A DNA stretch of 64,000 nt, taken from NCBI RefSeq assembly GCF_900637845.1, contig NZ_LR134439.1:124001-188000 (forward strand). The letters are read 5' to 3'. Made by a program: the position numbers and the translations under genes. Under the pieces are notes generated by a model. That model made no database searches, was not told the origin of the DNA, and was given only the letters and a program-made list of their open reading frames with translations. Shown here one piece after another: positions 1 to 64,000 of this stretch; position 1 is the stretch's first letter; every line of letters begins with the position of its first letter. The stretch comes from Erysipelothrix rhusiopathiae (GTDB lineage: Bacteria; Bacillota_I; Bacilli_A; Erysipelotrichales; Erysipelotrichaceae).

Positions 1-480
1 CGTCTTTTAAAGAATAAATTAATTAAAGCAAAGGATGACTATGATTATATTATTATAGATTGTCCACCATCATTAGGTTTGTTAAATACAAATGCATTGA
101 CGGCTGCGGATTCAGTCATAATACCGGTTCAATGTGAGTATTATGCACTTGAAGGGTTAACACAATTGTTATCCACAATCCGGCTTGTACAAAAGCTGTT
201 TAATCCAGATTTAAAAATAGAAGGCGTTTTACTTACGATGTTTGATGTTCGTACTCGTTTGAGTGTTGAGGTTCAACAAGAAGTTCGTAAATATTTTAAA
301 GAACGTGTCTATAAGAGTAATATCCCTAGAAATGTTAAGTTGTCAGAAGCTCCTTCTCGTGGAAACTCAATCTTCGAATATGATTTAAAATCGGAAGGCG
401 CTAAAGCATACGCATCTCTAGCGAAAGAAGTCTTATCATATAATAAGAAACGGAGTGACTCGAATGGCAGAGAAAGATAG
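1..480 (+). CDS. parA: ParA/Soj chromosome-partitioning ATPase, 3' part
   Basis: The reading frame is open from the first base, so this is the C-terminal part of a gene that begins outside the window. The translation has the ParA Walker B-type segment ([12 protein letters not shown] near residues 15-26) and the following region with VPVQ-like [13 protein letters not shown]. ParA ATPases bind DNA non-specifically and, with ParB bound near the origin, segregate chromosomes. The Walker A motif lies upstream of the window. The stop overlaps the start of parB, which supports a parAB operon. The end [18 protein letters not shown] is typical of Soj proteins. The protein is soluble, with no membrane segment. 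Confidence 0.95.
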
Positions 481-1333
481 TAATCGTTTAGGTCGTGGAC
501 TGGGTGCAATTTTTGGTGATGATGTATCTTCAGTACTTGAGGATATTCAACAAGGCAATAATGATGAATTTACGGGTGTTAAAACAAGCCTTAAAGTCAA
601 AGATATTCGCACAAATCCATACCAACCGCGTCGACATTTTGACGAGGATAAATTAGAAGAATTATCACAATCAATTTCAACACATGGTTTGTTTACACCG
701 ATTTTAGTTCGTGAAACGAATAAGGGATACGAACTTGTAGCTGGAGAACGTCGTTTACGTGCTACCAAACGCGCAAATATCGAAGAAATCGCAGCGATCG
801 TTGTGGATTTTGATGATTCACAGATGATGGAAATTGCGATTATCGAGAACGTTCAACGTGAAGATTTAAATGTAATTGAAGAGGCGATGGGATATAGTTC
901 ATTAATTGATCGTTTAGGTTTAACTCAAGAAGAAGTTGCGAAACGAGTAAGTAAATCCCGTAGTCATATTACAAACTTATTACGTTTATTAAGACTTCCA
1001 AAATCTGTACAAGAAATGGTCAGCGATAACAAACTCACAATGGGTCATGTGCGCCCACTTGTCACAATCGAAGATCCAAAAGAAATTGAACGCATTGCGG
1101 AAGAAATTTTAAGTAAGAAGTTATCGGTACGGGAAGCAGAACGTCTCATCAATAAAGAAGATGTGAAACCTGTTGAACCGAAGTTACGTAATAAAGATTA
1201 TGATTATGCACAATCATTATTCGAACGACGCTTACAAACACGCGTTAATATCGCGAATAATAAAGTGATGATTTCGTTTGATGACGACGAAGATTTAAAT
1301 CGTATTTTAGAGTTGCTTGATATTATTGAGTAA
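464..1333 (+). CDS. parB: ParB/Spo0J chromosome-partitioning protein
   Basis: This 289-residue protein is the centromere-binding CTPase partner of ParA. It opens with the Spo0J-like LGRGLGAIF segment, has the ParB nucleotide-binding signature GERRLRATK near residue 94, and the [13 protein letters not shown] box. A helix-turn-helix follows at about 157-180 ([20 protein letters not shown]), then a C-terminal dimerisation domain. I chose ATG 464 because a GGAG lies eight bases upstream at 452-455; a GTG at 455 would overlap that site. The gene overlaps the parA end by 17 bases and is followed by an intrinsic terminator. I found no exact parS palindrome in this window. Confidence 0.95.
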
Positions 1334-1354
1334 GGACGCCAAAGCGTCCTTTTT
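1333..1354 (+). terminator. Intrinsic terminator after parB
   Basis: AGGACGC and GCGTCCT arms with a CAAA loop are followed by a T run. It ends the parAB transcript. Confidence 0.85.
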
Positions 1355-1421
1355 CTATCTTTCATAGTAATTTCTCATATCGCTAAAATGATAATGATAT
1401 TGTAACGTTAGAGGTGAAATT

Positions 1422-1937
1422 ATGAAACAAGAGCGACAAACAGAACTAAAAAAATCCAATAAAAGGAATCAACGTTTAATAAAAATTGCAGTCGTACTAA
1501 TGTTAATGGTAATTGGGCTTTTGGTCTATCAAAAATCACAAACTCAAGACCAAGAAGTCAAAGATGATACCTTAGTTCGAGATGTATCGATCTTAGTAGA
1601 AACGTTTAGTGATACACTTAATGAGAATGCAGAAGAATTCTACCAAAATCTCGTAAAAACAGATACAATTCGATCATTTCGTCTGAACCCTTTAGATATG
1701 TGTGTTGGTGGAAATCAAAGTGTTCAAGCAAGAATTTATGTCGTAAATATTGAGGAAGAAAATCCTGAAACAAAGAATATAGAATATAAACCTGAGTATT
1801 TGATTTCAGGAGCGACAGAAATTATATATGATAATAAAGAAGTAAAAGGGTATAGACTATGGATTGATCGTTCACCGACCATTGAGGGAATTCATGAGCT
1901 GGTTAAAACGAATCAACTTGATTGCTATATTCCTTAA
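1422..1937 (+). CDS. Membrane-anchored protein of unknown function
   Basis: I do not recognise this 171-residue protein. It has a basic, lysine- and arginine-rich N-terminus (about 1-22), one hydrophobic segment (about 23-40, IKIAVVLMLMVIGLLVY) and an acidic, soluble C-terminal part. This topology suggests a short cytoplasmic tail and an external domain. Two cysteines lie in the outer part (MCVGG near 98 and the penultimate region LDCYIP), which could form a disulfide; that is inference. GAGGTGA precedes the ATG. The gene sits between the parB terminator and a nucleoside hydrolase gene 20 bases downstream, so it is probably cotranscribed with it. Confidence 0.7.
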   Translation: MKQERQTELKKSNKRNQRLIKIAVVLMLMVIGLLVYQKSQTQDQEVKDDTLVRDVSILVETFSDTLNENAEEFYQNLVKTDTIRSFRLNPLDMCVGGNQSVQARIYVVNIEEENPETKNIEYKPEYLISGATEIIYDNKEVKGYRLWIDRSPTIEGIHELVKTNQLDCYIP

Positions 1938-1957
1938 AATAGAATAGAGGGGATTTT

Positions 1958-2902
1958 ATGAAGTATATTTTAGATGTGGATACAGGTATTGATGATACGT
2001 TTTCAATTGTATATATGTGTGCGCAAAAAGAATTGAGTTTAATTGGAATTACCACGGTTTATGGAAATATTGATGTGGAAGGAGCAACACAGAATACACT
2101 AGACCTTCTCCATTACTTTAATCAAAATCATATTCCTGTATATCAAGGATGCACGCATGCTCGTAGGGACAATACTTATGAACATCTTGCTGGTGGGATT
2201 AGATTTCATGGTAAAAATGGAATTGGAAATGCTGTTTTAACCCAATCTCCTAACATGAAAGTTACAAAACATGCAGTTGATTTTCTTATTGAGTCTGCGG
2301 AAAAGTATGGTAAAGAACTTGTGATTATCGCATCAGGTCCTCTTACAAACCTCGCTAAAGCAATTGAGAGAAATCCTAATGCTATGGCTGGAATCGGTAA
2401 TCTTGTCTTAATGGGAGGAGCATTTAGTGTTCCAGGTAATGTAAGTAAGTTTGCGGAAGCAAACATTGCTCAAGATGATTTAAGCAGTAAGATTGTTCTC
2501 GGAAGTTCAACACCGATTACAATGATTGGCTTGGATGTTACGACTCGGGCAATCATTACCAAAGAGGATGTAGCCCACTGGAAGTCATCAGCGCCCGAGC
2601 TTTATCAAATTGTCCTTTATTACCTCGACGCATATAAAGATGCGTATCCGTTGTGGGATGGCTGCGCATTACATGATCCACTTGCGGTTTTTGCGGCACT
2701 TAATCCTAACTTAATCACAGGACCTCACGTTAATCTGGACGTCCTCACAGATCAAGAGCAAAAAGGGCGCACGATTCTTAATGTAGACGCTTATCGTGAA
2801 GGCAAATCCCCCAACGTAAAAGTTGCGCTTGATGCAGATATTGAGGGTTTTAAGAAGTCTTTACTTGGTGATATCGATGCCCTTATAGCACGTATATCGT
2901 GA
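1958..2902 (+). CDS. Inosine-uridine-preferring nucleoside hydrolase
   Basis: This 314-residue enzyme belongs to the IunH/RihA-type nucleoside hydrolases, which split ribonucleosides into ribose and free base for salvage. The N-terminal calcium-binding aspartate cluster is present as DVDTGIDD at residues 6-13. The block VLMGGAF near 152 and the late active-site histidine segment HDPLAVF near 239 are also visible. Length matches the family (about 310-320). A GAGGGG ribosome site precedes the ATG. It is followed by the Sir2 gene after 25 bases. Base preference cannot be decided from sequence. Confidence 0.9.
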   Translation: MKYILDVDTGIDDTFSIVYMCAQKELSLIGITTVYGNIDVEGATQNTLDLLHYFNQNHIPVYQGCTHARRDNTYEHLAGGIRFHGKNGIGNAVLTQSPNMKVTKHAVDFLIESAEKYGKELVIIASGPLTNLAKAIERNPNAMAGIGNLVLMGGAFSVPGNVSKFAEANIAQDDLSSKIVLGSSTPITMIGLDVTTRAIITKEDVAHWKSSAPELYQIVLYYLDAYKDAYPLWDGCALHDPLAVFAALNPNLITGPHVNLDVLTDQEQKGRTILNVDAYREGKSPNVKVALDADIEGFKKSLLGDIDALIARIS

Positions 2903-2927
2903 TACAATGGCATAAAGGAGTGGTTTT

Positions 2928-3479
2928 ATGATTTTAGCGTTTACAGGTGCCGGAATTAGTAAGGCATCGGGAATAAGTACATTTATGGAACAACCTGAAG
3001 TTCGGGATCGATTGCATCGAAGTTTTGCGACACAACATCCCGAAGCATACCGAGAAACAATAGCAGAATTGTGTTACATCATTCAAAAGGCAGAACCGAA
3101 TGACGCTCATCGGGCCCTTTCGGAATATAACATTCCAATTATCACGATGAATATCGATGGTTTACATGAAAAAGCAGGCAGTTCCCCCATTGCTTTACAC
3201 GGATCAATGCCAAATGAGAATGAGCTCGCTTATGCGGATCAACTTTTCAATAAGCCGGTATTATATGGAGATCCTGCTCCAAGTTATCGACGCGCCTATG
3301 AAAAAGTAGATTCATTAAAAGAGGGGGACATTTTACTTGTTATTGGTGCATCACGATTTACTGCGGTCGCAACAGATTTACGCGAAATTGCGTATGCGAA
3401 TGGTGTGGAGATCATAGAGATTCAAGAGAATGCTGTTGAGCAAGTTCGAGAAACACTTGAATCTATAATTAACGATTAA
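2928..3479 (+). CDS. Minimal Sir2-family (sirtuin-like) NAD-binding protein
   Basis: At 183 residues this is much shorter than usual sirtuins (about 230-300). The NAD-binding motif GAGISKASGIS is at 7-17. TMNIDGLHEKAG (near 75) corresponds to the TQNIDGLHxxAG motif, and LHGS (near 91) supplies the catalytic histidine. A GAS motif (near 139) replaces GTS. The four zinc-binding cysteines that normally lie between the HG and GTS motifs are absent; the only cysteine is near residue 42. The family removes acyl groups from lysines or transfers ADP-ribose, using NAD. AAGGAGTGG precedes the ATG. The enzymatic activity of this short form is uncertain. Confidence 0.8.
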   Translation: MILAFTGAGISKASGISTFMEQPEVRDRLHRSFATQHPEAYRETIAELCYIIQKAEPNDAHRALSEYNIPIITMNIDGLHEKAGSSPIALHGSMPNENELAYADQLFNKPVLYGDPAPSYRRAYEKVDSLKEGDILLVIGASRFTAVATDLREIAYANGVEIIEIQENAVEQVRETLESIIND

Positions 3480-3480
3480 A

Positions 3481-3512
3481 AAGAGAATTCATTGCGCATT
3501 CTCTTTTTTTTA
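3481..3512 (+). terminator. Intrinsic terminator after the Sir2 gene
   Basis: The arms AAGAGAAT and ATTCTCTT enclose a nine-base loop and are followed by a T run. The mnmE -35 hexamer lies in the loop. Confidence 0.85.
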
Positions 3513-3527
3513 CCTATAATATGCGTA
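3492..3527 (+). promoter_or_regulatory. mnmE promoter giving a probable leaderless transcript
   Basis: TTGCGC at 3492-3497, a 17-base spacer and TATAAT at 3515-3520 form a good vegetative promoter. With a six-base discriminator the transcript would begin at 3527, the A of the mnmE ATG. There is no ribosome-binding sequence upstream. Confidence 0.7.
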
Positions 3528-4861
3528 TGATAACAGATACAATAGTAGCAATTATAACGGCGCTACAAGAAAGTGCCATCAATGTTTTAAGAATTAGTGG
3601 TGTGGATGCCATCGATATCGTGAATCAAATATTTTCACGCGATTTAGAGCATGTGGATTCGCATACAGTTCATTACGGTCATATTATTGACCCCGTGAAC
3701 AAACAAGTTGTTGATGAGGTTCTCGTCAGTGTTTTTAGAGCGCCTCGAACTTACACCCGTGAAGATGTAGTTGAAATTAGTTGTCACGGTGGTGTATTGG
3801 TGACAAAGAAAGTTTTAAGTTTATGTTTATCAGTTGGAGCACGTATGGCTGAACCGGGAGAGTACACACAGCGTGCATTCCTTAATGGACGCATTGACCT
3901 GTCTCAAGCAGAATCGGTGATGGAATTGATTCAAGCTCCAAATGAATTTGCGCAAGAACTTGCAATTTCGGGTGTTCAAGGGAATGTTCGTAAATTAATT
4001 GAACCCTTTCTCGAACGTCTAATTCAGATGATCGCAAATATCGAGGTTAATATTGATTATCCCGAATATGATGATGTTGAAGTGCTTACAGAAGCTGTGA
4101 TTTTACCCGAGGCGAAGCGGTTTTTAGAAGATCTAGGTAAAATTCTTAAAGAATCACAGAGTGGTCGAATCATGAAAGAAGGCGTTAAGACTGTTATACT
4201 GGGTAAACCTAACGTTGGGAAATCAAGTATTCTTAATGTTCTCCTTGAAGAAGATAAAGCAATCGTAACGGAGATCGCAGGAACGACACGAGATTTAGTC
4301 GAAGGATGGATTCGATTAGAGAATGTAGCCCTTCACTTAATTGATACAGCAGGTTTGCGTGATACCGGAGACCGAATTGAACAAATCGGGATTGAAAAAA
4401 GTCGAAAAGCACTCGAATCTGCAGAACTTGTAATTGTGGTTTTCGATGCATCACAAGCTCGTGATCAAGAAGATATTGATTTATTAGAAGCAACAAAACA
4501 TAAAGAACGCATTATTGTTTACAATAAAAAAGATCTCGTTAATCGAGAACCGGATGGTTTATACGTAAGTGCTTTAGAAGGTGATGTGCATGAACTTGTG
4601 GACGAAATCAATAAGCGTTATGTTGAACATACCAAAGCATTAACAAAGCCTACTTTATCCAATGAACGTCATATTGCACAGGTACAAAAAAGTTACCTCG
4701 CAATGCAACGTGCACTGGAAGCATTGGAGTTTGGAATGGAACTCGATTTGGTAACTATTGATTTAAATGAGTCTTATGTAGAACTCGCTTCAATTATTAA
4801 ACCGAAAAAAGATATTAATGTGCTGGATGAAATCTTTGCACGTTTCTGTCTGGGAAAATAA
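3527..4861 (+). CDS. mnmE: tRNA uridine-34 modification GTPase MnmE (TrmE)
   Basis: MnmE, with MnmG, installs the cm(n)m group on U34 of tRNAs reading split codon boxes. This 444-residue protein has the N-terminal folate-binding domain (ISCHGG, PGEYTQRAFLNGRIDLSQAE). It also has a G domain with GKPNVGKSS near 225, the AGTTRD switch, DTAGLRDT and NKKD, and the C-terminal FCLGK corresponding to the essential CIGK motif. I place the start at ATG 3527 (MITDTIVAI); the ATG at 3521 would lie between the -10 box and the predicted transcription start. mnmG is not in the window, so the usual mnmE-mnmG pairing is broken here. Confidence 0.95.
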   Translation: MITDTIVAIITALQESAINVLRISGVDAIDIVNQIFSRDLEHVDSHTVHYGHIIDPVNKQVVDEVLVSVFRAPRTYTREDVVEISCHGGVLVTKKVLSLCLSVGARMAEPGEYTQRAFLNGRIDLSQAESVMELIQAPNEFAQELAISGVQGNVRKLIEPFLERLIQMIANIEVNIDYPEYDDVEVLTEAVILPEAKRFLEDLGKILKESQSGRIMKEGVKTVILGKPNVGKSSILNVLLEEDKAIVTEIAGTTRDLVEGWIRLENVALHLIDTAGLRDTGDRIEQIGIEKSRKALESAELVIVVFDASQARDQEDIDLLEATKHKERIIVYNKKDLVNREPDGLYVSALEGDVHELVDEINKRYVEHTKALTKPTLSNERHIAQVQKSYLAMQRALEALEFGMELDLVTIDLNESYVELASIIKPKKDINVLDEIFARFCLGK

Positions 4862-4866
4862 ATTTT

Positions 4867-4885
4867 GGCTCCTATGGGAGCCTTT
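4867..4885 (+). terminator. Weak hairpin between mnmE and tatD
   Basis: GGCTCC and GGAGCC arms with a TATG loop are followed by only three T residues. It may attenuate rather than fully terminate. Confidence 0.5.
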
Positions 4886-4910
4886 CGTATCGTCAATAAG
4901 GAGTAAGAAA

Positions 4911-5696
4911 ATGGAATATGGTTGGATTGACTCGCATGCACACATTGCATCAGAAGGTTTAGTTGAATCTTTTGATGAATTGGTGTCCAATGCGAAAAGT
5001 GAAGGCATTGATAAGATATGCATTATTTGTGGATCGTTAAAAGAAATAGAAGATGCGCTGGAAAAGACTAAATCAGACACAGATATGTTTGATCTAGCAA
5101 TTGGTATTCACCCTTGTGATGTGAAAGATGCACATGAAGGTGATCTTGAAAAGATGATGGCATATCTTGAACATCCTCAAGTTGTTTGTGTTGGTGAGAT
5201 TGGTCTTGATTATTATTGGGATGATTCTAATCGTGAGGTACAAAAGGCCGTCTTTAAGCGACAAATTGAGATTGCGAATGAATTCGGTAAACCGGTCGCA
5301 ATTCATGTTCGTAATGGAGAACTGAATGCTATGGAAGATGTTCTTCAAATTCTTGAGTCTCATCCTGCAACAGCATCAGGAATTGTACATTGTTATAGTG
5401 ATACGGTAGAGAATGCGAAACGTCTTTTTGAATTAGGCTTTTATATTGGTGTAGGAGGCATTCTTACGTTTAAAAATGGTCAAAACGTCCGGGATGTATT
5501 AAACATCGCACCTATTGACCGTATTTTAACGGAAACAGATTCTCCGTATCTAGCGCCAGTACCCAAACGGGGTAAACGAAACGAACCTGCTTTTGTACGG
5601 TATACGGGCGAGAAAATTGGTGAATTGAAAGATTTAACTCCACAACAAGTTAAGTCCCAAATCCACCAAAATTATAAGACACTCTTCAAACGTTAA
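4911..5696 (+). CDS. tatD: TatD-family metal-dependent DNase
   Basis: This 261-residue TIM-barrel hydrolase has the TatD metal site: DSHAHI at the N-terminus, GEIGLDYYW near 92, HVRNG near 132 and a late ETDSPYLAPVP segment near 208. The family are 3'-5' exonucleases or deoxyribonucleases acting on damaged DNA. Start ATG 4911 has AAGGAG seven bases upstream and gives the standard family N-terminus. In Bacillus the homologue yabD lies upstream of yabE-rnmV-ksgA. Here the metNIQ, aldH and queT genes separate it from that set. Confidence 0.93.
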   Translation: MEYGWIDSHAHIASEGLVESFDELVSNAKSEGIDKICIICGSLKEIEDALEKTKSDTDMFDLAIGIHPCDVKDAHEGDLEKMMAYLEHPQVVCVGEIGLDYYWDDSNREVQKAVFKRQIEIANEFGKPVAIHVRNGELNAMEDVLQILESHPATASGIVHCYSDTVENAKRLFELGFYIGVGGILTFKNGQNVRDVLNIAPIDRILTETDSPYLAPVPKRGKRNEPAFVRYTGEKIGELKDLTPQQVKSQIHQNYKTLFKR

Positions 5697-5724
5697 AAAG
5701 AATCCCTCGGGATTCTTTTTAACG
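5691..5724. terminator. Perfect bidirectional terminator, tatD / metQ
   Basis: Two perfectly complementary 16-base arms (CGTTAAAAAGAATCCC and its complement) enclose TC. The A and T tracts make it a terminator for both the plus-strand tatD transcript and the minus-strand metNIQ operon. Confidence 0.9.
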
Positions 5725-5725
5725 T

Positions 5726-6514
5726 TTAAAACACAGGTACTGAAGCACCGCTTGTTTCTTCAATAATTAATGCTTTCACTGCATCCGTTTGATACAGTTC
5801 CACAATTCGTTTTAGATCTTTACGATCTTTATCTTCAGTTCGAATTGCAATGAGATTTACATAGTCGGCATTTTCTTCCGTTAACGTTTCTAGTTTAATG
5901 GCATCTTGACTTGGGGTAAAGCCAGCATCGACCGCAATCCCGGAGTTAATCGCTGCAAGTGGTACCTCTGCAAGTGCACCGGGAAGGTTGGATGCCTCGA
6001 GTTCAAAAATATCAAAGTTATGTGGGTTTTCAACGATATCTTTCTTATCTGGAAGCTTCGCATCATTTAATTTCAAAAGACCGTGAGTTTGAAGTAATTG
6101 TAATGCACGAGCCCCATTTGTTCGATCGCTTGGAATCGCAATCTTGTCACCATCCTTCAATTCAGATAAGTCTTTAATTGATCGTGAATAAAGTCCCAGT
6201 GGTGAATAGAATGTATCTGCAACTGCAGTGAGTTCGTAACCATTTTGTTGACTCTCATCATCTAAGTAAATATGATGTTGGAACGCATTCATATCAATTT
6301 CTTTTGAGTTTAAAGCTGCATTAGGTTGTGGATAGTCTGAGAAATAAACCAGTTCGACGTTTATACCTTCTTGAGCTGCTTGCTCCACAACATAGTTCCA
6401 GCTTTTTGTTTGGTCACCACCATGGAGACCGACGCGTACAACGTTTTCTTTAGACTTTGAGCCGCAACCGACTAATGTTAATAATGTTATAAATAATATA
6501 AGTGTTTTTTTCAT
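5726..6514 (-). CDS. metQ: MetQ/NlpA-family ABC substrate-binding lipoprotein
   Basis: This 262-residue protein begins with a lipoprotein signal ending in the lipobox LVGC, with the lipidated cysteine at 17. The mature part matches NlpA-type receptors: RVGLHGGDQTKSWNYV, NAALNSKEIDMNAFQHHIYLD, and a late YVNLIAIRTEDKD. These capture methionine, or sometimes other amino acids, outside the membrane and deliver them to MetNI. The start is the ATG with AAGGAG upstream; longer versions would put the signal peptide inside the protein. It is the last gene of the M20-metN-metI-metQ operon. The real substrate is open, because the operon T-box does not show an obvious Met specifier. Confidence 0.9.
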   Translation of the reverse strand: MKKTLILFITLLTLVGCGSKSKENVVRVGLHGGDQTKSWNYVVEQAAQEGINVELVYFSDYPQPNAALNSKEIDMNAFQHHIYLDDESQQNGYELTAVADTFYSPLGLYSRSIKDLSELKDGDKIAIPSDRTNGARALQLLQTHGLLKLNDAKLPDKKDIVENPHNFDIFELEASNLPGALAEVPLAAINSGIAVDAGFTPSQDAIKLETLTEENADYVNLIAIRTEDKDRKDLKRIVELYQTDAVKALIIEETSGASVPVF

Positions 6515-6524
6515 AATGTTCTCC

Positions 6525-7196
6525 TTAATGTGTTGTTTTCTTAATAATAAAATTACCAAGGCTTTGTATGATTGATACAAAAACTAGAATTACGAGGACT
6601 GCTACAATTGATATATCGGTATTGTATTTGTTATGACCATAACGAATAACGTAGTCGCCCAATCCACCGCCACCTACTACGCCTCCAAGTGTCGTAAGAC
6701 CAAGAAGACTAATCAGTGTGATTGTGGTGGAACGGACAAGAGAGGGGATGCTTTCGCGTAGATAGACTCTGATGACAATTTGGAAGGTAGAAAGACCCAT
6801 AGATTGTGCGGCTTCGATGAGTCCACGATCTATTTCAGATAAACTTAAATCGACTTGTCGTACGAAGAAAGGTGTACATCCTACTACAAGTGGGAAGATG
6901 GTGCCTTCGACACCAATAGCCGTACTTGAAACAATTTTCGTAATTGGAATGAGTGCCGTAAGTAAAATCACGAAAGGTATCGATCTAAAAATATTTACAC
7001 AAGTATCAAGTACGTGATAGATTACAGAATTCGGTTTGAGTCCATCCTCCCGTGTTAATACGAGAATAACACCAAAGAATAGACCTGCAATTATGGAATA
7101 AATCCCTGCTTTGGTAAGCATATAAAGTGTCTGTTGGATGCTTTCTATAAATTCTGGCCAATATTGTATTAGATTGGGTATTAGGCTATTTACCAT
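6525..7196 (-). CDS. metI: MetI-type ABC permease
   Basis: This 223-residue integral membrane protein has about five to six hydrophobic segments. The permease coupling loop EAAQSMGLSTFQIVIRVYLRESIPSLVRS contacts the ATPase; the segment GVVGGGGLGDYVIRYG is typical of MetI. GGAGGT lies nine bases before the chosen ATG; an in-frame TTG six bases earlier would be too close to it. The gene overlaps the metN stop by 11 bases, indicating translational coupling. It forms the membrane channel of the MetNIQ-like importer. Confidence 0.92.
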   Translation of the reverse strand: MVNSLIPNLIQYWPEFIESIQQTLYMLTKAGIYSIIAGLFFGVILVLTREDGLKPNSVIYHVLDTCVNIFRSIPFVILLTALIPITKIVSSTAIGVEGTIFPLVVGCTPFFVRQVDLSLSEIDRGLIEAAQSMGLSTFQIVIRVYLRESIPSLVRSTTITLISLLGLTTLGGVVGGGGLGDYVIRYGHNKYNTDISIVAVLVILVFVSIIQSLGNFIIKKTTH

Positions 7197-8250
7197 TTTC
7201 AATTACCTCCACATTAATATTACGTTGACGTAAATTATCCAATGCTTCACATTTACGTAATCCTGATAGAATGATGAGCATTGTACCCACGATTTCGTTT
7301 TGAACAATCTCAACATTCGCATGAATAATGCTTGCACTAACGTTGTATTGTTGTGATATCTCAGAAATAACAGATTCGCGCGTATTTGAACCAATAAAAT
7401 CAATTCTTACGAGACTTTGATCATCTTTTAAATCTAAAATATCTGGATTCGTTTTAAAGAGATCGATGGTTTCAAGCGTATTTGTAGTTGTATCCACAAA
7501 GTCTTTCGTGATTTGTGCAGTTGGATTTGCGAATATTTCTTTAACAGAATTCACTTCTTTAACTTCACCATCCTCCATAACCGCAACGCGATCACAGATG
7601 TCTTTTACCACATCCATTTCATGGGTAATAATCACAATCGTTATACCTAAGTCTGTATTTACTTTTTTTAACAGTTTTAAGATTGTTTTTGTAGTTTGTG
7701 GATCAAGAGCACTTGTTGCTTCATCACACAGAAGGATATCTGGGTCATTGGCGAGAGCACGGGCAATTCCTACGCGTTGCTTTTGGCCGCCCGATAATTG
7801 ACTGGGGTAAGCATTTGCTTTGTCTTGAAGGCCGACAAGCTCTAAGAGGTCCGTAACTTTTTTAGTTAAGACTTCTTTCGAAAGTTTTTGATCTTTAAGT
7901 GGGAATGCGATATTTTGGAAGACGGTTCGTGATTTCATAAGATTAAACTGTTGGAAAATCATGCCGATTTTTTTTCGTTGTTTTCGTAATTGTTGAGACT
8001 GATGATGTCGGTTTTGGAAACTTACTTTAGATAGATCTGGATTTAGTTGTGTTCCATTTACAATAACATTTCCTGATGTTGGAACTTCAAGCAAATTGAT
8101 ACAACGCACAAGGGTACTTTTTCCGGCACCACTAAATCCAATTACACCGAATACTTCACCTTTTTGGATATCAAGTGAAACATTTTTAAGTGCATGAACG
8201 GCTTTATCATTTGTATAAAAAGTTTTATTTATATTTTGGAGTTTGATCAT
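7186..8250 (-). CDS. metN: MetN-type ABC transporter ATPase with NIL domain
   Basis: This 354-residue ATPase has Walker A GFSGAGKST near 37, Q-loop FQQFNL, the signature LSGGQKQR near 160, Walker B ILLCDEATSALD and switch histidine ITHE. The C-terminal part (about 270-350) resembles the NIL domain, a ferredoxin-like module that binds the transported amino acid and inhibits the transporter. MIKLQNINKTF is the typical MetN start, with AAAGGA upstream. It overlaps the end of the M20 gene by 26 bases. Confidence 0.93.
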   Translation of the reverse strand: MIKLQNINKTFYTNDKAVHALKNVSLDIQKGEVFGVIGFSGAGKSTLVRCINLLEVPTSGNVIVNGTQLNPDLSKVSFQNRHHQSQQLRKQRKKIGMIFQQFNLMKSRTVFQNIAFPLKDQKLSKEVLTKKVTDLLELVGLQDKANAYPSQLSGGQKQRVGIARALANDPDILLCDEATSALDPQTTKTILKLLKKVNTDLGITIVIITHEMDVVKDICDRVAVMEDGEVKEVNSVKEIFANPTAQITKDFVDTTTNTLETIDLFKTNPDILDLKDDQSLVRIDFIGSNTRESVISEISQQYNVSASIIHANVEIVQNEIVGTMLIILSGLRKCEALDNLRQRNINVEVIENGK

Positions 8251-9427
8251 TTTGTTTCGCGATCCTTTCTTGGTGTTCGTCTTTGATTGTTTGGAGGAGT
8301 TCAGGGTCAATCATTAAATCAAGTGCGGTCAACGCAAGCAGTTGTGCACCAAGGTGAATGGAGTTGAGCCCTTGGGTGCTACATGCTGCTGCTTTAAATT
8401 CTGGACTATGACCTGCGATAAAAGTGTCCGATATGCTTATGGTTGGTTGGATTGTTGGTACAACATAGCTTACATTTCCAACATCACTAGAGCCAAATGT
8501 AGAACCATCTCGTTCAATAACATCAAAACCATATTCTTGAAGATGCTTAAGGTAGAGTTTGTCAAAGGAGGGAGTAATAACGGTATCATCGACAGCGTTT
8601 TGGAATAATCCAAATTCATAGTGGCATCCTGTGGATAATGCAGCGCCCTTTACAATATTTTCAAATCGATTGTAGACATCTGAGAGGGTAGCACGGGTAT
8701 TTGCTCTTAAGTAGAAACGTCCCTTCGCAAATTCGGGTACGATATTTGGTGCTACACCGCCATCGGTAATAATTCCATGAATCATGACATCTTGAGGAAG
8801 ATGTTGTCGTAAGGCATTACTTGCATTAAATACTTGGATGAGTGCTTCAAGTGCATTGATTCCTAATTCAGGTGCAGCCGCTGCATGACTGGGTTTTCCG
8901 AAGAAGGATACATCGACAGGGTCGTTTGCCAGGGTTTCCACAGTGAGACTGTGTAAGTAACCGGGGTGGACACATAACGCTGCATCCACATCATCAAAAT
9001 AATGGTCTCGGACAAAGCTCGCTTTGGCACTTCCGTTTGTTCCACCTTCTTCTCCAGGTGTCCCATAAATACGGATTTCACCACCGATATCATCGATTAT
9101 CGACTTGAGTGCAGTCGCGGCGAGTATGGATGTAATACCAAAGAGATTATGACCACAGGCATGCCCGATGCCGGGAAGGGCATCATATTCCGCAAGAAAT
9201 ACAATTACAGGACCCGTTTTTTTTGTCGTATAGCGAGCATCAAAGCCTGTCGAATGACCTGCCACACCAACAGTGACCGAAAACCCCTCTTCAGTACAAA
9301 GAGAACTTAAAAGACTGCAGGCATAGACCTCTTCATTACATATCTCTGGATGTGCATGAAGATCAAGCGCGAGTTCTTTATAATGATCAATACGCTTCAA
9401 GACAGCTGATTCAATACTATTTTTCAT
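8225..9427 (-). CDS. M20-family amidohydrolase (AbgB-like)
   Basis: This 400-residue metallo-amidohydrolase resembles the M20D group (AbgB, N-acyl amino-acid hydrolases). The metal and catalytic segments are visible: EYDALPGIGHACGHN near 94, GTPGEEGGTNG near 133 with the catalytic glutamate pair, HPG near 160, and GKPSHAAAAPELGINALEAL in the dimerisation domain. AGGAGG precedes the ATG. It is the first gene after the T-box leader and is followed by the MetNIQ-like importer. This suggests that the importer brings in an amino acid or N-acyl derivative that the enzyme processes. The substrate is inference. Confidence 0.88.
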   Translation of the reverse strand: MKNSIESAVLKRIDHYKELALDLHAHPEICNEEVYACSLLSSLCTEEGFSVTVGVAGHSTGFDARYTTKKTGPVIVFLAEYDALPGIGHACGHNLFGITSILAATALKSIIDDIGGEIRIYGTPGEEGGTNGSAKASFVRDHYFDDVDAALCVHPGYLHSLTVETLANDPVDVSFFGKPSHAAAAPELGINALEALIQVFNASNALRQHLPQDVMIHGIITDGGVAPNIVPEFAKGRFYLRANTRATLSDVYNRFENIVKGAALSTGCHYEFGLFQNAVDDTVITPSFDKLYLKHLQEYGFDVIERDGSTFGSSDVGNVSYVVPTIQPTISISDTFIAGHSPEFKAAACSTQGLNSIHLGAQLLALTALDLMIDPELLQTIKDEHQERIAKQNDQTPKYK

Positions 9428-9436
9428 AAACTTTCC

Positions 9437-9697
9437 TCCTGACAAATAAAAAACGCCCATCCCAAAGGATGAGCGTGCTCATGTTACCACCTTAATTTAT
9501 TAATACCTCACGGATATTAACCTCTTCAAGTTCTATCAAACTCTATCGCTTTAACGGGCGCTCCCGGCGTAGCCTAAATCTTCCGAATTCAACTACACAG
9601 CTCCAAGGCCATTTTCAGTATGTGTCCATCCATCTGCTCTCACCAACACAGACTCTCTGTAAAACTTTTCACGAACTTACTTTCCTTTTCATTGCTT
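9437..9697 (-). promoter_or_regulatory. T-box leader (tRNA-sensing) of the M20-metNIQ operon
   Basis: Reading the minus strand, the leader contains AGAGAG near 9658, GGTGAGAG, the apical-loop segment TGAAAATGGCCTTGGAG, and a GCCGG...CGTTA element typical of stem IIA/B. A stem III follows (TTAATATC / GGTATTAA), then the T-box sequence AAGGTGGTAAC at 9493-9483. A terminator with arms ACGCTCATCC and GGATGGGCGT and six T residues ends it. The 3' end TGGT can pair with an uncharged tRNA ending ACCA. I cannot assign the specifier safely; GAATTC at 9590-9585 lies where the specifier loop should be and would suggest TTC. Confidence 0.85.
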
Positions 9698-9732
9698 TTC
9701 ATCATTATCTTCCAAAATGTAATATTTGTCAA
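9697..9732 (-). promoter_or_regulatory. Promoter of the T-box operon
   Basis: On the minus strand TTGACA (9732-9727), a 17-base spacer and GATAAT (9709-9704) give a predicted start at 9697, about 270 bases before the M20 start codon. Confidence 0.75.
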
Positions 9733-9791
9733 CCAATTCATTTAACATTTCACATTGCGTGACATATGATATACATAAGGAGTGTGATTTA

Positions 9792-11150
9792 ATGAACCGA
9801 TTAGATAAGCAAAAAATATATTTTAATTCACAGATTACAAAACCAATAGCATTCAGAAAAGAAGCATTAGATAAACTCGAAAAAGGGCTGAAAGCTTATG
9901 AAACAAAGATCTACGCAGCGTTTAAACAAGACCTGTCTAAACCTGAAATGGAGGTATACACAACAGAAATTGCAGTTGTATATCGATCGATTCGTGATGC
10001 GAAAAAAAATCTTAGTCAATGGATGAAACAACAAAAAGTCAAAACACCTTTTGTTCTCGCAGGAAGAAAGAGCTTTAAACTTTATGAACCTTTGGGAAAT
10101 ACATTGATCATCGGTCCTTTTAATTATCCTTTACAACTTGTCCTTGTTCCACTTGTAGGGGCTATCGCAGCAGGTAATACGGCTGTTATCAAGACATCAG
10201 AGCTAACACCTGCTATCTCAAGTGTTATTCATGAATTGATTTCTGATTTTTTCATCGAAGATTACATTGTGGTCGTAGAGGGGGATGTATCCGTAAATCA
10301 AGAACTTCTCAAACAACCTTTTGATTTCATTTTCTTCACCGGAAGCACACAAGTAGGGAAAATTGTTATGAAATATGCCGCAGAAAATCTAACACCAGTG
10401 GTTCTTGAACTCGGTGGAAAAAGTCCATGTGTAGTAACCGAAAATGCAAATATTTCACTAAGTGCAAAACGTATTGCTTGGGGGAAATTTCTTAATAATG
10501 GGCAGACCTGTGTGGCACCAGACTATGTTTTAGTTTCACGAAAGCATGAAGAGGCATTGACTCAAGCACTTATCAAGGAAATAAGAGCCATGTATGGCGA
10601 TGATATCAAAAACAATGAAGACTATGGCCGTATCGTGAATATAAAGCACGCAGACCGCCTCAAACAGATCCTGGAGGCACATAAAGATGATATTGTCTTT
10701 GGAGGCAGGAGTAATGGAACATATATCGAACCGACGTTACTCTCTTTAGAGTGTGATAAGGGTAAGGTTATGGAATCTGAAATATTTGGACCGATCTTAC
10801 CGATAATTGCATTTGATACATTGGAAGAGGCCTATACAATAATTGAAAATAATCCAAAACCTCTATCCTTATATATGTTCACAGAGTCCTATGAAGAACA
10901 AGAAGCAATTCTTAATCGTATTCAATTTGGTGGCGGATGCATTAATGATACAATATTGCATCTTGTAAATGACGCACTTCCTTTTGGTGGGATTGGAAAT
11001 TCTGGAATTGGAACATATCATGGTTTTTCAAGTTTTGAAGTCTTTTCAAATTGTAAATCAATGATGAAATCAAATTCATTTCCGCTATCGATAATGTACC
11101 CACCTTATCATCAGACCAAATTTAAGTTCATCAAAAAAATATTTAAATAA
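9792..11150 (+). CDS. Aldehyde dehydrogenase (class 3 / AldH type)
   Basis: This 452-residue NAD(P)-dependent enzyme oxidises aldehydes to acids. It has IIGPFNYPLQL near 111, the nucleotide-binding FTGSTQVGK near 193, LELGGKSPCVV with the general-base glutamate near 214, and NNGQTCVAPDY with the catalytic cysteine near 248. The length (about 450) and the end with YPPYHQTKFKFIKK match the membrane-associated class 3 fatty-aldehyde group. AAGGAGTGTG precedes ATG 9792. The gene is monocistronic in appearance and diverges from the T-box operon. No terminator is obvious after it. Confidence 0.92.
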   Translation: MNRLDKQKIYFNSQITKPIAFRKEALDKLEKGLKAYETKIYAAFKQDLSKPEMEVYTTEIAVVYRSIRDAKKNLSQWMKQQKVKTPFVLAGRKSFKLYEPLGNTLIIGPFNYPLQLVLVPLVGAIAAGNTAVIKTSELTPAISSVIHELISDFFIEDYIVVVEGDVSVNQELLKQPFDFIFFTGSTQVGKIVMKYAAENLTPVVLELGGKSPCVVTENANISLSAKRIAWGKFLNNGQTCVAPDYVLVSRKHEEALTQALIKEIRAMYGDDIKNNEDYGRIVNIKHADRLKQILEAHKDDIVFGGRSNGTYIEPTLLSLECDKGKVMESEIFGPILPIIAFDTLEEAYTIIENNPKPLSLYMFTESYEEQEAILNRIQFGGGCINDTILHLVNDALPFGGIGNSGIGTYHGFSSFEVFSNCKSMMKSNSFPLSIMYPPYHQTKFKFIKKIFK

Positions 11151-11456
11151 TATTTGAACAAAAAATTTATAGGGTATTTATTTCTATTTAATAATAAAAA
11201 AAAGTTATGGCTGAAAAATGGATTTCATTATAATAATAAAGAAGAAAACCCAAAATGATCCTGTGTATTTTCGATTGAAAAAAAGCAAGATTCTTATATG
11301 AAAAGAACCACTCTATATATAAGGATAGAAAAATCGTAAATTCAGCGATTATTTAGACATAAAAATATGAGTTCAAAAAAAATGGAAACTAGAAATTTTA
11401 AAATTAATTTGAAAGACTTATGATATAATACAAACGATATTAAGAGAGGTAATAAT
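11151..11456 (+). other. AT-rich intergenic region before queT
   Basis: About 300 bases without a credible gene. I see no terminator for aldH and no recognisable preQ1 riboswitch. Near its 3' end an extended -10 (TGATATAAT, box at 11424-11429) gives a leader of about 20 bases for queT. Confidence 0.6.
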
Positions 11457-11924
11457 ATGAAAACAAAAGATTTAGCCTTAGAGGCATTAATTGCGGCAGT
11501 ATATATTGCAGTTACGGTTCTTCTAAAACCTATTTCATATAGCTTTATGCAAGTTCGTATTTCAGAAGTTATGTTGATTCTTGTTTTATTTAACCGCAAA
11601 CACGCATATGGATTAATTATTGGATGTCTATTAGCGAATTTTGTAAGTGATGCAGGGATTCTTGATGTAATTTTTGGAACTTTAGCAACAGCAATTACAT
11701 GCTTACTAATGAGTATTACAAAAGATGATCATTTAGCGCTTGTGTGGCCAGCACTTGTGAATGGAATCATCGTGGGAGCAATGTTAGGTTATGTTCTCAA
11801 TGTTCCTTACTTACCAGCTATGGGATGGGTATTTTTAGGTGAATTTATCGCAACATTTGTACCAGGTATTTTCTTGATTAAGCCATTGAAGAAAAATACC
11901 AAGATGCAAGAAATATTCGGATAA
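11457..11924 (+). CDS. queT: QueT-type queuosine-precursor transporter (ECF S component)
   Basis: This 155-residue hydrophobic protein has about five membrane segments. The segments VRISEVMLILVLFN near 40, GLIIGCLLANFVSDAGILDVIFGTLAT near 60 and a late GWVFLGEFIATFVPG resemble QueT, the substrate-specific unit of an energy-coupling-factor importer for queuosine precursors such as preQ1. Such S components share the ATPase module encoded elsewhere. GAGAGG lies before the ATG. A close alternative is another S component of the same family. Confidence 0.85.
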   Translation: MKTKDLALEALIAAVYIAVTVLLKPISYSFMQVRISEVMLILVLFNRKHAYGLIIGCLLANFVSDAGILDVIFGTLATAITCLLMSITKDDHLALVWPALVNGIIVGAMLGYVLNVPYLPAMGWVFLGEFIATFVPGIFLIKPLKKNTKMQEIFG

Positions 11925-11957
11925 TCACATAATTTCCCACAATTGAATTGATATCGC

Positions 11958-11984
11958 AAAAACTCACTTAGATAGTGAGTTTTT
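11958..11984 (+). terminator. Intrinsic terminator after queT
   Basis: AAAACTCACT and AGTGAGTTTT arms with a TAGAT loop and a T run. Confidence 0.88.
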
Positions 11985-12087
11985 TAATTTCACAACGTCT
12001 TCACAAACAAGCGAAAGGCAAAATTATTTGCCAAACAAATATTCTTATGCTATTCTTCACAGGTCTTTTTTGAAAGGAGACATTTTA

Positions 12088-12894
12088 ATGAAGAAATACT
12101 TAGTGATTATCTACATGGTGGTCATGGTAACAATCATTAGTGGATGTGCCGTGAATGCGGACGCCAATGTGGATATTACCTATCCAGTACTTAATGACAT
12201 CGCTGAAAATAGCGATGAACCCTATAGGTTTAAAATTAGCGAAAAAATTGAAGATTTAGAAGAGCCTGGTGTTGAAGAACGCGAAGCTTCTGAGGTTGTC
12301 TCGGGTGGAGCCAGTTGGATCTATGCCAAGACACAAGATGGTGTACGTGGTACAAAAACAACAAAATACAAAGAAACATATAACATAAAAGACGAATTGT
12401 TATCACGTGTAGAAATTCCTGAAGCAGCTGTTATCGAGCCAACAACGCCCACTCTTTACGAAGGTGGACAAAAAGCTCAAGCAGGTGCTTATTACGAAGC
12501 AAGCCGTATTACGCGATACGGAGTTGATTGTGACGGCTGTAATATGAACAGTGCGGGTGAAGGTGGTACTGCTGCCGGAGTTCGTGTAAGTACTACAGCA
12601 GTTCAACAAGGAGACGGTTCTTGGTTGCCAGGAATTACATATAACGGATATTACATCATTGCAACATCAAGCTCGATTCCAATGTGCTCGATTGTTGAGA
12701 TATCAAACCACACAGTAAGTGGTAAAGGAATTGAGTACAATGTACCGTTCCGCGCAATTGTATTAGACCGTGGTGGTGCCATTCAAGGGTCAAAAATTGA
12801 CTTATTTGTTGGTACGGAAACCAATATGGGTGTAACCCAAGGTTCAGTGCAAAATGCTCATGTTGAAATTATAAGCGTGGGTAACGGCTGTTAA
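12088..12894 (+). CDS. 3D-domain lipoprotein (YabE/Rpf-like cell-wall protein)
   Basis: This 268-residue protein has a lipoprotein signal with lipobox ISGC and lipidated cysteine at 20. The C-terminal part (about 175-268) carries the 3D domain: YNGYYIIATSSSIPMCSIVEI, then VPFRAIVLDRGGAIQGSKIDLFV, holding the three conserved aspartates. The 3D domain is a double-psi beta-barrel found in lytic transglycosylase-like wall enzymes. Four cysteines remain in the mature part (CDGC near 149, MCS near 212 and the final residue). In Bacillus yabE occupies the same place before rnmV-ksgA. AAGGAGA precedes ATG 12088. Confidence 0.85.
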   Translation: MKKYLVIIYMVVMVTIISGCAVNADANVDITYPVLNDIAENSDEPYRFKISEKIEDLEEPGVEEREASEVVSGGASWIYAKTQDGVRGTKTTKYKETYNIKDELLSRVEIPEAAVIEPTTPTLYEGGQKAQAGAYYEASRITRYGVDCDGCNMNSAGEGGTAAGVRVSTTAVQQGDGSWLPGITYNGYYIIATSSSIPMCSIVEISNHTVSGKGIEYNVPFRAIVLDRGGAIQGSKIDLFVGTETNMGVTQGSVQNAHVEIISVGNGC

Positions 12895-12939
12895 AGCTGA
12901 TGGTAGGGTCTTAAGTAGCCAAAGGTCCTATCAACAAAG

Positions 12940-12964
12940 ACCGAGTATACTCGGTTTTTTTTGT
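12940..12964 (+). terminator. Intrinsic terminator after the 3D-domain gene
   Basis: Perfect palindrome ACCGAGTA/TACTCGGT followed by a run of eight T residues. Confidence 0.88.
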
Positions 12965-12974
12965 TTTTAAAACA

Positions 12975-12990
12975 TGATATAATTGACACA
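12975..12990 (+). promoter_or_regulatory. Extended -10 promoter of rnmV, probable leaderless transcript
   Basis: TGATATAAT forms an extended -10, with the hexamer at 12978-12983. A start seven bases after the hexamer is 12990, the A of the rnmV ATG. I see no convincing -35 and no ribosome-binding sequence. Confidence 0.65.
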
Positions 12991-13547
12991 TGAACAAACT
13001 AAAGATACAAGAAGTAATTGTCGTAGAAGGAAAGCATGATAAGGAGAAAATCCTCAAATGTGTTGATGCCGATGTTATTATGTCCAGTGGCACCCACATG
13101 TCTGCAGAATTCTTAACATTATGTAAAAGAATGAATGAAGATCGTGGCATTATTGTTTTTACCGATCCTGATGGACCTGGTGAAATGATTCGACGTCGTA
13201 TTATTGAGACGGTTGGATCGTGCAAACATGCATCGCTTCATGTCTTACAAACAAAAAAGAAACAAAAAGTAGGTATTGAACATGCGGACTGTGATGATAT
13301 TGTCGAGGTTCTAAGTACCTGCTCTACTTTTGCTTTAAACAATGAATCCTTAACGCTTCATGAATTCCAATCTTTGGGACTCAGTGGCGCAAGTGATAGT
13401 GCATTGCGTCGTGATTTGTTATCGGAGGCGTTCCGTTTTCCTAAATCAAATGCGAAATCATGCCTGAAATATCTGAATATGCTTAATATTACAAAAGCAG
13501 ACTGCCTAATGGTTTTGAAAGAGAGTAATTATGAAAACAATCGCTAA
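12990..13547 (+). CDS. rnmV: Ribonuclease M5 (5S rRNA maturase)
   Basis: RNase M5 trims precursor 5S rRNA in Firmicutes. This 185-residue protein has the Toprim motifs: VVEGKHDKEKI near 11-21 with the catalytic glutamate, and FTDPDGPGEMIRRRI near 56-70 with the DxD pair. The later GIEHADCDDI is typical of the family. The length matches (about 185-190). Its end overlaps ksgA by 17 bases, the same coupled order as in Bacillus. No ribosome site precedes the ATG. Confidence 0.93.
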   Translation: MNKLKIQEVIVVEGKHDKEKILKCVDADVIMSSGTHMSAEFLTLCKRMNEDRGIIVFTDPDGPGEMIRRRIIETVGSCKHASLHVLQTKKKQKVGIEHADCDDIVEVLSTCSTFALNNESLTLHEFQSLGLSGASDSALRRDLLSEAFRFPKSNAKSCLKYLNMLNITKADCLMVLKESNYENNR

Positions 13548-14343
13548 CTATTCCGTAAGTATGGAATTATTACGTCGCTATGAACGACGCGCAAAGAAAC
13601 ACTTTGGACAAAACTTTATTATTGATCCTTCTGTTGTTCGCAATATCGCATCACAAAGTGGTGCAGGAGGAACGGTTTTAGAAATTGGACCAGGTTTAGG
13701 TGCTCTTACGCAACAGCTTGCGGAAACTTACGATAAAGTTATTGCCTATGAAATTGACCCACATATGGTCGAAATTTTAAATGAAACTCTTGAAGAATAT
13801 GATAATGTGAATGTTATTCATCAAGACTTTTTAAAAGCGGATTTAAGCATGTATACAGAACCAATTACGGTTTGTGCGAATTTACCATATTACATTACAA
13901 CTCCAATTCTTTTTAGATTGATGGAGTTGGATATCGTCGCAATGACGATTATGGTTCAAAAAGAGATTGCAGATCGTCTGGGAGCGAGTCCACAAACAAA
14001 GGACTACAGTTCGCTATCGATTCAAATGCAATACTATTTTGATGTGAAGACTGTTTTAAAAGTTTCGAAGGAATCGTTTCACCCAAGACCTGGTGTTGAG
14101 AGTATTGTTATTAAACTGACACCGAAACACCAAACAATGCCTTATGATGAGAAAACATTTTTTGAATTTGTTAAGAAGTGTTTCCAGTTTAGACGCAAGA
14201 CATTAGTGAATAATTTGAAGACAATCGATAAAGATGTTGATTATGCGACTGTTTTAGAGTCTTTAGGGCTTGAAACAAACATTCGTGCGGATTATTTAAC
14301 CTTTGATGATTATATCCGCCTATATGGAGCTTTATATGCGTAA
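13531..14343 (+). CDS. rsmA: 16S rRNA dimethyladenosine transferase RsmA (KsgA)
   Basis: This 270-residue SAM-dependent enzyme dimethylates the two adjacent adenosines in helix 45 of 16S rRNA. It has KKHFGQNFIIDP near 23, the SAM motif LEIGPGLGALTQ near 51, and the catalytic NLPYYITTPI near 114. AGAGAG lies upstream of the ATG. It overlaps rnmV by 17 bases and ispE by 8 bases, so the three are coupled in translation. Confidence 0.95.
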   Translation: MKTIANYSVSMELLRRYERRAKKHFGQNFIIDPSVVRNIASQSGAGGTVLEIGPGLGALTQQLAETYDKVIAYEIDPHMVEILNETLEEYDNVNVIHQDFLKADLSMYTEPITVCANLPYYITTPILFRLMELDIVAMTIMVQKEIADRLGASPQTKDYSSLSIQMQYYFDVKTVLKVSKESFHPRPGVESIVIKLTPKHQTMPYDEKTFFEFVKKCFQFRRKTLVNNLKTIDKDVDYATVLESLGLETNIRADYLTFDDYIRLYGALYA

Positions 14344-15178
14344 AAAAGCGTATGCAAAGATAACACTCTATTTGCACGCAGAAAAAAGGGTTGATAATAT
14401 GCTTCATTTCAAGAATATTATCGTCCCTATTGATCTTTTTGATATGGTTTATCTAGAGAAGCATGACACCATGCATATCGAAACAGATAAAACATATTTA
14501 CCGAATGACAAAAGAAATACAGTTTTTAAAGCACTCATGATCATGAAACGACAATTCAATCTTGAAGATAATTTTAAAGTTCGTATCGTGAAAAACATCC
14601 CGGCTCAAGCTGGACTTGGTGGAGGGAGTGCGGACGCAGCTTGTGTCATTCGAATGATCGATGAAATGTACCAGTTAAATCTTACGGATGAAGCATTGAT
14701 TCAGATTGCACGTCAAATTGATGAGGATACGCCTTATTGTCTTTTTAATCAACCGATGGTTGTGGAAGGGATTGGTGACGTATTAACACCTTTAGATTTG
14801 GATATGGATCTTTATTACCTTATTATCAAACCAAGTTTTGGTGTAAGTACGAAATCATTTTTAAAACGATTTAAAGACTTTACAGATTTAAAGATGTTTA
14901 ATCGTTGTCTTGAGGCAATTCATACAAACGATTACAAGCTTTTAGTTGAAAATACGCATAATGATTTCCAACACCCTGTTATAAAACGCAATACAAGACT
15001 TAAGAAGGTAGTGCGAATTCTTGAGAAACAAGGTCTTGAAGGCGTTTGTATGAGTGGAAGCGGTACGTCGATATATGGTCTATCCAATCAAAAGGAAAAA
15101 GTCATGGAAGCGTATGAGGCGCTAGTTTTAGACTATCCGTTTATTAAATATGGAAAGATTTTAAAATCTAATGATTAA
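14336..15178 (+). CDS. ispE: IspE-like GHMP kinase, divergent substrate site
   Basis: This 280-residue protein occupies the ispE position after ksgA and has the GHMP-kinase ATP loop PAQAGLGGGSADAA near 94-107. IspE phosphorylates CDP-methylerythritol in the MEP isoprenoid pathway. Lysine of AKI (residue 6) and an aspartate in DEDTPYCL remain, but the usual AK(L/I)N asparagine is threonine (AKITLYL) and the DGYH motif is replaced by VDNMLHF. Both normally hold the substrate. The genome also carries mvaS and thiolase, so the MEP pathway may be absent and the protein may do something else. GGAG precedes ATG 14336. Confidence 0.82.
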   Translation: MRKKAYAKITLYLHAEKRVDNMLHFKNIIVPIDLFDMVYLEKHDTMHIETDKTYLPNDKRNTVFKALMIMKRQFNLEDNFKVRIVKNIPAQAGLGGGSADAACVIRMIDEMYQLNLTDEALIQIARQIDEDTPYCLFNQPMVVEGIGDVLTPLDLDMDLYYLIIKPSFGVSTKSFLKRFKDFTDLKMFNRCLEAIHTNDYKLLVENTHNDFQHPVIKRNTRLKKVVRILEKQGLEGVCMSGSGTSIYGLSNQKEKVMEAYEALVLDYPFIKYGKILKSND

Positions 15179-15181
15179 TCT

Positions 15182-15214
15182 GAGTTCTTGTTTTCACAAA
15201 GAACTCTTTTTTTT
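15182..15214 (+). terminator. Intrinsic terminator after ispE
   Basis: GAGTTCTTG and CAAAGAACTC arms followed by eight T residues. Confidence 0.87.
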
Positions 15215-15356
15215 ATGAATAAATTCTGGAAGTTGATTTTAAAACACACTATTAGGGACATATCACCCATAGTTTACATTTACTTTTATGAAATATGACG
15301 GTTTTACCGAATGTAACAGTTTGAAATGTGTTAAAATGGTTGCGGAGGCGGTCACA

Positions 15357-16721
15357 ATGAAATATGCAATTGTTTTAGCAGCGGGTAAAGGTACCCGAAT
15401 GAAATCAAATCGAAACAAGGTTATGCATGAAATACTTCATAAGCCTATGATTGGTCATTTAGTTGATCATCTTGAAGCGGTTAATACCGATAAAATTGTA
15501 GTTGTTACAGGACACCAAAATGAGCAAGTAGAATCTTACTTGGGTGATCGTGTTGAATATGCATTCCAAAGTGAACAAATTGGAACTGGAGATGCTGTAT
15601 TGCAAGCACAGCAACTTCATGGAAAAGAAGGTTCTACACTTTTAGTATTTGGAGATTGTGCATTAATTCAGCCAGAGACGCTAAATCATATCTATGAACA
15701 GCATGAGGGGCATGATTTAACGGTTATCTCTGCGCAATTACAAAACCCTGGGACTTATCGTCGTATTGTACGTGATAACCAAGGACACATTGATCGGATT
15801 ATCGATTACCGTAATTTGACAGAATCCGAAGTGTCAATTACAGAAATCAGTCTTGGTATTTATTGTGTAAACAATGAGTTACTTTTTAAATATTTACCAG
15901 AGATTCGTGATGAGGAAGTTACAGAAGAAATTAATCTCATTCGTCTTGTAGAGATTTTGAAAAAGAATGGTCATTCAATTCAATCTTTACGTGTATCAGA
16001 TCACCAAGAGTTTTTAGGTGTGAATGATCGTATGCAGCTTAATGTCTCAAATAAATGGTTACAATCACGCGTAAATGCGAAGCATCTTGCGAATGGTGTA
16101 ACGATTATGGATCCACAATCAACGTACATTGGTACGGATGTTAAGATTGCGGAAGATGTAACGATTTACCCTAATAATCATATTTATGGTAATACGACTA
16201 TTGGGACTGGAACGACGCTCTTACCGAACTGTTGGTTAGAAGATGCAATTGTTGGTGAAAATTCCACGATTGATGCTTCTCGCATTATTAACAGTGAAGT
16301 TAAAGATTTCGTAACATTGGGACCGTCATCACACCTTAGAATGAATACAGTTGTAGGTTCTCACGCCCGAGTTGGGAATTATGTTGAGTTCAAGAACACT
16401 CAATTCGGAGAACATTCAAACTGTGCACACTTGACATATTTAGGTGACGCAATAATTGGAAATAAAGTTAATATTGGCTGTGGCGTCGTAACCGTAAATT
16501 ATGATGGCAAGAAGAAATATAAGACTGAAGTACGCGATGGAGCATTTGTCGGAAGCAATGCAAACCTAATCGCGCCAATTACTATAGGGGAAAATGCAGT
16601 GGTGGCGGCAGGATCGACCGTTAATGGCGATGTTGCTGATGGGGAGATGGCTATTGCACGGCCTCGTCAGGAAAACAAACCTGGATATGGTGCGAAATAC
16701 AAGAATAAAGAGGGTAAATAA
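15357..16721 (+). CDS. glmU: Bifunctional UDP-GlcNAc pyrophosphorylase / GlcN-1-P acetyltransferase
   Basis: This 454-residue enzyme makes UDP-N-acetylglucosamine for peptidoglycan. The N-terminal uridyltransferase starts with the nucleotide loop AIVLAAGKGTRMKS and has VFGDCALI near 100. The C-terminal half (about 250-454) is a left-handed beta-helix of hexapeptide repeats with the acetyltransferase site HLTYLGDAIIGNKVNIGCGVVTVNYDG split across its turns. GGAGG is eight bases before ATG 15357. An extended -10 (TGTTAAAAT, 15329-15337) lies upstream. It is followed by prs after six bases, as in Bacillus. Confidence 0.95.
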   Translation: MKYAIVLAAGKGTRMKSNRNKVMHEILHKPMIGHLVDHLEAVNTDKIVVVTGHQNEQVESYLGDRVEYAFQSEQIGTGDAVLQAQQLHGKEGSTLLVFGDCALIQPETLNHIYEQHEGHDLTVISAQLQNPGTYRRIVRDNQGHIDRIIDYRNLTESEVSITEISLGIYCVNNELLFKYLPEIRDEEVTEEINLIRLVEILKKNGHSIQSLRVSDHQEFLGVNDRMQLNVSNKWLQSRVNAKHLANGVTIMDPQSTYIGTDVKIAEDVTIYPNNHIYGNTTIGTGTTLLPNCWLEDAIVGENSTIDASRIINSEVKDFVTLGPSSHLRMNTVVGSHARVGNYVEFKNTQFGEHSNCAHLTYLGDAIIGNKVNIGCGVVTVNYDGKKKYKTEVRDGAFVGSNANLIAPITIGENAVVAAGSTVNGDVADGEMAIARPRQENKPGYGAKYKNKEGK

Positions 16722-16727
16722 AAGACT

Positions 16728-17699
16728 ATGAGAGAAGAAATGAAAGACAATACAGTTATTTTTGCGTTATCGTCGAACGTAGAACTAGCAGATGAGATTT
16801 GTGAGCATTTAGATTTAGAACGCGGCAAAATTGATGTACGTCATTTTGCAGACGGAGAAATCTTGATTGAACCACTTGTTTCTGTACGTGGAAAACATGT
16901 TTACATTATCCAATCTACAAGTTCACCAGTAAGTGAAACATATATGGAAGTTCTTATTGCAATTGACGCATGTAAGCGTGCATCTGCAGAAGAAATTACA
17001 ATTGTAATGCCATATTATGGATATGCGCGCCAAGATCGTAAGGCTCGTGCACGTCAACCAATTACTTCAAAATTGATGGCAAATCTATTACAAACAGCCG
17101 GAGCAGACCGCGTTGTGACAATAGACTTGCACGCACCACAGATTCAAGGATTTTTTGATATTCCTACAGATGACCTCACTGCAGTTGCAATGATTGGTCA
17201 ATACTATAGAAATAAAGACTTCCAAGATGAAGTTGTAGTTGTATCACCAGACCACGGTGGAGCAACTCGTGCGCGTCGTCTTTCAGACACAATTCCAAAC
17301 TCAACAATCGCAATTATCGATAAACGTCGTACAAAACCAAACGTTGCGGAAGCAATGAACTTAATTGGTGATGTTGATGGGAAAATTGCAGTTGTTATTG
17401 ATGATATGGTTGATACAGCTGGATCACTCATGGGTGGAATCAATATGTTATATGAAAAAGGTGCTAAAGAAGTTTATTGTGCATGTACACATGGTATTCT
17501 TTCAGGACCTGCTATTGAACGTATTTCAAATTCAGATATCAAAGAGTTATTGATTACAAATACAATTTCTCTAAAAGAAGAAGCACGTCAAGAGCCAAAA
17601 ATTAAAGAGATTTCTGTTGGATATATGCTTGCGAAAGCAATTGAAGCGATTCAATTACATACTCCTGTAAGTACACTCTTTGATTTATTCAATGACTAG
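16728..17699 (+). CDS. prs: Ribose-phosphate pyrophosphokinase (PRPP synthase)
   Basis: This 323-residue enzyme makes PRPP from ribose 5-phosphate and ATP for nucleotide, NAD and amino-acid synthesis. It has the flexible-loop motif YARQDRKARARQPIT near 98, HAPQIQGFFDIP, and the PRPP-binding segment VVIDDMVDTAGS near 222. The first ATG is used here; an in-frame ATG at 16740 is a possible alternative, since the upstream AGAGGG is rather far from either. The stop overlaps the Nudix gene start by eight bases. Confidence 0.95.
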   Translation: MREEMKDNTVIFALSSNVELADEICEHLDLERGKIDVRHFADGEILIEPLVSVRGKHVYIIQSTSSPVSETYMEVLIAIDACKRASAEEITIVMPYYGYARQDRKARARQPITSKLMANLLQTAGADRVVTIDLHAPQIQGFFDIPTDDLTAVAMIGQYYRNKDFQDEVVVVSPDHGGATRARRLSDTIPNSTIAIIDKRRTKPNVAEAMNLIGDVDGKIAVVIDDMVDTAGSLMGGINMLYEKGAKEVYCACTHGILSGPAIERISNSDIKELLITNTISLKEEARQEPKIKEISVGYMLAKAIEAIQLHTPVSTLFDLFND

Positions 17700-18114
17700 T
17701 CAAACATTTCTTAAAGTTAATCTCATTATCGTTTTCGACACAAAAGCCGAAAACGTTTTGATGTGTCATCGACAAAAGAATCCTTATAAAGGACTCTACA
17801 ACTTTGTCGGAGGCAAAAAGAATCCAGGAGAATCCGATATAGAGGGTGCCTATCGAGAACTTTTCGAGGAAAGTGGTATAACCGTAAATGATATTGAAAT
17901 CAAACCATTGTTTTTTACGCAATATTTTGAAGACGGTATCGAGTTGCAAGTATTTTACGGTTACCTTAACCAAGAAGTCGTTCTCGTTCCAGAAAAAAAT
18001 CCCCTATTATGGATGCCCATAACAGAGGATTTCTCGGATGACACGCGTTTTGCGGGTCAAGGTAATATCAAACATATGATGGATTTAATTTATGAATCCA
18101 AACAAGGTATGTAA
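17692..18114 (+). CDS. Nudix hydrolase
   Basis: This 140-residue protein carries the full Nudix box, GxxxxxE then REL-F-EE-S-GI, at about 42-64 (GGKKNPGE, then REL and EESGI). The family cleaves nucleoside diphosphates linked to another group; MutT-like sanitising of oxidised nucleotides is possible, but the substrate is unknown. The start ATG 17692 overlaps the prs stop and has no ribosome site of its own, so translation is probably coupled to prs. Its end overlaps the convergent addA gene by 25 bases. Confidence 0.88.
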   Translation: MTSQTFLKVNLIIVFDTKAENVLMCHRQKNPYKGLYNFVGGKKNPGESDIEGAYRELFEESGITVNDIEIKPLFFTQYFEDGIELQVFYGYLNQEVVLVPEKNPLLWMPITEDFSDDTRFAGQGNIKHMMDLIYESKQGM

Positions 18115-21100
18115 TGATTTAAGTGGAAACTATAGATATATGTTTTAATTAAAAGCTCTGGGTATATGATACCGAGGGCTTTTTTATATGCTTTGATCTG
18201 ATCTTCATAACGCTCCACAATAATTTCTAGAGGTGCATTATCACTTTTAAAGTCTACAAGTATCAGTTCGGTTTCGTTGTATACGTAAAAATCAATTACT
18301 CCTGCATCGCCATCAATTAAATAAGGAACTTCTTGTTGGATATGTGGATAACGATAGAGTTCTTGAGTAAAAGAATGCTGGTTATAGGCTTGAAGTCTAC
18401 GTTTAAATTTTGATTCAAAATTTTCAAGGTCTGCTTCAGTCCAAAGTCTATGAGGGAGCTTTTCTACCGCCTCATGTAAGGTGGAACCAAAACCTGTGGC
18501 AAATTCAAATGACTTATCGAAATTTAAATCGCGATTTTTAGTAAGGATTGGAACTTCTTGATCTAAAGTCAGAGGCAATTTCTCCGTGAAAATTGTGGAT
18601 ATCTCCTCTTGTTCGATTGGTTTGAGACTGTTCTCCGTAAGTTCCATACCGTCGATAACTCGTATAACGGTATTATGTGGGCTCGCAGCAAGAAGTAAAT
18701 CAACTTTTCGCTTATGGTTGCGAAGTAATTGATAATCTAAAGATGTTGGTTGATATTCTTTTACTACATCAACAAGAATAAGGTGCTTTTGTGGTCGCGT
18801 AAGCGCTACGTAGAGAAGTCGAAGGTTTTCTTCAATTTCTTCGTTGTCTTGTTTAATTTCCATAACCGTTCGAATGAGATTTCGAGAAACAAAGCGCATC
18901 GGTAATTCAACATGATTCAAACCAATACCAAAGGTATCGTCATTAAGTAAAATATCACTATGATCACGCACTGCATGCCGTCCCATACCCCACAAGAACA
19001 CAATTGGAAATTGTAATCCTTTAGATTGATGGATGGTCATGGCAGTTACGATATCAGCATCTTTATTTAAGGGTGATGCTTCACTGCTTGTATCGTCTTT
19101 AAACTCCGCAACAAATCGTACAAACCCTTGTAAGGTTGGAACTGAAACTGCTTGGTATTGGATAGCTTTTTCAAGCAGAAAGTCTAAGTTTGTTTTATCT
19201 TGAAGCGAAAGCGTGTTATTGTAGACATCATTAAGTTGAATAATTTCTTGAATAATTGAAATGAGATCTTTCGAACGCCACGATAATACCATGTCATCAA
19301 GTGATTGATAGAGCTCTGGATTTTCAATTTCCAGTGCTTTTCGAATACTTGAAGCATCCATTAGTTTGAGGGCTGCAATTTGATCGTCAGAATAATTATA
19401 GAATGGTGATGTGAGTACTGGCACAAGATAAAAATCATGGAATGTTGTTGCGTAGTTAAGTAAAGCGACAACGGATGCGATGATTTCGGACTTGTAAAAG
19501 CCGCTTTGATCATCAATATAATGAGGAATGTTATATTCTTCAAAAGCCTCTTTGAGATACCCTTTACTTGCATGTGATCGAACTAAAATTACCATATCTT
19601 TAAAGCGATAGCCTTGGCTATGATAATTAATAATCTCCTGAGCAATATGTTGAGCACGAAGTTGATCAGATGTTTTCTTAAATCGATTATCATGTTTTTC
19701 AATAATATGAATTTCTACAGGATGTGTATCTTCACTTTGAGCAGGAATCCCAACATTTACATGATCATGTTCATCATAGGTAATCCCGAATGTGAGGTTC
19801 ATCAGTTTATCAAATACGTAGTTATTGTACTCAACAATATCTTTTTTCGAGCGATAGTTAAAGCTTAAGTATAAATTTTGTGTTGTATCATCAAGCATTA
19901 AATTTTGCATGATATTGGGTTTTGCACCACGGAATCGATAGATTGATTGTTTAATGTCACCAACTCGAAAAATATTGTTTCCAGTCGATATTTTAGTAAT
20001 AATTTCATCTTGATATTCATTAGTATCTTGAAATTCATCAACCATGATTTCTTTGTATTTATGTTTTACAAGTTCTGAAATTTCTCCGTCATTTTCGTTT
20101 AGGATACGAAGTGCCATGGATTCAAAATCATTGAAGTCCAAACAGTTTTCTTCTTCTTTTAACGAAGAAAAGGCTTCTATATAATCTTGTGTCATTTTAA
20201 TTAAAAGCGAAACAGTTTCTATTTGATTGTTGAGTAATCGGAAGTGTTCATCCAATGGCATGTAATTCTCAAAAATTCGATTGACTGTCTTCTCGATTCG
20301 TTTTCGCTGTTCGGTATATACATCATTTTTTGTATCCGCAATTACTTTGAAATTACATACCGTCGGTATTTGGTCATAAAATGAGATATCTTGTTGGTGG
20401 ATGAGTGATTCCAGTGTGCGTAGTCCTTCCGTAACTTGTAGCAACATTGAACTTTGCTCGAAATACTTCTTACCTTTTTTATCGTTAGGGTCATACGATT
20501 CATCTGAGATCGCAATAATTCCTTGAACATCTTTAATAATCTCACGTACTTGACGAAGATAGAAATCAAAAAAGATTTGCTTGAATTCTTGTGGGAAGTC
20601 TTTGAAATCGGTAGCACGATATAGTGCTTTAACAGATTGAACCGCTCTTTCCGGATCTTTTTTACTGATTAACCAGTTTGCATTATCATAAATTGCATTT
20701 TCTAAGGATTTGTAATCAAGAGGATTTGTTGAGAAAACATCGAGTAGATATTTAAGATTCTCATAATCGTTTTGTAACCATTGATCAAAAGTTTTTCGCA
20801 TGGCTTGACGTTGGAGTAACTTTGTTTGAGCATCATCAAGGATATTATCAGCACGCGAAGGATTTACCCCAATAATATAACCATAGTTTTTGATAATTGT
20901 AAGGCAGAAAGAATGGATTGTGGAAATCTGCGCGGTTTCAACTAAAGATATTTGTTCTGCGATAAAATCGGATTCGTGTTTTCGATATTCGTCATTTAGC
21001 GATGCAAGTAAACGTGTTTTCATTTCGGATGCGGCTGCCTCAGTAAAGGTCATAGCACACACTTCATCGATACGGACATTATCCCGAATAATTCGCTTCA

Positions 21101-21212
21101 TTAAACGGGCAATTAAAACTGTAGTTTTACCCGCTCCAGCAGATGCAGATACAATTACATTTTGATTTAATGCTTCAATAGCTTGTTGTTGCTGGGGGTT
21201 ATAAGTCGTCAT
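18090..21212 (-). CDS. addA: AddA helicase-nuclease subunit
   Basis: This 1040-residue protein is the UvrD-like subunit of AddAB (RexAB), which resects double-strand breaks for RecA loading. Walker A SASAGAGKTT is at about 23-32, the DExx box is MVDEFQDTN, and later helicase motifs include YRFRGAKPN, LRLLYVALTRP and MTIHQSKGLQFP. A C-terminal RecB-type nuclease site is seen as GVIDFYV then LILVDFKSD. It is somewhat shorter than Bacillus AddA (about 1230). GAGGAG precedes the chosen ATG. It overlaps addB by 14 bases. Confidence 0.94.
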   Translation of the reverse strand: MTTYNPQQQQAIEALNQNVIVSASAGAGKTTVLIARLMKRIIRDNVRIDEVCAMTFTEAAASEMKTRLLASLNDEYRKHESDFIAEQISLVETAQISTIHSFCLTIIKNYGYIIGVNPSRADNILDDAQTKLLQRQAMRKTFDQWLQNDYENLKYLLDVFSTNPLDYKSLENAIYDNANWLISKKDPERAVQSVKALYRATDFKDFPQEFKQIFFDFYLRQVREIIKDVQGIIAISDESYDPNDKKGKKYFEQSSMLLQVTEGLRTLESLIHQQDISFYDQIPTVCNFKVIADTKNDVYTEQRKRIEKTVNRIFENYMPLDEHFRLLNNQIETVSLLIKMTQDYIEAFSSLKEEENCLDFNDFESMALRILNENDGEISELVKHKYKEIMVDEFQDTNEYQDEIITKISTGNNIFRVGDIKQSIYRFRGAKPNIMQNLMLDDTTQNLYLSFNYRSKKDIVEYNNYVFDKLMNLTFGITYDEHDHVNVGIPAQSEDTHPVEIHIIEKHDNRFKKTSDQLRAQHIAQEIINYHSQGYRFKDMVILVRSHASKGYLKEAFEEYNIPHYIDDQSGFYKSEIIASVVALLNYATTFHDFYLVPVLTSPFYNYSDDQIAALKLMDASSIRKALEIENPELYQSLDDMVLSWRSKDLISIIQEIIQLNDVYNNTLSLQDKTNLDFLLEKAIQYQAVSVPTLQGFVRFVAEFKDDTSSEASPLNKDADIVTAMTIHQSKGLQFPIVFLWGMGRHAVRDHSDILLNDDTFGIGLNHVELPMRFVSRNLIRTVMEIKQDNEEIEENLRLLYVALTRPQKHLILVDVVKEYQPTSLDYQLLRNHKRKVDLLLAASPHNTVIRVIDGMELTENSLKPIEQEEISTIFTEKLPLTLDQEVPILTKNRDLNFDKSFEFATGFGSTLHEAVEKLPHRLWTEADLENFESKFKRRLQAYNQHSFTQELYRYPHIQQEVPYLIDGDAGVIDFYVYNETELILVDFKSDNAPLEIIVERYEDQIKAYKKALGIIYPELLIKTYIYSFHLNHYIPCLDS
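18154..18185 (+). terminator. Terminator for prs-Nudix inside the addA 3' end
   Basis: On the plus strand the arms AGCTCTGGGTAT and ATACCGAGGGCT (one mismatch, one wobble) are followed by T residues. It would stop the prs-Nudix transcript about 40 bases after the Nudix stop, within antisense addA. Confidence 0.65.
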
Positions 21213-23631
21213 GTTTTGGCTCCTCATCTTCTTTCTTTAAATCTAAGTCTTTATCAATTTCAATACTTGAGTCTTCTGGATCTAAAACCCCGTTCATAAC
21301 ATCAGAATAGATGGTTTGGTAGATTTGGGTAAGCAAGGGTTTTATTTTATTCATATCATAGGGTTTTGTCCAAGCGGTAATTACCCCATCTTTGGATTCG
21401 CGCAAACCACCAAAATAAGTTGCACTGTCATAGGAGTCTAAGGGTTGTTCAAACAGCCAACCTTTATAGCGTTTTGCTTTAAGCCATTCTGCCTCGAAAT
21501 CGATGTCTTTTGAAATAACACCTTTTGCGACTTTGTACTCGAGAGAATTTGTTGTTAGGTTCGGGTTTTTAAAACCGTAGTAGTAAACAGCAAGACATTT
21601 TTTTTGAAACGCTTTTTCCGCAATCATCGCATATGTTAGTAATTGCAACTGTGTACCAGCTTTAACGTTTTCGGCGGTCATTGCTAACTGGGAACTCTTG
21701 TAATCGATAACTTGTACATAATGGTCGTTTTCATCAATACGATCAATAATACCGCGAAGCACAATGCCATTAAACATGGTTTCTTCACGGAACCATCGTT
21801 CTTTAGATACAACTTGGAATGTCGTATCAGCCATTGAAGCATCCACAAAATCAACATTCTGTTCCATTAAATCTTGATTTCGATCATAGATCATACGATA
21901 GCGTGGATGCGTCATTGGAAATACTTTACGAACATCAGTCCATGGATCTATATTTTTATTATCGTGGTAATACTCCATTACTGCATGATTAACTGTACCA
22001 ATAATGCGTGGATCAAATTTAAGAATCTCAGGTTCTCGAATTTTAAGACCGCGTTCCATAAAGAATTGATAGGGATCATTTACAAACATTTGAAATGCGG
22101 AAATGGAGCCAATAAGTTTTCCATCTTCTAAGTAAAGCTCTTTCGCAAGCGTTGGACTAAGGTGGTGTTTGACGGGTTTTCGATATGTGTTTTGAGTCAA
22201 AATCCATGACTTAAGATCTATGTTATTTTCCCGTGCAAATTGCTCAACAGGATAAGAAACTTCCTGTCCTTTTCCCTCATACGTTGCGGAACTATACGAT
22301 AAAGTCATATTTTTATTATGATCAAAAATATGATTTTGCATTCTAAGTGTGAACTGCGTACGTTCATCCAATCGAGGATAACCCTCAATACATCTCAAGT
22401 AAGCTTCATCAATGATACCGGTACGTGAACGAATAGACGGGAAATTTTTAGCGGATAAATTAACGACATATAAATGATCTTGTGGAATAAGTGGGAGTGA
22501 GCAATAATCAACGATACGGAGTGGAGAAATATTTTGTTGGTGCGCTTGAAGTGAATCGAGATGCTCCAACATTAATAGATAGGTTTCCTCTTGGTATTCT
22601 CCTAAATGTTTTTCAAGTAAAGAACAAAGCGACGTTAAATCACCGTGGGTATGACTTTTGATGACGTTATAACAAGCAATCAGAGTTTCTTTAAAATCTA
22701 AATTCATAACCTCATCGAGATATTCTTTAAGTCGAACGACATCTTCTTGAATACGATTTTGGAGTGCAAATAAATCAGGATACGATTCAGTTTCTTCACA
22801 TAAGTCATAAGCACCAAAGACATCATTAAGTTCAAATTCGAAATGAGTGAGGTAAGTAACGATATCTTCACGACGTTTTAAACCAAATGCTCCGGATTCG
22901 ATTGCCTTAATTAATTGAAGAATATTTGGGTCAAAAGCAAAATCAAGTAAAGCGCGATACTGAGATTTCATCAGTTCGAAACGACGGTCCTGTAATTTTA
23001 GTGGATAACCATAACGCTCGAAAATTGATTCGATAAGTGGTTCAATCATCGATTTATTGGCTACTGCAATGGTTGCTGATTTGTATCCATTACGGATAAT
23101 ATCCTGCACTACGGCTTCGAGTTCACTTCGTGGATTCAATGCAACTTTAAAAAAGATTGAATCTGGTTTTTGTGATTGTGGTTCAATAAAAGGAATATTA
23201 TGACGCTTTAAAAACGCGTACTCCGCGTGGGATAATCCGTAAGCAACCGCTTCATACTCGACGTCCTCTTGAACAACTGGTTTTTCAAGATAAGGATCAA
23301 TAAGAGCGAGACATTGAAAGATTTCTTCTTGTAATGGTGTTTCACGAGGACAAGAATCCAAACTCAAACCATATAAATACAGTTCTTGTAATAAGTCTAT
23401 AAGTACATGCATCGTCTTAGGATATTTCAAAACTTCTTGAAGACGAGGGCAATTACATTTTTGGAGTTGATTAAACACCGCAATTTCCACAGATCGACGG
23501 TGTGTATCCGATTCAAAAAAAGCAAGTTTAAAATCACGAACTGCTACCCCGAGATAATAATCCTGTTTTGATAATAAAATTTGCTTTAAATCTTCATGGA
23601 AGATTCGATTACTAACGATGATTTTGTGCAT
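21199..23631 (-). CDS. addB: AddB/RexB-like nuclease subunit without Fe-S cysteines
   Basis: At 810 residues this is shorter than Bacillus AddB (about 1166). It lacks an N-terminal Walker A and starts MHKIIVSNRIFHEDL. The C-terminal RecB-type nuclease is intact: SAFQMFVNDPYQFFMERGL near 487, GIIDRIDEN then VIDYKSSQ near 640. In iron-sulfur AddB proteins the DPYQFF position is CPFQ-like, and three more cysteines lie near the C-terminus. Here that cysteine is aspartate, and the C-terminal end has no cysteine cluster. AAAGGGGG precedes the ATG. It is the first gene of the addBA operon. Confidence 0.88.
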   Translation of the reverse strand: MHKIIVSNRIFHEDLKQILLSKQDYYLGVAVRDFKLAFFESDTHRRSVEIAVFNQLQKCNCPRLQEVLKYPKTMHVLIDLLQELYLYGLSLDSCPRETPLQEEIFQCLALIDPYLEKPVVQEDVEYEAVAYGLSHAEYAFLKRHNIPFIEPQSQKPDSIFFKVALNPRSELEAVVQDIIRNGYKSATIAVANKSMIEPLIESIFERYGYPLKLQDRRFELMKSQYRALLDFAFDPNILQLIKAIESGAFGLKRREDIVTYLTHFEFELNDVFGAYDLCEETESYPDLFALQNRIQEDVVRLKEYLDEVMNLDFKETLIACYNVIKSHTHGDLTSLCSLLEKHLGEYQEETYLLMLEHLDSLQAHQQNISPLRIVDYCSLPLIPQDHLYVVNLSAKNFPSIRSRTGIIDEAYLRCIEGYPRLDERTQFTLRMQNHIFDHNKNMTLSYSSATYEGKGQEVSYPVEQFARENNIDLKSWILTQNTYRKPVKHHLSPTLAKELYLEDGKLIGSISAFQMFVNDPYQFFMERGLKIREPEILKFDPRIIGTVNHAVMEYYHDNKNIDPWTDVRKVFPMTHPRYRMIYDRNQDLMEQNVDFVDASMADTTFQVVSKERWFREETMFNGIVLRGIIDRIDENDHYVQVIDYKSSQLAMTAENVKAGTQLQLLTYAMIAEKAFQKKCLAVYYYGFKNPNLTTNSLEYKVAKGVISKDIDFEAEWLKAKRYKGWLFEQPLDSYDSATYFGGLRESKDGVITAWTKPYDMNKIKPLLTQIYQTIYSDVMNGVLDPEDSSIEIDKDLDLKKEDEEPKHDDL

Positions 23632-23740
23632 AAAAAGCCCCCTTTAATATCAATTATAAGGGATATTGAGTGGAAGTGTATGGGTCTTTTAAAATTTCCT
23701 TAAATATGTCATGATATAGAAGTAAACAAAGGGGGAAACT

Positions 23741-24532
23741 ATGGGGTTAGTTTATGCTATGAGTGAGATCAAAGATAAACGTCAGGGGGGCCATGCATGT
23801 ACATTTAATGGTTTTCTCGAGGATTATTTAAACTTTGATTCTGCTCAATATAAAGAATTACTTGAAAATGTTTTAGAGATGGATGATTCCATACGTGTTA
23901 TGGAGAATGTACGTATCCAAATAAATAAAGATTTAGTAGCGAATAAAATTATACGCTATAAAGATGTCCATAAAATTCCGAAAGGATACATTAAAGCACC
24001 CTTAATTTTGTATAGTGAAGGACAAGAACGAGAATTCGCATTGATTCTTGTTGATCGTAACTATCTTGAAGCAAAAGGTATTTACTATTGTTTAACTGAA
24101 CAAAGGGGAATCTTAGGGGCTTACCGTCATAATGTATTGGTATTACCAATTGAAGAAACTGAGATTATATTGGAATTGTTGAAGATATTACCAAGTGATC
24201 GACCAACAATTGCATCACTTCAACGCGAACAAGATCGTCGACATTATCGTGATACAGAAATGCTTATTGAAACAGCCATTGCAAAAGGCCAAGAAAACAT
24301 TGCGTATATCAACCAAAGTCTTCGCGATGACCCACAAGGTCGAGCAGATCGAATTCACCAAACAATCGCATCATGGTTTTTACTTAAAAAAATGCTTTAT
24401 GTTCAATATATGATGGATAAGGACACCTTACTTAAAATAAACAATGGCGATATCAAATTACATCGCCAAAAAGCAAAAGAACATTGTAACAAAATAGAAT
24501 TTATACCATTTAGTGAACTTTGGAGGATATGA
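23741..24532 (+). CDS. Soluble protein of unknown function
   Basis: I do not recognise this 263-residue protein. It has no signal peptide or membrane segment. It is rich in charged residues and has a helical, glutamate- and lysine-rich C-terminal half (about 155-263). One GGH and three scattered cysteines are present, with no clear metal site. AAAGGGGG precedes the ATG. Its last base overlaps the xth start (TGATG), and addBA diverges from it 110 bases upstream. A repair-related role is suggested only by these neighbours. Confidence 0.7.
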   Translation: MGLVYAMSEIKDKRQGGHACTFNGFLEDYLNFDSAQYKELLENVLEMDDSIRVMENVRIQINKDLVANKIIRYKDVHKIPKGYIKAPLILYSEGQEREFALILVDRNYLEAKGIYYCLTEQRGILGAYRHNVLVLPIEETEIILELLKILPSDRPTIASLQREQDRRHYRDTEMLIETAIAKGQENIAYINQSLRDDPQGRADRIHQTIASWFLLKKMLYVQYMMDKDTLLKINNGDIKLHRQKAKEHCNKIEFIPFSELWRI

Positions 24533-25287
24533 TGAAACTAATTTCGTGGAATGTTAATGGTTTACGTGCCGTTATGAAAAAAGACTTTGAAGGGATTTTT
24601 GAAGCAATGGACACAGATGTTCTTTGTCTTCAAGAAACCAAAATGCAAGCGGGTCAATTAGATTATGATCCGGAAGGCTATTATGCATATTATAACTATG
24701 CAGAGAAAAAAGGATATTCAGGCACTGCGGTTTATACACGCATAAAACCACTTAATGTTACCTACGGAATCCAAGAAGATGAACATAATACAGAAGGTCG
24801 TGTCATAACATGTGAGTATGATGATTTCTTTCTTGTTTGTGTTTATACACCCAACTCACAACCAGAATTAAAACGTATCGATTACCGTATGCAATGGGAA
24901 GATGATTTTAGGGAATATCTCAAAATGTTGGATGAGACTAAACCTGTAGTCTTATGTGGGGACTTAAACGTCGCTCATAAAGAGATTGACTTGAAAAATC
25001 CTTCAGCGAATCGTAAAAACCCTGGCTTTAGTGATCAAGAACGTGAACAATTCACCAATCTTTTAGATGCTGGATTTATTGATTCGTTCCGTGAATTACA
25101 TCCAAACGCAATCGATCGTTATTCCTGGTGGAGTTACCGTGCCAATGCACGTAGTCGAAACACAGGGTGGAGAATTGATTACTTCGTTGTTTCAGAGCGA
25201 CTAAGAAATGCTATAGAAGCGGCAGATATTCTCGATCAGGTTCTTGGAAGTGACCACTGTCCCGTAATGATTAAACTCAATTTCTAA
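24532..25287 (+). CDS. exoA: Exonuclease III family AP endonuclease
   Basis: This 251-residue Xth/ExoA enzyme cuts at abasic sites and removes 3' blocks. It shows SWNVNGLRA at the N-terminus, LQETKMQ near 35, SGTAVYT near 66, CGDLNVAHKEIDL near 145, WWSYRANARSRNTGWRIDYF near 200 and the final SDHCPV. These hold the metal-binding glutamate, aspartates and histidine. GGAGG lies five bases before ATG 24532; ATG 24529 would be too close. It is coupled to the preceding unknown gene. Confidence 0.95.
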   Translation: MKLISWNVNGLRAVMKKDFEGIFEAMDTDVLCLQETKMQAGQLDYDPEGYYAYYNYAEKKGYSGTAVYTRIKPLNVTYGIQEDEHNTEGRVITCEYDDFFLVCVYTPNSQPELKRIDYRMQWEDDFREYLKMLDETKPVVLCGDLNVAHKEIDLKNPSANRKNPGFSDQEREQFTNLLDAGFIDSFRELHPNAIDRYSWWSYRANARSRNTGWRIDYFVVSERLRNAIEAADILDQVLGSDHCPVMIKLNF

Positions 25288-25292
25288 TAGCT

Positions 25293-25326
25293 ACCTCTTG
25301 ATGATTTCGCATCAAGAGGTTTTTTA
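25293..25326 (+). terminator. Intrinsic terminator after exoA
   Basis: ACCTCTTGATG and CATCAAGAGGT arms with an ATTTCG loop and six T residues. Confidence 0.9.
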
Positions 25327-25390
25327 TGCAATTGTGAATCGGGTGAAAATCTAATGTTAATGATAATCGTTGTATACTCACAATCACGTA

Positions 25391-25470
25391 TATAATGTAA
25401 ACGGTATCTTAAAAATGATTAAACGATATCGGTGTAAATCCATGACTTTTGTCGATGATAATGGTATACT
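25391..25470 (+). promoter_or_regulatory. Two candidate promoters before the DEAD-box helicase
   Basis: TATAAT at 25391-25396 and an extended -10 (TGGTATACT, hexamer 25465-25470) would give leaders of about 100 and 26 bases. The longer one might have a regulatory role, but I see no strong hairpin. Confidence 0.45.
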
Positions 25471-25502
25471 ATCACGGTGTGTTGAAAGAAGTAGGAAAAT
25501 TA

Positions 25503-27239
25503 ATGACATTTAAAGAACTAGAATTAGAAGAAGAAATCGTAAGAGCAGTAACCGAGAAAGGTTATGAAGAGCCAACTGATATACAATCACAGGCAATTCC
25601 AATATTGCTTGGTAATCATGACTTATTAGCTCAATCTCAAACAGGTACAGGTAAAACTGCGGCGTTTGGGTTACCAATGCTAAGTTTGACTCAACCTGGA
25701 GATAAGAAACGAACAAATTCGTTAATCCTATGTCCTACACGTGAGTTATGTATGCAAGTGGCTGAAGAAATGAGAAGTTTCTCGAAGTATAAACAAGGCG
25801 TTAATATCGCATGTGTATACGGTGGTAGCCCTATTGATAAACAAATTAGAGACCTTAAACGTGGTGCAGACATTGTAGTCGCAACACCGGGTCGTTTAAT
25901 GGATCATATTCGACGTAAGACAATCCGTTTAGATGATTGCCGTCATATTGTCTTGGATGAAGCTGATGAAATGCTAAATATGGGATTTATTGAGGATATT
26001 GAAGAAATTTTTTCATTCCTTCCTGAAGAACGCCAATTCGCATTCTTCTCAGCAACAATGCCTAAGGAAATCGTTAAATTAAGCGAGAAATTTTTGGTTG
26101 AACCAGAAAGAATCACACTATCTCGTAACAATCTAACTGTTTCTCGTATTAAACAAATCTATTACACTGTTGAATCAAGAGATAAAGTTGATTTAACAAT
26201 TCAATTATTACAATTGCATAAAACAAGTGGAACAATGATATTCTGTAATACCAAAAAGATGGTTGATGAACTTACAACGCAATTAAATAAAGCGGGATTC
26301 CCTGCTTTAGGGTTACATGGAGACATGAAACAAGAAATGCGTTCAATGGTAATGAGCCGCTTTAAAAAAGGTATGGTTTCTGTGTTAATTGCAACGGATG
26401 TTGCAGCACGTGGAATCGATGTTGACAGTATGGATGTAGTTATTAACTACGATATACCTCAAGAATTAGAATATTATGTACACCGTATTGGACGTACAGG
26501 TCGTGCTGGTAAAGAAGGTCTTGCAATCACTTTAGTATCACGTAGACAACGTTATGCAATTAAGCAAATCGAACGTTTATCAAATTCAACTATTGTTGAA
26601 ACACCACTACCAACTAAGGAGCAATTAAACGACTTAATGGTAGATCAACTTGCTCGTGAAATCCGTAAATGGAATGATCATGAACAAGGTAAACTCTTTA
26701 ATATCGCGTATGAAGGTCTTCGTAATGAGAACTTTACACAGGAAGAAATTATTGTTGCTTTCATTAATAAGATGATTAGTGAATCAAACTTAGAAGCAAT
26801 CAAAGTTTCAAAACAAAAAGATGTTAAGAATAAAGGTGAAATATCACGTATTGGACTATCAGTTGGAGACCGTGATGGTATCGCTGCAGCTCACCTTGTA
26901 AGTGCAATTGCAACTGCAAGTGGAATTCGCGGAAAAGATATCGGACGTATCAAAATTGATGACAATGAAAGTACCGTGGAAGTTCCTCGTGAATTTGCAC
27001 AAGATATTATTAATAAATTATCAGACACAAAAATTAATAGTAAAGATGTGACCGTTACTATGGTTGATGAATTTGCACAACCAACACCTCGTGGTGGACG
27101 TAATGGACGCGGAGGACGTGACTCACGTCGTGGCGGTGGAAATGATCGTCGCCGTGATGGTGGTGGTCGTCGTGACGGAGGTCGCCGTGATGGCGCAAAA
27201 CGTTCAAGCGATCATGGTCGTCGTAGCAACAAAGGATAG
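25503..27239 (+). CDS. cshA: DEAD-box RNA helicase (CshA/DeaD type)
   Basis: This 578-residue helicase has the Q motif near 1-40, Walker A AQSQTGTGKT near 46, PTRELC, GGSP, TPGRLMDH, VLDEADEMLN near 155, SATMP, ATDVAARGID and HRIGRTGR near 325. A DbpA-type RNA-binding domain (about 450-525) and a disordered RGG/GRRD-rich tail (about 530-578) follow. The family unwinds RNA in ribosome assembly and decay, often at low temperature. The start at 25503 fits the conserved MTFKELELEEEI. AGGA is upstream. Confidence 0.94.
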   Translation: MTFKELELEEEIVRAVTEKGYEEPTDIQSQAIPILLGNHDLLAQSQTGTGKTAAFGLPMLSLTQPGDKKRTNSLILCPTRELCMQVAEEMRSFSKYKQGVNIACVYGGSPIDKQIRDLKRGADIVVATPGRLMDHIRRKTIRLDDCRHIVLDEADEMLNMGFIEDIEEIFSFLPEERQFAFFSATMPKEIVKLSEKFLVEPERITLSRNNLTVSRIKQIYYTVESRDKVDLTIQLLQLHKTSGTMIFCNTKKMVDELTTQLNKAGFPALGLHGDMKQEMRSMVMSRFKKGMVSVLIATDVAARGIDVDSMDVVINYDIPQELEYYVHRIGRTGRAGKEGLAITLVSRRQRYAIKQIERLSNSTIVETPLPTKEQLNDLMVDQLAREIRKWNDHEQGKLFNIAYEGLRNENFTQEEIIVAFINKMISESNLEAIKVSKQKDVKNKGEISRIGLSVGDRDGIAAAHLVSAIATASGIRGKDIGRIKIDDNESTVEVPREFAQDIINKLSDTKINSKDVTVTMVDEFAQPTPRGGRNGRGGRDSRRGGGNDRRRDGGGRRDGGRRDGAKRSSDHGRRSNKG

Positions 27240-27242
27240 CAA

Positions 27243-27269
27243 AAAGATGGGTTTACCCATCTTTTTTTT
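27243..27269 (+). terminator. Intrinsic terminator after the helicase gene
   Basis: AAAGATGGG and CCCATCTTT arms with a TTTA loop and eight T residues. Confidence 0.9.
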
Positions 27270-27333
27270 GTGCTTAATTCGAAAATACTACTATTTATGC
27301 TATTATATCAATAACAACACTCTAGGAGGTCTT

Positions 27334-28314
27334 ATGGAATATAAAGCGCTCGTTTTAAATACCGATCAGGATAATGTCATACCAGAAGTAAAAATACTCA
27401 ATACGGATGATCTAAATCATGATGTTTTAATTAAGGTCTCTTACGCTAGTGTCAACTATAAAGATGGACTTGCGATGAGACCCAAGACACGCGTTGTGGG
27501 AGAATATCCTACAGTTGTCGGTATTGATTTCACTGGTACGATCGTTGAATCGAATGTGGATAAATTCCATATTGGTGATGAAGTTATTGTAACCAGTCAT
27601 GATATCTTGAAATATCAAACGGGTGGTTTTGCGGAATATGCCTCTGTTCCTGCTTCAGAAGTGACATTACTTCCAGAATCACTCAGTTTAAAAACTGCCG
27701 CAATTATTGGAACAGCTGGATATACTGCCGCACTTTCTGTTTATCGTATGATGCAACAAACAAATCCAATGAAACGTGATCCCGTATTGGTTTTAGGGGC
27801 AAGCGGTGGTGTTGGATCTGTTGCATGTGCAATTTTGGATCGGCTTGGATACCCAGTTACAGCAGTGAGTCGTAAAAAAGAAATCGCCCGTGATTATTTT
27901 GACACTTTAAATGTAAAAGAAGTATTGCATCCAGATGAATTGACTGCAGAATCTCTCAAACCACTTGGGAAAATGATGTGGACTGCAGTTATTGATCCAA
28001 TTGGGGGTAAATATAGTTCATATCTCCTACCACATTTGAATTACGAAGGGGTTTATTTATTAAGTGGTAATACAGCGGGAGCTAAATTTGAAACCACAGT
28101 ATTTCCATTTATCTTACGGGGAATCCAAGTGATCGGGATTGATTCGGTGAATAATAATCTCAAAGACGTACTATGGGGATTAATTGCGACAGATTATAAA
28201 CCTCGAAATATTCATGCACTCTGTGACCGCGAGATAAGCCTTGAGGATGTGCCTCAAGCACTTGAAGATATCCTTGAAGGTAAAATGATGGGACGAACTA
28301 TTGTGAAATTGTAA
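27334..28314 (+). CDS. YhdH/YhfP-family NADPH-dependent reductase (MDR)
   Basis: This 326-residue medium-chain reductase lacks the zinc-binding residues of classical alcohol dehydrogenases. It has NYKDGLA near 48, GIDFTGTI near 67, IIGTAGYTAALSVYRM near 126 and the NADPH loop VLGASGGVGSVAC near 151, followed by VTAVSRKKE. YhdH is an acrylyl-CoA reductase; the substrate here is not decided. AGGAGGT precedes ATG 27334. The gene appears monocistronic and converges on rarA. Confidence 0.88.
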   Translation: MEYKALVLNTDQDNVIPEVKILNTDDLNHDVLIKVSYASVNYKDGLAMRPKTRVVGEYPTVVGIDFTGTIVESNVDKFHIGDEVIVTSHDILKYQTGGFAEYASVPASEVTLLPESLSLKTAAIIGTAGYTAALSVYRMMQQTNPMKRDPVLVLGASGGVGSVACAILDRLGYPVTAVSRKKEIARDYFDTLNVKEVLHPDELTAESLKPLGKMMWTAVIDPIGGKYSSYLLPHLNYEGVYLLSGNTAGAKFETTVFPFILRGIQVIGIDSVNNNLKDVLWGLIATDYKPRNIHALCDREISLEDVPQALEDILEGKMMGRTIVKL

Positions 28315-28347
28315 AAAAAAACCGTAGGTATCTACGGTTTCTTTTTT
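28313..28347. terminator. Bidirectional terminator, MDR gene / rarA
   Basis: AAACCGTAG and CTACGGTTT arms with a four-base loop, flanked by A and T runs. The rarA stop codon lies in one arm. Confidence 0.87.
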
Positions 28348-29591
28348 TCTTTGAGTTTTCTTAGATTATTCGTACGTTGAACTTTTTTAAGTTGTTCATA
28401 ATTTGAAGCGTAGGTTTTTTCTGCGGAATTTAGATTTTGAGGACGATAGAATTCCTCGTTTCTAAGTTCATCAGGTAAGTATTGGATTTTATGCCACAAA
28501 TCATTACGGTCATAATCATACATATCTTTGTCATCAACTCCAACAGCATTTAACCGAAGATACTGTGGTACTTGGTGTGCTGTTTCACGTACAGTTTTCA
28601 AGGCCGCATCAATACCATGTTCTCCTGCTTTCGATTTCGGAGAAAGTGCGCACTCAATTACAACGACACTTAAGGGTAACTTTGCTTCCGGAAATCCGAT
28701 GCGTTTTGCAGCATCAATTGCGGTCACAACACGAGCACATAATGCGGGATTCGCAAGTCCGATATCTTCGTAGGCAATCGCAATAAGTCTGCGTTCAATC
28801 GAATCCATATCGCCCACATGAATTAATTTCGCAAGATAATAGAGTGCTGCTTGCACATCACTTCCACGAATTGATTTTTGGAAAGCGCTAAGGGCATCAT
28901 AATGATTGTCACTGTCTTTATCCATCGAAATATTGACAGAGAGACTTAGTTTTTCGAGATGTTTTTCTGTGATGATGTCATCTCGCGTGGATTGTACAAG
29001 TAGGTCAAGTGCATTAAGCGCATAACGAGCATCACCATTACAACTTGAAGCGATGGACTCTAGCACATCTTCTTGAATGACTTGATTGTTTTCAAATACA
29101 GCAGAAGCACGCTTAAGTATGGACACAATATTATTATAAGAGAGCGGTTTAAATTCAAATAAATGTACGCGTGATCGAATTGCGGGATTGATCGAAAAAT
29201 AAGGATTTGCAGTCGTTGCACCAATCATCGTGATAAGACCACTTTCCACATGTGGTAATAAAATATCTTGTTTATCTTTATTTAAACGATGAACCTCATC
29301 GATAATCACAACAAGACCACTGCTCATTTCGGCTTCAAGAAAAAGCGCATCAAGTTTCTTTTTATTATCAGTAACCGCATTAAAAAGACGATACGGTCGT
29401 TTTAACGAATTAGCGATGGCCATCGCAGTCGTTGTTTTTCCCGTACCGGGAGGTCCAAAGAATATCATGGAATGCAAGTTACCGCTCTCCACAACATTTC
29501 GTAAAATTTGATTTTCACCAAGTAAATGTTCTTGTCCGATGATATCATCAATCGTTTCAGGTCTTACTCGGAATGCTAATGGTTTGTTCAT
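28332..29591 (-). CDS. rarA: Replication-associated AAA ATPase RarA (MgsA)
   Basis: This 419-residue clamp-loader-like ATPase acts at stalled replication forks. It has FRVRPETIDDIIGQEHLLG, Walker A GPPGTGKTT near 46, Walker B VVIIDEVHR near 94 and sensor ATTANPYFSIN near 126. The C-terminal tetramerisation domain shows KSIRGSDVQAALYYLAKLI near 229 and the late VGVDD then YDYDRND. AGGGTGATTTT precedes the ATG. It is divergent from dtd. Confidence 0.95.
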   Translation of the reverse strand: MNKPLAFRVRPETIDDIIGQEHLLGENQILRNVVESGNLHSMIFFGPPGTGKTTTAMAIANSLKRPYRLFNAVTDNKKKLDALFLEAEMSSGLVVIIDEVHRLNKDKQDILLPHVESGLITMIGATTANPYFSINPAIRSRVHLFEFKPLSYNNIVSILKRASAVFENNQVIQEDVLESIASSCNGDARYALNALDLLVQSTRDDIITEKHLEKLSLSVNISMDKDSDNHYDALSAFQKSIRGSDVQAALYYLAKLIHVGDMDSIERRLIAIAYEDIGLANPALCARVVTAIDAAKRIGFPEAKLPLSVVVIECALSPKSKAGEHGIDAALKTVRETAHQVPQYLRLNAVGVDDKDMYDYDRNDLWHKIQYLPDELRNEEFYRPQNLNSAEKTYASNYEQLKKVQRTNNLRKLKEKKKP

Positions 29592-29647
29592 AAAATCACC
29601 CTATATATTGTAACATGTTTACGGTAGAATAGAGATGAGGTGATTTC

Positions 29648-30103
29648 ATGAAAATCGTTATACAAAAGGTAAAAGAAGCAAAGGTCATTGTGGAACAAGA
29701 AGTAGTAGGAGAAATTAAGCAAGGTTATATGCTTCTTGTTGGGATGGAGACTGGTGACACAGATGCAGATATTAAAAAGGCAGTGGATAAAATAGCGTCA
29801 ATCCGTTTATTTGATGATGCAGACGGTAAGATCAATTTAAGTATTCAAGATGTTGGGGGGGCGATATTATCCATTTCTCAATTTACATTAGCTGCGGATT
29901 GTCGTAAGGGAAACAGACCAAGTTTTAGTAATGCTATGGAACCGACTCAAGCAAATACGATGTTTGAGGCATTTAATACGGGATTAAGAAATCATGGCAT
30001 TGATGTTGAAACGGGGATTTTCCAAACGCATATGAATGTTGTTTTGGATAATGATGGACCAATCACCATTATGCTTAATATTAAAGATGGTAAGGTAATT
30101 TAA
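29648..30103 (+). CDS. dtd: D-aminoacyl-tRNA deacylase
   Basis: This 151-residue homodimeric enzyme removes D-amino acids from tRNA. The cross-subunit motif SQFTLAADCRKGNRPSF (near 78) holds the SQxTL element, and DGPITIML (near 136) is the GPxT motif, here GPIT. Length matches the family (about 145-150). GATGAGGTGA precedes the ATG. It is followed by folD after 39 bases and has a likely own promoter in the interval with rarA. Confidence 0.95.
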   Translation: MKIVIQKVKEAKVIVEQEVVGEIKQGYMLLVGMETGDTDADIKKAVDKIASIRLFDDADGKINLSIQDVGGAILSISQFTLAADCRKGNRPSFSNAMEPTQANTMFEAFNTGLRNHGIDVETGIFQTHMNVVLDNDGPITIMLNIKDGKVI

Positions 30104-30142
30104 GGTGTGGTATTATTATAGACGTTAATTGGAGATGATAAC

Positions 30143-30997
30143 ATGACAACAATACTGGATGGATTAGCTGTTTCAAAAGCGATACGAGCTTCATTAAAAG
30201 ATGAAACGGAAGTACTGATCAAACAGGGTAAACGTGCGCCTTCACTAACGGTTGTGATCGTAGGCGATGATCCTGCTTCCCAAACGTATGTGAACTCTAA
30301 AGTAAAACAATGTAAGTCTGTAGGGTTTTCTTCACAGGCTATTTCGTGTGAAGTGGATACAACTCAAGAAGCCCTTTTAAAAATCATTCGTACATTAAAT
30401 CACGATAACGATGTAGATGGTATTTTAGTACAGTTGCCGTTACCGAAACATATTGATGAGAATGTTATTATTGAAGCCATTGATCCCCAAAAAGATGTAG
30501 ATGGTTTACACCCGTTAAATGTTGGGTATTTGGAATTAAATCGACCAGGATTTGTTTCGTGTACGCCTAAGGGGATTGTGCGATTGTTGGATTGGTATAA
30601 TGTGGAGCTTGAAGGTAAACGTGCATTAGTGATTGGACGAAGTCGTCTTGTAGGTAAGCCTGTTTCAACGCTTTTAAGCCAAAAGAATGCGACCGTAACG
30701 TTAGCGCACTCAAAAACAAAAAACTTAGAGGAACTTGTTCGATCTAATGATATAATTGTGGTTGCTATGGGTAAACCAGAAGCAATTCCAGCTTCATGGA
30801 TTTCAGATCAACACGTACTTGTTGATGTAGGGATTCATCGCATAGATGGAAATCTAAGAGGTGACGTAGATCGTCGCGCTTATGAGATTGCAGCTTATGC
30901 GACGCCAGTTCCGAAAGGCGTAGGCCCGATGACAATTGCCAGTTTACTGGAAAATACAATGATTGCATATAAACTTAAGGAGTGTCAGCATGATTGA
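30143..30997 (+). CDS. folD: Bifunctional methylenetetrahydrofolate dehydrogenase / cyclohydrolase
   Basis: This 284-residue enzyme interconverts methylene- and formyl-tetrahydrofolate. It has YVNSKVKQCKSVG near 51 with the catalytic lysine, GILVQLPLPKHI near 94, DVDGLHPLNVG and the NADP-binding GRSRLVGKPVS near 164. GGAGATGATAAC precedes the ATG. It overlaps the next gene by eight bases. Its role joins that of glyA, elsewhere in the window, in one-carbon supply. Confidence 0.95.
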   Translation: MTTILDGLAVSKAIRASLKDETEVLIKQGKRAPSLTVVIVGDDPASQTYVNSKVKQCKSVGFSSQAISCEVDTTQEALLKIIRTLNHDNDVDGILVQLPLPKHIDENVIIEAIDPQKDVDGLHPLNVGYLELNRPGFVSCTPKGIVRLLDWYNVELEGKRALVIGRSRLVGKPVSTLLSQKNATVTLAHSKTKNLEELVRSNDIIVVAMGKPEAIPASWISDQHVLVDVGIHRIDGNLRGDVDRRAYEIAAYATPVPKGVGPMTIASLLENTMIAYKLKECQHD

Positions 30998-31193
30998 TAA
31001 AACATATGGTTTAGGTGATATTGTACAAATGAAAAAAGATCATCCATGCAAAAAATCACAATATTTTAAAATAACACGTATGGGTGCAGATATTAAAATT
31101 AAGTGCGAAGGGTGTGGGTCGGTCATTATGCTCACACGTCAAGATTTTGAAAAAAAATTAAAAAAAGTAATCGAAAGAAACGAGGAATTATAG
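30990..31193 (+). CDS. DUF951-family small protein (YyzM-like)
   Basis: This 67-residue protein matches DUF951, small zinc-ribbon-like proteins found beside ychF in Firmicutes. It shows YGLGDIVQMKKDHPCKKSQ near 5 and KCEGCGSVIML near 36, with cysteines at both sites that may bind zinc or nucleic acid. AAGGAG lies before ATG 30990, within the end of folD. The stop touches ychF. The function is unknown. Confidence 0.9.
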   Translation: MIDKTYGLGDIVQMKKDHPCKKSQYFKITRMGADIKIKCEGCGSVIMLTRQDFEKKLKKVIERNEEL

Positions 31194-32297
31194 ATGGCAT
31201 TAACAGCAGGAATTGTTGGATTACCAAACGTTGGGAAATCCACATTATTTAACGCAATCACAAAGTCACAGGTAGAAGCAGCAAACTATCCATTTGCGAC
31301 GATTGCACCAAACGTCGGTGTTGTAAAAGTAAACGACCCACGACTTGACACAATTCAAAAATTTATTGAGTCTAAGAAGATTATTCCTACAACTTTTGAG
31401 TTCACCGATATTGCAGGACTTGTAAAAGGTGCTTCAAAAGGTGAAGGATTAGGAAATCAATTTCTATCAAATATTCGTGAAGTGGATGCTATCGTACATG
31501 TTGTGCGTTGTTTTGCAAACTCAGATATTGTGCATGAGCATGGTATTGTCGGAGATCCAATCTCAGATATTGAAATTATTGAAATTGAACTGATGCTTGC
31601 GGATTTACAAAGTGTGGAAAACCGAATTTCTCGCGTAGGACGCAAAGCGAAATCCAATGATAAAGAAGCAATGGCGGAAATGAAGTTATTAGATCGTGCT
31701 AAAGAAACACTCGAAAATAACCGACCATTAAGCGATCTTAACTTAAATGAAGATGATGAGAAACTTGCACGTACATTCCATTTCTTAACCATTAAACCTG
31801 TCATCTATGTAGCGAATATTGATGAAGACAGTCTTATGGACATTGATGGGAACGAAATGTACCAAAAAGTAAAAGCTTATGCGGAAGCACGTTCATGTCG
31901 TGTTATTCCAGTATGCGCTAAGGTCGAAGAAGATTTATCAAGTCTTGAAGATGATGAAAAAGCAGCATTCTTGTCAGACTTAGGTGTTCAAGAAAGTGGT
32001 TTAGATGTATTAGTTCGAAATAGCTATGAAATCTTAAACTTACGTACATTCTTCACTGCAGGTCCTCAAGAGATTCGTGCTTGGACTTTTGTGAATGGTA
32101 TGAAAGCGCCACAATGTGCTGGAGTGATTCATACAGATTTTGAAAAAGGATTTATTCGTTCTGAAACTTATAATGTAGAAGATTTAGAAGCATACGGAAG
32201 TGAACAAGCAATTAAAGAAGCAGGAAAAATGCGTTCAGAAGGTAAAGAATACGTCATGAAAGATGGCGATATTGTACACTTTAGATTTAATAATTAA
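31194..32297 (+). CDS. ychF: YchF/EngD (Obg-related) ATPase
   Basis: This 367-residue P-loop protein has LPNVGKSTLFNAITKS near 8, the YPFATIAPNVGVV switch, the DIAGLVKGAS motif near 68, and a C-terminal TGS domain (about 280-367). YchF binds ribosomes, hydrolyses ATP rather than GTP, and is linked with oxidative stress. The specificity motif appears as NIDED near 205. It is coupled to DUF951 with no gap. Confidence 0.95.
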   Translation: MALTAGIVGLPNVGKSTLFNAITKSQVEAANYPFATIAPNVGVVKVNDPRLDTIQKFIESKKIIPTTFEFTDIAGLVKGASKGEGLGNQFLSNIREVDAIVHVVRCFANSDIVHEHGIVGDPISDIEIIEIELMLADLQSVENRISRVGRKAKSNDKEAMAEMKLLDRAKETLENNRPLSDLNLNEDDEKLARTFHFLTIKPVIYVANIDEDSLMDIDGNEMYQKVKAYAEARSCRVIPVCAKVEEDLSSLEDDEKAAFLSDLGVQESGLDVLVRNSYEILNLRTFFTAGPQEIRAWTFVNGMKAPQCAGVIHTDFEKGFIRSETYNVEDLEAYGSEQAIKEAGKMRSEGKEYVMKDGDIVHFRFNN

Positions 32298-32304
32298 TGA
32301 AAAG

Positions 32305-32340
32305 AACCCCCTATCTACACTAAATTGGATAGGGGGTTTT
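32305..32340 (+). terminator. Intrinsic terminator after ychF
   Basis: ACCCCCTATC and GATAGGGGGT arms with a twelve-base loop and a short T run. Confidence 0.85.
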
Positions 32341-32375
32341 ATGTTAATAAAAAAAAGAACCATCGATTTATTTTA

Positions 32376-32384
32376 TGGTATAAT
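32376..32384 (+). promoter_or_regulatory. Extended -10 promoter of the PstA/DarA gene
   Basis: TGGTATAAT is an extended -10 placing the start near 32391, about 20 bases before the ATG. Confidence 0.65.
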
Positions 32385-32411
32385 GAAACAAAGGTAAGAG
32401 GAGGGAATCTT

Positions 32412-32735
32412 ATGAAATTAGTATTAGCTATTGTTTCAAATGATGACAGTTCTGTAGTTTCAAATGCATTAAATAAAGAAAACTATCAAGTAACACGTCT
32501 CGCTACAACCGGAGGATTCTTACGCGCAGGGAACACAACATTAATTATTGGTGTTGATGATGATCGCGTGGAAGGATGTTTAGAAATCATTGGTAATGAA
32601 TGTAGTAAACGTACGGAAGTCGTACCATCTACAGCATCCTATGATATCGGACGTTATGCGTCATTCCCTGTGGAAGTCCAAGTTGGTGGCGCAACAGTAT
32701 TTGTGATGGATGTTGAACAATTCCATAAACTTTAA
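32412..32735 (+). CDS. darA: Cyclic-di-AMP receptor PstA/DarA
   Basis: This 107-residue PII-like protein binds the second messenger c-di-AMP. The N-terminus MKLVLAIVSNDDSSVV, the T-loop part TTGGFLRAGNTTLIIGVDD near 30, and the late VQVGGATVFVMDVEQFHKL match the family (about 109). GAGGAGGG precedes ATG 32412. The gene stands alone between terminators. Its targets are unknown here. Confidence 0.93.
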   Translation: MKLVLAIVSNDDSSVVSNALNKENYQVTRLATTGGFLRAGNTTLIIGVDDDRVEGCLEIIGNECSKRTEVVPSTASYDIGRYASFPVEVQVGGATVFVMDVEQFHKL

Positions 32736-32765
32736 AAAGAAAGAACGTGAGCGTTCTTTCTTTTT
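32734..32765. terminator. Bidirectional terminator after darA
   Basis: Complementary 14-base arms beginning AAAAAGAAAG enclose TGAG. It serves darA and the convergent small gene whose stop lies at its edge. Confidence 0.87.
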
Positions 32766-32943
32766 AAATTAATTCAAAGTATTCTGGCCATCGATATTCC
32801 CGTATGGGCATAGGACGGTTATTATCAAAATAGAGGACAAGTGCGGGTTTAATGCCATTCCAGTTATCCACAATTTCAAAATGAGTGAGATGCCCATCGG
32901 CAATCAGTTGCTTTGCTTTCGCATGATAATTATAATATGCCAT
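32764..32943 (-). CDS. Small protein of unknown function (59 residues)
   Basis: A 59-codon frame reads MAYYNYHAKAKQLIADGHLT at its start and then a compact core with ALVLYFDNNRPMPIREYRWP near 35-54. The aromatic- and proline-rich end looks like a conserved fold rather than chance. GGGGTAAG lies before the ATG on the minus strand. It ends at the bidirectional terminator and is divergent from the VOC gene. I have the impression of a small family in Firmicutes but cannot name it. Confidence 0.75.
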   Translation of the reverse strand: MAYYNYHAKAKQLIADGHLTHFEIVDNWNGIKPALVLYFDNNRPMPIREYRWPEYFELI

Positions 32944-33006
32944 AACTTACCCCGCTTTCATCCATATTCTATACGATTTAACAATAAATATAAAGGCGGT
33001 AGCACT

Positions 33007-33402
33007 ATGAAACTAACACCCAATTTAATGGTTACAAATGTGAATGAAAGCATCCTGTTTTATCAAGAAGTTTTAAACATGGCTGTTTACGATAAAGTGG
33101 AGACTGAATCTGCCGCTATATTCGCAATTCTTGGTATTGGTGAAACAACGTTAATGCTTGAAGAGAAGGAAGCATTGATCGAAGAATATCCAAGTCTTAA
33201 AACAGATTCAATCAAGCCTTCATTAACCCTTTTTATAAAAGTTGAAGATGTTGAAGCTGAATATGAACGGCTCAAGACTCATCCAAATTTAGTAAAAACA
33301 CTGCATAAAACATTTTATGATACATGGGAATTTGCTCTAACAGATCCTGATGGTGTGGTGATTACACTTGCAGGAGGTCCCTATGAAACCGGAGAAAATT
33401 AA
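33007..33402 (+). CDS. VOC-family (glyoxalase/bleomycin-resistance fold) protein
   Basis: This 131-residue protein has the VOC pattern: PNLMVTNVNESILFYQEVL at the start, VYDKVETES, and the final repeat FYDTWEFALTDPDGVVITL. Such proteins bind metal and act on small substrates or bind antibiotics; no specific activity can be assigned. AAAGGCGG precedes the ATG. It overlaps the downstream gene by 20 bases. Confidence 0.85.
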   Translation: MKLTPNLMVTNVNESILFYQEVLNMAVYDKVETESAAIFAILGIGETTLMLEEKEALIEEYPSLKTDSIKPSLTLFIKVEDVEAEYERLKTHPNLVKTLHKTFYDTWEFALTDPDGVVITLAGGPYETGEN

Positions 33403-33739
33403 ACAAGTATGTCTTCAAAATAAAGGGACTGTGTATGATTTTAAAGAAGAATGGAATGCGGAACGTGCGCTTGTCGGCGGAAAAATGTATTTGATGATGG
33501 GAACAAATAAAGAAGGCGATCCCATTGTAACGGTTAAAGCCGAGCCAAGCGAAGGTGCCCGCTATCGTGAGATGTATCCTGGAATAATCACCGAAGGTTA
33601 CTATATGAATAAAGTTCATTGGATTTCAATTCGTATGGATAAGGAAGTGGATGAAACACTCATTGAAACACTTATTAATGAGTCGTATGAACTTATCTTT
33701 AAGAGTTTAACTAAGAAAATGCAGACTGAGATAAAATAA
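33383..33739 (+). CDS. MmcQ/YjbR-family protein
   Basis: This 118-residue protein matches MmcQ/YjbR (DUF419), a CyaY-like fold with double-wing features. It shows GTVYDFKEEW near 14, KMYLMMG, VTVKAEPSEGARYREMYPGI near 57, and YYMNKVHWISI near 80. GGAGG lies before ATG 33383 inside the VOC gene. DNA binding is suggested for some members; the role here is unknown. Confidence 0.87.
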   Translation: MKPEKIKQVCLQNKGTVYDFKEEWNAERALVGGKMYLMMGTNKEGDPIVTVKAEPSEGARYREMYPGIITEGYYMNKVHWISIRMDKEVDETLIETLINESYELIFKSLTKKMQTEIK

Positions 33740-33761
33740 AAAGTTCCGTGAGGAACTTTTT
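33738..33761. terminator. Bidirectional terminator, yjbR-like gene / mvaS
   Basis: AAAAAGTTCC and GGAACTTTTT arms with a GTGA loop; T tracts on both strands. Confidence 0.88.
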
Positions 33762-34905
33762 ATTTTGTTTTGTAATAGCGTCGATGTTCGAAAACAGACT
33801 CAAGTGTAAATTTGGATGCATCCGATTTAAGTATTTGATGACTTCCATCAGTAACAAGCTGTGCTTTAAACTGTGCTTCATATTCTGGAATTGATAACTT
33901 TGTACGCTGATCAAGTTCTGTTTGATGCGTTTTGAGTAAATGATCTTTGTAATTAGGTTGTAAGATTCCTGAGAAGAATTCACCAACGGCTCCAGAACCA
34001 TAACTGTATAAGCCAATACGATCACCTTCAGTTAAGGACCCTTGTTCGAGGAGACTGAGTAAACTTAGGTAGAGTGATCCTGTATAAATATTACCGACTT
34101 GACGGTTATAGTGCGTACTCTTTTTAAAGTTTTCAAAAAGACTTGGGTTTGTTTCTTCGCTGGCGATGAGTTTAAGGGTTTTGAGCCCGAGTTTTGTATA
34201 GGGGATATGGAAACAGAGAGCTTTAAAATCATCGATTGTACGTTCTGTTTTCTTGAGATAATCCTCATATACTGTTGTGAAGAGACGTTGGTATTGTTCG
34301 TTTGAGTATTTCCCATCTACAAAAGCCACGTCACTGTAATTCGGTCTCCAGAAATCCCAAATATCATCTGAGAAATAAGAAGCATTTGCTTCAAGTGTCA
34401 TGATTTTTGGATTTGTACTGACTAACATCGCTACGGATCCAACACCTTGAGTTGCTTCGCCACCAGTATTAAGACCGTATCGTGAAATATCACTTGCGAT
34501 TACGAGTGCTTTCTTATTTGGATTTAAAGCAATATGACCTTTCGCAAGTTGAAGCCCTGCAGTTGCACCATAGCATGCTTGTTTAATTTCAATACAACGT
34601 GCAAAGGGATTAATTCCCAATAATGTATGAATTGAGGTTGCCCCTGCTTTTGATTGGTCAATGCCAGATTCTGTAGCCAAAATAACAAGATCAATGGCTT
34701 CCTTATCCGCATCACTCAATATTTTTGAAGCAGCATTAGCCCCTAATGTAACTGTATCCTGTGATATAGGACATACAGCTTGTAGATCTTGTCCAAGTCC
34801 GAGCGTATATTTGTTTGGGTCAATCCCGCGTGCGTGCGCAAGATCAACCATATCTATATACGTTAATGGGGCATAAAACCCTATTTTATCAAGTCCAATT
34901 TCCAT
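33760..34905 (-). CDS. mvaS: Hydroxymethylglutaryl-CoA synthase
   Basis: This 381-residue enzyme condenses acetyl-CoA with acetoacetyl-CoA in the mevalonate pathway to isoprenoids. It has MEIGLDKIGFYAP at the start, the catalytic cysteine in EIKQACYGATAGL near 111, the histidine region FHIPYTKLG near 233 and GSGAVGEFFSG near 308. A minus-strand promoter TTGCTT-17-TATAAT (34962-34934) lies upstream. It diverges from the thiolase gene that makes its substrate. Confidence 0.94.
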   Translation of the reverse strand: MEIGLDKIGFYAPLTYIDMVDLAHARGIDPNKYTLGLGQDLQAVCPISQDTVTLGANAASKILSDADKEAIDLVILATESGIDQSKAGATSIHTLLGINPFARCIEIKQACYGATAGLQLAKGHIALNPNKKALVIASDISRYGLNTGGEATQGVGSVAMLVSTNPKIMTLEANASYFSDDIWDFWRPNYSDVAFVDGKYSNEQYQRLFTTVYEDYLKKTERTIDDFKALCFHIPYTKLGLKTLKLIASEETNPSLFENFKKSTHYNRQVGNIYTGSLYLSLLSLLEQGSLTEGDRIGLYSYGSGAVGEFFSGILQPNYKDHLLKTHQTELDQRTKLSIPEYEAQFKAQLVTDGSHQILKSDASKFTLESVFEHRRYYKTK

Positions 34906-34984
34906 GGAATTTCTCCTTTTTCAATATGCTTTAATTATAATAGTGTCCTGACGAATAAGCAAAAATTATGTGTTATTCAAAAGA

Positions 34985-35040
34985 ATTTCACACGAAGTAA
35001 GTCTTTTTGAGCATAAACTTATGGTATCTTGTGTGAAAAT
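34985..35040. repeat. Inverted repeat between mvaS and thiolase promoters
   Basis: Arms ATTTCACACGAAG (34985-34997) and CTTGTGTGAAAAT (35028-35040) are complementary except for one extra base, with a 30-base gap. It lies between the two divergent promoters. Confidence 0.55.
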
Positions 35041-35104
35041 GCGCTCTTTTTCATCTCAAATGGTAAACTATGTTTCGAGATAGAGATAGGCGTTACAGAA
35101 AATG

Positions 35105-35133
35105 TTGTGTTTATATATTGTAAACGGTATAAT
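35105..35133 (+). promoter_or_regulatory. Thiolase promoter
   Basis: TTGTGT (35105-35110), 17 bases, TATAAT (35128-35133); predicted start near 35140, about 26 bases before the TTG start codon. Confidence 0.7.
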
Positions 35134-35165
35134 TGTCTAGCCGACATTTTAGAAGGAGTGATTTT

Positions 35166-36344
35166 TTGCGAGACGTAGTTATAGTCAGTGCTGCGCGCAC
35201 TGCGATAGGTAAATTCGGGGGAAGCTTCTTGAAGACTTCAGCTGTAGAATTAGGAACTGCAGTGATTAAAGAAGCGATTCATCGTGCAAAGATTTCGCCG
35301 GAAGATGTTGAATACGTAGTAATGGGTAATGTCATCCAAACTGGATTAGGACAAAACCCTGCGCGACAAGCATCGGTGTTTTCTGGAATTCCCTATTCAA
35401 CACCAGCCATGACAATTAATGAGATGTGCGGTTCGGGGATGAAGTCAATTCATCTTGGAATGCAATCCATTATGCTTGGTGAGAAGGATGTTGTAGTAGT
35501 GGGTGGTTTTGAAAATATGTCGCAAGCACCTCATATAATAAAGAATGGTCGCTTTGGTTCGAAATTTCAAAACTTGGAAACAGAAGATACAATTCAAAAA
35601 GATGGTTTTGTTGACGCGTTTACCAATGAATTGATGGGTGTTACAGCGGAAACAGTCGCTGAACAATTTAATATATCCCGTGAGGATCAAGATGCGTTTG
35701 CTTTGGAATCACAAATGCGTGCAACACGTGCTCTTGAGGCAGGACTTTTTAAAGATGAAATTGTTCCAGTTAATAATGGACGTGATCTTATCGATACGGA
35801 TGAGTTTATCAGAACAAATTCTACGCTTGAAGGACTTCAACGTTTAAAACCAAGTTTTAAACTTGATGGAACGGTTACAGCGGGTAATGCTTCTGGGGTT
35901 AATGATGGTGCTGCTGCACTTGTATTAATGAGTCGAGAAAAGGCAGAGGCAATGAATTTAGATATTATTGCTACCATTAAAGGCTTCTCGGAAGTAGGCG
36001 TTGATCCTGAAATTATGGGTTATGCACCTTTCTATGCAGTTAAATCCTTAGCGGAGAAAACAAATACAGATTTAAATACAGTTGATCGATTTGAATTAAA
36101 CGAAGCCTTTGCTTCACAATCGTTAGCGGTATGTAGAGATTTAAATTTAGATTTAAATAAAGTGAATGTTAATGGGGGAGCGATCTCAATTGGGCATCCA
36201 ATTGGTGCATCGGGCGCTCGTATTATGGTTACTTTAATTTATGAATTAATTCATTCAGATACAAAACGTGGTATTGCTTCGTTATGTATTGGTGGCGGCA
36301 TGGGTGTCGCAATGATGATTGAACGAGAAGAACCTACGAAGTAG
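35166..36344 (+). CDS. Acetyl-CoA acetyltransferase (thiolase)
   Basis: This 392-residue thiolase makes acetoacetyl-CoA. The nucleophilic cysteine is in INEMCGSGMKSIHLG near 86, the histidine in NGGAISIGHPIGASGARI near 347 and the second cysteine in LCIGGGMG near 377. The likely start is TTG 35166, eight bases after AAGGAG, giving the family N-terminus RDVVIVSAARTAIGKFGG. It is the first committed source of acetoacetyl-CoA for mvaS, which is divergently transcribed. Confidence 0.93.
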   Translation: MRDVVIVSAARTAIGKFGGSFLKTSAVELGTAVIKEAIHRAKISPEDVEYVVMGNVIQTGLGQNPARQASVFSGIPYSTPAMTINEMCGSGMKSIHLGMQSIMLGEKDVVVVGGFENMSQAPHIIKNGRFGSKFQNLETEDTIQKDGFVDAFTNELMGVTAETVAEQFNISREDQDAFALESQMRATRALEAGLFKDEIVPVNNGRDLIDTDEFIRTNSTLEGLQRLKPSFKLDGTVTAGNASGVNDGAAALVLMSREKAEAMNLDIIATIKGFSEVGVDPEIMGYAPFYAVKSLAEKTNTDLNTVDRFELNEAFASQSLAVCRDLNLDLNKVNVNGGAISIGHPIGASGARIMVTLIYELIHSDTKRGIASLCIGGGMGVAMMIEREEPTK

Positions 36345-36354
36345 GTTCTTTTTT
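36328..36354 (+). terminator. Intrinsic terminator overlapping the thiolase stop
   Basis: AAGAACCTAC and GTAGGTTCTT arms with a GAA loop and T run; the stop codon TAG lies in the stem. Confidence 0.85.
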
Positions 36355-36438
36355 GCAGGGATTATCGCGATTGTTTAATATTTAATCCTTGACATAACCA
36401 TGCTATAATAGTATGGAATTTGGAAAGAGGTACTAAAA

Positions 36439-37884
36439 ATGAAAAAAGTTAGAGTAAGATATGCACCAAGTCCAACAGGATTTCTTCATATCGGTAACGC
36501 ACGTACAGCGTTATTTGATTATTTAGTGGCAAAACACCATGGTGGTGATTTTGTGCTACGTATTGAGGATACAGACATTGAACGTAATGTTGAGGGCGGT
36601 GAGGAATCACAACTTTATTTCTTAAATTGGTTAGGGATTGTACCTGATGAATCTCCAGACAAGCCAAAACCAGAATATGCTCCATACCGTCAAATGGAAC
36701 GTTTAGATATTTATAATGAATATGTAGAAAAATTATTAGCGAGTGGTGATGCTTATAAGTGTTACTGTACAACTGAAGAACTTGATGAAGATTACAAACG
36801 TCAAGTTGCGGCAGGACACCAATCAACACGTTACAGTCGTACATGTCTTCATCTTGATGATGAGACGAAGCAACGTTATGAAACAGAAGGCCGTCCTTAC
36901 TCTGTAAGATTACGAGTACCAACGGATGCGACCTATACGTTTAATGATATGGTTCGTGGAGAAATTTCATTTGAATCAAAAGATATTGGTGACTGGGTTA
37001 TTGTCAAGTCAAACGGAATTCCTACGTATAACTTTGCGGTTGTAATTGATGACCACTTGATGGAAATCTCACATGTTTTCCGTGGTGAAGAACATATTTC
37101 AAATACACCAAAACAAATGATGCTTTATGAAATGTTTGGATGGGATATTCCATTATTTGGTCATATGACATTAATCGTCAATGAAAATGGTAAGAAGTTA
37201 TCCAAACGTGATAATTCAATCATGCAATACATCAGTCAGTATAAAGATCAAGGTTATCTTCCTGAAGCAATGTTTAACTTTATGGCACTGCTTGGTTGGT
37301 CGCCAAAGGGTGAAAAAGAACTCTTTACACATGAAGAACTGATTGCTGAATTTAGCGAAGATCGTTTATCGAAAGCACCATCAATGTTTGATGTTACAAA
37401 ACTTACATGGATGAATCATCAGTATTTAAAAGAAAAAGAAGATGGTGAATGGTTAAGCTTTGTAAGACCGTTTGCGGAAGCAGCACATGATCTTACAAAT
37501 AAAGATGAAGCATGGATTGAAAAATGCCTACTTCTCTTTAAAGAGCAATTACAGTATGGTGAAGAAATCGGAACACTTATCGAACCGTATTTCGTAGAAC
37601 CTGAACTAACCGATTCAGAAAAAGAAGTTTTAGAATGGGAAACAACACCTGTTGTTGCGAAAGCATTCATGAATAACTTACCGGAATCATGGGATGTGGA
37701 TTCACTTAAAGAAGCATTTAATGCTGCGAAGTCTGAATCTGGACTTAAAGGAAAACCGTTATTTATGGGATTACGTGTTAGTGCAACACATCAAACACAT
37801 GGACCTGATTTAATGAGTGCGTTATATCTTTTAGGTCGTGACGTTGTTGAAAAACGTTTAAATGAATACATTAATAAAATTTAA
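36439..37884 (+). CDS. gltX: Glutamyl-tRNA synthetase
   Basis: This 481-residue class I synthetase has the HIGH-type motif PSPTGFLHIGNART at 10-23, the RIEDTD segment near 41, and KLSKRDNS near 253 as the KMSKS motif. The C-terminal anticodon-binding domain ends near GRDVVEKRLNEYI. An extended -10 (TGCTATAAT) lies at 36401-36409, and AAAGAGG precedes the ATG. The gene overlaps the HD gene by 23 bases. It probably charges tRNA-Gln too, as in other Firmicutes, if GatCAB is present; that is inference. Confidence 0.95.
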   Translation: MKKVRVRYAPSPTGFLHIGNARTALFDYLVAKHHGGDFVLRIEDTDIERNVEGGEESQLYFLNWLGIVPDESPDKPKPEYAPYRQMERLDIYNEYVEKLLASGDAYKCYCTTEELDEDYKRQVAAGHQSTRYSRTCLHLDDETKQRYETEGRPYSVRLRVPTDATYTFNDMVRGEISFESKDIGDWVIVKSNGIPTYNFAVVIDDHLMEISHVFRGEEHISNTPKQMMLYEMFGWDIPLFGHMTLIVNENGKKLSKRDNSIMQYISQYKDQGYLPEAMFNFMALLGWSPKGEKELFTHEELIAEFSEDRLSKAPSMFDVTKLTWMNHQYLKEKEDGEWLSFVRPFAEAAHDLTNKDEAWIEKCLLLFKEQLQYGEEIGTLIEPYFVEPELTDSEKEVLEWETTPVVAKAFMNNLPESWDVDSLKEAFNAAKSESGLKGKPLFMGLRVSATHQTHGPDLMSALYLLGRDVVEKRLNEYINKI

Positions 37885-39094
37885 ACCAACTTCCGAGCAC
37901 AAGGTTTTACGAGATCCTGTGCACGGATACATTCATGTACATCATCAAGTTATTTGGGATCTGATTAACGCACCAGAGTTCCAAAGACTTAGACGCATCC
38001 ATCAATTAGGTGGGACAAATCAAGTTTATCATGGCGCAGAACACTCTCGTTTTTCTCATTCTGTTGGGGTTTATGAAGTTGTTCGTCTTATGATTGAAAA
38101 TGTAAATGGTTTATCCGATACACTTTCTGATTTGGAGCACGTTGCATTATTGTGTGCAGGATTGCTTCATGATGTGGGTCATGGCCCTTTTTCCCATGCT
38201 TTTGAGTCCGTTACATCGGTAAATCATGAAACATTTACGGACCGTATTATTTTAGAAGAAACGCATGTTCATAAGATTCTTATCGATGCTCATCCGGAGT
38301 TACCACAAATGGTTGCGGATATTATTGCGCATCGTCATTCACGGAAACTCTTAACTCAAATCATCTCGAGTCAATTGGATGCAGATCGTATGGATTATCT
38401 TTTGCGGGATTCTTATTTTACAGGTGTAAGTTACGGAGAGTTTGATTTATCTCGAATTTTAAGAACACTTATTGTTATCGATGATAAGCTTGTTGTGAAA
38501 GAAAGTGGAATTCATGCCGTTGAAGACTATATTATGGCGCGCTATCAAATGTATTGGCAGGTTTACTTACATCCAACATCACGAAGTTTTGAAATGATTC
38601 TATTCGCAATTTTTGAACGCATGAAGGATTTAGTTCATGAGGGAAAAGAATTGGGCGATGAGTTATCATTTTTCAAGCCTTTTGTATCGGGTGGGAAAAT
38701 TAGTACCCAAGAACATTTTGAATTAGATGAATCAACCTGTTATGCAGGATTTATGTCACTTACCAAATCAAAAGATCCAATCTTAAAAGACTTGGCGTTA
38801 CGTCTTTTAAATCGAAAACTCTTTAAATATGAAGATCTCGAATCTTCAAAACAAGTAGATACAATTAAAGAACGAGTTCAAAATGCAGGCTTTGACAATC
38901 GTTATTATGTTATCAGTGATCAACAATCTCAAATCCTTTACTCCCCTTATGTGGAAAATGGCGAGGAAGGATTATGGGTTGCACTTAAAAACGGTACGCT
39001 TGTTGAATTAACCAGCGCATCCTCAATCGTTCGGGGATTCGCAACAGGTGAAAAGAAACAGGACGAAAAGATTTTCTACCCTGAGGAGGTATAA
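37862..39094 (+). CDS. HD-domain phosphohydrolase (YwfO/SAMHD1-like)
   Basis: This 410-residue protein has the HD metal site: EFQRLRRIHQLGG, HSRFSHSVGVYEV near 59, LLHDVGHGPFSHAFE near 98 and LDADRMDYLLRDS near 170. It resembles the dGTPase/SAMHD1-like family with a single HD domain, including Bacillus YwfO. The activity may be dNTP triphosphohydrolase but is not proven. The ATG lies inside gltX with no visible ribosome site, so translation is likely coupled. It is followed by pepP after two bases. Confidence 0.88.
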   Translation: MNTLIKFKPTSEHKVLRDPVHGYIHVHHQVIWDLINAPEFQRLRRIHQLGGTNQVYHGAEHSRFSHSVGVYEVVRLMIENVNGLSDTLSDLEHVALLCAGLLHDVGHGPFSHAFESVTSVNHETFTDRIILEETHVHKILIDAHPELPQMVADIIAHRHSRKLLTQIISSQLDADRMDYLLRDSYFTGVSYGEFDLSRILRTLIVIDDKLVVKESGIHAVEDYIMARYQMYWQVYLHPTSRSFEMILFAIFERMKDLVHEGKELGDELSFFKPFVSGGKISTQEHFELDESTCYAGFMSLTKSKDPILKDLALRLLNRKLFKYEDLESSKQVDTIKERVQNAGFDNRYYVISDQQSQILYSPYVENGEEGLWVALKNGTLVELTSASSIVRGFATGEKKQDEKIFYPEEV

Positions 39095-39096
39095 TC

Positions 39097-40317
39097 ATGA
39101 AAAAACAAACTTATATCAATATTCGTGAAAAGGTGATGAATGAATTGCCTGAAAAGACAGTTACGTTTTTATTCAGCGGATGCGGCGTACGTCGTTCAGC
39201 GGATGCAGAATACCCTTTCTCAGCGAATCGAAACTTTTATTATGTAACAGGTATTGAAGAACCGGAAGCGGTTGTTGTCTTTGAAAAAGATAAAAATCAT
39301 GAAATCTTATTTTTACGAGAAATTAATCCAGATATGGAAAAATGGGTCGGGTATTTCATGACAAAAGAAGAAGCGCAAGCAATTTCAGGAATTGAAGATG
39401 TTCGTTACTTTAACGAATTTGATGCATATGTGACGTCTGTATTGGATTCGGGACTTTCAATCGGTGTTGATATGGATCACGACACTATTGGTGATGTTGA
39501 ACATTCATCAGGACTTGTCTTTGCGGATGCTGTTGGCGAAGAGAATGTTGTCGATGTATTTGAATGTATTGTGCGTTGTCGTCAAATTAAACATCCTGAA
39601 GAAGTTGAAGCAATTCGTAATGCGATCGATGTAACCGATCATGCGATCAAAGCGATGGTGGAAGAAATGAAACCTGGTGCGAATGAAAATGATATGGCTG
39701 CACGTTTCCTATATGAAGGCAATAAGGCGCATGGTGATTTAATGTTTGACACAATTTGTGCAAGTGGTAAAAATGCTACCGTGCTTCATTACATTTCAAA
39801 CAATCAACCGTTAAACGACGGAGACCTTGTATTATTAGACTTAGGAATTCGTGTAAATGGTTATGGTGCTGATATTTCTCGTACGTTCCCAATCAATGGA
39901 ACATTCACACCACGCCAAAAAGAAGTTTACCAAGAAGTCTTGAATACTTTCCACATCATCAATGAATCCGTGAAGCCAGGAATTTCGATTATGGAATTGA
40001 ATGAAATCTCAAAAGAGACTTTAGGTCAATCATGTATTAAACTTGGTCTTATTGATAACGTTGAAGAAGTAGGTCGTTACTACTATCACAGTATTGGACA
40101 TTCTCTCGGTCTGGACACACATGATGTTTGGATTGATCGTGGACAACCACTTGTGCCAGGAAATGTTATTACAAACGAACCGGGACTCTATATTGCGGAA
40201 GAAGGAATCGGAATTCGTATTGAAACGGACCTTCTTGTAACTGAAAATGGCTGCGAAGATTTAGCCCCACAAATCATGCGAGAAGTAAGTGAAATCGAAG
40301 CGTATTTTGTGAAGTAA
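39097..40317 (+). CDS. pepP: Xaa-Pro aminopeptidase / M24B metallopeptidase
   Basis: This 406-residue protein has an N-terminal creatinase-like domain and a C-terminal pita-bread peptidase. The metal ligands are seen in VLLDLGIRVNGYGADISRTFP near 246 (two aspartates), GHSLGLDTHDVW near 335 (histidine), NEPGLYI near 358 (glutamate) and IRIETDLLV near 373 (glutamate). It cleaves N-terminal residues before proline. AGGAGG precedes the ATG. Confidence 0.93.
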   Translation: MKKQTYINIREKVMNELPEKTVTFLFSGCGVRRSADAEYPFSANRNFYYVTGIEEPEAVVVFEKDKNHEILFLREINPDMEKWVGYFMTKEEAQAISGIEDVRYFNEFDAYVTSVLDSGLSIGVDMDHDTIGDVEHSSGLVFADAVGEENVVDVFECIVRCRQIKHPEEVEAIRNAIDVTDHAIKAMVEEMKPGANENDMAARFLYEGNKAHGDLMFDTICASGKNATVLHYISNNQPLNDGDLVLLDLGIRVNGYGADISRTFPINGTFTPRQKEVYQEVLNTFHIINESVKPGISIMELNEISKETLGQSCIKLGLIDNVEEVGRYYYHSIGHSLGLDTHDVWIDRGQPLVPGNVITNEPGLYIAEEGIGIRIETDLLVTENGCEDLAPQIMREVSEIEAYFVK

Positions 40318-40332
40318 TGTGAATGTAAAATG

Positions 40333-40361
40333 AAAGTGTGTGTATTGAAGCACACTTTTTT
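40333..40361 (+). terminator. Intrinsic terminator after pepP
   Basis: AAAGTGTG and CACACTTT arms with a ten-base loop and T run. Confidence 0.85.
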
Positions 40362-40380
40362 ACTTTATGTAATAAACATG

Positions 40381-40415
40381 TTGACATTGTTGTTCAAAGC
40401 CATATAATACATAGG
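40381..40415 (+). promoter_or_regulatory. Promoter of the ywiB-like gene, possible leaderless start
   Basis: TTGACA (40381-40386), a 16-base spacer and TATAAT (40403-40408) form a near-consensus promoter. The predicted start at 40415 is the G of an in-frame GTG. Confidence 0.7.
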
Positions 40416-40816
40416 TGAAATACGTAAGGGGGATCTCCATCAAAACTAAAGTCACTATTAAGCAAAAGTCTCGTGATGAATCATTTCATCGAACGGATAA
40501 CCAAGCCGATTTTATAAACTATGGATTGTATCAACGCATAATGTATGACGAGGAAGACGCATATGTTATTCTTGATTTCACCAATGACGAAGTGTCATTT
40601 AAGCGGCAAGGTGAATGGTTAACACAAGGAGTTTTCTGTAAAGGCGAACAAACAGAGTTGCTCGTCTCAAGCGCACAGGGAATTTTGGTGTTCGAGGTTG
40701 AAGTAGAAACATTAGAAGTTAGAAGTGGTCTTCTTTATATGAGGTATCATTTGAAGCAAGCTGGGTCACATGTTGATACGCTTGAATTCGAATGTAGGTG
40801 GGAACCGGAGGTATAA
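40415..40816 (+). CDS. DUF1934 (YwiB-like) beta-barrel protein
   Basis: This protein of up to 133 residues matches the DUF1934/YwiB family, a calycin-like beta barrel of unknown function, placed before rpoE. It shows KVTIKQKSRDESFH, DFINYGLYQRIMYDEEDAYVILDFTND, and a late LLYMRYHL. The annotated start is GTG 40415, which coincides with the predicted transcription start. An alternative is ATC at 40439, six bases after AAGGGGG (40426-40432); it would begin IKTKVTIKQK, closer to the usual family start. No ATG is available. Confidence 0.8.
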   Translation: MKYVRGISIKTKVTIKQKSRDESFHRTDNQADFINYGLYQRIMYDEEDAYVILDFTNDEVSFKRQGEWLTQGVFCKGEQTELLVSSAQGILVFEVEVETLEVRSGLLYMRYHLKQAGSHVDTLEFECRWEPEV

Positions 40817-40819
40817 ACT

Positions 40820-41140
40820 ATGTCATCAAAATCATTAAGTGATATTGCATATGAAAAATTAAAGAGAAAACGTAAGGAAATTGTATTTAGTAAATTGTGG
40901 AAAGAAGTCGCTGAAGAAGTAAATTTCTCAGAAGAAATTTCAAAAAGAAAAGTGGCATCATTCTATAATGCAATGATGATGGATTCACGATTTATCTCAT
41001 TAGAAGGAAATAAATGGGATTTACGCGAACGTCATACTTTAGAAAGTTTACAAATTGACCCTGATTTATTAGATACTTACGACGATTATGATGAAGATTT
41101 CGAAGAATTTGAGATTGTTCCGAGCATTGAGGAAGAATAA
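40820..41140 (+). CDS. rpoE: RNA polymerase delta subunit
   Basis: This 106-residue protein has the delta N-terminal domain: SLSDIAYEKLKRKRKEIVFSKLWKEV and NAMMMDSRFISLEGNKWDLRERH. An acidic tail follows. Delta, unique to Firmicutes, aids polymerase recycling and promoter selectivity. Bacillus delta is 173 residues with a long acidic tail; here that tail is only about 25 residues. GAGGT precedes the ATG. It is followed by the pyrG leader. Confidence 0.93.
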   Translation: MSSKSLSDIAYEKLKRKRKEIVFSKLWKEVAEEVNFSEEISKRKVASFYNAMMMDSRFISLEGNKWDLRERHTLESLQIDPDLLDTYDDYDEDFEEFEIVPSIEEE

Positions 41141-41153
41141 TTGAAGTCTTTGG

Positions 41154-42870
<1,717 letters not shown>

Positions 42871-42897
42871 ATATATAAATAGGAGGAATTTATTATT

Positions 42898-43764
42898 ATG
42901 GCATTAGTATCAGCTAAAGGCATTTTGGAAGCAGCACGTGACGGACACTACGCTGTACCAGCAATTAACATTAATAACTTAGAGTGGACAAAAGCAGCTC
43001 TTCTTCAAGCAGAAGAAATGAAGTCACCTATCTTGTTAGCAGTATCAGAAGGTGCTGGTAAATATATGACAGGTTACAAAACAATCGTTGGTATGGTAAA
43101 CGGTATGTTAGAAGAACTAAATATTACAGTTCCTGTAGCATTACACTTAGACCACGGTAGTTTTGAAGGCGCAAAAGAATGTATCGAAGCAGGATTCACA
43201 TCAGTTATGTATGATGGATCACACTTACCATTCGAAGAAAACTTAGCACAAACAAAAGCAATCGTTGAATTAGCTCATTCAAAAGGTGTTTCAGTTGAAG
43301 CTGAAGTAGGTTCAATCGGTGGAGAAGAAGACGGAATCATCGGTACAGGTGAACTTGCAGATCCAGCAGAATGTAAAACAATCGTTGACACAGGAATTGA
43401 TTTCCTAGCAGCTGGTATTGGTAACATTCACGGTAAATACCCAGAAAACTGGGCAGGTTTAAGCTTTGAAACTTTAGAAGCAATTAAAGCTGCTACAGGA
43501 AGCATTCCTTTAGTATTACACGGTGGATCAGGAATTCCTGAAGACCAAATTAAAAAAGCTATTGCATTAGGTGTTTCAAAAATTAATGTGAACACAGAAT
43601 GTCAATTAGTATTTGCTGAAGCAACACGTAAATACATCGAATCAGGAAAAGATTTAGAAGGTAAAGGATTTGACCCTCGTAAACTCTTAGCTCCTGGTAC
43701 AGATGCAATCCGTGCTACAGTTAAAGAAAAAATTGAAATGATGGGTTCAGCTAACCAAGCTTAA
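42898..43764 (+). CDS. fba: Class II fructose-bisphosphate aldolase
   Basis: This 288-residue zinc-dependent glycolytic enzyme has LHLDHGSFEGAKECIEAGFTSVMYDGS near 80, AEVGSIGGEEDG near 134, GIGNIHGKY near 174 and LHGGSGI near 205. Histidines in these blocks bind zinc. It has AGGAGG upstream and a codon choice typical of a highly expressed gene. It follows pyrG by 27 bases. Confidence 0.96.
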   Translation: MALVSAKGILEAARDGHYAVPAININNLEWTKAALLQAEEMKSPILLAVSEGAGKYMTGYKTIVGMVNGMLEELNITVPVALHLDHGSFEGAKECIEAGFTSVMYDGSHLPFEENLAQTKAIVELAHSKGVSVEAEVGSIGGEEDGIIGTGELADPAECKTIVDTGIDFLAAGIGNIHGKYPENWAGLSFETLEAIKAATGSIPLVLHGGSGIPEDQIKKAIALGVSKINVNTECQLVFAEATRKYIESGKDLEGKGFDPRKLLAPGTDAIRATVKEKIEMMGSANQA

Positions 43765-43786
43765 TTCCAATCAATCAAACATTTAA

Positions 43787-43822
43787 AAACCATCGTGCTC
43801 GCAAGGGTCGGTGGTTTTTTTT
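43787..43822 (+). terminator. Intrinsic terminator after fba
   Basis: AAACCATCG and CGGTGGTTT arms (one wobble) with a 13-base loop and eight T residues. Confidence 0.82.
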
Positions 43823-43969
43823 GTGCAATCATGTCAGATATAAACAAAGTATCGTGAAAGCGAAACAATTTGAAAAATCGATGCCTTAATATTCACAAAC
43901 TTTAAGCCTGCGCCCTTGTAATGGCTCTATTCTCAACGTAAGATTACATTTGGAACTTGGAGGAGACTT

Positions 43970-44722
43970 ATGTATTCATTAGATGAAACTGTAGAACGTG
44001 TATCTGATTTAGGGGTTGTGAAGGTACATAAAACAATGAAGCAACGTTGTATTCTAGGGTTTATTGCAGGAGCAATGATTTCTCTAGGGTATCTCGCATA
44101 TATTAAAATCGTAGCTACTGTAGATGGTGGTCTTGGAAATGTTTTAGGTGCCAGTGTGTTTCCGATTGGTTTAATTGTGATTTTGCTTGCTGGTGGCGAG
44201 TTAATTACAGGAAATATGACTGTGGTAGGTACTTCTTATGCAAATCAAAAAGTTACATTAAAAGAACTCACAATAAACTGGTTTATTATTACAGTCGCAA
44301 ACTTAGTTGGTGCTGTTTTTGTCGCTTTAATTTTAGGACGTGGTGAATTAAGTCACTACACGGAAACGGTGAACCGCTTAGCAATGGGTAAGGCATCCTA
44401 TTCACCGATGGCAACGTTAATTTCAGGGATTGGGTGTAACTGGTTTGTAGGTTTATCCGTATGGCTTAATGTCGCGATAAAAGATGGCGCTGGTAAAATC
44501 ATGGGGATTTGGTTCCCAGTGATGGTTTTTGTATTACTTGGCTTCCAACATAGTGTTGCGAATATGTTTTTATTGACAGCAGGTATGCAAAATGGTGTGA
44601 TTCAATTTTCTGAATTCGCGTCGAATATTTTCTTTTCCTATATTGGTAATATTATTGGTGGTGCAGTTTTAGTAGGTTATCTTTATACTCATGCATCCCA
44701 TGAAAAGAATCACAATGCGTGA
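43970..44722 (+). CDS. Formate/nitrite transporter family channel (FocA/NirC)
   Basis: This 250-residue pentamer-forming channel has six membrane segments. It shows GFIAGAMISLGYLAY near 27, LLAGGELITGNMTVV near 74, GIGCNWFVGLSVWLNVA near 149, and the family signature FQHSVANMF near 190. FNT channels pass formate or nitrite. Formate is the likely substrate, because pflA lies in the same window. GGAGGAG precedes the ATG. A terminator overlaps its stop. Confidence 0.92.
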   Translation: MYSLDETVERVSDLGVVKVHKTMKQRCILGFIAGAMISLGYLAYIKIVATVDGGLGNVLGASVFPIGLIVILLAGGELITGNMTVVGTSYANQKVTLKELTINWFIITVANLVGAVFVALILGRGELSHYTETVNRLAMGKASYSPMATLISGIGCNWFVGLSVWLNVAIKDGAGKIMGIWFPVMVFVLLGFQHSVANMFLLTAGMQNGVIQFSEFASNIFFSYIGNIIGGAVLVGYLYTHASHEKNHNA

Positions 44723-44731
44723 TTCTTTTTT
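44703..44731 (+). terminator. Intrinsic terminator overlapping the focA-like stop
   Basis: AAAAGAATCAC and GTGATTCTTTT arms with an AATGC loop; the stop codon lies in the stem. Confidence 0.85.
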
Positions 44732-45124
44732 AATATTAAGGGGATAAGTGCTGCTAGAGGTGTTTTTAAGCTCTTTAGCTACGATTTCTCGGCGGTTTGG
44801 ATTCATGATGCCATAAGAGGTCAACTGTTGCTTATAAGCGCTACAACGACCTTAGAGTCCACTGGGGGTTTATGAATATTAGAATTATAATTTTAAAATT
44901 ATGCCGCGACGGTCTGTTTCTCTTTGAGGTTATGAGTGGTAAGAAAGTGACGTCAATTTGTCTCGAATTGTATTTTGCGTTATACTATTTATATCGTTAT
45001 GATAAAAATTATCATAATTGACTCTTAATTAAGTTGTGCTTGAATCAACATTCTGAATGAATTTTAAGGGAAATGTCGCGTACATTTTTTTTTATGCGAC
45101 AGCATTAAAATAGGAGGAAAATAT
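44732..45124 (+). promoter_or_regulatory. Long regulatory region before the Opu transporter
   Basis: About 390 bases without a credible gene. It contains an AT palindrome at 44887-44902. A promoter, TTGTCT (44958-44963), 17 bases and TATACT (44981-44986), predicts a start near 44993. Just downstream a perfect inverted repeat, TTATGATAA and TTATCATAA around AAA (44997-45017), sits where a repressor would bind. A leader hairpin TGTCGC / GCGACA lies near 45074-45102, before GGAGG. Confidence 0.7.
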
Positions 45125-46255
45125 ATGATCGAATACAGAAATGTTAAGAAAGTTTATAACGATAAAGTCGTTATTGAAAACTTAAATCTAACAATAAATC
45201 AAGGGGAATTTGTATGCCTTATTGGACCATCAGGCTGTGGTAAAACAACAACACTAAAGATGTTGAATCGGATTATCAAACATGATGGTGGAGAAATATA
45301 CATTAATGGTCAAAAGATTGATGAGATGAACGTGATTGATTTGCGTCGTAATATTGGTTACGTAATCCAGCAAATTGGTCTTTTTCCAAATATGACACTC
45401 GCTGATAATATAGCGATTGTCCCAAGGCTTTTAAAGTGGGATGAAGCAAAGATTGATGAACGGGTAAGAGAATTGATGCCTCTTGTAGGGATGCCATATG
45501 AGACGTATGCAAATCGCTATCCATCTGAACTTAGTGGTGGACAACAACAACGTATCGGGGTTCTTCGCGCACTTGCAGCGAACCCACCTGTGATTCTTAT
45601 GGATGAACCCTTTGGTGCTTTAGACCCTGTTACACGAGATACATTACAAGACGAAGTTAAATCTATTCAAGAAAAATTGGGAATTACCATTGTCTTTGTT
45701 ACGCATGATATGGATGAAGCAATTAAGATGGCGGATACCATTGTATTTATGGAAGGTGGCAAGATTGTTCAGAAAGCAACACCCGAAGAGATGTTACGAA
45801 ATCCTGCAACCAAGCAAGTTAAACAGTTTATGGGGAAACAAATGCATGAGAACGGCTCATCCTTTGACTTGACCTGTGGCGACTTAATGAAACCAAATGT
45901 TTTTAAAGTATTTGATCGTAGACCAATCTTAGAATGTTTAGGCTTAATGCGTACCCGTGATTTAAACAGTGTTGTCGTTGTGGATGAACATAAAAAGTAT
46001 TTAGGGGTTGCGTGGATTGATGAGCTTATTTCAAAACGAGATACATACCAACGTGTCGCAGAAGTGGTTGAGAAAAGTGTTCCTGCATTTAATCAAAATG
46101 AGGATGCTCAACAAGCAATTGGTGAAATTACTGAAAATAAACGTGATTATGTCATCGTGATTAATGATGATCGTGAAGTTATGGGAATTATTACACGGGG
46201 TTCAATTGCACGAAGTCTTACTAATGTGGTTTGGGGTGGTGATAGTAATGAGTAG
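45125..46255 (+). CDS. opuCA: Opu-type glycine betaine/carnitine/choline ABC ATPase with CBS domains
   Basis: This 376-residue ATPase has Walker A GPSGCGKTT near 34, Q-loop, signature LSGGQQQR near 137, Walker B ILMDEPFGALDP and switch histidine VTHD. A C-terminal pair of CBS modules (about 250-370: LECLGLMRTRDLNSVVVVD and AIGEITENKRDYVIVINDD) is typical of osmoregulated OpuA/OpuC ATPases and senses ionic strength. GGAGG precedes the ATG. It overlaps the first permease by eight bases. Confidence 0.92.
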   Translation: MIEYRNVKKVYNDKVVIENLNLTINQGEFVCLIGPSGCGKTTTLKMLNRIIKHDGGEIYINGQKIDEMNVIDLRRNIGYVIQQIGLFPNMTLADNIAIVPRLLKWDEAKIDERVRELMPLVGMPYETYANRYPSELSGGQQQRIGVLRALAANPPVILMDEPFGALDPVTRDTLQDEVKSIQEKLGITIVFVTHDMDEAIKMADTIVFMEGGKIVQKATPEEMLRNPATKQVKQFMGKQMHENGSSFDLTCGDLMKPNVFKVFDRRPILECLGLMRTRDLNSVVVVDEHKKYLGVAWIDELISKRDTYQRVAEVVEKSVPAFNQNEDAQQAIGEITENKRDYVIVINDDREVMGIITRGSIARSLTNVVWGGDSNE

Positions 46256-46889
46256 TGCTATCCTTCCAGAACTTATAAAAGCGATTTTTACCCATATAAA
46301 ATTTGTGGTGGTTGCGGTAACACTTGGATCAATCATTGCGATCGTTTTAGCGTCAATATTATCCCGTTTTAAAACAATTTCTAAATATATTATGCCTATT
46401 ATTGGTTTGTTTCAAACCATACCGGGGATCGTTTTTATTGGAGTGCTTTTTGTATATACCGGAATGCGTCCTAAAACAATCTATATCGCCCTTACTGCGT
46501 ATGCAATTTTCCCGGTTTTAAAAAATACTTATGCTGGCATTTTAGATGTGAATGCAAGTTATGTAGAAGCAGCACGTGGTATTGGAATGACGCAATGGCA
46601 ATCACTTTTAAAAGTGGAGTTACCGATGGCAGTACCTTCGATATTTGCCGGAATTCGCATGTCGACCGTATATACCGTAAGTTGGGCTGTACTGGCTGCG
46701 ATGATTGGTCAAGGAGGGCTTGGCGTCTTTATTTATCGCGGAATCGATACCAATGTTCAAGAAACAATTCTTATTGGTGCGATCCCATCTGCTATCCTTG
46801 CGATTTTAATGGGATACTTTGTGGATTATCTCCAAACAAAGTTTATGCCTAAAGGACTTACAACAGGAGGTACACAACATGACCGTTAA
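46248..46889 (+). CDS. opuCB: Opu-type ABC permease (first)
   Basis: This 213-residue membrane protein has about six hydrophobic segments. The coupling loop EAARGIGMTQWQSLLKVELPMAVPSIFAGIR and GLFQTIPGIVFIGVL match OpuC/ProW-type permeases. GGTGGTGAT lies before ATG 46248. It overlaps opuCA by eight bases and the second permease by eleven, so the operon is tightly coupled. Confidence 0.9.
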   Translation: MSSAILPELIKAIFTHIKFVVVAVTLGSIIAIVLASILSRFKTISKYIMPIIGLFQTIPGIVFIGVLFVYTGMRPKTIYIALTAYAIFPVLKNTYAGILDVNASYVEAARGIGMTQWQSLLKVELPMAVPSIFAGIRMSTVYTVSWAVLAAMIGQGGLGVFIYRGIDTNVQETILIGAIPSAILAILMGYFVDYLQTKFMPKGLTTGGTQHDR

Positions 46890-47484
46890 TATGGTATTAG
46901 AACATCTATTTCTTGTGTTAGTTTCTGCATTATTTCTACTTATCTTAGGGCTTATTATTGGAATGATTGCTTATGTATATCCGAAATTTAAGAAGCCTAT
47001 TCTATTACTCGTGGATATTCTTCAGACCATACCGACGCTGGCGATGCTTGGGATTTTGATGGCTTTTTTTGGACCTACAAAGAAAACCGTAATTATTGGC
47101 TTAGTGCTCTATTCCCTACTTCCCGTAGTCTTAAATACGGTAACGGGTTTGGAAAGTGTTGATCCAGGAATTCGTGAAGCAGCACAGGGTATGGGTATGA
47201 CCAAAATTCAAAGATTATTCAAAGTTGAATTGCCGATTGCTTTCCCCTTTATTTTCTCGGGGATGCGGATTGCGGTGGTTACTTCCGTCGGAGTTGCCGT
47301 CTTTGGCTCACTTGTCGGAGGTGGTGGTTTGGGATCCATTCTCTATCGGGGAGTTCGAACTCAAAATATGAAATTAATTGGTTACGGAACCCTTGCCTTG
47401 ATTGTAATATCGCTTGTGATTGATACGGCGATGGGACAATATGAGAAACATCTTAAACTAAAACAAGGGGGTAAAACAATATGA
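46879..47484 (+). CDS. opuCD: Opu-type ABC permease (second)
   Basis: This 201-residue membrane protein resembles the first permease: DILQTIPTLAMLGILMAFFG near 46 and the loop EAAQGMGMTKIQRLFKVELPIAFPFIFSGMR near 107. GGAGGT is upstream of ATG 46879. The two permeases form a heterodimer. In most opuC operons the receptor lies between them; here the receptor comes last. Confidence 0.88.
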   Translation: MTVNMVLEHLFLVLVSALFLLILGLIIGMIAYVYPKFKKPILLLVDILQTIPTLAMLGILMAFFGPTKKTVIIGLVLYSLLPVVLNTVTGLESVDPGIREAAQGMGMTKIQRLFKVELPIAFPFIFSGMRIAVVTSVGVAVFGSLVGGGGLGSILYRGVRTQNMKLIGYGTLALIVISLVIDTAMGQYEKHLKLKQGGKTI

Positions 47485-48374
47485 GAAAAAAAATAATCAT
47501 TTTAATCATCTCCTTACTTTCGCTTAGTGGTTGTGGTAGTCGCCAAGAGGGAGATCTGGTAATTATTGATGGCGATATTGCGGAAATGAATGTCGCAACG
47601 TATATGGCTAAAATTATGATCGAAACCTATACAGATTATTCCGTTTATATTCAACCTTCAATGGCATATAATTTAGCTTTTGATCAAATTAAAAGTGGTG
47701 CGATGGATATGACACTCAGTTGGGATGGAACGGTATTAACAACGTTTTTAAAACAAGACCCTCAAGATATTCCTTCAAACCAATCATTATTTGACTTCAC
47801 AAATAAGCTTGCCCAGGAAAAAGCTCAGGTGAAGTTACTTGAACCTTTAGGGTCTGAGAATTCATATGTGGTGGCGGTAACCGATGATTTAGCGGAAACG
47901 TATAACTTAAAAACAATTTCTGATTTAAAGCCGATCGCTAGTGAACTCATTTTTGCGGCAGAACATTCTTTTTTTGATGATAATGGATCGGTTCGTTATA
48001 AGCCGTTAACGAAGTTTTATGATATGGAGTTTAAAGAAGCAAACTCAATTGATATTGGTTTAAAACTTGCGGGATTGGATAGCGATAATATGGATGTTAC
48101 GCTTGTGACAAGTGCAGATGGAATGGTGAACCGTTATCCGGTAACGATGCTTGAGGATGATTTGAATTTCTTTCCTCGTTATCAATCGGCATTCCTCGTT
48201 CGTTCGGATTTAGAAAAAGATTTCCCTGGCGTTGAAGCAGTATTGGAAAAAATATCGAATTCGATAACGACCGATGAATCGCGTCAACTAAACTATCGTG
48301 TAGATGTGGAAGTTAAAAACCCGGAAACAGTAGCTCGAGACTTTTTGATTGAGAAAAATTTAATTAATAAGTGA
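47481..48374 (+). CDS. opuCC: Opu-type substrate-binding lipoprotein
   Basis: This 297-residue protein has a lipoprotein signal with lipobox LSGC, lipidated cysteine at 18. The mature part has the OpuCC/ProX-like pattern: EMNVATYMAKIMIETYTDYSV, SGAMDMTLSWDGTVLTTF near 74, and late VTSADGMVNRY. It should bind betaine-like compounds outside the cell. The ATG overlaps the second permease stop by four bases. Confidence 0.9.
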   Translation: MRKKIIILIISLLSLSGCGSRQEGDLVIIDGDIAEMNVATYMAKIMIETYTDYSVYIQPSMAYNLAFDQIKSGAMDMTLSWDGTVLTTFLKQDPQDIPSNQSLFDFTNKLAQEKAQVKLLEPLGSENSYVVAVTDDLAETYNLKTISDLKPIASELIFAAEHSFFDDNGSVRYKPLTKFYDMEFKEANSIDIGLKLAGLDSDNMDVTLVTSADGMVNRYPVTMLEDDLNFFPRYQSAFLVRSDLEKDFPGVEAVLEKISNSITTDESRQLNYRVDVEVKNPETVARDFLIEKNLINK

Positions 48375-48512
48375 TGAAATAATTCCTAAATACCTATGTA
48401 CCATTGCGAAAGAGATATTTAAAGATTATGAATATCAAATGAGAGATGGTGGATAGGTATATTTTCTATTCATTATCGGTTATAATATCAATGGACAAAA
48501 GGAGTTGTTTGA

Positions 48513-49781
48513 ATGGCAAAAGTTATAAAAATTGAAGGTGGACATCGATTAAACGGCAAGGTAAGAATTAGTGGAGCAAAAAATGCTACTGTAGCATTGA
48601 TTCCTGCAGCCATTCTCGCATCTGATAGTGAAGTTAATATTTATGGCGTCCCGAATATTTCGGACGTTGAATCTTTATCAGTATTATTAAGAGAACTTAA
48701 TGTAAATGTATCCTCACCAACCCCTGATCACTTCCAAATTGATACTACAGGTATGAAAAATGTGGATTTAGATCATGAAGCAGTTACAAAATTACGTGCA
48801 TCATATTATTTTATGGGAGCACTTTTAGGAAAATATCGTTATGTGAAAATGCAAATGCCGGGAGGATGTTATTTAGGACCTCGACCTTTTGATTTACACT
48901 TAAAAGGATTTGAAGCACTAGGTGCTTCAATTGAATATAAACATGGTTTTTATGAAATTTCAGCAGAGCGTCTAATTGGTGCGAAAATCTATCTTGATTT
49001 TCAATCTGTTGGGGCAACAATCAATATTATGCTTGCAGCGGTTTTAGCTGAAGGTAAAACGATTATTGAAAATGCTGCGAAAGAACCTGAAATTATTGAT
49101 GTCGCAAACTTTTTAAATAAAATGGGTGCAAACATTCGTGGTGCGGGTACAAACGTGATTACCATTGAAGGCGTCGAACGTTTGACTGGAAAACCACACG
49201 AAATGATTCCAGATCGCATTGAGGCAGGAACTTATATTATTATGGCGGCAGCAGCTGCAGATGATATGACAATTGAAAATATCATTCCACAACACTTAGA
49301 TGCTTTAATCTCGAAATTAATTGAGATGGGTGTTGATATTGAAGTGGGTGTGGATTATGCACGTATTCGCAAATCTGAGAAACCACTTGAAGCAATCGAT
49401 ATCACAACGCAAACCTATCCAGGATTCGCAACGGATCTCCAACAACCGCTTACGGCTTTGCTTACACAAACGCAGGGTCATTCTACGGTTAAAGAAACAA
49501 TCTATGCGGAACGTTTTAAACATTGTAATGAGTTAAACCGTATGGGAGCAAGCATTCAACTGATGCCTGCACAAGCTTCAATTGAAGGTCCTTCAAAATT
49601 ATATGGATCTAAAGTAGAAGCAACGGATTTACGATGTGGTGCATGTCTTGTGATTGCAGGACTTATCGCTGAGGGCGTAACAGAGATTAGTGAAATTTAT
49701 CATATTGATCGTGGCTACGATGATATTGATAACAAACTAACATCTTTGGGCGGCGTTATTTGGCGTGAAGAGAAAGCGTAA
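48513..49781 (+). CDS. murA: UDP-N-acetylglucosamine 1-carboxyvinyltransferase
   Basis: This 422-residue enzyme starts peptidoglycan precursor synthesis by adding enolpyruvate to UDP-GlcNAc. The lysine motif SGAKNATVALIPA is near 20, and the catalytic-loop cysteine is in PGGCYLGPRPFDLHLKGFEALG near 116, so the fosfomycin target cysteine is kept. AAAGGAG precedes the ATG. The gene is monocistronic between the opu operon and a terminator. Confidence 0.95.
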   Translation: MAKVIKIEGGHRLNGKVRISGAKNATVALIPAAILASDSEVNIYGVPNISDVESLSVLLRELNVNVSSPTPDHFQIDTTGMKNVDLDHEAVTKLRASYYFMGALLGKYRYVKMQMPGGCYLGPRPFDLHLKGFEALGASIEYKHGFYEISAERLIGAKIYLDFQSVGATINIMLAAVLAEGKTIIENAAKEPEIIDVANFLNKMGANIRGAGTNVITIEGVERLTGKPHEMIPDRIEAGTYIIMAAAAADDMTIENIIPQHLDALISKLIEMGVDIEVGVDYARIRKSEKPLEAIDITTQTYPGFATDLQQPLTALLTQTQGHSTVKETIYAERFKHCNELNRMGASIQLMPAQASIEGPSKLYGSKVEATDLRCGACLVIAGLIAEGVTEISEIYHIDRGYDDIDNKLTSLGGVIWREEKA

Positions 49782-49807
49782 TTTTAAATCTTAATCTTTG
49801 TGAAATC

Positions 49808-49841
49808 AAAACGTTTGTATACAAATTACAAACGTTTTTTT
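49808..49841 (+). terminator. Intrinsic terminator after murA
   Basis: AAAACGTTTGT and ACAAACGTTTT arms with a nine-base loop and T run. Confidence 0.88.
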
Positions 49842-49958
49842 GTGAAATACGTGAATTTGTGAACATTGTTATTTTGGTAAACGCTTACAATATGAGCCTT
49901 AGTCATATACATTTTTAGATATATGATACACTTGTATTACTAAAAAGGAGATGTGACC

Positions 49959-50702
49959 ATGAAAGACTCTAGAACCGGTTATGTTCGTAAATTTGAAACA
50001 ATGGGAATGGTGGACGGACCGGGAATTCGTACCATTGCATTCTTATCAGGATGCCCATTACGTTGTTTATTTTGCCATAATCCTGATATGTGGAAAACTG
50101 ATCCGGAAGATGCCATTACCGTTGATGAATTAATGGATAAACTTCGTCGATTCAAGCCTTACTTTGGTGAAGATGGAGGGGTAACTTTCTGCGGTGGTGA
50201 ACCGTTAAATCAACCCGAATTTTTATATGAAGCAATGAAAGCTTGTAAAGCAGAGGGAATTAGTACGTGTTTGGATACTTCAGGGTTTGGCCGTCCCGAT
50301 ACTTTTGATGATATCCTAAGTGTTACGGATACGATTCTTTATGACATTAAAGGACTTGAAGAAAAAAAATATCGTGAGATGACCAGTGCTCCGATTCGTG
50401 TGACACATCAATTCCTTGAAAAAGCTCAAGAACACGGTGTCGCAACGTGGATTCGAGTTGTGATAGTCCCAGGATTCCACGATACCTATGAATACATGGA
50501 TGAACTTGCGGAATACATTGCACCACTCAATAATATAGAACGTATTGAATTACTGCCTTATCATACAATGGGTGTAAATAAGTATGAACTGATTGATAAG
50601 GAATATCCACTTGAGGATGTACCGCCCATGAACCGTGATGTATGTGCGGATTTACAAACTTATTTACGAGAAAAAGTTGAAACATTACGCAAAGAATTAT
50701 AA
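49959..50702 (+). CDS. pflA: Pyruvate formate-lyase activating enzyme
   Basis: This 247-residue radical-SAM enzyme makes the glycyl radical of pyruvate formate-lyase. The CxxxCxxC cluster motif is seen as CPLRCLFC near 32, after DGPGIRTIAFLSG. VTFCGGEPL follows near 76, with PFL-AE-type YDIKGLEE near 129. AAGGAGATG precedes ATG 49959. The pfl gene itself is not in the window. The FocA-like channel lies 5 kb upstream. Confidence 0.94.
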   Translation: MKDSRTGYVRKFETMGMVDGPGIRTIAFLSGCPLRCLFCHNPDMWKTDPEDAITVDELMDKLRRFKPYFGEDGGVTFCGGEPLNQPEFLYEAMKACKAEGISTCLDTSGFGRPDTFDDILSVTDTILYDIKGLEEKKYREMTSAPIRVTHQFLEKAQEHGVATWIRVVIVPGFHDTYEYMDELAEYIAPLNNIERIELLPYHTMGVNKYELIDKEYPLEDVPPMNRDVCADLQTYLREKVETLRKEL

Positions 50703-50733
50703 AAAAGACCTGTTCATATGAACAGGTCTTTTT
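50701..50733. terminator. Bidirectional terminator, pflA / DUF4097 operon
   Basis: AAAAAGACCTGTTC and GAACAGGTCTTTTT arms, perfectly paired, around ATAT. Confidence 0.9.
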
Positions 50734-50734
50734 C

Positions 50735-51586
50735 TTATTTCACTACCAGAGTATTGCTTAAACCGTTTGATTCGTAAGTGATTGTGAACCCATCTGTTCC
50801 ATGTTTGAAATGATGTTGGAGGGCTCCAAGGGTACTTTGTTTCTGACTATCATTAAGATTTGAATACGAGTTACTCATGCCATTCATTGTGACAGAATAA
50901 GATCCAGATGTTCCATGTGGAAATTCTGTATAAGTAGCCATAGCATCCGATTGAATGTTTAAATTTCCAATAACAGAGGTAATGTAAGCCGAAGTATTTA
51001 AACCATTAAGTTTAATGGTACCAGCACCATCATTTACCGTTAATTTCGCATTCATACTGTCCACTTCAAAATCAGCGACAAGTTTGTTTGCGGTAATGTT
51101 TGTGTTCATTCCATCAATGGAATAGGATCGTAAGACATCATCACCAAGACCTTCGAGAAGGATATTTGATTTGATGGTATCGATATGCATCTTGCCTTTG
51201 TAGGAAGCAGGAATTTCAATTTCAAGTGAATCAAAATTAGTGATATCACATTGTCCGAAGGTACATGTGCTTGGGATTGTCGCAACAGTAAGGGTTTTGT
51301 TGTTTATCTCACTACGATATTGCTCAAGACTACCAAATCCTTTTACGGTAATTTCAGGGTGATTAACATATTTTACGGTTAAAGTATTGATCTGTCCGGT
51401 CTCAATGTTGATATCGTTGACCGCTTCGTTGAAGACGTGTTTAACTTCTTGATAACTACTTTGGTTTGCTTCAGAAGCACTGTCATTTAATACGTTTTTT
51501 AAAGGGATTCCTATTGCGAAGCTTAGACATAATAAGCCACTGACTACAAGCACAATGGGTATCCAAATTTTTCGAATGTTTTTCAT
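50735..51586 (-). CDS. DUF4097-type beta-helix membrane-anchored protein
   Basis: This 283-residue protein has an N-terminal membrane segment (about 8-30) and an external part made of repeated short beta-strands (LTVKYVNHPEITVKGFG, DSLEIEIPASYKGKMHIDT, IDGMNTNITANKLVADFEV). That repeat is typical of DUF4097/DUF4098 adhesin-like proteins. Such proteins often follow DUF1700 genes in envelope-stress operons. Two cysteines near 103-110 could form a disulfide. It directly abuts the DUF1700 gene. Confidence 0.8.
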   Translation of the reverse strand: MKNIRKIWIPIVLVVSGLLCLSFAIGIPLKNVLNDSASEANQSSYQEVKHVFNEAVNDINIETGQINTLTVKYVNHPEITVKGFGSLEQYRSEINNKTLTVATIPSTCTFGQCDITNFDSLEIEIPASYKGKMHIDTIKSNILLEGLGDDVLRSYSIDGMNTNITANKLVADFEVDSMNAKLTVNDGAGTIKLNGLNTSAYITSVIGNLNIQSDAMATYTEFPHGTSGSYSVTMNGMSNSYSNLNDSQKQSTLGALQHHFKHGTDGFTITYESNGLSNTLVVK

Positions 51587-52132
51587 CTATGTTTTTCCTC
51601 CTAAATTCGATTTAAAGAAATTTTTGACACAATAATTGAGACCTCGAAACCCGAATAAAGTAAGCCAAGTCATACCAATTCCGAGAAGGAACAATCCAAG
51701 TGATGCGAGTGCGAGAAGACCAAAGGTTGGAATTGTAACCATAGGGAGGACACCTCCAAATAGTAAGGGGATTGAGCAGAATGTAAGGACAACTCCAGAT
51801 ATAAAGAAGGCAAATAAAACAGCATACACTGCTAGTACTGGTCCAATAAGAATTATTGCGATAAATACTTTTAGAAGTACTGTCATGATAGATGTCGATG
51901 AAGCACTGTTTAGTTCATGGTGTGGTGGTTCTTCATAAATTATTCCGCCCGTATATTGTCGTGCCATTTCGATCGGATCACCAAGTGTTCTTGATATTTC
52001 AATTTCATCTTTGCCTTCAGCAAGTCCAAATTCAAAGTGCTCATGTACGTCTTGAATAATATCGTCGATTTCATTTTGTGGTAAAATCTGTAGATTTTTT
52101 CTGAGTATGTATAAGTATTCGTTTTTAGTCAT
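51587..52132 (-). CDS. DUF1700 (HAAS-type) membrane protein
   Basis: This 181-residue protein has the N-terminal helical HAAS signature: [13 protein letters not shown], then [30 protein letters not shown] near 35-65. About three to four membrane segments follow (about 90-170). DUF1700 proteins usually go with PadR regulators and are thought to sense membrane state. GGAGGAG precedes ATG 52132. It overlaps padR by eight bases. Confidence 0.88.
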
Positions 52133-52445
52133 GGTTTTCTCCTCCCAACAGTTCATTTACATGGCCGGTAAATACGTACCATTCATCGATGCGTGCTTTT
52201 GTATATGTTTTTCCACGATTGGTTAATTCATAATATTTTCGTGACGGCCCTTGAGATGATTCAACAAGTTTTGTGGAAACATAACCGTCATCTTTAAGTC
52301 GTTTTAAAAGTGGATAAATTGTACCCTCAGTAATTTTGATGGTTTCGGAAATTTTACTGATTAATTCATAGCCATAATATTCTTTTTGAGATAGGAGAGA
52401 TAGAACACAAAGTTCTAAGACACCTTTTTTAAATTGAGTATTCAT
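52125..52445 (-). CDS. PadR-family transcriptional regulator
   Basis: This 106-residue winged-helix regulator shows [27 protein letters not shown] near 6, [18 protein letters not shown] near 38 and [11 protein letters not shown] near 71, and lacks the long C-terminal helical domain, so it belongs to the short PadR-s2 group. GAGGTG precedes the ATG. It likely represses its own operon. Confidence 0.92.
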
Positions 52446-52464
52446 ATGTTCACCTCGTTAATAC

Positions 52465-52501
52465 AATATATCACACAGTACCTTTCTATGCTAGGTAGTG
52501 T
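52465..52501 (-). promoter_or_regulatory. padR promoter with dyad operator candidate
   Basis: An extended -10 (TGATATATT, 52473-52465) lies downstream of a dyad. Its arms ACAGTACCT and AGGTAGTGT (52475-52483, 52493-52501) have one mismatch and overlap the spacer and -35 region, a place suited to autorepression. Confidence 0.55.
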
Positions 52502-52605
52502 TTTGTAATTTATTTCTCACTTGTATTTAATTGGGGAATAATGAGCTATCACGATGATGTTTAAGGTATAATAAAGTTAGATTAAGAAGTATGAAAGGAA
52601 ATTCA

Positions 52606-53373
52606 ATGGAAAAGACCGAGTATGAAATATTATTAGATGCTTGTATTTTAGCGGGTAAACTTATGATGGAAAATGGTGCGGAAATGCATCGCGTTGAAGA
52701 TACCATGAACCGTATTTTGGAATCCAAACAAGGTGAGGGTGCTGGTGTTAGTTTTGTCCTACCTACCGGTATTTTTGTGACGACTTCAGATGGGGAACAA
52801 ATAAAAATGAAGCGAATCCAAAAACGTCGCAGTAATTTAGCCAAGTTGGCAGATGTAAATCAGTTATCGCGTCTTTTTAGTGCAAATCAAATTGATGTTT
52901 ATGAACTGTACTCAAGTCTTAAAGAGATAAATAGTGATGCTATGCAATATCCTGTTTGGATGAAATATGTTGCTGCTGCATTTGTGAGTGCGTTTATGAT
53001 GTTAATTTTTGAAGGGTCTCTTTTTGATTTTCCGATTACGATGCTTCTGGGTACAATCGGATTTGGAATTCATTATTATGCATCCAAGAAATTGAATGTT
53101 AAGTTTATTGCGGAATTTATTGCTTCTTTTAGTATCGGTATTTTAACAATTTGTCTCCAGAGAAAAGGATTTATTGTTGATTTTGAGACGGTTATTATTG
53201 GAAGTATTATGTTAATGGTTCCAGGAATTCCCATCATGAATTCGATCCGTGATTTTCTCGTAGGGAATACAATATCGGGAACCGTATTTATGGTTGAGGC
53301 ATTGTTTATAGCGATTATGATTGGGTCGGGAATTATGGCATCGCTTCAAGTAATGGCGGGGGTGTTTGTATGA
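52606..53373 (+). CDS. Threonine/serine exporter subunit, YjjP-like (ThrE N-terminal half)
   Basis: This 255-residue protein matches the YjjP/DUF1212 half of ThrE. A soluble N-terminal part shows AGKLMMENGAEMHRVEDTMNRIL near 17 and GVSFVLPTGIF near 48. About five membrane segments follow (about 120-255) with LMVPGIPIMNSIRDFLVGN near 206. AAAGGA precedes ATG 52606. The next gene supplies the second half, and the two overlap by four bases. Together they would export threonine or serine; some relatives export succinate. Confidence 0.88.
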   Translation: MEKTEYEILLDACILAGKLMMENGAEMHRVEDTMNRILESKQGEGAGVSFVLPTGIFVTTSDGEQIKMKRIQKRRSNLAKLADVNQLSRLFSANQIDVYELYSSLKEINSDAMQYPVWMKYVAAAFVSAFMMLIFEGSLFDFPITMLLGTIGFGIHYYASKKLNVKFIAEFIASFSIGILTICLQRKGFIVDFETVIIGSIMLMVPGIPIMNSIRDFLVGNTISGTVFMVEALFIAIMIGSGIMASLQVMAGVFV

Positions 53374-53819
53374 TGACAATTGTTATTCAACTTGTGAGTG
53401 CTTTTGCGGCAGCACTGGGTTTTGGAATTATTATTGATGTTCCGAAGCGTGCTTTATTCTGTTGTGGAATTACAGGTATGATGGGTTGGATTGTGAATTG
53501 GAGTTTGATTCAAAAGAGTTTTGATGCGACCCTAGCAATTTTTATTGGTGCTGCAACGGTTTCGATGCTTTCGATGCAATTTGCGAAGTATTTAAAGATG
53601 CCAACCACAGTTTTTAATATTCCAGCAATTTTTACACTCGTTCCAGGGATTATGGCTTATCAAACGGTGAAGGCTTTTATTGGAGCAGATTATATTTTAG
53701 GTATTGAGTTGCTTGTTCGAACATTTACCTTGTCTGTAACGATTGCGATTGCGATTGTTATGACGGAGGTAATCTATCGACTTATAGTTCGGATAATTCA
53801 ACGGAATTTTTGTAGTTAG
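53370..53819 (+). CDS. Threonine/serine exporter subunit, YjjB-like (DUF3815)
   Basis: This 149-residue protein has about four to five membrane segments and the YjjB-like FALVPGIMAYQTVKAFIG-type block (IFTLVPGIMAYQT near 87). It complements the preceding YjjP half of a split ThrE transporter. The ATG overlaps the YjjP stop. Confidence 0.87.
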   Translation: MMTIVIQLVSAFAAALGFGIIIDVPKRALFCCGITGMMGWIVNWSLIQKSFDATLAIFIGAATVSMLSMQFAKYLKMPTTVFNIPAIFTLVPGIMAYQTVKAFIGADYILGIELLVRTFTLSVTIAIAIVMTEVIYRLIVRIIQRNFCS

Positions 53820-53849
53820 TCATAGATTAAAACAAAAGGGGGAAATATA

Positions 53850-54752
53850 ATGGGTAAACGAATTTTAGATTGTACTGCCAGTGATTTTCGTTCAATGGAT
53901 GGGGAGAGCCTAAAAACAGCGATTAAGGCGGCAGAGGGCCGTACGATTTGTTCTGAAAATGTTGTTTTTGGATCTGTGCAAGGTGGCATCACGAATGCGG
54001 AAGTCGCCAGAGCTTTTGGAGCAGATTTAATCCTTCTTAATGGATTTGATACACTTAATCCATTCATTGCAGGTCTTGATGATTGTGAAACTCAAGATAC
54101 TATTCAAAAACTTAAAGAATTAGTAGGACGTCCAATTGGAGTAAACTTGGAACCTGTGGATTTCAACGCGGAAATGTTAGAAGCGCAAGGAGTGATTGCA
54201 GAAGGTCGCATGTGCTCTGAAAAAACACTTAAAGAAGCTGCAAATCTTGGGTTTGATTTTATCTGTCTTACAGGAAATCCTGGAACCGGTGTTACTAATC
54301 ATGAAATTGCGAAAGCAATTCGAAGTGCTCGTAAACATTTTGGGGGATTAATCATCGCCGGCAAAATGCATGGTGCTGGGGTAGATGAATCCGTTGTTCC
54401 AGATTCAGAAACAATTAAGGCATTTTGTGATGCGGGAGCAGATGTGATTTTGATGCCAGCAGTTGGGACTGTACCAGGATTTACAGATGAAGAACTCATT
54501 CGTGCAATTAAGATTGTGCATCAACATCAAGCACTGGTCCTCACTGCAATAGGAACAAGTCAAGAAGGTTCAAGTAAGGCTGTTATTGAGAATATCGCAA
54601 TTCGAAACAAAATAGCAGGTGCAGATATCCAGCATATTGGGGATGCGGGTTATGGAGGTCTTGCTCTTGTGGAAAACATCTTTGCACTCTCAGTAGCAAT
54701 CCGTGGAATTCGTCACACCACAACAATCATGTCCCGATCCATTAACCGTTAA
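53850..54752 (+). CDS. TIM-barrel protein of unknown function
   Basis: I cannot name this 300-residue protein with confidence. It reads like a TIM barrel: beta-alpha units such as ENVVFGSVQGGITNAEVARAFGADLILLN near 37-63, GVNLEPVD, GFDFICLTGNPGTGVTN near 130-146, KMHGAGVD near 171 and DADVILMPAVGTVPGFTDEEL near 193-213. This resembles phosphate-binding loops of HisA-like or PEP-mutase-like folds. GGGGGAAATATA precedes the ATG. It lies between the split ThrE exporter and an amino-acid permease, so an amino-acid-related role is inference. Confidence 0.75.
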   Translation: MGKRILDCTASDFRSMDGESLKTAIKAAEGRTICSENVVFGSVQGGITNAEVARAFGADLILLNGFDTLNPFIAGLDDCETQDTIQKLKELVGRPIGVNLEPVDFNAEMLEAQGVIAEGRMCSEKTLKEAANLGFDFICLTGNPGTGVTNHEIAKAIRSARKHFGGLIIAGKMHGAGVDESVVPDSETIKAFCDAGADVILMPAVGTVPGFTDEELIRAIKIVHQHQALVLTAIGTSQEGSSKAVIENIAIRNKIAGADIQHIGDAGYGGLALVENIFALSVAIRGIRHTTTIMSRSINR

Positions 54753-54837
54753 TACAAATAATATAAAAAAGATATCCATTTTAACTGATTTCGTTTATCA
54801 TTAAGTATAAATTCATTTTTCAGTTAGGATGGTAGAC

Positions 54838-56115
54838 ATGAAGAAAAAACTCGGATTATTCAGTATCGTACTATTAGGAATTAACGCTATTATCGGTTCA
54901 GGTATTTTTCTTTTACCGAATAAAGCGATGGCACTTATGGGAACAGCAAGCTTAGCTGTGTTTATTTTTAATATGTTTGTTGTGATGAGTATTGGATTGT
55001 GTTTTGCGGAAGCGGCAACGTATTTTAATAAAAGTGGTGGACCATATGTTTATGCGAAAGAAGCATATGGTGACTTCATAGGATTTGAAGTTGGTTTTAT
55101 CAAGTGGGCGATCTGCATCATTGCTTGGGCCACAATGGCTGTGGCATTTGCGACAGCACTTGGACAAATTGTTCCAGCAGCTCAAGATCCAATGATCCAA
55201 AATATTGTAGTCGTTTGTATTCTAGTTGGACTTGGTATTGTGAATATAATCGGCGTCAATGTATCAAAAATCCTCAATAATGTGGTGACGGTTTCAAAAC
55301 TGGTACCGATGATTATTTTTATTTCCTTGGGTATCTTTTTTATCAAGCCAAGTAACTACAGTCCAGTATTTATAGAAACAACTGGTAATTTTGGGAAAAC
55401 ATCCCTGTTATTGTTTTATGCGTTTACAGGATTTGAAAATATTGCGGTGGCTGCAGAAGATATGGAAAATCCGCAAAAGGATTTACCTAAGGCGACTGTG
55501 ATCGTTATGATCATTGTTTCACTGTTCTATTTTTTCATACAATTTGTTTCGATTGGGATTTTAGGTCCAGAACTCGCTCATATCCCTGCACCGATTCAAA
55601 CGGCTATGGGTATGATACTTGGGCCATTTGGATCTTCCCTTGTTGCGGCAGGTACGCTTGTTTCGATTGGTGGTATCAATATTGCAAATTCATTTGTGAC
55701 ACCACGATGTGGCGTTGCACTCGCAGATGATGGTTTATTACCGTCGTTTATCGGTAAACGCAGTAAACGTGACACACCGACGTATGCGATCTTAATCTCG
55801 GTAGGTATTGCGATTCCTGTTGCGTTATCGGGAAGTTTTGCCACACTCGCTGCAATAAGTGTTGTCTCTCGTTTTGCGCAATACATTCCAACATGCCTTT
55901 CGGTATTGGTATTCCGTAAAAGAAATCAACCTACTGAGTTTGATTTTAAAATTCCATTTGGACCTGTAATTCCGATTTTCGCGATAACCGTTAGTTTTTG
56001 GATGTTGTCACAAGCAACACTAGAACAACTTCTTTGGGGACTTGCTGGGCTGCTCATTGCAGTTCCATTCTATTTCATCATGAAAAAAAACCGACAGGAT
56101 CAAATCAAGATCTGA
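54838..56115 (+). CDS. APC-family amino-acid permease
   Basis: This 425-residue protein has about twelve membrane segments. It shows the APC start GLFSIVLLGINAIIGSGIFLLP near 5, FAFTGFENIAVAAEDMENPQKDLPKA near 195-220, and a later FVTPRCGVALADDGLLPSFIGKRSKRDTPTYAI near 282. The substrate is unknown. I prefer ATG 54838 because AGGATGG lies before it; ATG 54829 overlaps that site. Confidence 0.92.
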   Translation: MKKKLGLFSIVLLGINAIIGSGIFLLPNKAMALMGTASLAVFIFNMFVVMSIGLCFAEAATYFNKSGGPYVYAKEAYGDFIGFEVGFIKWAICIIAWATMAVAFATALGQIVPAAQDPMIQNIVVVCILVGLGIVNIIGVNVSKILNNVVTVSKLVPMIIFISLGIFFIKPSNYSPVFIETTGNFGKTSLLLFYAFTGFENIAVAAEDMENPQKDLPKATVIVMIIVSLFYFFIQFVSIGILGPELAHIPAPIQTAMGMILGPFGSSLVAAGTLVSIGGINIANSFVTPRCGVALADDGLLPSFIGKRSKRDTPTYAILISVGIAIPVALSGSFATLAAISVVSRFAQYIPTCLSVLVFRKRNQPTEFDFKIPFGPVIPIFAITVSFWMLSQATLEQLLWGLAGLLIAVPFYFIMKKNRQDQIKI

Positions 56116-56143
56116 TTTCACTAAAAGAAGGGAAGGAATCAAA

Positions 56144-56530
56144 ATGAAAAGAATTAAAGATCATCTTTCTTTGTTTACACCGATTTATGTCATTATTATG
56201 ATTGGCCTAGGTTGGCTTATTTGTTCCAGCACGGGTGATTTTTTCTTCATTACAACTTACCTCCTTTACATTGCTATCATTATGGCGGGAGTGGGCGTGA
56301 TTAAATATGACCGCCATAAAATACCAGACATAGAAACGGATATCCTTAAAAAAGAAGTTCGTTTTTTGGGCGCGTTTCTACTATGTTTACTTGGGGTAAG
56401 TATTATTTCTTTATTCACCCACATTATAGAACCTGCCTACGCATTGGTTCTATTGCTTCTTGTTGGTGTAGGGTCTATTGATTTTACGATAAAATATAAA
56501 GAATTAAAAAAAAGAACAAGACTGCGTTGA
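56144..56530 (+). CDS. Small membrane protein of unknown function
   Basis: This 128-residue protein has four hydrophobic segments (about 13-28, 34-50, 73-90 and 95-110) and a basic C-terminus (KELKKRTRLR). I do not recognise a family. AAGGGAAGGA precedes the ATG 28 bases after the permease stop, so it is likely cotranscribed with it. Confidence 0.7.
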   Translation: MKRIKDHLSLFTPIYVIIMIGLGWLICSSTGDFFFITTYLLYIAIIMAGVGVIKYDRHKIPDIETDILKKEVRFLGAFLLCLLGVSIISLFTHIIEPAYALVLLLLVGVGSIDFTIKYKELKKRTRLR

Positions 56531-56547
56531 AGTGAATTGATCAAAAT

Positions 56548-56585
56548 AAAAATACCGTTAGGCATCATAACGGTATTTTTATTTT
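56548..56585 (+). terminator. Intrinsic terminator after the permease operon
   Basis: AAAAATACCGTTA and TAACGGTATTTTT arms with a seven-base loop and T run. Confidence 0.9.
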
Positions 56586-56711
56586 ATTAAGTATAGTTTT
56601 AAAACAACCTAAAACAGGTAAGGACACACCTGTCATGAAATTGATTGTTGGATATGGGTTGTGTAAGCATTTCATAAAGCATACAATAAACATAAAGGCG
56701 GTGATACATGT

Positions 56712-57128
56712 ATGATTACCTATAAACAAAACGTAGACCTTGAATTAAACGATGTATTAAAACTATACAATGATGCAGGTTGGTATGCTTACACCAATAA
56801 CCCTGAAAAACTTATGCGTGCGATTAAAAATTCGATGATTACACTAACTGCTTGGAATGGGAATCAACTGGTTGGTTTGATTCGCGCTGTTGGTGATCAA
56901 GAGACAATTCTTTACATTCAAGATTTGCTCATTCTTAGTGATCGTCAACGTCAAGGAATCGGAAAAACATTGTTGCTTACACTTTTATCGCTGTATCCCG
57001 ATGTTAGACAGACTGTATTAATTACGGATAACAATCCAAAGTTAATTGCTTTTTATAAAAGTGTTCCGATGAAATTCATAGAGGATGCACAAGGGAAATG
57101 TTTCGTAAAATATCGAAAGGAGATATAA
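56712..57128 (+). CDS. GNAT-family N-acetyltransferase
   Basis: This 138-residue protein shows the GNAT acetyl-CoA motif: ILYIQDLLILSDRQRQGIGKTLL near 73-95, with the Q/R-x-x-G-I-G-K pyrophosphate loop. The substrate is unknown. GGCGGTGAT precedes the ATG. Its stop overlaps the next start (TAATG). Confidence 0.88.
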   Translation: MITYKQNVDLELNDVLKLYNDAGWYAYTNNPEKLMRAIKNSMITLTAWNGNQLVGLIRAVGDQETILYIQDLLILSDRQRQGIGKTLLLTLLSLYPDVRQTVLITDNNPKLIAFYKSVPMKFIEDAQGKCFVKYRKEI

Positions 57129-57301
57129 TGAAAGAACAAGGTTATGGTGTTGGATTTGGATTAATCTTTGGAACGATACTCGCAGTTTTTATAAATCTAT
57201 TTTTTAATATCCCGTTGATTTATGCAATGGTGGCAGGACCAAGTATAGGGCTTATATTGGGGATTGTCATTGAAAATATTATTAATTCGCAAAAAAGTTA
57301 A
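57128..57301 (+). CDS. Small two-helix membrane protein
   Basis: This 57-residue protein is almost wholly hydrophobic, with two segments (about 8-28 and 30-50) that are glycine-rich (GLIFGTILAVFI and GPSIGLILGIVI), as in small integral membrane proteins. AAAGGAGATA lies just before the ATG, which overlaps the GNAT stop. It may pair with the acetyltransferase in some way, but the role is unknown. Confidence 0.75.
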   Translation: MKEQGYGVGFGLIFGTILAVFINLFFNIPLIYAMVAGPSIGLILGIVIENIINSQKS

Positions 57302-57472
57302 TGCTGCTTAGAGCTCATCTAAATTTGCAAATAAGGCTTAAGTAGACGCTATAAAAGCATTCTTTTCAGTTCAGAAAAAATATAGGATTTTAAGCATAAA
57401 AATTTCATGGAATGCATAAGCGTTTTTTATTGCGCTTTACTATTGGATATGCTATTATAACTTAGCACTTAT

Positions 57473-57492
57473 CTAAAGTGAAAAAACTTTAG
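57473..57492 (+). promoter_or_regulatory. Hairpin in the rpmE leader
   Basis: CTAAAGT (57473-57479) and ACTTTAG (57486-57492) form a perfect seven-base stem with a GAAAAA loop just before the ribosome site. It may be an L31 autoregulatory element. Confidence 0.5.
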
Positions 57493-57512
57493 GCGGAAGG
57501 AGACATGTACAT

Positions 57513-57716
57513 ATGAAAAAAGGAATTCATCCAGAATACCACCAAACAAAAATTGTTTGTTCATCTTGTAATACTGAAATTGAAGTTGGTTCAACAGCAA
57601 CAGATCTACGTGTAGATACTTGCGCAAACTGCCATCCTTTCTATACAGGTAAACAACGTTTTGCTAATGCAGCTGGACGTATTGACAAGTTCAATAAGAA
57701 ATATGGTATAAAATAA
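57513..57716 (+). CDS. rpmE: 50S ribosomal protein L31 (zinc type)
   Basis: This 67-residue ribosomal protein has the zinc-binding cysteine pairs of the C+ form: CSSC near 16 and CANC near 37, with [10 protein letters not shown] after the second pair. GGCGGAAGGAG precedes the ATG. It has its own promoter region in the 210-base gap upstream and heads the conserved rpmE-tdk-prfA-prmC series. Confidence 0.95.
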
Positions 57717-57738
57717 GGTTCAACCTTATAAACAATGA

Positions 57739-57767
57739 AAAGAGTGTTGGCGACAACGCTCTTTTTT
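57739..57767 (+). terminator. Intrinsic terminator after rpmE
   Basis: AAAAGAGTGTTG and CAACGCTCTTTT arms (one wobble) with a GCGA loop and T run. Confidence 0.85.
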
Positions 57768-57868
57768 ATGAGTAAATTATGAAATGTAGAAATATAGTGT
57801 TATTTTTAGGACTTTGTGTATAAATTTTGTTAAAATACGATAGAATAATAATGATGAGGTGAAAGAAT

Positions 57869-58483
57869 ATGATGTATCATCAATATCAAGAGGGTTATAT
57901 CGAAGTCATTACCGGTTGTATGTTTGCTGGGAAGACAGAAGAGTTAATTCGTCGTATTAATGTTTTAAAATTTGCACATAAAAACATTATTGTTTTTAAG
58001 CCAGCTGTGGATAATCGCTACAGTGACAGTAAGGTCGTTTCGCATGCGGGAACTAGCGTGCAAAGTGTTGTAGTTGATAAGGCGACAGACATCTTAAAAT
58101 ACGTTACTAAAGAAACGGATGTTGTTGCAATTGATGAAGTTCAATTCTTTGATGAAGAAATTGTTAAGGTGTGTGACCATCTTGCCTTAGAAGGCAAACG
58201 CGTAATGGTAGCAGGTCTTGACATGGATTTTCGTGGTGAACCTTTTGGCGTAATTCCTAAATTAATGACTACTGCAGAGTTTGTTACAAAACTTACAGCG
58301 GTTTGTACTGAATGTGGCGCACCTGCGACACGTACACAACGTTTAGTAAATGGAAAACCGGCATCCTATCATGATCCAGTTGTCATGATTGGAGCAAGTG
58401 AATCGTATGAAGCACGATGCCGTCATGACCATATTGTTTTGGATAAACCTCAAATTAATGGAAATAGCGAAGGTGATAAATAA
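57869..58483 (+). CDS. tdk: Thymidine kinase
   Basis: This 204-residue enzyme phosphorylates thymidine for salvage. Walker [13 protein letters not shown] is near 16, AIDEVQFFD near 90, and the C-terminal zinc site has [14 protein letters not shown] near 151 with a later CRHDH near 190. GATGAGGTGA precedes the ATG. The stop overlaps the prfA start by one base. Confidence 0.94.
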
Positions 58484-59562
58484 TGATGGAAAAAACAATG
58501 AGAGACCGTCTTGAGAAGATTCAAGCACGTGATGAAGAAATCACAGAAATGATGATGTCCTCAGAAGTGTTGTCGGATCGTAAAATGATGGCCAAATTAG
58601 GTAAAGAACAATCGTCTATGCAGCAAGTCTTGCATGCATACCGACAATTCTTAGAAGCAGAAGACTTTTTCACGCAAGCACAAGAAATGCTTGCTGTCGA
58701 TGAGCCTGAGTTGCAAGAACTTGCAGCAATGGAATCTGCAGAATACTCTGAAAAAATGGTAAAAATTATCGAAGAACTTGAAGTTCTATTGGTTCCAAAA
58801 GACCCATCAGATTCGTTTGATGCAATTGTGGAAATTCGTGGAGCAGCGGGTGGCGATGAAGGAAATATCTTCGCAGGTGACTTATACCGTATGTACACCC
58901 GATATGCAGAAAGTCTTGGATACAAATACGAATTGATTGAAGCAATGGATGCTGAAGCGGGCGGATATTCTTTAATTTCTTTCGTTGTGAAAGGTGCGGA
59001 ACCATTCCGTCACTTTAAATTTGAGTCGGGAGCACATCGCGTTCAACGTGTACCGAAAACAGAAACACAAGGTCGTATCCATACTTCAACTGCTACAGTT
59101 CTCGTTTTAGCGGATGTTGAAGATGAAGAAATTGATATTGACCCTAATGATCTTGAGATTGATACAATGCGATCATCAGGAGCTGGTGGACAACACGTTA
59201 ATAAAACGGACTCAGCTGTTCGTATCGTTCACAAACCTACAGGGATTGCAGTTAAGTGTCAAGATGGTCGTTCACAACACGATAATAAAGATAAAGCGAT
59301 GCGTCTTGTTCGTGCTCGTGTTTATGAAGAACATCAACGTCGTATTCAAGAAGAACGTCATGGTGAACGCCAATCTAAAGTTGGTACCGGAGCGCGTTCT
59401 GAAAAAATTCGTACATATAACTATCCACAAAACCGTGTGAGTGATCACCGTATTGGATTAACATTACAAAAATTAGACATAATTATGGAAGGTAAGTTGG
59501 ATGAAATTGTGAATGCTCTTCTTGAGCAGGAACAAAAAGAAATCCTTGAACAAGGTGCTTAA
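58483..59562 (+). CDS. prfA: Peptide chain release factor 1
   Basis: This 359-residue factor releases peptides at UAA and UAG. The GGQ motif is in RSSGAGGQHVNKTDSAVRI near 228-246, and GRIHTSTATVLVL near 196 follows the recognition domain. Length matches the family (about 355-360). ATGs at 58486 and 58498 are possible alternatives. GAAGGTGAT precedes the first one. It is followed by its methylase, prmC, with a one-base overlap. Confidence 0.95.
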   Translation: MMEKTMRDRLEKIQARDEEITEMMMSSEVLSDRKMMAKLGKEQSSMQQVLHAYRQFLEAEDFFTQAQEMLAVDEPELQELAAMESAEYSEKMVKIIEELEVLLVPKDPSDSFDAIVEIRGAAGGDEGNIFAGDLYRMYTRYAESLGYKYELIEAMDAEAGGYSLISFVVKGAEPFRHFKFESGAHRVQRVPKTETQGRIHTSTATVLVLADVEDEEIDIDPNDLEIDTMRSSGAGGQHVNKTDSAVRIVHKPTGIAVKCQDGRSQHDNKDKAMRLVRARVYEEHQRRIQEERHGERQSKVGTGARSEKIRTYNYPQNRVSDHRIGLTLQKLDIIMEGKLDEIVNALLEQEQKEILEQGA

Positions 59563-60413
59563 TGACTTATAAAGATTTAGTTAATGAGGGAACAGAGATT
59601 CTCGACAAAGCAAATATATATACGGGCTTCGCTCGTGTTTTAATGCTTGAACTCTTACGCGATAAAGATTTAGATATGTTTGCTATTTATAATGAAGAGG
59701 TTGAGGCTGTTTTCACTAACGAATATCGAAATAAGATTAATCAATTAACTACCGATGAACCTTTAGGATATGTCTTAGGATATGAGTGGTTTTATGGTTA
59801 TAAGCTGTTTGTGAATGAGGGCGTACTGATTCCTCGTTCAGAAACAGAAGAACTTGTTGGTCATCTATTATCCGATATTGATGCACATTTTGATACACCC
59901 GTAATTGCGGATGTCGCATGTGGAAGTGGTGCTATTGGCATTGCTTTAGCAAAAGAATTAAACTTAAAAGTTTATGCTTCCGATATTAGTGAAGAAGCAT
60001 TGGAAGTAGCACGCCGTAATGCGGATTACAACCAAGCAGATATGGAGATTATGCAAGGGGATATGTTAGAGCCTTTAATTGAGAAAAATATTAAGCTCGA
60101 TGTTCTAGCATGCAATCCACCATATATTAAAAATACAGAACATATTCAAACTTCGGTATTGAACAATGAACCTCATGTTGCCTTATTTGGTGGTGAGGAT
60201 GGTTTGTTTTTCTATCGTAAGGTATTTGAAAAGGCACATCTTGTTTTAAACGATAAGGCAGTGATGGCTTTTGAGATTGGTTTTGATATTGGGGAAGCAG
60301 TTGTTGCGTTAGCTCAAGAATTTTTTAGTGACGCTAAGATTGTGCTTCGTCAAGACATCAACGGCCTTGATCGTATGGTCTTTGTCTACAAAGGTATTAA
60401 TCACGAAGATTAG
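59562..60413 (+). CDS. prmC: Release-factor glutamine methyltransferase PrmC
   Basis: This 283-residue SAM-dependent enzyme methylates the glutamine of the GGQ motif of release factors. It has VLIPRSETEELV near 90, the SAM motif VADVACGSGAIGIALA near 115 and the catalytic NPPYI near 184. The prfA-prmC pair overlaps by one base, so enzyme and substrate are coupled. Confidence 0.94.
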   Translation: MTYKDLVNEGTEILDKANIYTGFARVLMLELLRDKDLDMFAIYNEEVEAVFTNEYRNKINQLTTDEPLGYVLGYEWFYGYKLFVNEGVLIPRSETEELVGHLLSDIDAHFDTPVIADVACGSGAIGIALAKELNLKVYASDISEEALEVARRNADYNQADMEIMQGDMLEPLIEKNIKLDVLACNPPYIKNTEHIQTSVLNNEPHVALFGGEDGLFFYRKVFEKAHLVLNDKAVMAFEIGFDIGEAVVALAQEFFSDAKIVLRQDINGLDRMVFVYKGINHED

Positions 60414-60470
60414 TATCTTTTTTTTGGGGATGTGTGTGATAAAATAGACGTAGAGAGTAGAGGAAACGAA

Positions 60471-61079
60471 ATGGATACAAAACGATTTAATAAAAATCAA
60501 AGTGATGACATTGCGCAAATGATTCAAGAGGGTGGGCTTGTCGCAATTATGACGGATACGGTCTACGGATTGGCTGCAAGTAGCGCAGATGGTTCGTTGT
60601 ATCAAAAGCTAAAGGATGCGAAAGAACGTCCCGAGAACAAACCGTTCCCATTGATGGTTGGTTCCCTTGATCAAATTGAAAGTGTTGCGGAGTTAACAGA
60701 CCGTGATCGTCATCTCATGAAAACCTTTATGCCAGGAGCTGTTACATTTATCTTTAATATCAAAGATGGTGTGTTTCCTTTCTTGGGCGATCAACGTACG
60801 ATTGGTATTCGTATGGCAGATGATATATGGGTTCAAGACATTATTAACAAAGTAGGCTATCCAATTTGGCTTCCATCCGCAAATCGTTCAGGATTTGATA
60901 CAGCAATCTCATCGGACATGGTGATTGATCAGCTTGATGGCCGTATTGAAGGTGTTGTTTTAGGAGAATGTGTCGGAGGAGTTTCATCCAGTGTGTTTGA
61001 TATTACAGGGGATGAAATTAAATGTTTACGACAAGGTGTTATTACTTTAGAAGAAATTAATAAGGAGGTAGGATTATGA
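60471..61079 (+). CDS. tsaC: L-threonylcarbamoyladenylate synthase (Sua5/TsaC family)
   Basis: This 202-residue protein carries out the first step of t6A tRNA modification. It has VAIMTDTVYGLAASSAD near 23, KERPENKPFPLMVG near 50 and PSANRSGFDTA near 142. It matches the short YrdC-domain form without the C-terminal Sua5 domain. GAGGAAACG precedes ATG 60471. An extended -10 (TGATAAAAT) lies near 60436. It overlaps rpiB by four bases. Confidence 0.9.
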   Translation: MDTKRFNKNQSDDIAQMIQEGGLVAIMTDTVYGLAASSADGSLYQKLKDAKERPENKPFPLMVGSLDQIESVAELTDRDRHLMKTFMPGAVTFIFNIKDGVFPFLGDQRTIGIRMADDIWVQDIINKVGYPIWLPSANRSGFDTAISSDMVIDQLDGRIEGVVLGECVGGVSSSVFDITGDEIKCLRQGVITLEEINKEVGL

Positions 61080-61531
61080 AAATCGCTATAGCAGCGGACC
61101 ACGGAGGGTTTGAAACAAAAGAGGGACTCCGTTTAGTATTGGAAGAAATGGGACATGAGGTAAAGGATTTTGGGGTTTATTCTGAAGAATCGCAGGATTA
61201 TCCTGATTTCGCATATCCTGCAGCAAAAGCTGTAGCTGAAGGTTTGTATGATCGAGGTGTAGTTGTTTGTGGAACCGGTGTAGGTGTTTCAATTGTCGCG
61301 AATAAAGTTAGAGGGATTCGCTGTGCTCTAGTAACAAGTACTGAGGTTGCGCAACTGACACGTGAACACAATGATTCAAACATGCTTGCATTGGGAGGGC
61401 GTACAACGCCTTATGAAACCAATGTCGCAATTCTTAAGACATGGATTGAGACACCATATAGCGAAGATGCGCGTCATGGTCGTCGTATTTGTAAGATATC
61501 TGATTTAGAGACCAAGGAGGGCCGTGAATGA
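61076..61531 (+). CDS. rpiB: Ribose-5-phosphate isomerase B
   Basis: This 151-residue RpiB-type sugar-phosphate isomerase has [21 protein letters not shown] at the start, the active-site cysteine in [13 protein letters not shown] near 65 and RCALVTS near 80. Together with prs it links pentose phosphates to nucleotide synthesis. AAGGAGG precedes the ATG. It overlaps both neighbours by four bases. Confidence 0.93.
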
Positions 61532-62760
61532 GAGATACAAAGGTATTTGAAGCCATTGAATTGGAAGAGCAACGACAACTTGATCATATTGAGTTAATTG
61601 CGTCAGAAAATTATGTTTCAGATCAAGTATTGGAAGTAACTGGAAGTATATTAACGAATAAATATGCGGAAGGATATCCTGGAAAACGCTATTATGGTGG
61701 CTGTGAGTATGTCGATATAATCGAAAATCTAGCGATTGATCGTCTTAAAGAAATTTATGGTGCAGAGCACGCTAATGTTCAACCTCACAGTGGTTCACAA
61801 GCAAATATGGCTGTTTATATGACTGTGTTAGAACATGGTGATGTTGTTTTAGGGATGGATTTAAATTCTGGAGGACATTTAACGCATGGACACCAATTAA
61901 ACTTCTCAGGTATTAATTACACATTCTTTGGATATGGTGTTGATAAACATACTGAGATGATTGATTATGACTATGTATTAAAGAGAGCTTTAGAAGTTCA
62001 ACCTAAACTAATCGTAGCAGGAGCAAGTGCATACTCTCGTGAAATTGACTTCAAGCGCTTTAAAGAAATTGCGGATGAAGTTGGAGCATATCTAATGGTA
62101 GACATGGCCCATATTGCAGGTCTTGTTGCTTCAGGGCTTCATCAAAGTCCCGTCCCTTATGCAGACTTTGTAACCACGACAACACATAAAACACTTCGTG
62201 GACCACGTGGTGGCGCAATTCTCTGTAAAGAAAAATATGCGCGCAAGTTGGATCGTTCTGTATTCCCTGGTATGCAAGGGGGACCATTGATGCATGTGAT
62301 TGCGGGAAAAGCGGTATGTTTCTATGAAGCATTGCAACCAAATTTCAAAACCTATCAACAACAAGTCATTCTTAATGCGAAAACACTTGCACAAGAGTTT
62401 TCAAACTTGGGATATCGCTTGGTAAGCGGTGGAACGGATAATCACTTAATCCTTGTGGATGTGAAAAATAGTATTGGAATGACCGGTGCTCATGCAGAAA
62501 AAGTTCTTGATAAAGTAGGTATTACCATTAATAAAAATGCAATCCCATTTGATACCGAACGACCTGCTGTTACAAGTGGAATCCGTCTCGGATCACCAGC
62601 GATGACAAGTCGTGGTTTCAAAGAGGAAGAGTTTAAGAAGATAGCTCACTGGATTCATGAAGCATTAACGCATTATGAAGACGACGAAATCTTGACACGA
62701 ATTAGTAATGAAGTTAAAACGTTAACACGTCAATACCCGGTGAGAGGAGAAAGAATATGA
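61528..62760 (+). CDS. glyA: Serine hydroxymethyltransferase
   Basis: This 410-residue PLP enzyme converts serine and tetrahydrofolate to glycine and methylene-tetrahydrofolate. It has IASENYVS near 27, [15 protein letters not shown] near 45, and the PLP lysine in [14 protein letters not shown] near 220. AAGGAGGG precedes the ATG. It is coupled to rpiB and upp by four-base overlaps. Confidence 0.96.
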
Positions 62761-63377
62761 TTACAGTATTAAATCACCCATTAATTACACATAAACTTAC
62801 ACAAATGAGAATGGAATCTACAAAGACCAAAGATTTCCGTCAAAATCTTGATGAAATAGCAGGTCTTATGGCTTACGAAATTACACGCGATCTTAAATTA
62901 GACCCTGTAACGATTAACACACCATGTGGAGAATATGACACATTTGAAATGAAACGTGATGTTGTCTTAGTCCCAATTTTACGTGCAGGTCTTGGAATGG
63001 TTGATGGAATTCAAAATTTAATACCAACAGCTAAAGTAGGACACGTTGGTGTTTATCGTGATGAGGAAACACTGATGCCACATGAATACTTCGCAAAATT
63101 CCCTGAGAATTTAGCTGAGTCTGAAGTATTAGTTTTAGATCCAATGCTTGCAACAGGTGGTAGTGCCGATGCAGCAATTGAAATCGTAAAAAGACATGGC
63201 GCAAAAACAATTAAGCTTGTTTGTCTAGTTGGGGCACCTGAAGGTGTTGAACTTATTAAGAAGGCGCATCCAGATGTTGATATTTTCTTAGCAGCACTTG
63301 ATGAAAAACTTAATGCAGATGGATATATTGTTCCAGGTCTTGGAGATGCTGGAGACCGAATTTTCGGTACAAAATAA
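62757..63377 (+). CDS. upp: Uracil phosphoribosyltransferase
   Basis: This 206-residue enzyme salvages uracil to UMP with PRPP. It has [10 protein letters not shown] near 77, the PRPP loop [16 protein letters not shown] near 124, and the late [16 protein letters not shown]. The gene is preceded by GAGGAG in the end of glyA and followed by a terminator. Confidence 0.95.
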
Positions 63378-63382
63378 ATTCT

Positions 63383-63411
63383 AAACCACAGTTTTACTGT
63401 GGTTTTTTTAT
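63383..63411 (+). terminator. Intrinsic terminator after upp
   Basis: AAACCACAGT and ACTGTGGTTT arms with a TTT loop and T run. Confidence 0.9.
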
Positions 63412-63415
63412 GTTT

Positions 63416-63424
63416 TGATATAAT
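63416..63424 (+). promoter_or_regulatory. Extended -10 promoter of cutC
   Basis: TGATATAAT (hexamer 63419-63424) predicts a start near 63431, giving a short leader with AAGGAG before the ATG. Confidence 0.6.
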
Positions 63425-63447
63425 AGATACAAAAAGGAGTGAGCAAA

Positions 63448-64000
63448 ATGATCGTTGAGGTATGTGCAGGAAGTGTCGAGGATTGCATCACTGCACAAAC
63501 ATGTGGTGCCAATCGTATTGAATTAAACAGTGGTTTATATTTAGGGGGGTTAACTCCAAGTGCAGGGATGCTTGTGTCTGCGAAACAACATACGAACATT
63601 CCAATTATCACCATGATAAGACCAAGAGGCGGGGGATTTTGTTATTCAGAATTGGAAGTGGAATCAATGATTTACGATGCTGAAAACTTAATTCAAAATG
63701 GTTCAGATGGACTTGTTTTTGGATTTCTTAACGAAGATTCGACTGTGAATATGAAACTTACTCAAAAATTTGTGGATATCTGTCATAATGCGGGAATTGA
63801 GGCCATTTTTCATCGTGCGTTTGATTGTGTTTTGGACCCGATCAAGGCAATTGAAGACTTAATTGCTTGTGGTGTTGATCGTGTTCTAACAAGCGGATTA
63901 CAGGACCATGCAAGTGATGGCATTGAATTACTTACAGAACTTCATAAAACCTATTCTAAAGATATCGAGTTGTGTGTTGGTTCAGGTGTGAATGAATCGA
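63448..64000 (+). CDS. cutC: CutC-family protein, 5' part
   Basis: The gene runs off the window end; 184 codons are visible. The translation begins MIVEVCAGSVEDCITAQTCG and has NRIELNSGLYLGGLTPSAGM near 24, IPIITMIRPRGGGFCYSELE near 50, and FHRAFDCVLDPIKAIEDL near 113. It matches the CutC TIM barrel, once linked with copper homeostasis, although its real function is debated. AAAAAGGAG precedes ATG 63448. Confidence 0.92.
   Translation, partial: MIVEVCAGSVEDCITAQTCGANRIELNSGLYLGGLTPSAGMLVSAKQHTNIPIITMIRPRGGGFCYSELEVESMIYDAENLIQNGSDGLVFGFLNEDSTVNMKLTQKFVDICHNAGIEAIFHRAFDCVLDPIKAIEDLIACGVDRVLTSGLQDHASDGIELLTELHKTYSKDIELCVGSGVNES

Follow-up and report, generated by a model that had tools for sequence, protein, structure and literature searches.

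Predicted leaderless expression of mnmE and a small set of genes with a TATAAT-N6-ATG layout in Erysipelothrix

Promoter and start codon of mnmE

The region upstream of mnmE in Erysipelothrix rhusiopathiae raises the question of whether a gene can be transcribed from the first base of its own start codon in this organism and, if so, how many other genes share this arrangement. The window, that is, the whole stretch of 64,000 nucleotides analysed here, is part of a genome that consists of a single contig of 1,770,411 bases with 36.5% G+C (464-kb sample). Within it, a −35-like hexamer, TTGCGC (3492–3497), which matches the consensus at only three of six bases, is separated by a 17-nt spacer (3498–3514) from a TATAAT −10 element (3515–3520). 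The six-base discriminator ATGCGT (3521–3526) follows, and then the ATG of mnmE (3527–4861; 444 aa), which encodes the tRNA uridine-5-carboxymethylaminomethyl(34) synthesis GTPase; all of these features are on the forward (+) strand. This arrangement is as the sequence-only reading had described it, including the ATG at 3527 as the MnmE family start and the lack of a ribosome site before it, since no Shine–Dalgarno (SD) site is found in the sequence upstream of this codon. A −10 box 5–8 nt before the start, no SD and an AUG start codon, three of the features expected of a leaderless gene, are present at mnmE.

We consider it very likely that mnmE is expressed as a leaderless mRNA from its own TTGCGC-17-TATAAT promoter, as one of about eight such genes in this genome. 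The idea, already put forward in the sequence-only reading, is strongly supported by a −10/ATG spacing that is conserved across species, by the −1 pyrimidine and by the lack of an SD. From the spacing, this pyrimidine (T) and the conservation we infer a transcription start at the A of the ATG (3527, + strand). 70S ribosomes are able to recognise a 5′-terminal AUG directly. In our model, a housekeeping-sigma promoter would direct mnmE transcription from the A of ATG 3527, the 5′-terminal AUG of the resulting mRNA would be bound directly by the ribosome, and initiation would presumably proceed with an assembled 70S ribosome and initiator tRNA, as in other bacteria.

The identity of the protein is clear from TIGR00450 (416.9 bits; cut-off 252.6) and from the Pfam domains TrmE_N and MnmE_helical; among the named neighbours that the mnmE search returned are Erysipelotrichaceae, Faecalicoccus and Kandleria. 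Its N-terminus is informative because the open reading frame (ORF) list opens mnmE at an in-frame ATG at 3521, within the discriminator. Solved MnmE structures align from residues 3–4 of the 3521 ORF, which correspond to M3527 or the next residue, and the segment MITDTIVAI from 3527 onward is kept in MnmE orthologues. ATG 3521 would be excluded from the mRNA, because an RNA starting at 3527 begins downstream of it. The start codon of mnmE is therefore likely 3527 and not 3521, which amounts to an annotation correction. ORF callers are likely to open this gene two codons early (ATGCGT ATG).

A related alternative accepts the promoter and places the transcription start a few bases up- or downstream, or translates mnmE from ATG 3521, so that the mRNA would have a very short leader. 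The choice of start site by bacterial RNA polymerase can wobble by 1–2 nt, and the opening of the ORF list at 3521 would also fit such a reading. However, ATG 3521 immediately follows the −10 element, is seen only in the species of the window and its closest relatives and is missing from congeners further away. Moreover, the 6-nt discriminator, the −1 pyrimidine and the A at +1 form the expected start signature, and an RNA that began at T3528 would lack an intact AUG. We therefore give a short leader a very low probability.

The sequence-only reading had located the promoter inside a terminator. A hairpin rich in A+U, with a T run after it, does lie behind the upstream Sir2-like gene (3478–3508, + strand), and by its predicted fold it is probably a weak terminator: its stem (3478–3488/3498–3508) has a folding energy of −9.2 kcal/mol (z −1.5) and carries TTGCGC in the apical loop, it is poor in G-C pairs, and a terminator scan did not include it among its listed terminators. 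The hairpin is kept in the closest species and is not common to more distant congeners. The description thus holds literally for the window and its closest relatives, but the hairpin is weak and the overlap is absent in other congeners. Since the upstream sequences of those congeners are unrelated and still have the same −10/ATG spacing, the overlap of promoter and terminator looks like compact gene packing rather than a mechanism. The Sir2-like protein itself (2928–3479) has only 183 aa, and sirtuin models match mainly its first 95 residues; the gene is conserved in the genus and looks like a shortened sirtuin.

Conservation of the layout at mnmE, rnmV and further genes

Across 13 genomes of the genus, the window genome included, TATAAT is found directly 5′ of the mnmE ATG in ten. 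Four of these, the window genome, G009, G004 and G006, have the upstream sequence in common; five others (G002, G003, G007, G010 and G001) have a gap of 6 with differing discriminators, and G012 has a gap of 7. TATAAT-N6-ATG also precedes mnmE in a member of another genus (G021). The six-base discriminators vary (ATGCGT, AAGTGC, TAACCT, AAACAC and GAGCGC, with AATACT in the other genus), and the hexamers found at 17-nt spacing in congeners include TTGCGC, TTGAAT, TTGCGT, TTGATT and TTGCAC; G001 features an extended −10 in place of a TTG at this distance. The three remaining genomes (L011–L013) lack the layout and have SD-type starts: in G005 mnmE lies directly behind the sir2 stop codon and is preceded by an SD, and G011 and G008 likewise have SD-type mnmE starts. 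Judged from these three genomes, the leaderless layout at mnmE is not essential. In distant Bacilli and Clostridia, mnmE has mostly SD-type starts, and a clear leaderless layout was not found there.

This comparison bears on the possibility that mnmE is translated without an SD from a longer mRNA, produced by read-through from the Sir2-like gene or by a farther promoter, with an unstructured A/U-rich region around the start codon and only an incidental TATAAT spacing. The A+U-rich hairpin is probably leaky, and the congener with mnmE directly behind sir2 reads it from a common mRNA, but with an SD. In the other congeners that lack the promoter an SD is again present instead, the flanks and in some species even the upstream gene differ around a −10/ATG spacing that is kept to the base, and a longer mRNA gives the −1 pyrimidine no role. 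We regard this alternative as highly unlikely.

The predicted leaderless start at mnmE has a close counterpart in rnmV (RNase M5; 12990–13547, + strand; TIGR00334 at 131.5 bits, cut-off 110.65). Its ATG at 12990 lies six bases after TATAAT, which confirms that this gene shares the spacing as proposed, and the layout is present in all 13 genomes of the genus as well as in two further genera, represented by G020 and G021. The −10 is of the extended type, TGATATAAT (12975–12983, + strand), with TGNTATAAT kept in most genomes of the genus. Just 5′ of the promoter lies a hairpin, ACCGAGTATACTCGGT, with a T run (12940–12955, + strand), which resembles the hairpin overlapping the mnmE promoter. The AUG start codon is kept in the orthologues of both mnmE and rnmV. 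In G019 (L134), rnmV has TATAAT and, before the ATG, a very short leader (about 9 nt) that contains GGTGG, possibly an intermediate between leaderless and SD-led layouts.

The third proposed example, the ywiB-like DUF1934 gene (40415–40816) with TATAAT-N6-GTG, is not supported. The GTG at 40415 is replaced in G002 by GTA followed by an in-frame stop and is not kept in G010 and G012, and AAGGGGG or AGGAGG is found 10–17 nt downstream of the GTG position, at leader distance. We therefore rejected this gene as leaderless, the GTG being unconserved and the SD lying after it; a conventional, SD-containing short leader appears more likely. The gene has no ATG, GTG or TTG at the proper distance after the SD AAGGGGG. 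The in-frame codon at the right distance is ATC at 40439 (ATT in G012), and G002 and G010 have a TTG a little later than the ATC position. It is possible that ATC 40439 is a non-canonical start codon.

Six further genes with the layout came from a search of the whole genome (see below): a YitT-family membrane protein, a cation efflux transporter, a YigZ-like protein (UPF0029), a response regulator, an APH/choline-kinase-like gene and a nuclease homologue. The first five show the 6-nt gap in most orthologues tested, and the nuclease homologue keeps the layout in the closest relatives and in one further species (L356). Outside the closest species of the window, the gap is 6 in 38 of 39 orthologous sites and 7 in the remaining one; because exact TATAAT at gaps 4–9 was required, and weaker or more distant −10 boxes were left uncounted, this ratio measures the sharpness of the spacing within that range. 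Among 43 non-redundant sites, the −1 base is a pyrimidine in 42, compared with 68% in SD-led genes, and is C in 51% versus 14%; only one site has an SD-like sequence, and the pooled profile displays a TRTGn extended −10. A pyrimidine before the ATG is the usual signature of a transcription start. Nominal (binomial) p-values for these sites are too small, since related species are not independent samples. Despite this relatedness, several genes and distant genera agree on gap 6, and the comparison across species argues for selection on the TATAAT-N6-ATG layout.

Extent of the layout in the genome and the class

The sequence-only reading had suggested a recurring architecture and a genome search for TATAAT, six bases and ATG or GTG against a shuffled control. 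With ATG, the whole genome contains 50 such sites, versus 31 for a reversed-pattern control, and 8 of the 50 open long ORFs, namely mnmE, rnmV and the six genes above. At gaps 5 and 7, 30 sites were examined each, and none was a convincing gene start. When one mismatch in the −10 box was allowed at gap 6, only mnmE and rnmV looked genuine in the genome sample. GTG starts at gap 6 were all dropped because they lie inside coding frames, follow an SD or lack conservation.

In 390 ORFs from a 26% sample of the genome, the distance from TATAAT to ATG peaks at 18–27 nt, as expected for SD-led genes, and an SD-like sequence precedes the candidate ATG in 317. At each distance from 0 to 15 nt from these candidate ATGs, exact TATAAT turns up about once, with no peak at gap 6. 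Consequently, leaderless expression is the exception rather than the rule in this genome; by prediction the class is small, with about eight genes or ~0.5% of all genes, a number that is approximate because weaker −10 boxes may hide a few more. A recurring architecture is thus right in kind, with a mostly conserved set that includes rnmV, but the set is small, and the ywiB-like gene is not supported as a member. That TATAAT falls near these ATGs merely by chance in AT-rich DNA would agree with the missing gap-6 peak and with the many genome-wide matches that do not open genes. It is nevertheless largely refuted by the gap-5 and gap-7 controls and by conservation over many species and several genes, and its probability is close to nil.

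We further surveyed 119 genomes of the class for TGNTATAAT-N5Y-ATG at gap 6 versus gap 9; the counts are pattern matches rather than confirmed gene starts, and repeated copies inflate some genomes. In the window's family (11 genomes) they amount to 120 versus 22 sites, in a second family of the order (four genomes) to 45 versus 15, and elsewhere in the class to 387 versus 201. Judged from these pattern counts, the gap-6 excess is found throughout the class and is more pronounced in the window's family (Fisher p 7e-6, with genomes that are not independent). In two genomes, G025 and G027, TGGTATAATTAGATTATG or TGGTATAATGTAATTATG is repeated several times without change within one genome, which suggests a repeated element carrying a TATAAT-N6-ATG start.

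Why such a set would persist invites speculation. An old leaderless set, small and shared by Erysipelothrix and much of the family, might be kept because its translation by 70S ribosomes responds to the state of the translation machinery, an explanation that we consider unlikely. If true, it would mean that the RNA-maturation enzymes in a set with RNase M5, MnmE and other members are tuned to the status of the ribosomes.

Relation to known leaderless systems

Leaderless genes are a known kind; the Erysipelothrix lineage and the predicted gene set appear to be new, as we found no earlier report. A literature search for Erysipelothrix with leaderless mRNAs or transcription start sites yielded nothing relevant, and a search on mnmE or RNase M5 gave no paper that describes either mRNA as leaderless in its title or abstract. 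Mollicutes and Erysipelotrichia are close relatives, and the prediction would extend leaderless expression to a Firmicutes lineage near the Mollicutes, with a short, testable gene list. It also illustrates that cross-species spacing can reveal leaderless genes too few for a genome-wide signal.

Zheng et al. (2011) predicted leaderless genes from a TANNNT box that precedes the start codon at Pribnow distance, and several of their low-GC genomes show an extended TG (PMC3160421). The Lactobacillales and Mycoplasma genes of that study have a −10 box before the start codon, as at mnmE; its leaderless Firmicutes are the Lactobacillales and Mycoplasma, and the text names neither Erysipelothrix nor Erysipelotrichia (PMC3160421). 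Leaderless genes in Mollicutes have been put at 18% on average (PMC4014445). In Mesoplasma florum, the promoter is mostly 6–7 bases from the start site, and a few starts fall on the first base of the start codon (PMC7745072). Its spacing resembles the Erysipelothrix layout, but it differs in being experimentally mapped and in having a reduced genome.

In the streptococci, leaderless mRNAs or operons account for 8.6% in S. pyogenes, 8–9% in S. agalactiae and 9% in S. pneumoniae (PMC6431027, PMC4448216, PMC6212727), although they make up under 1% in Enterococcus (PMC7724050). By these figures, the sequence-only reading was too broad in describing leaderless mRNAs as uncommon in Firmicutes. All leaderless transcripts of S. 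agalactiae have an AUG, and 90% start at its A (PMC4448216); 54 leaderless mRNAs are common to S. pyogenes and S. agalactiae (PMC6431027). Streptococcal leaderless genes thus share with the Erysipelothrix prediction a start at the A of the AUG, the lack of an SD and conservation between species. They differ in extent and in kind of evidence: 8–9% mapped by dRNA-seq and Cappable-seq in streptococci, compared with a predicted ~0.5% of genes in Erysipelothrix.
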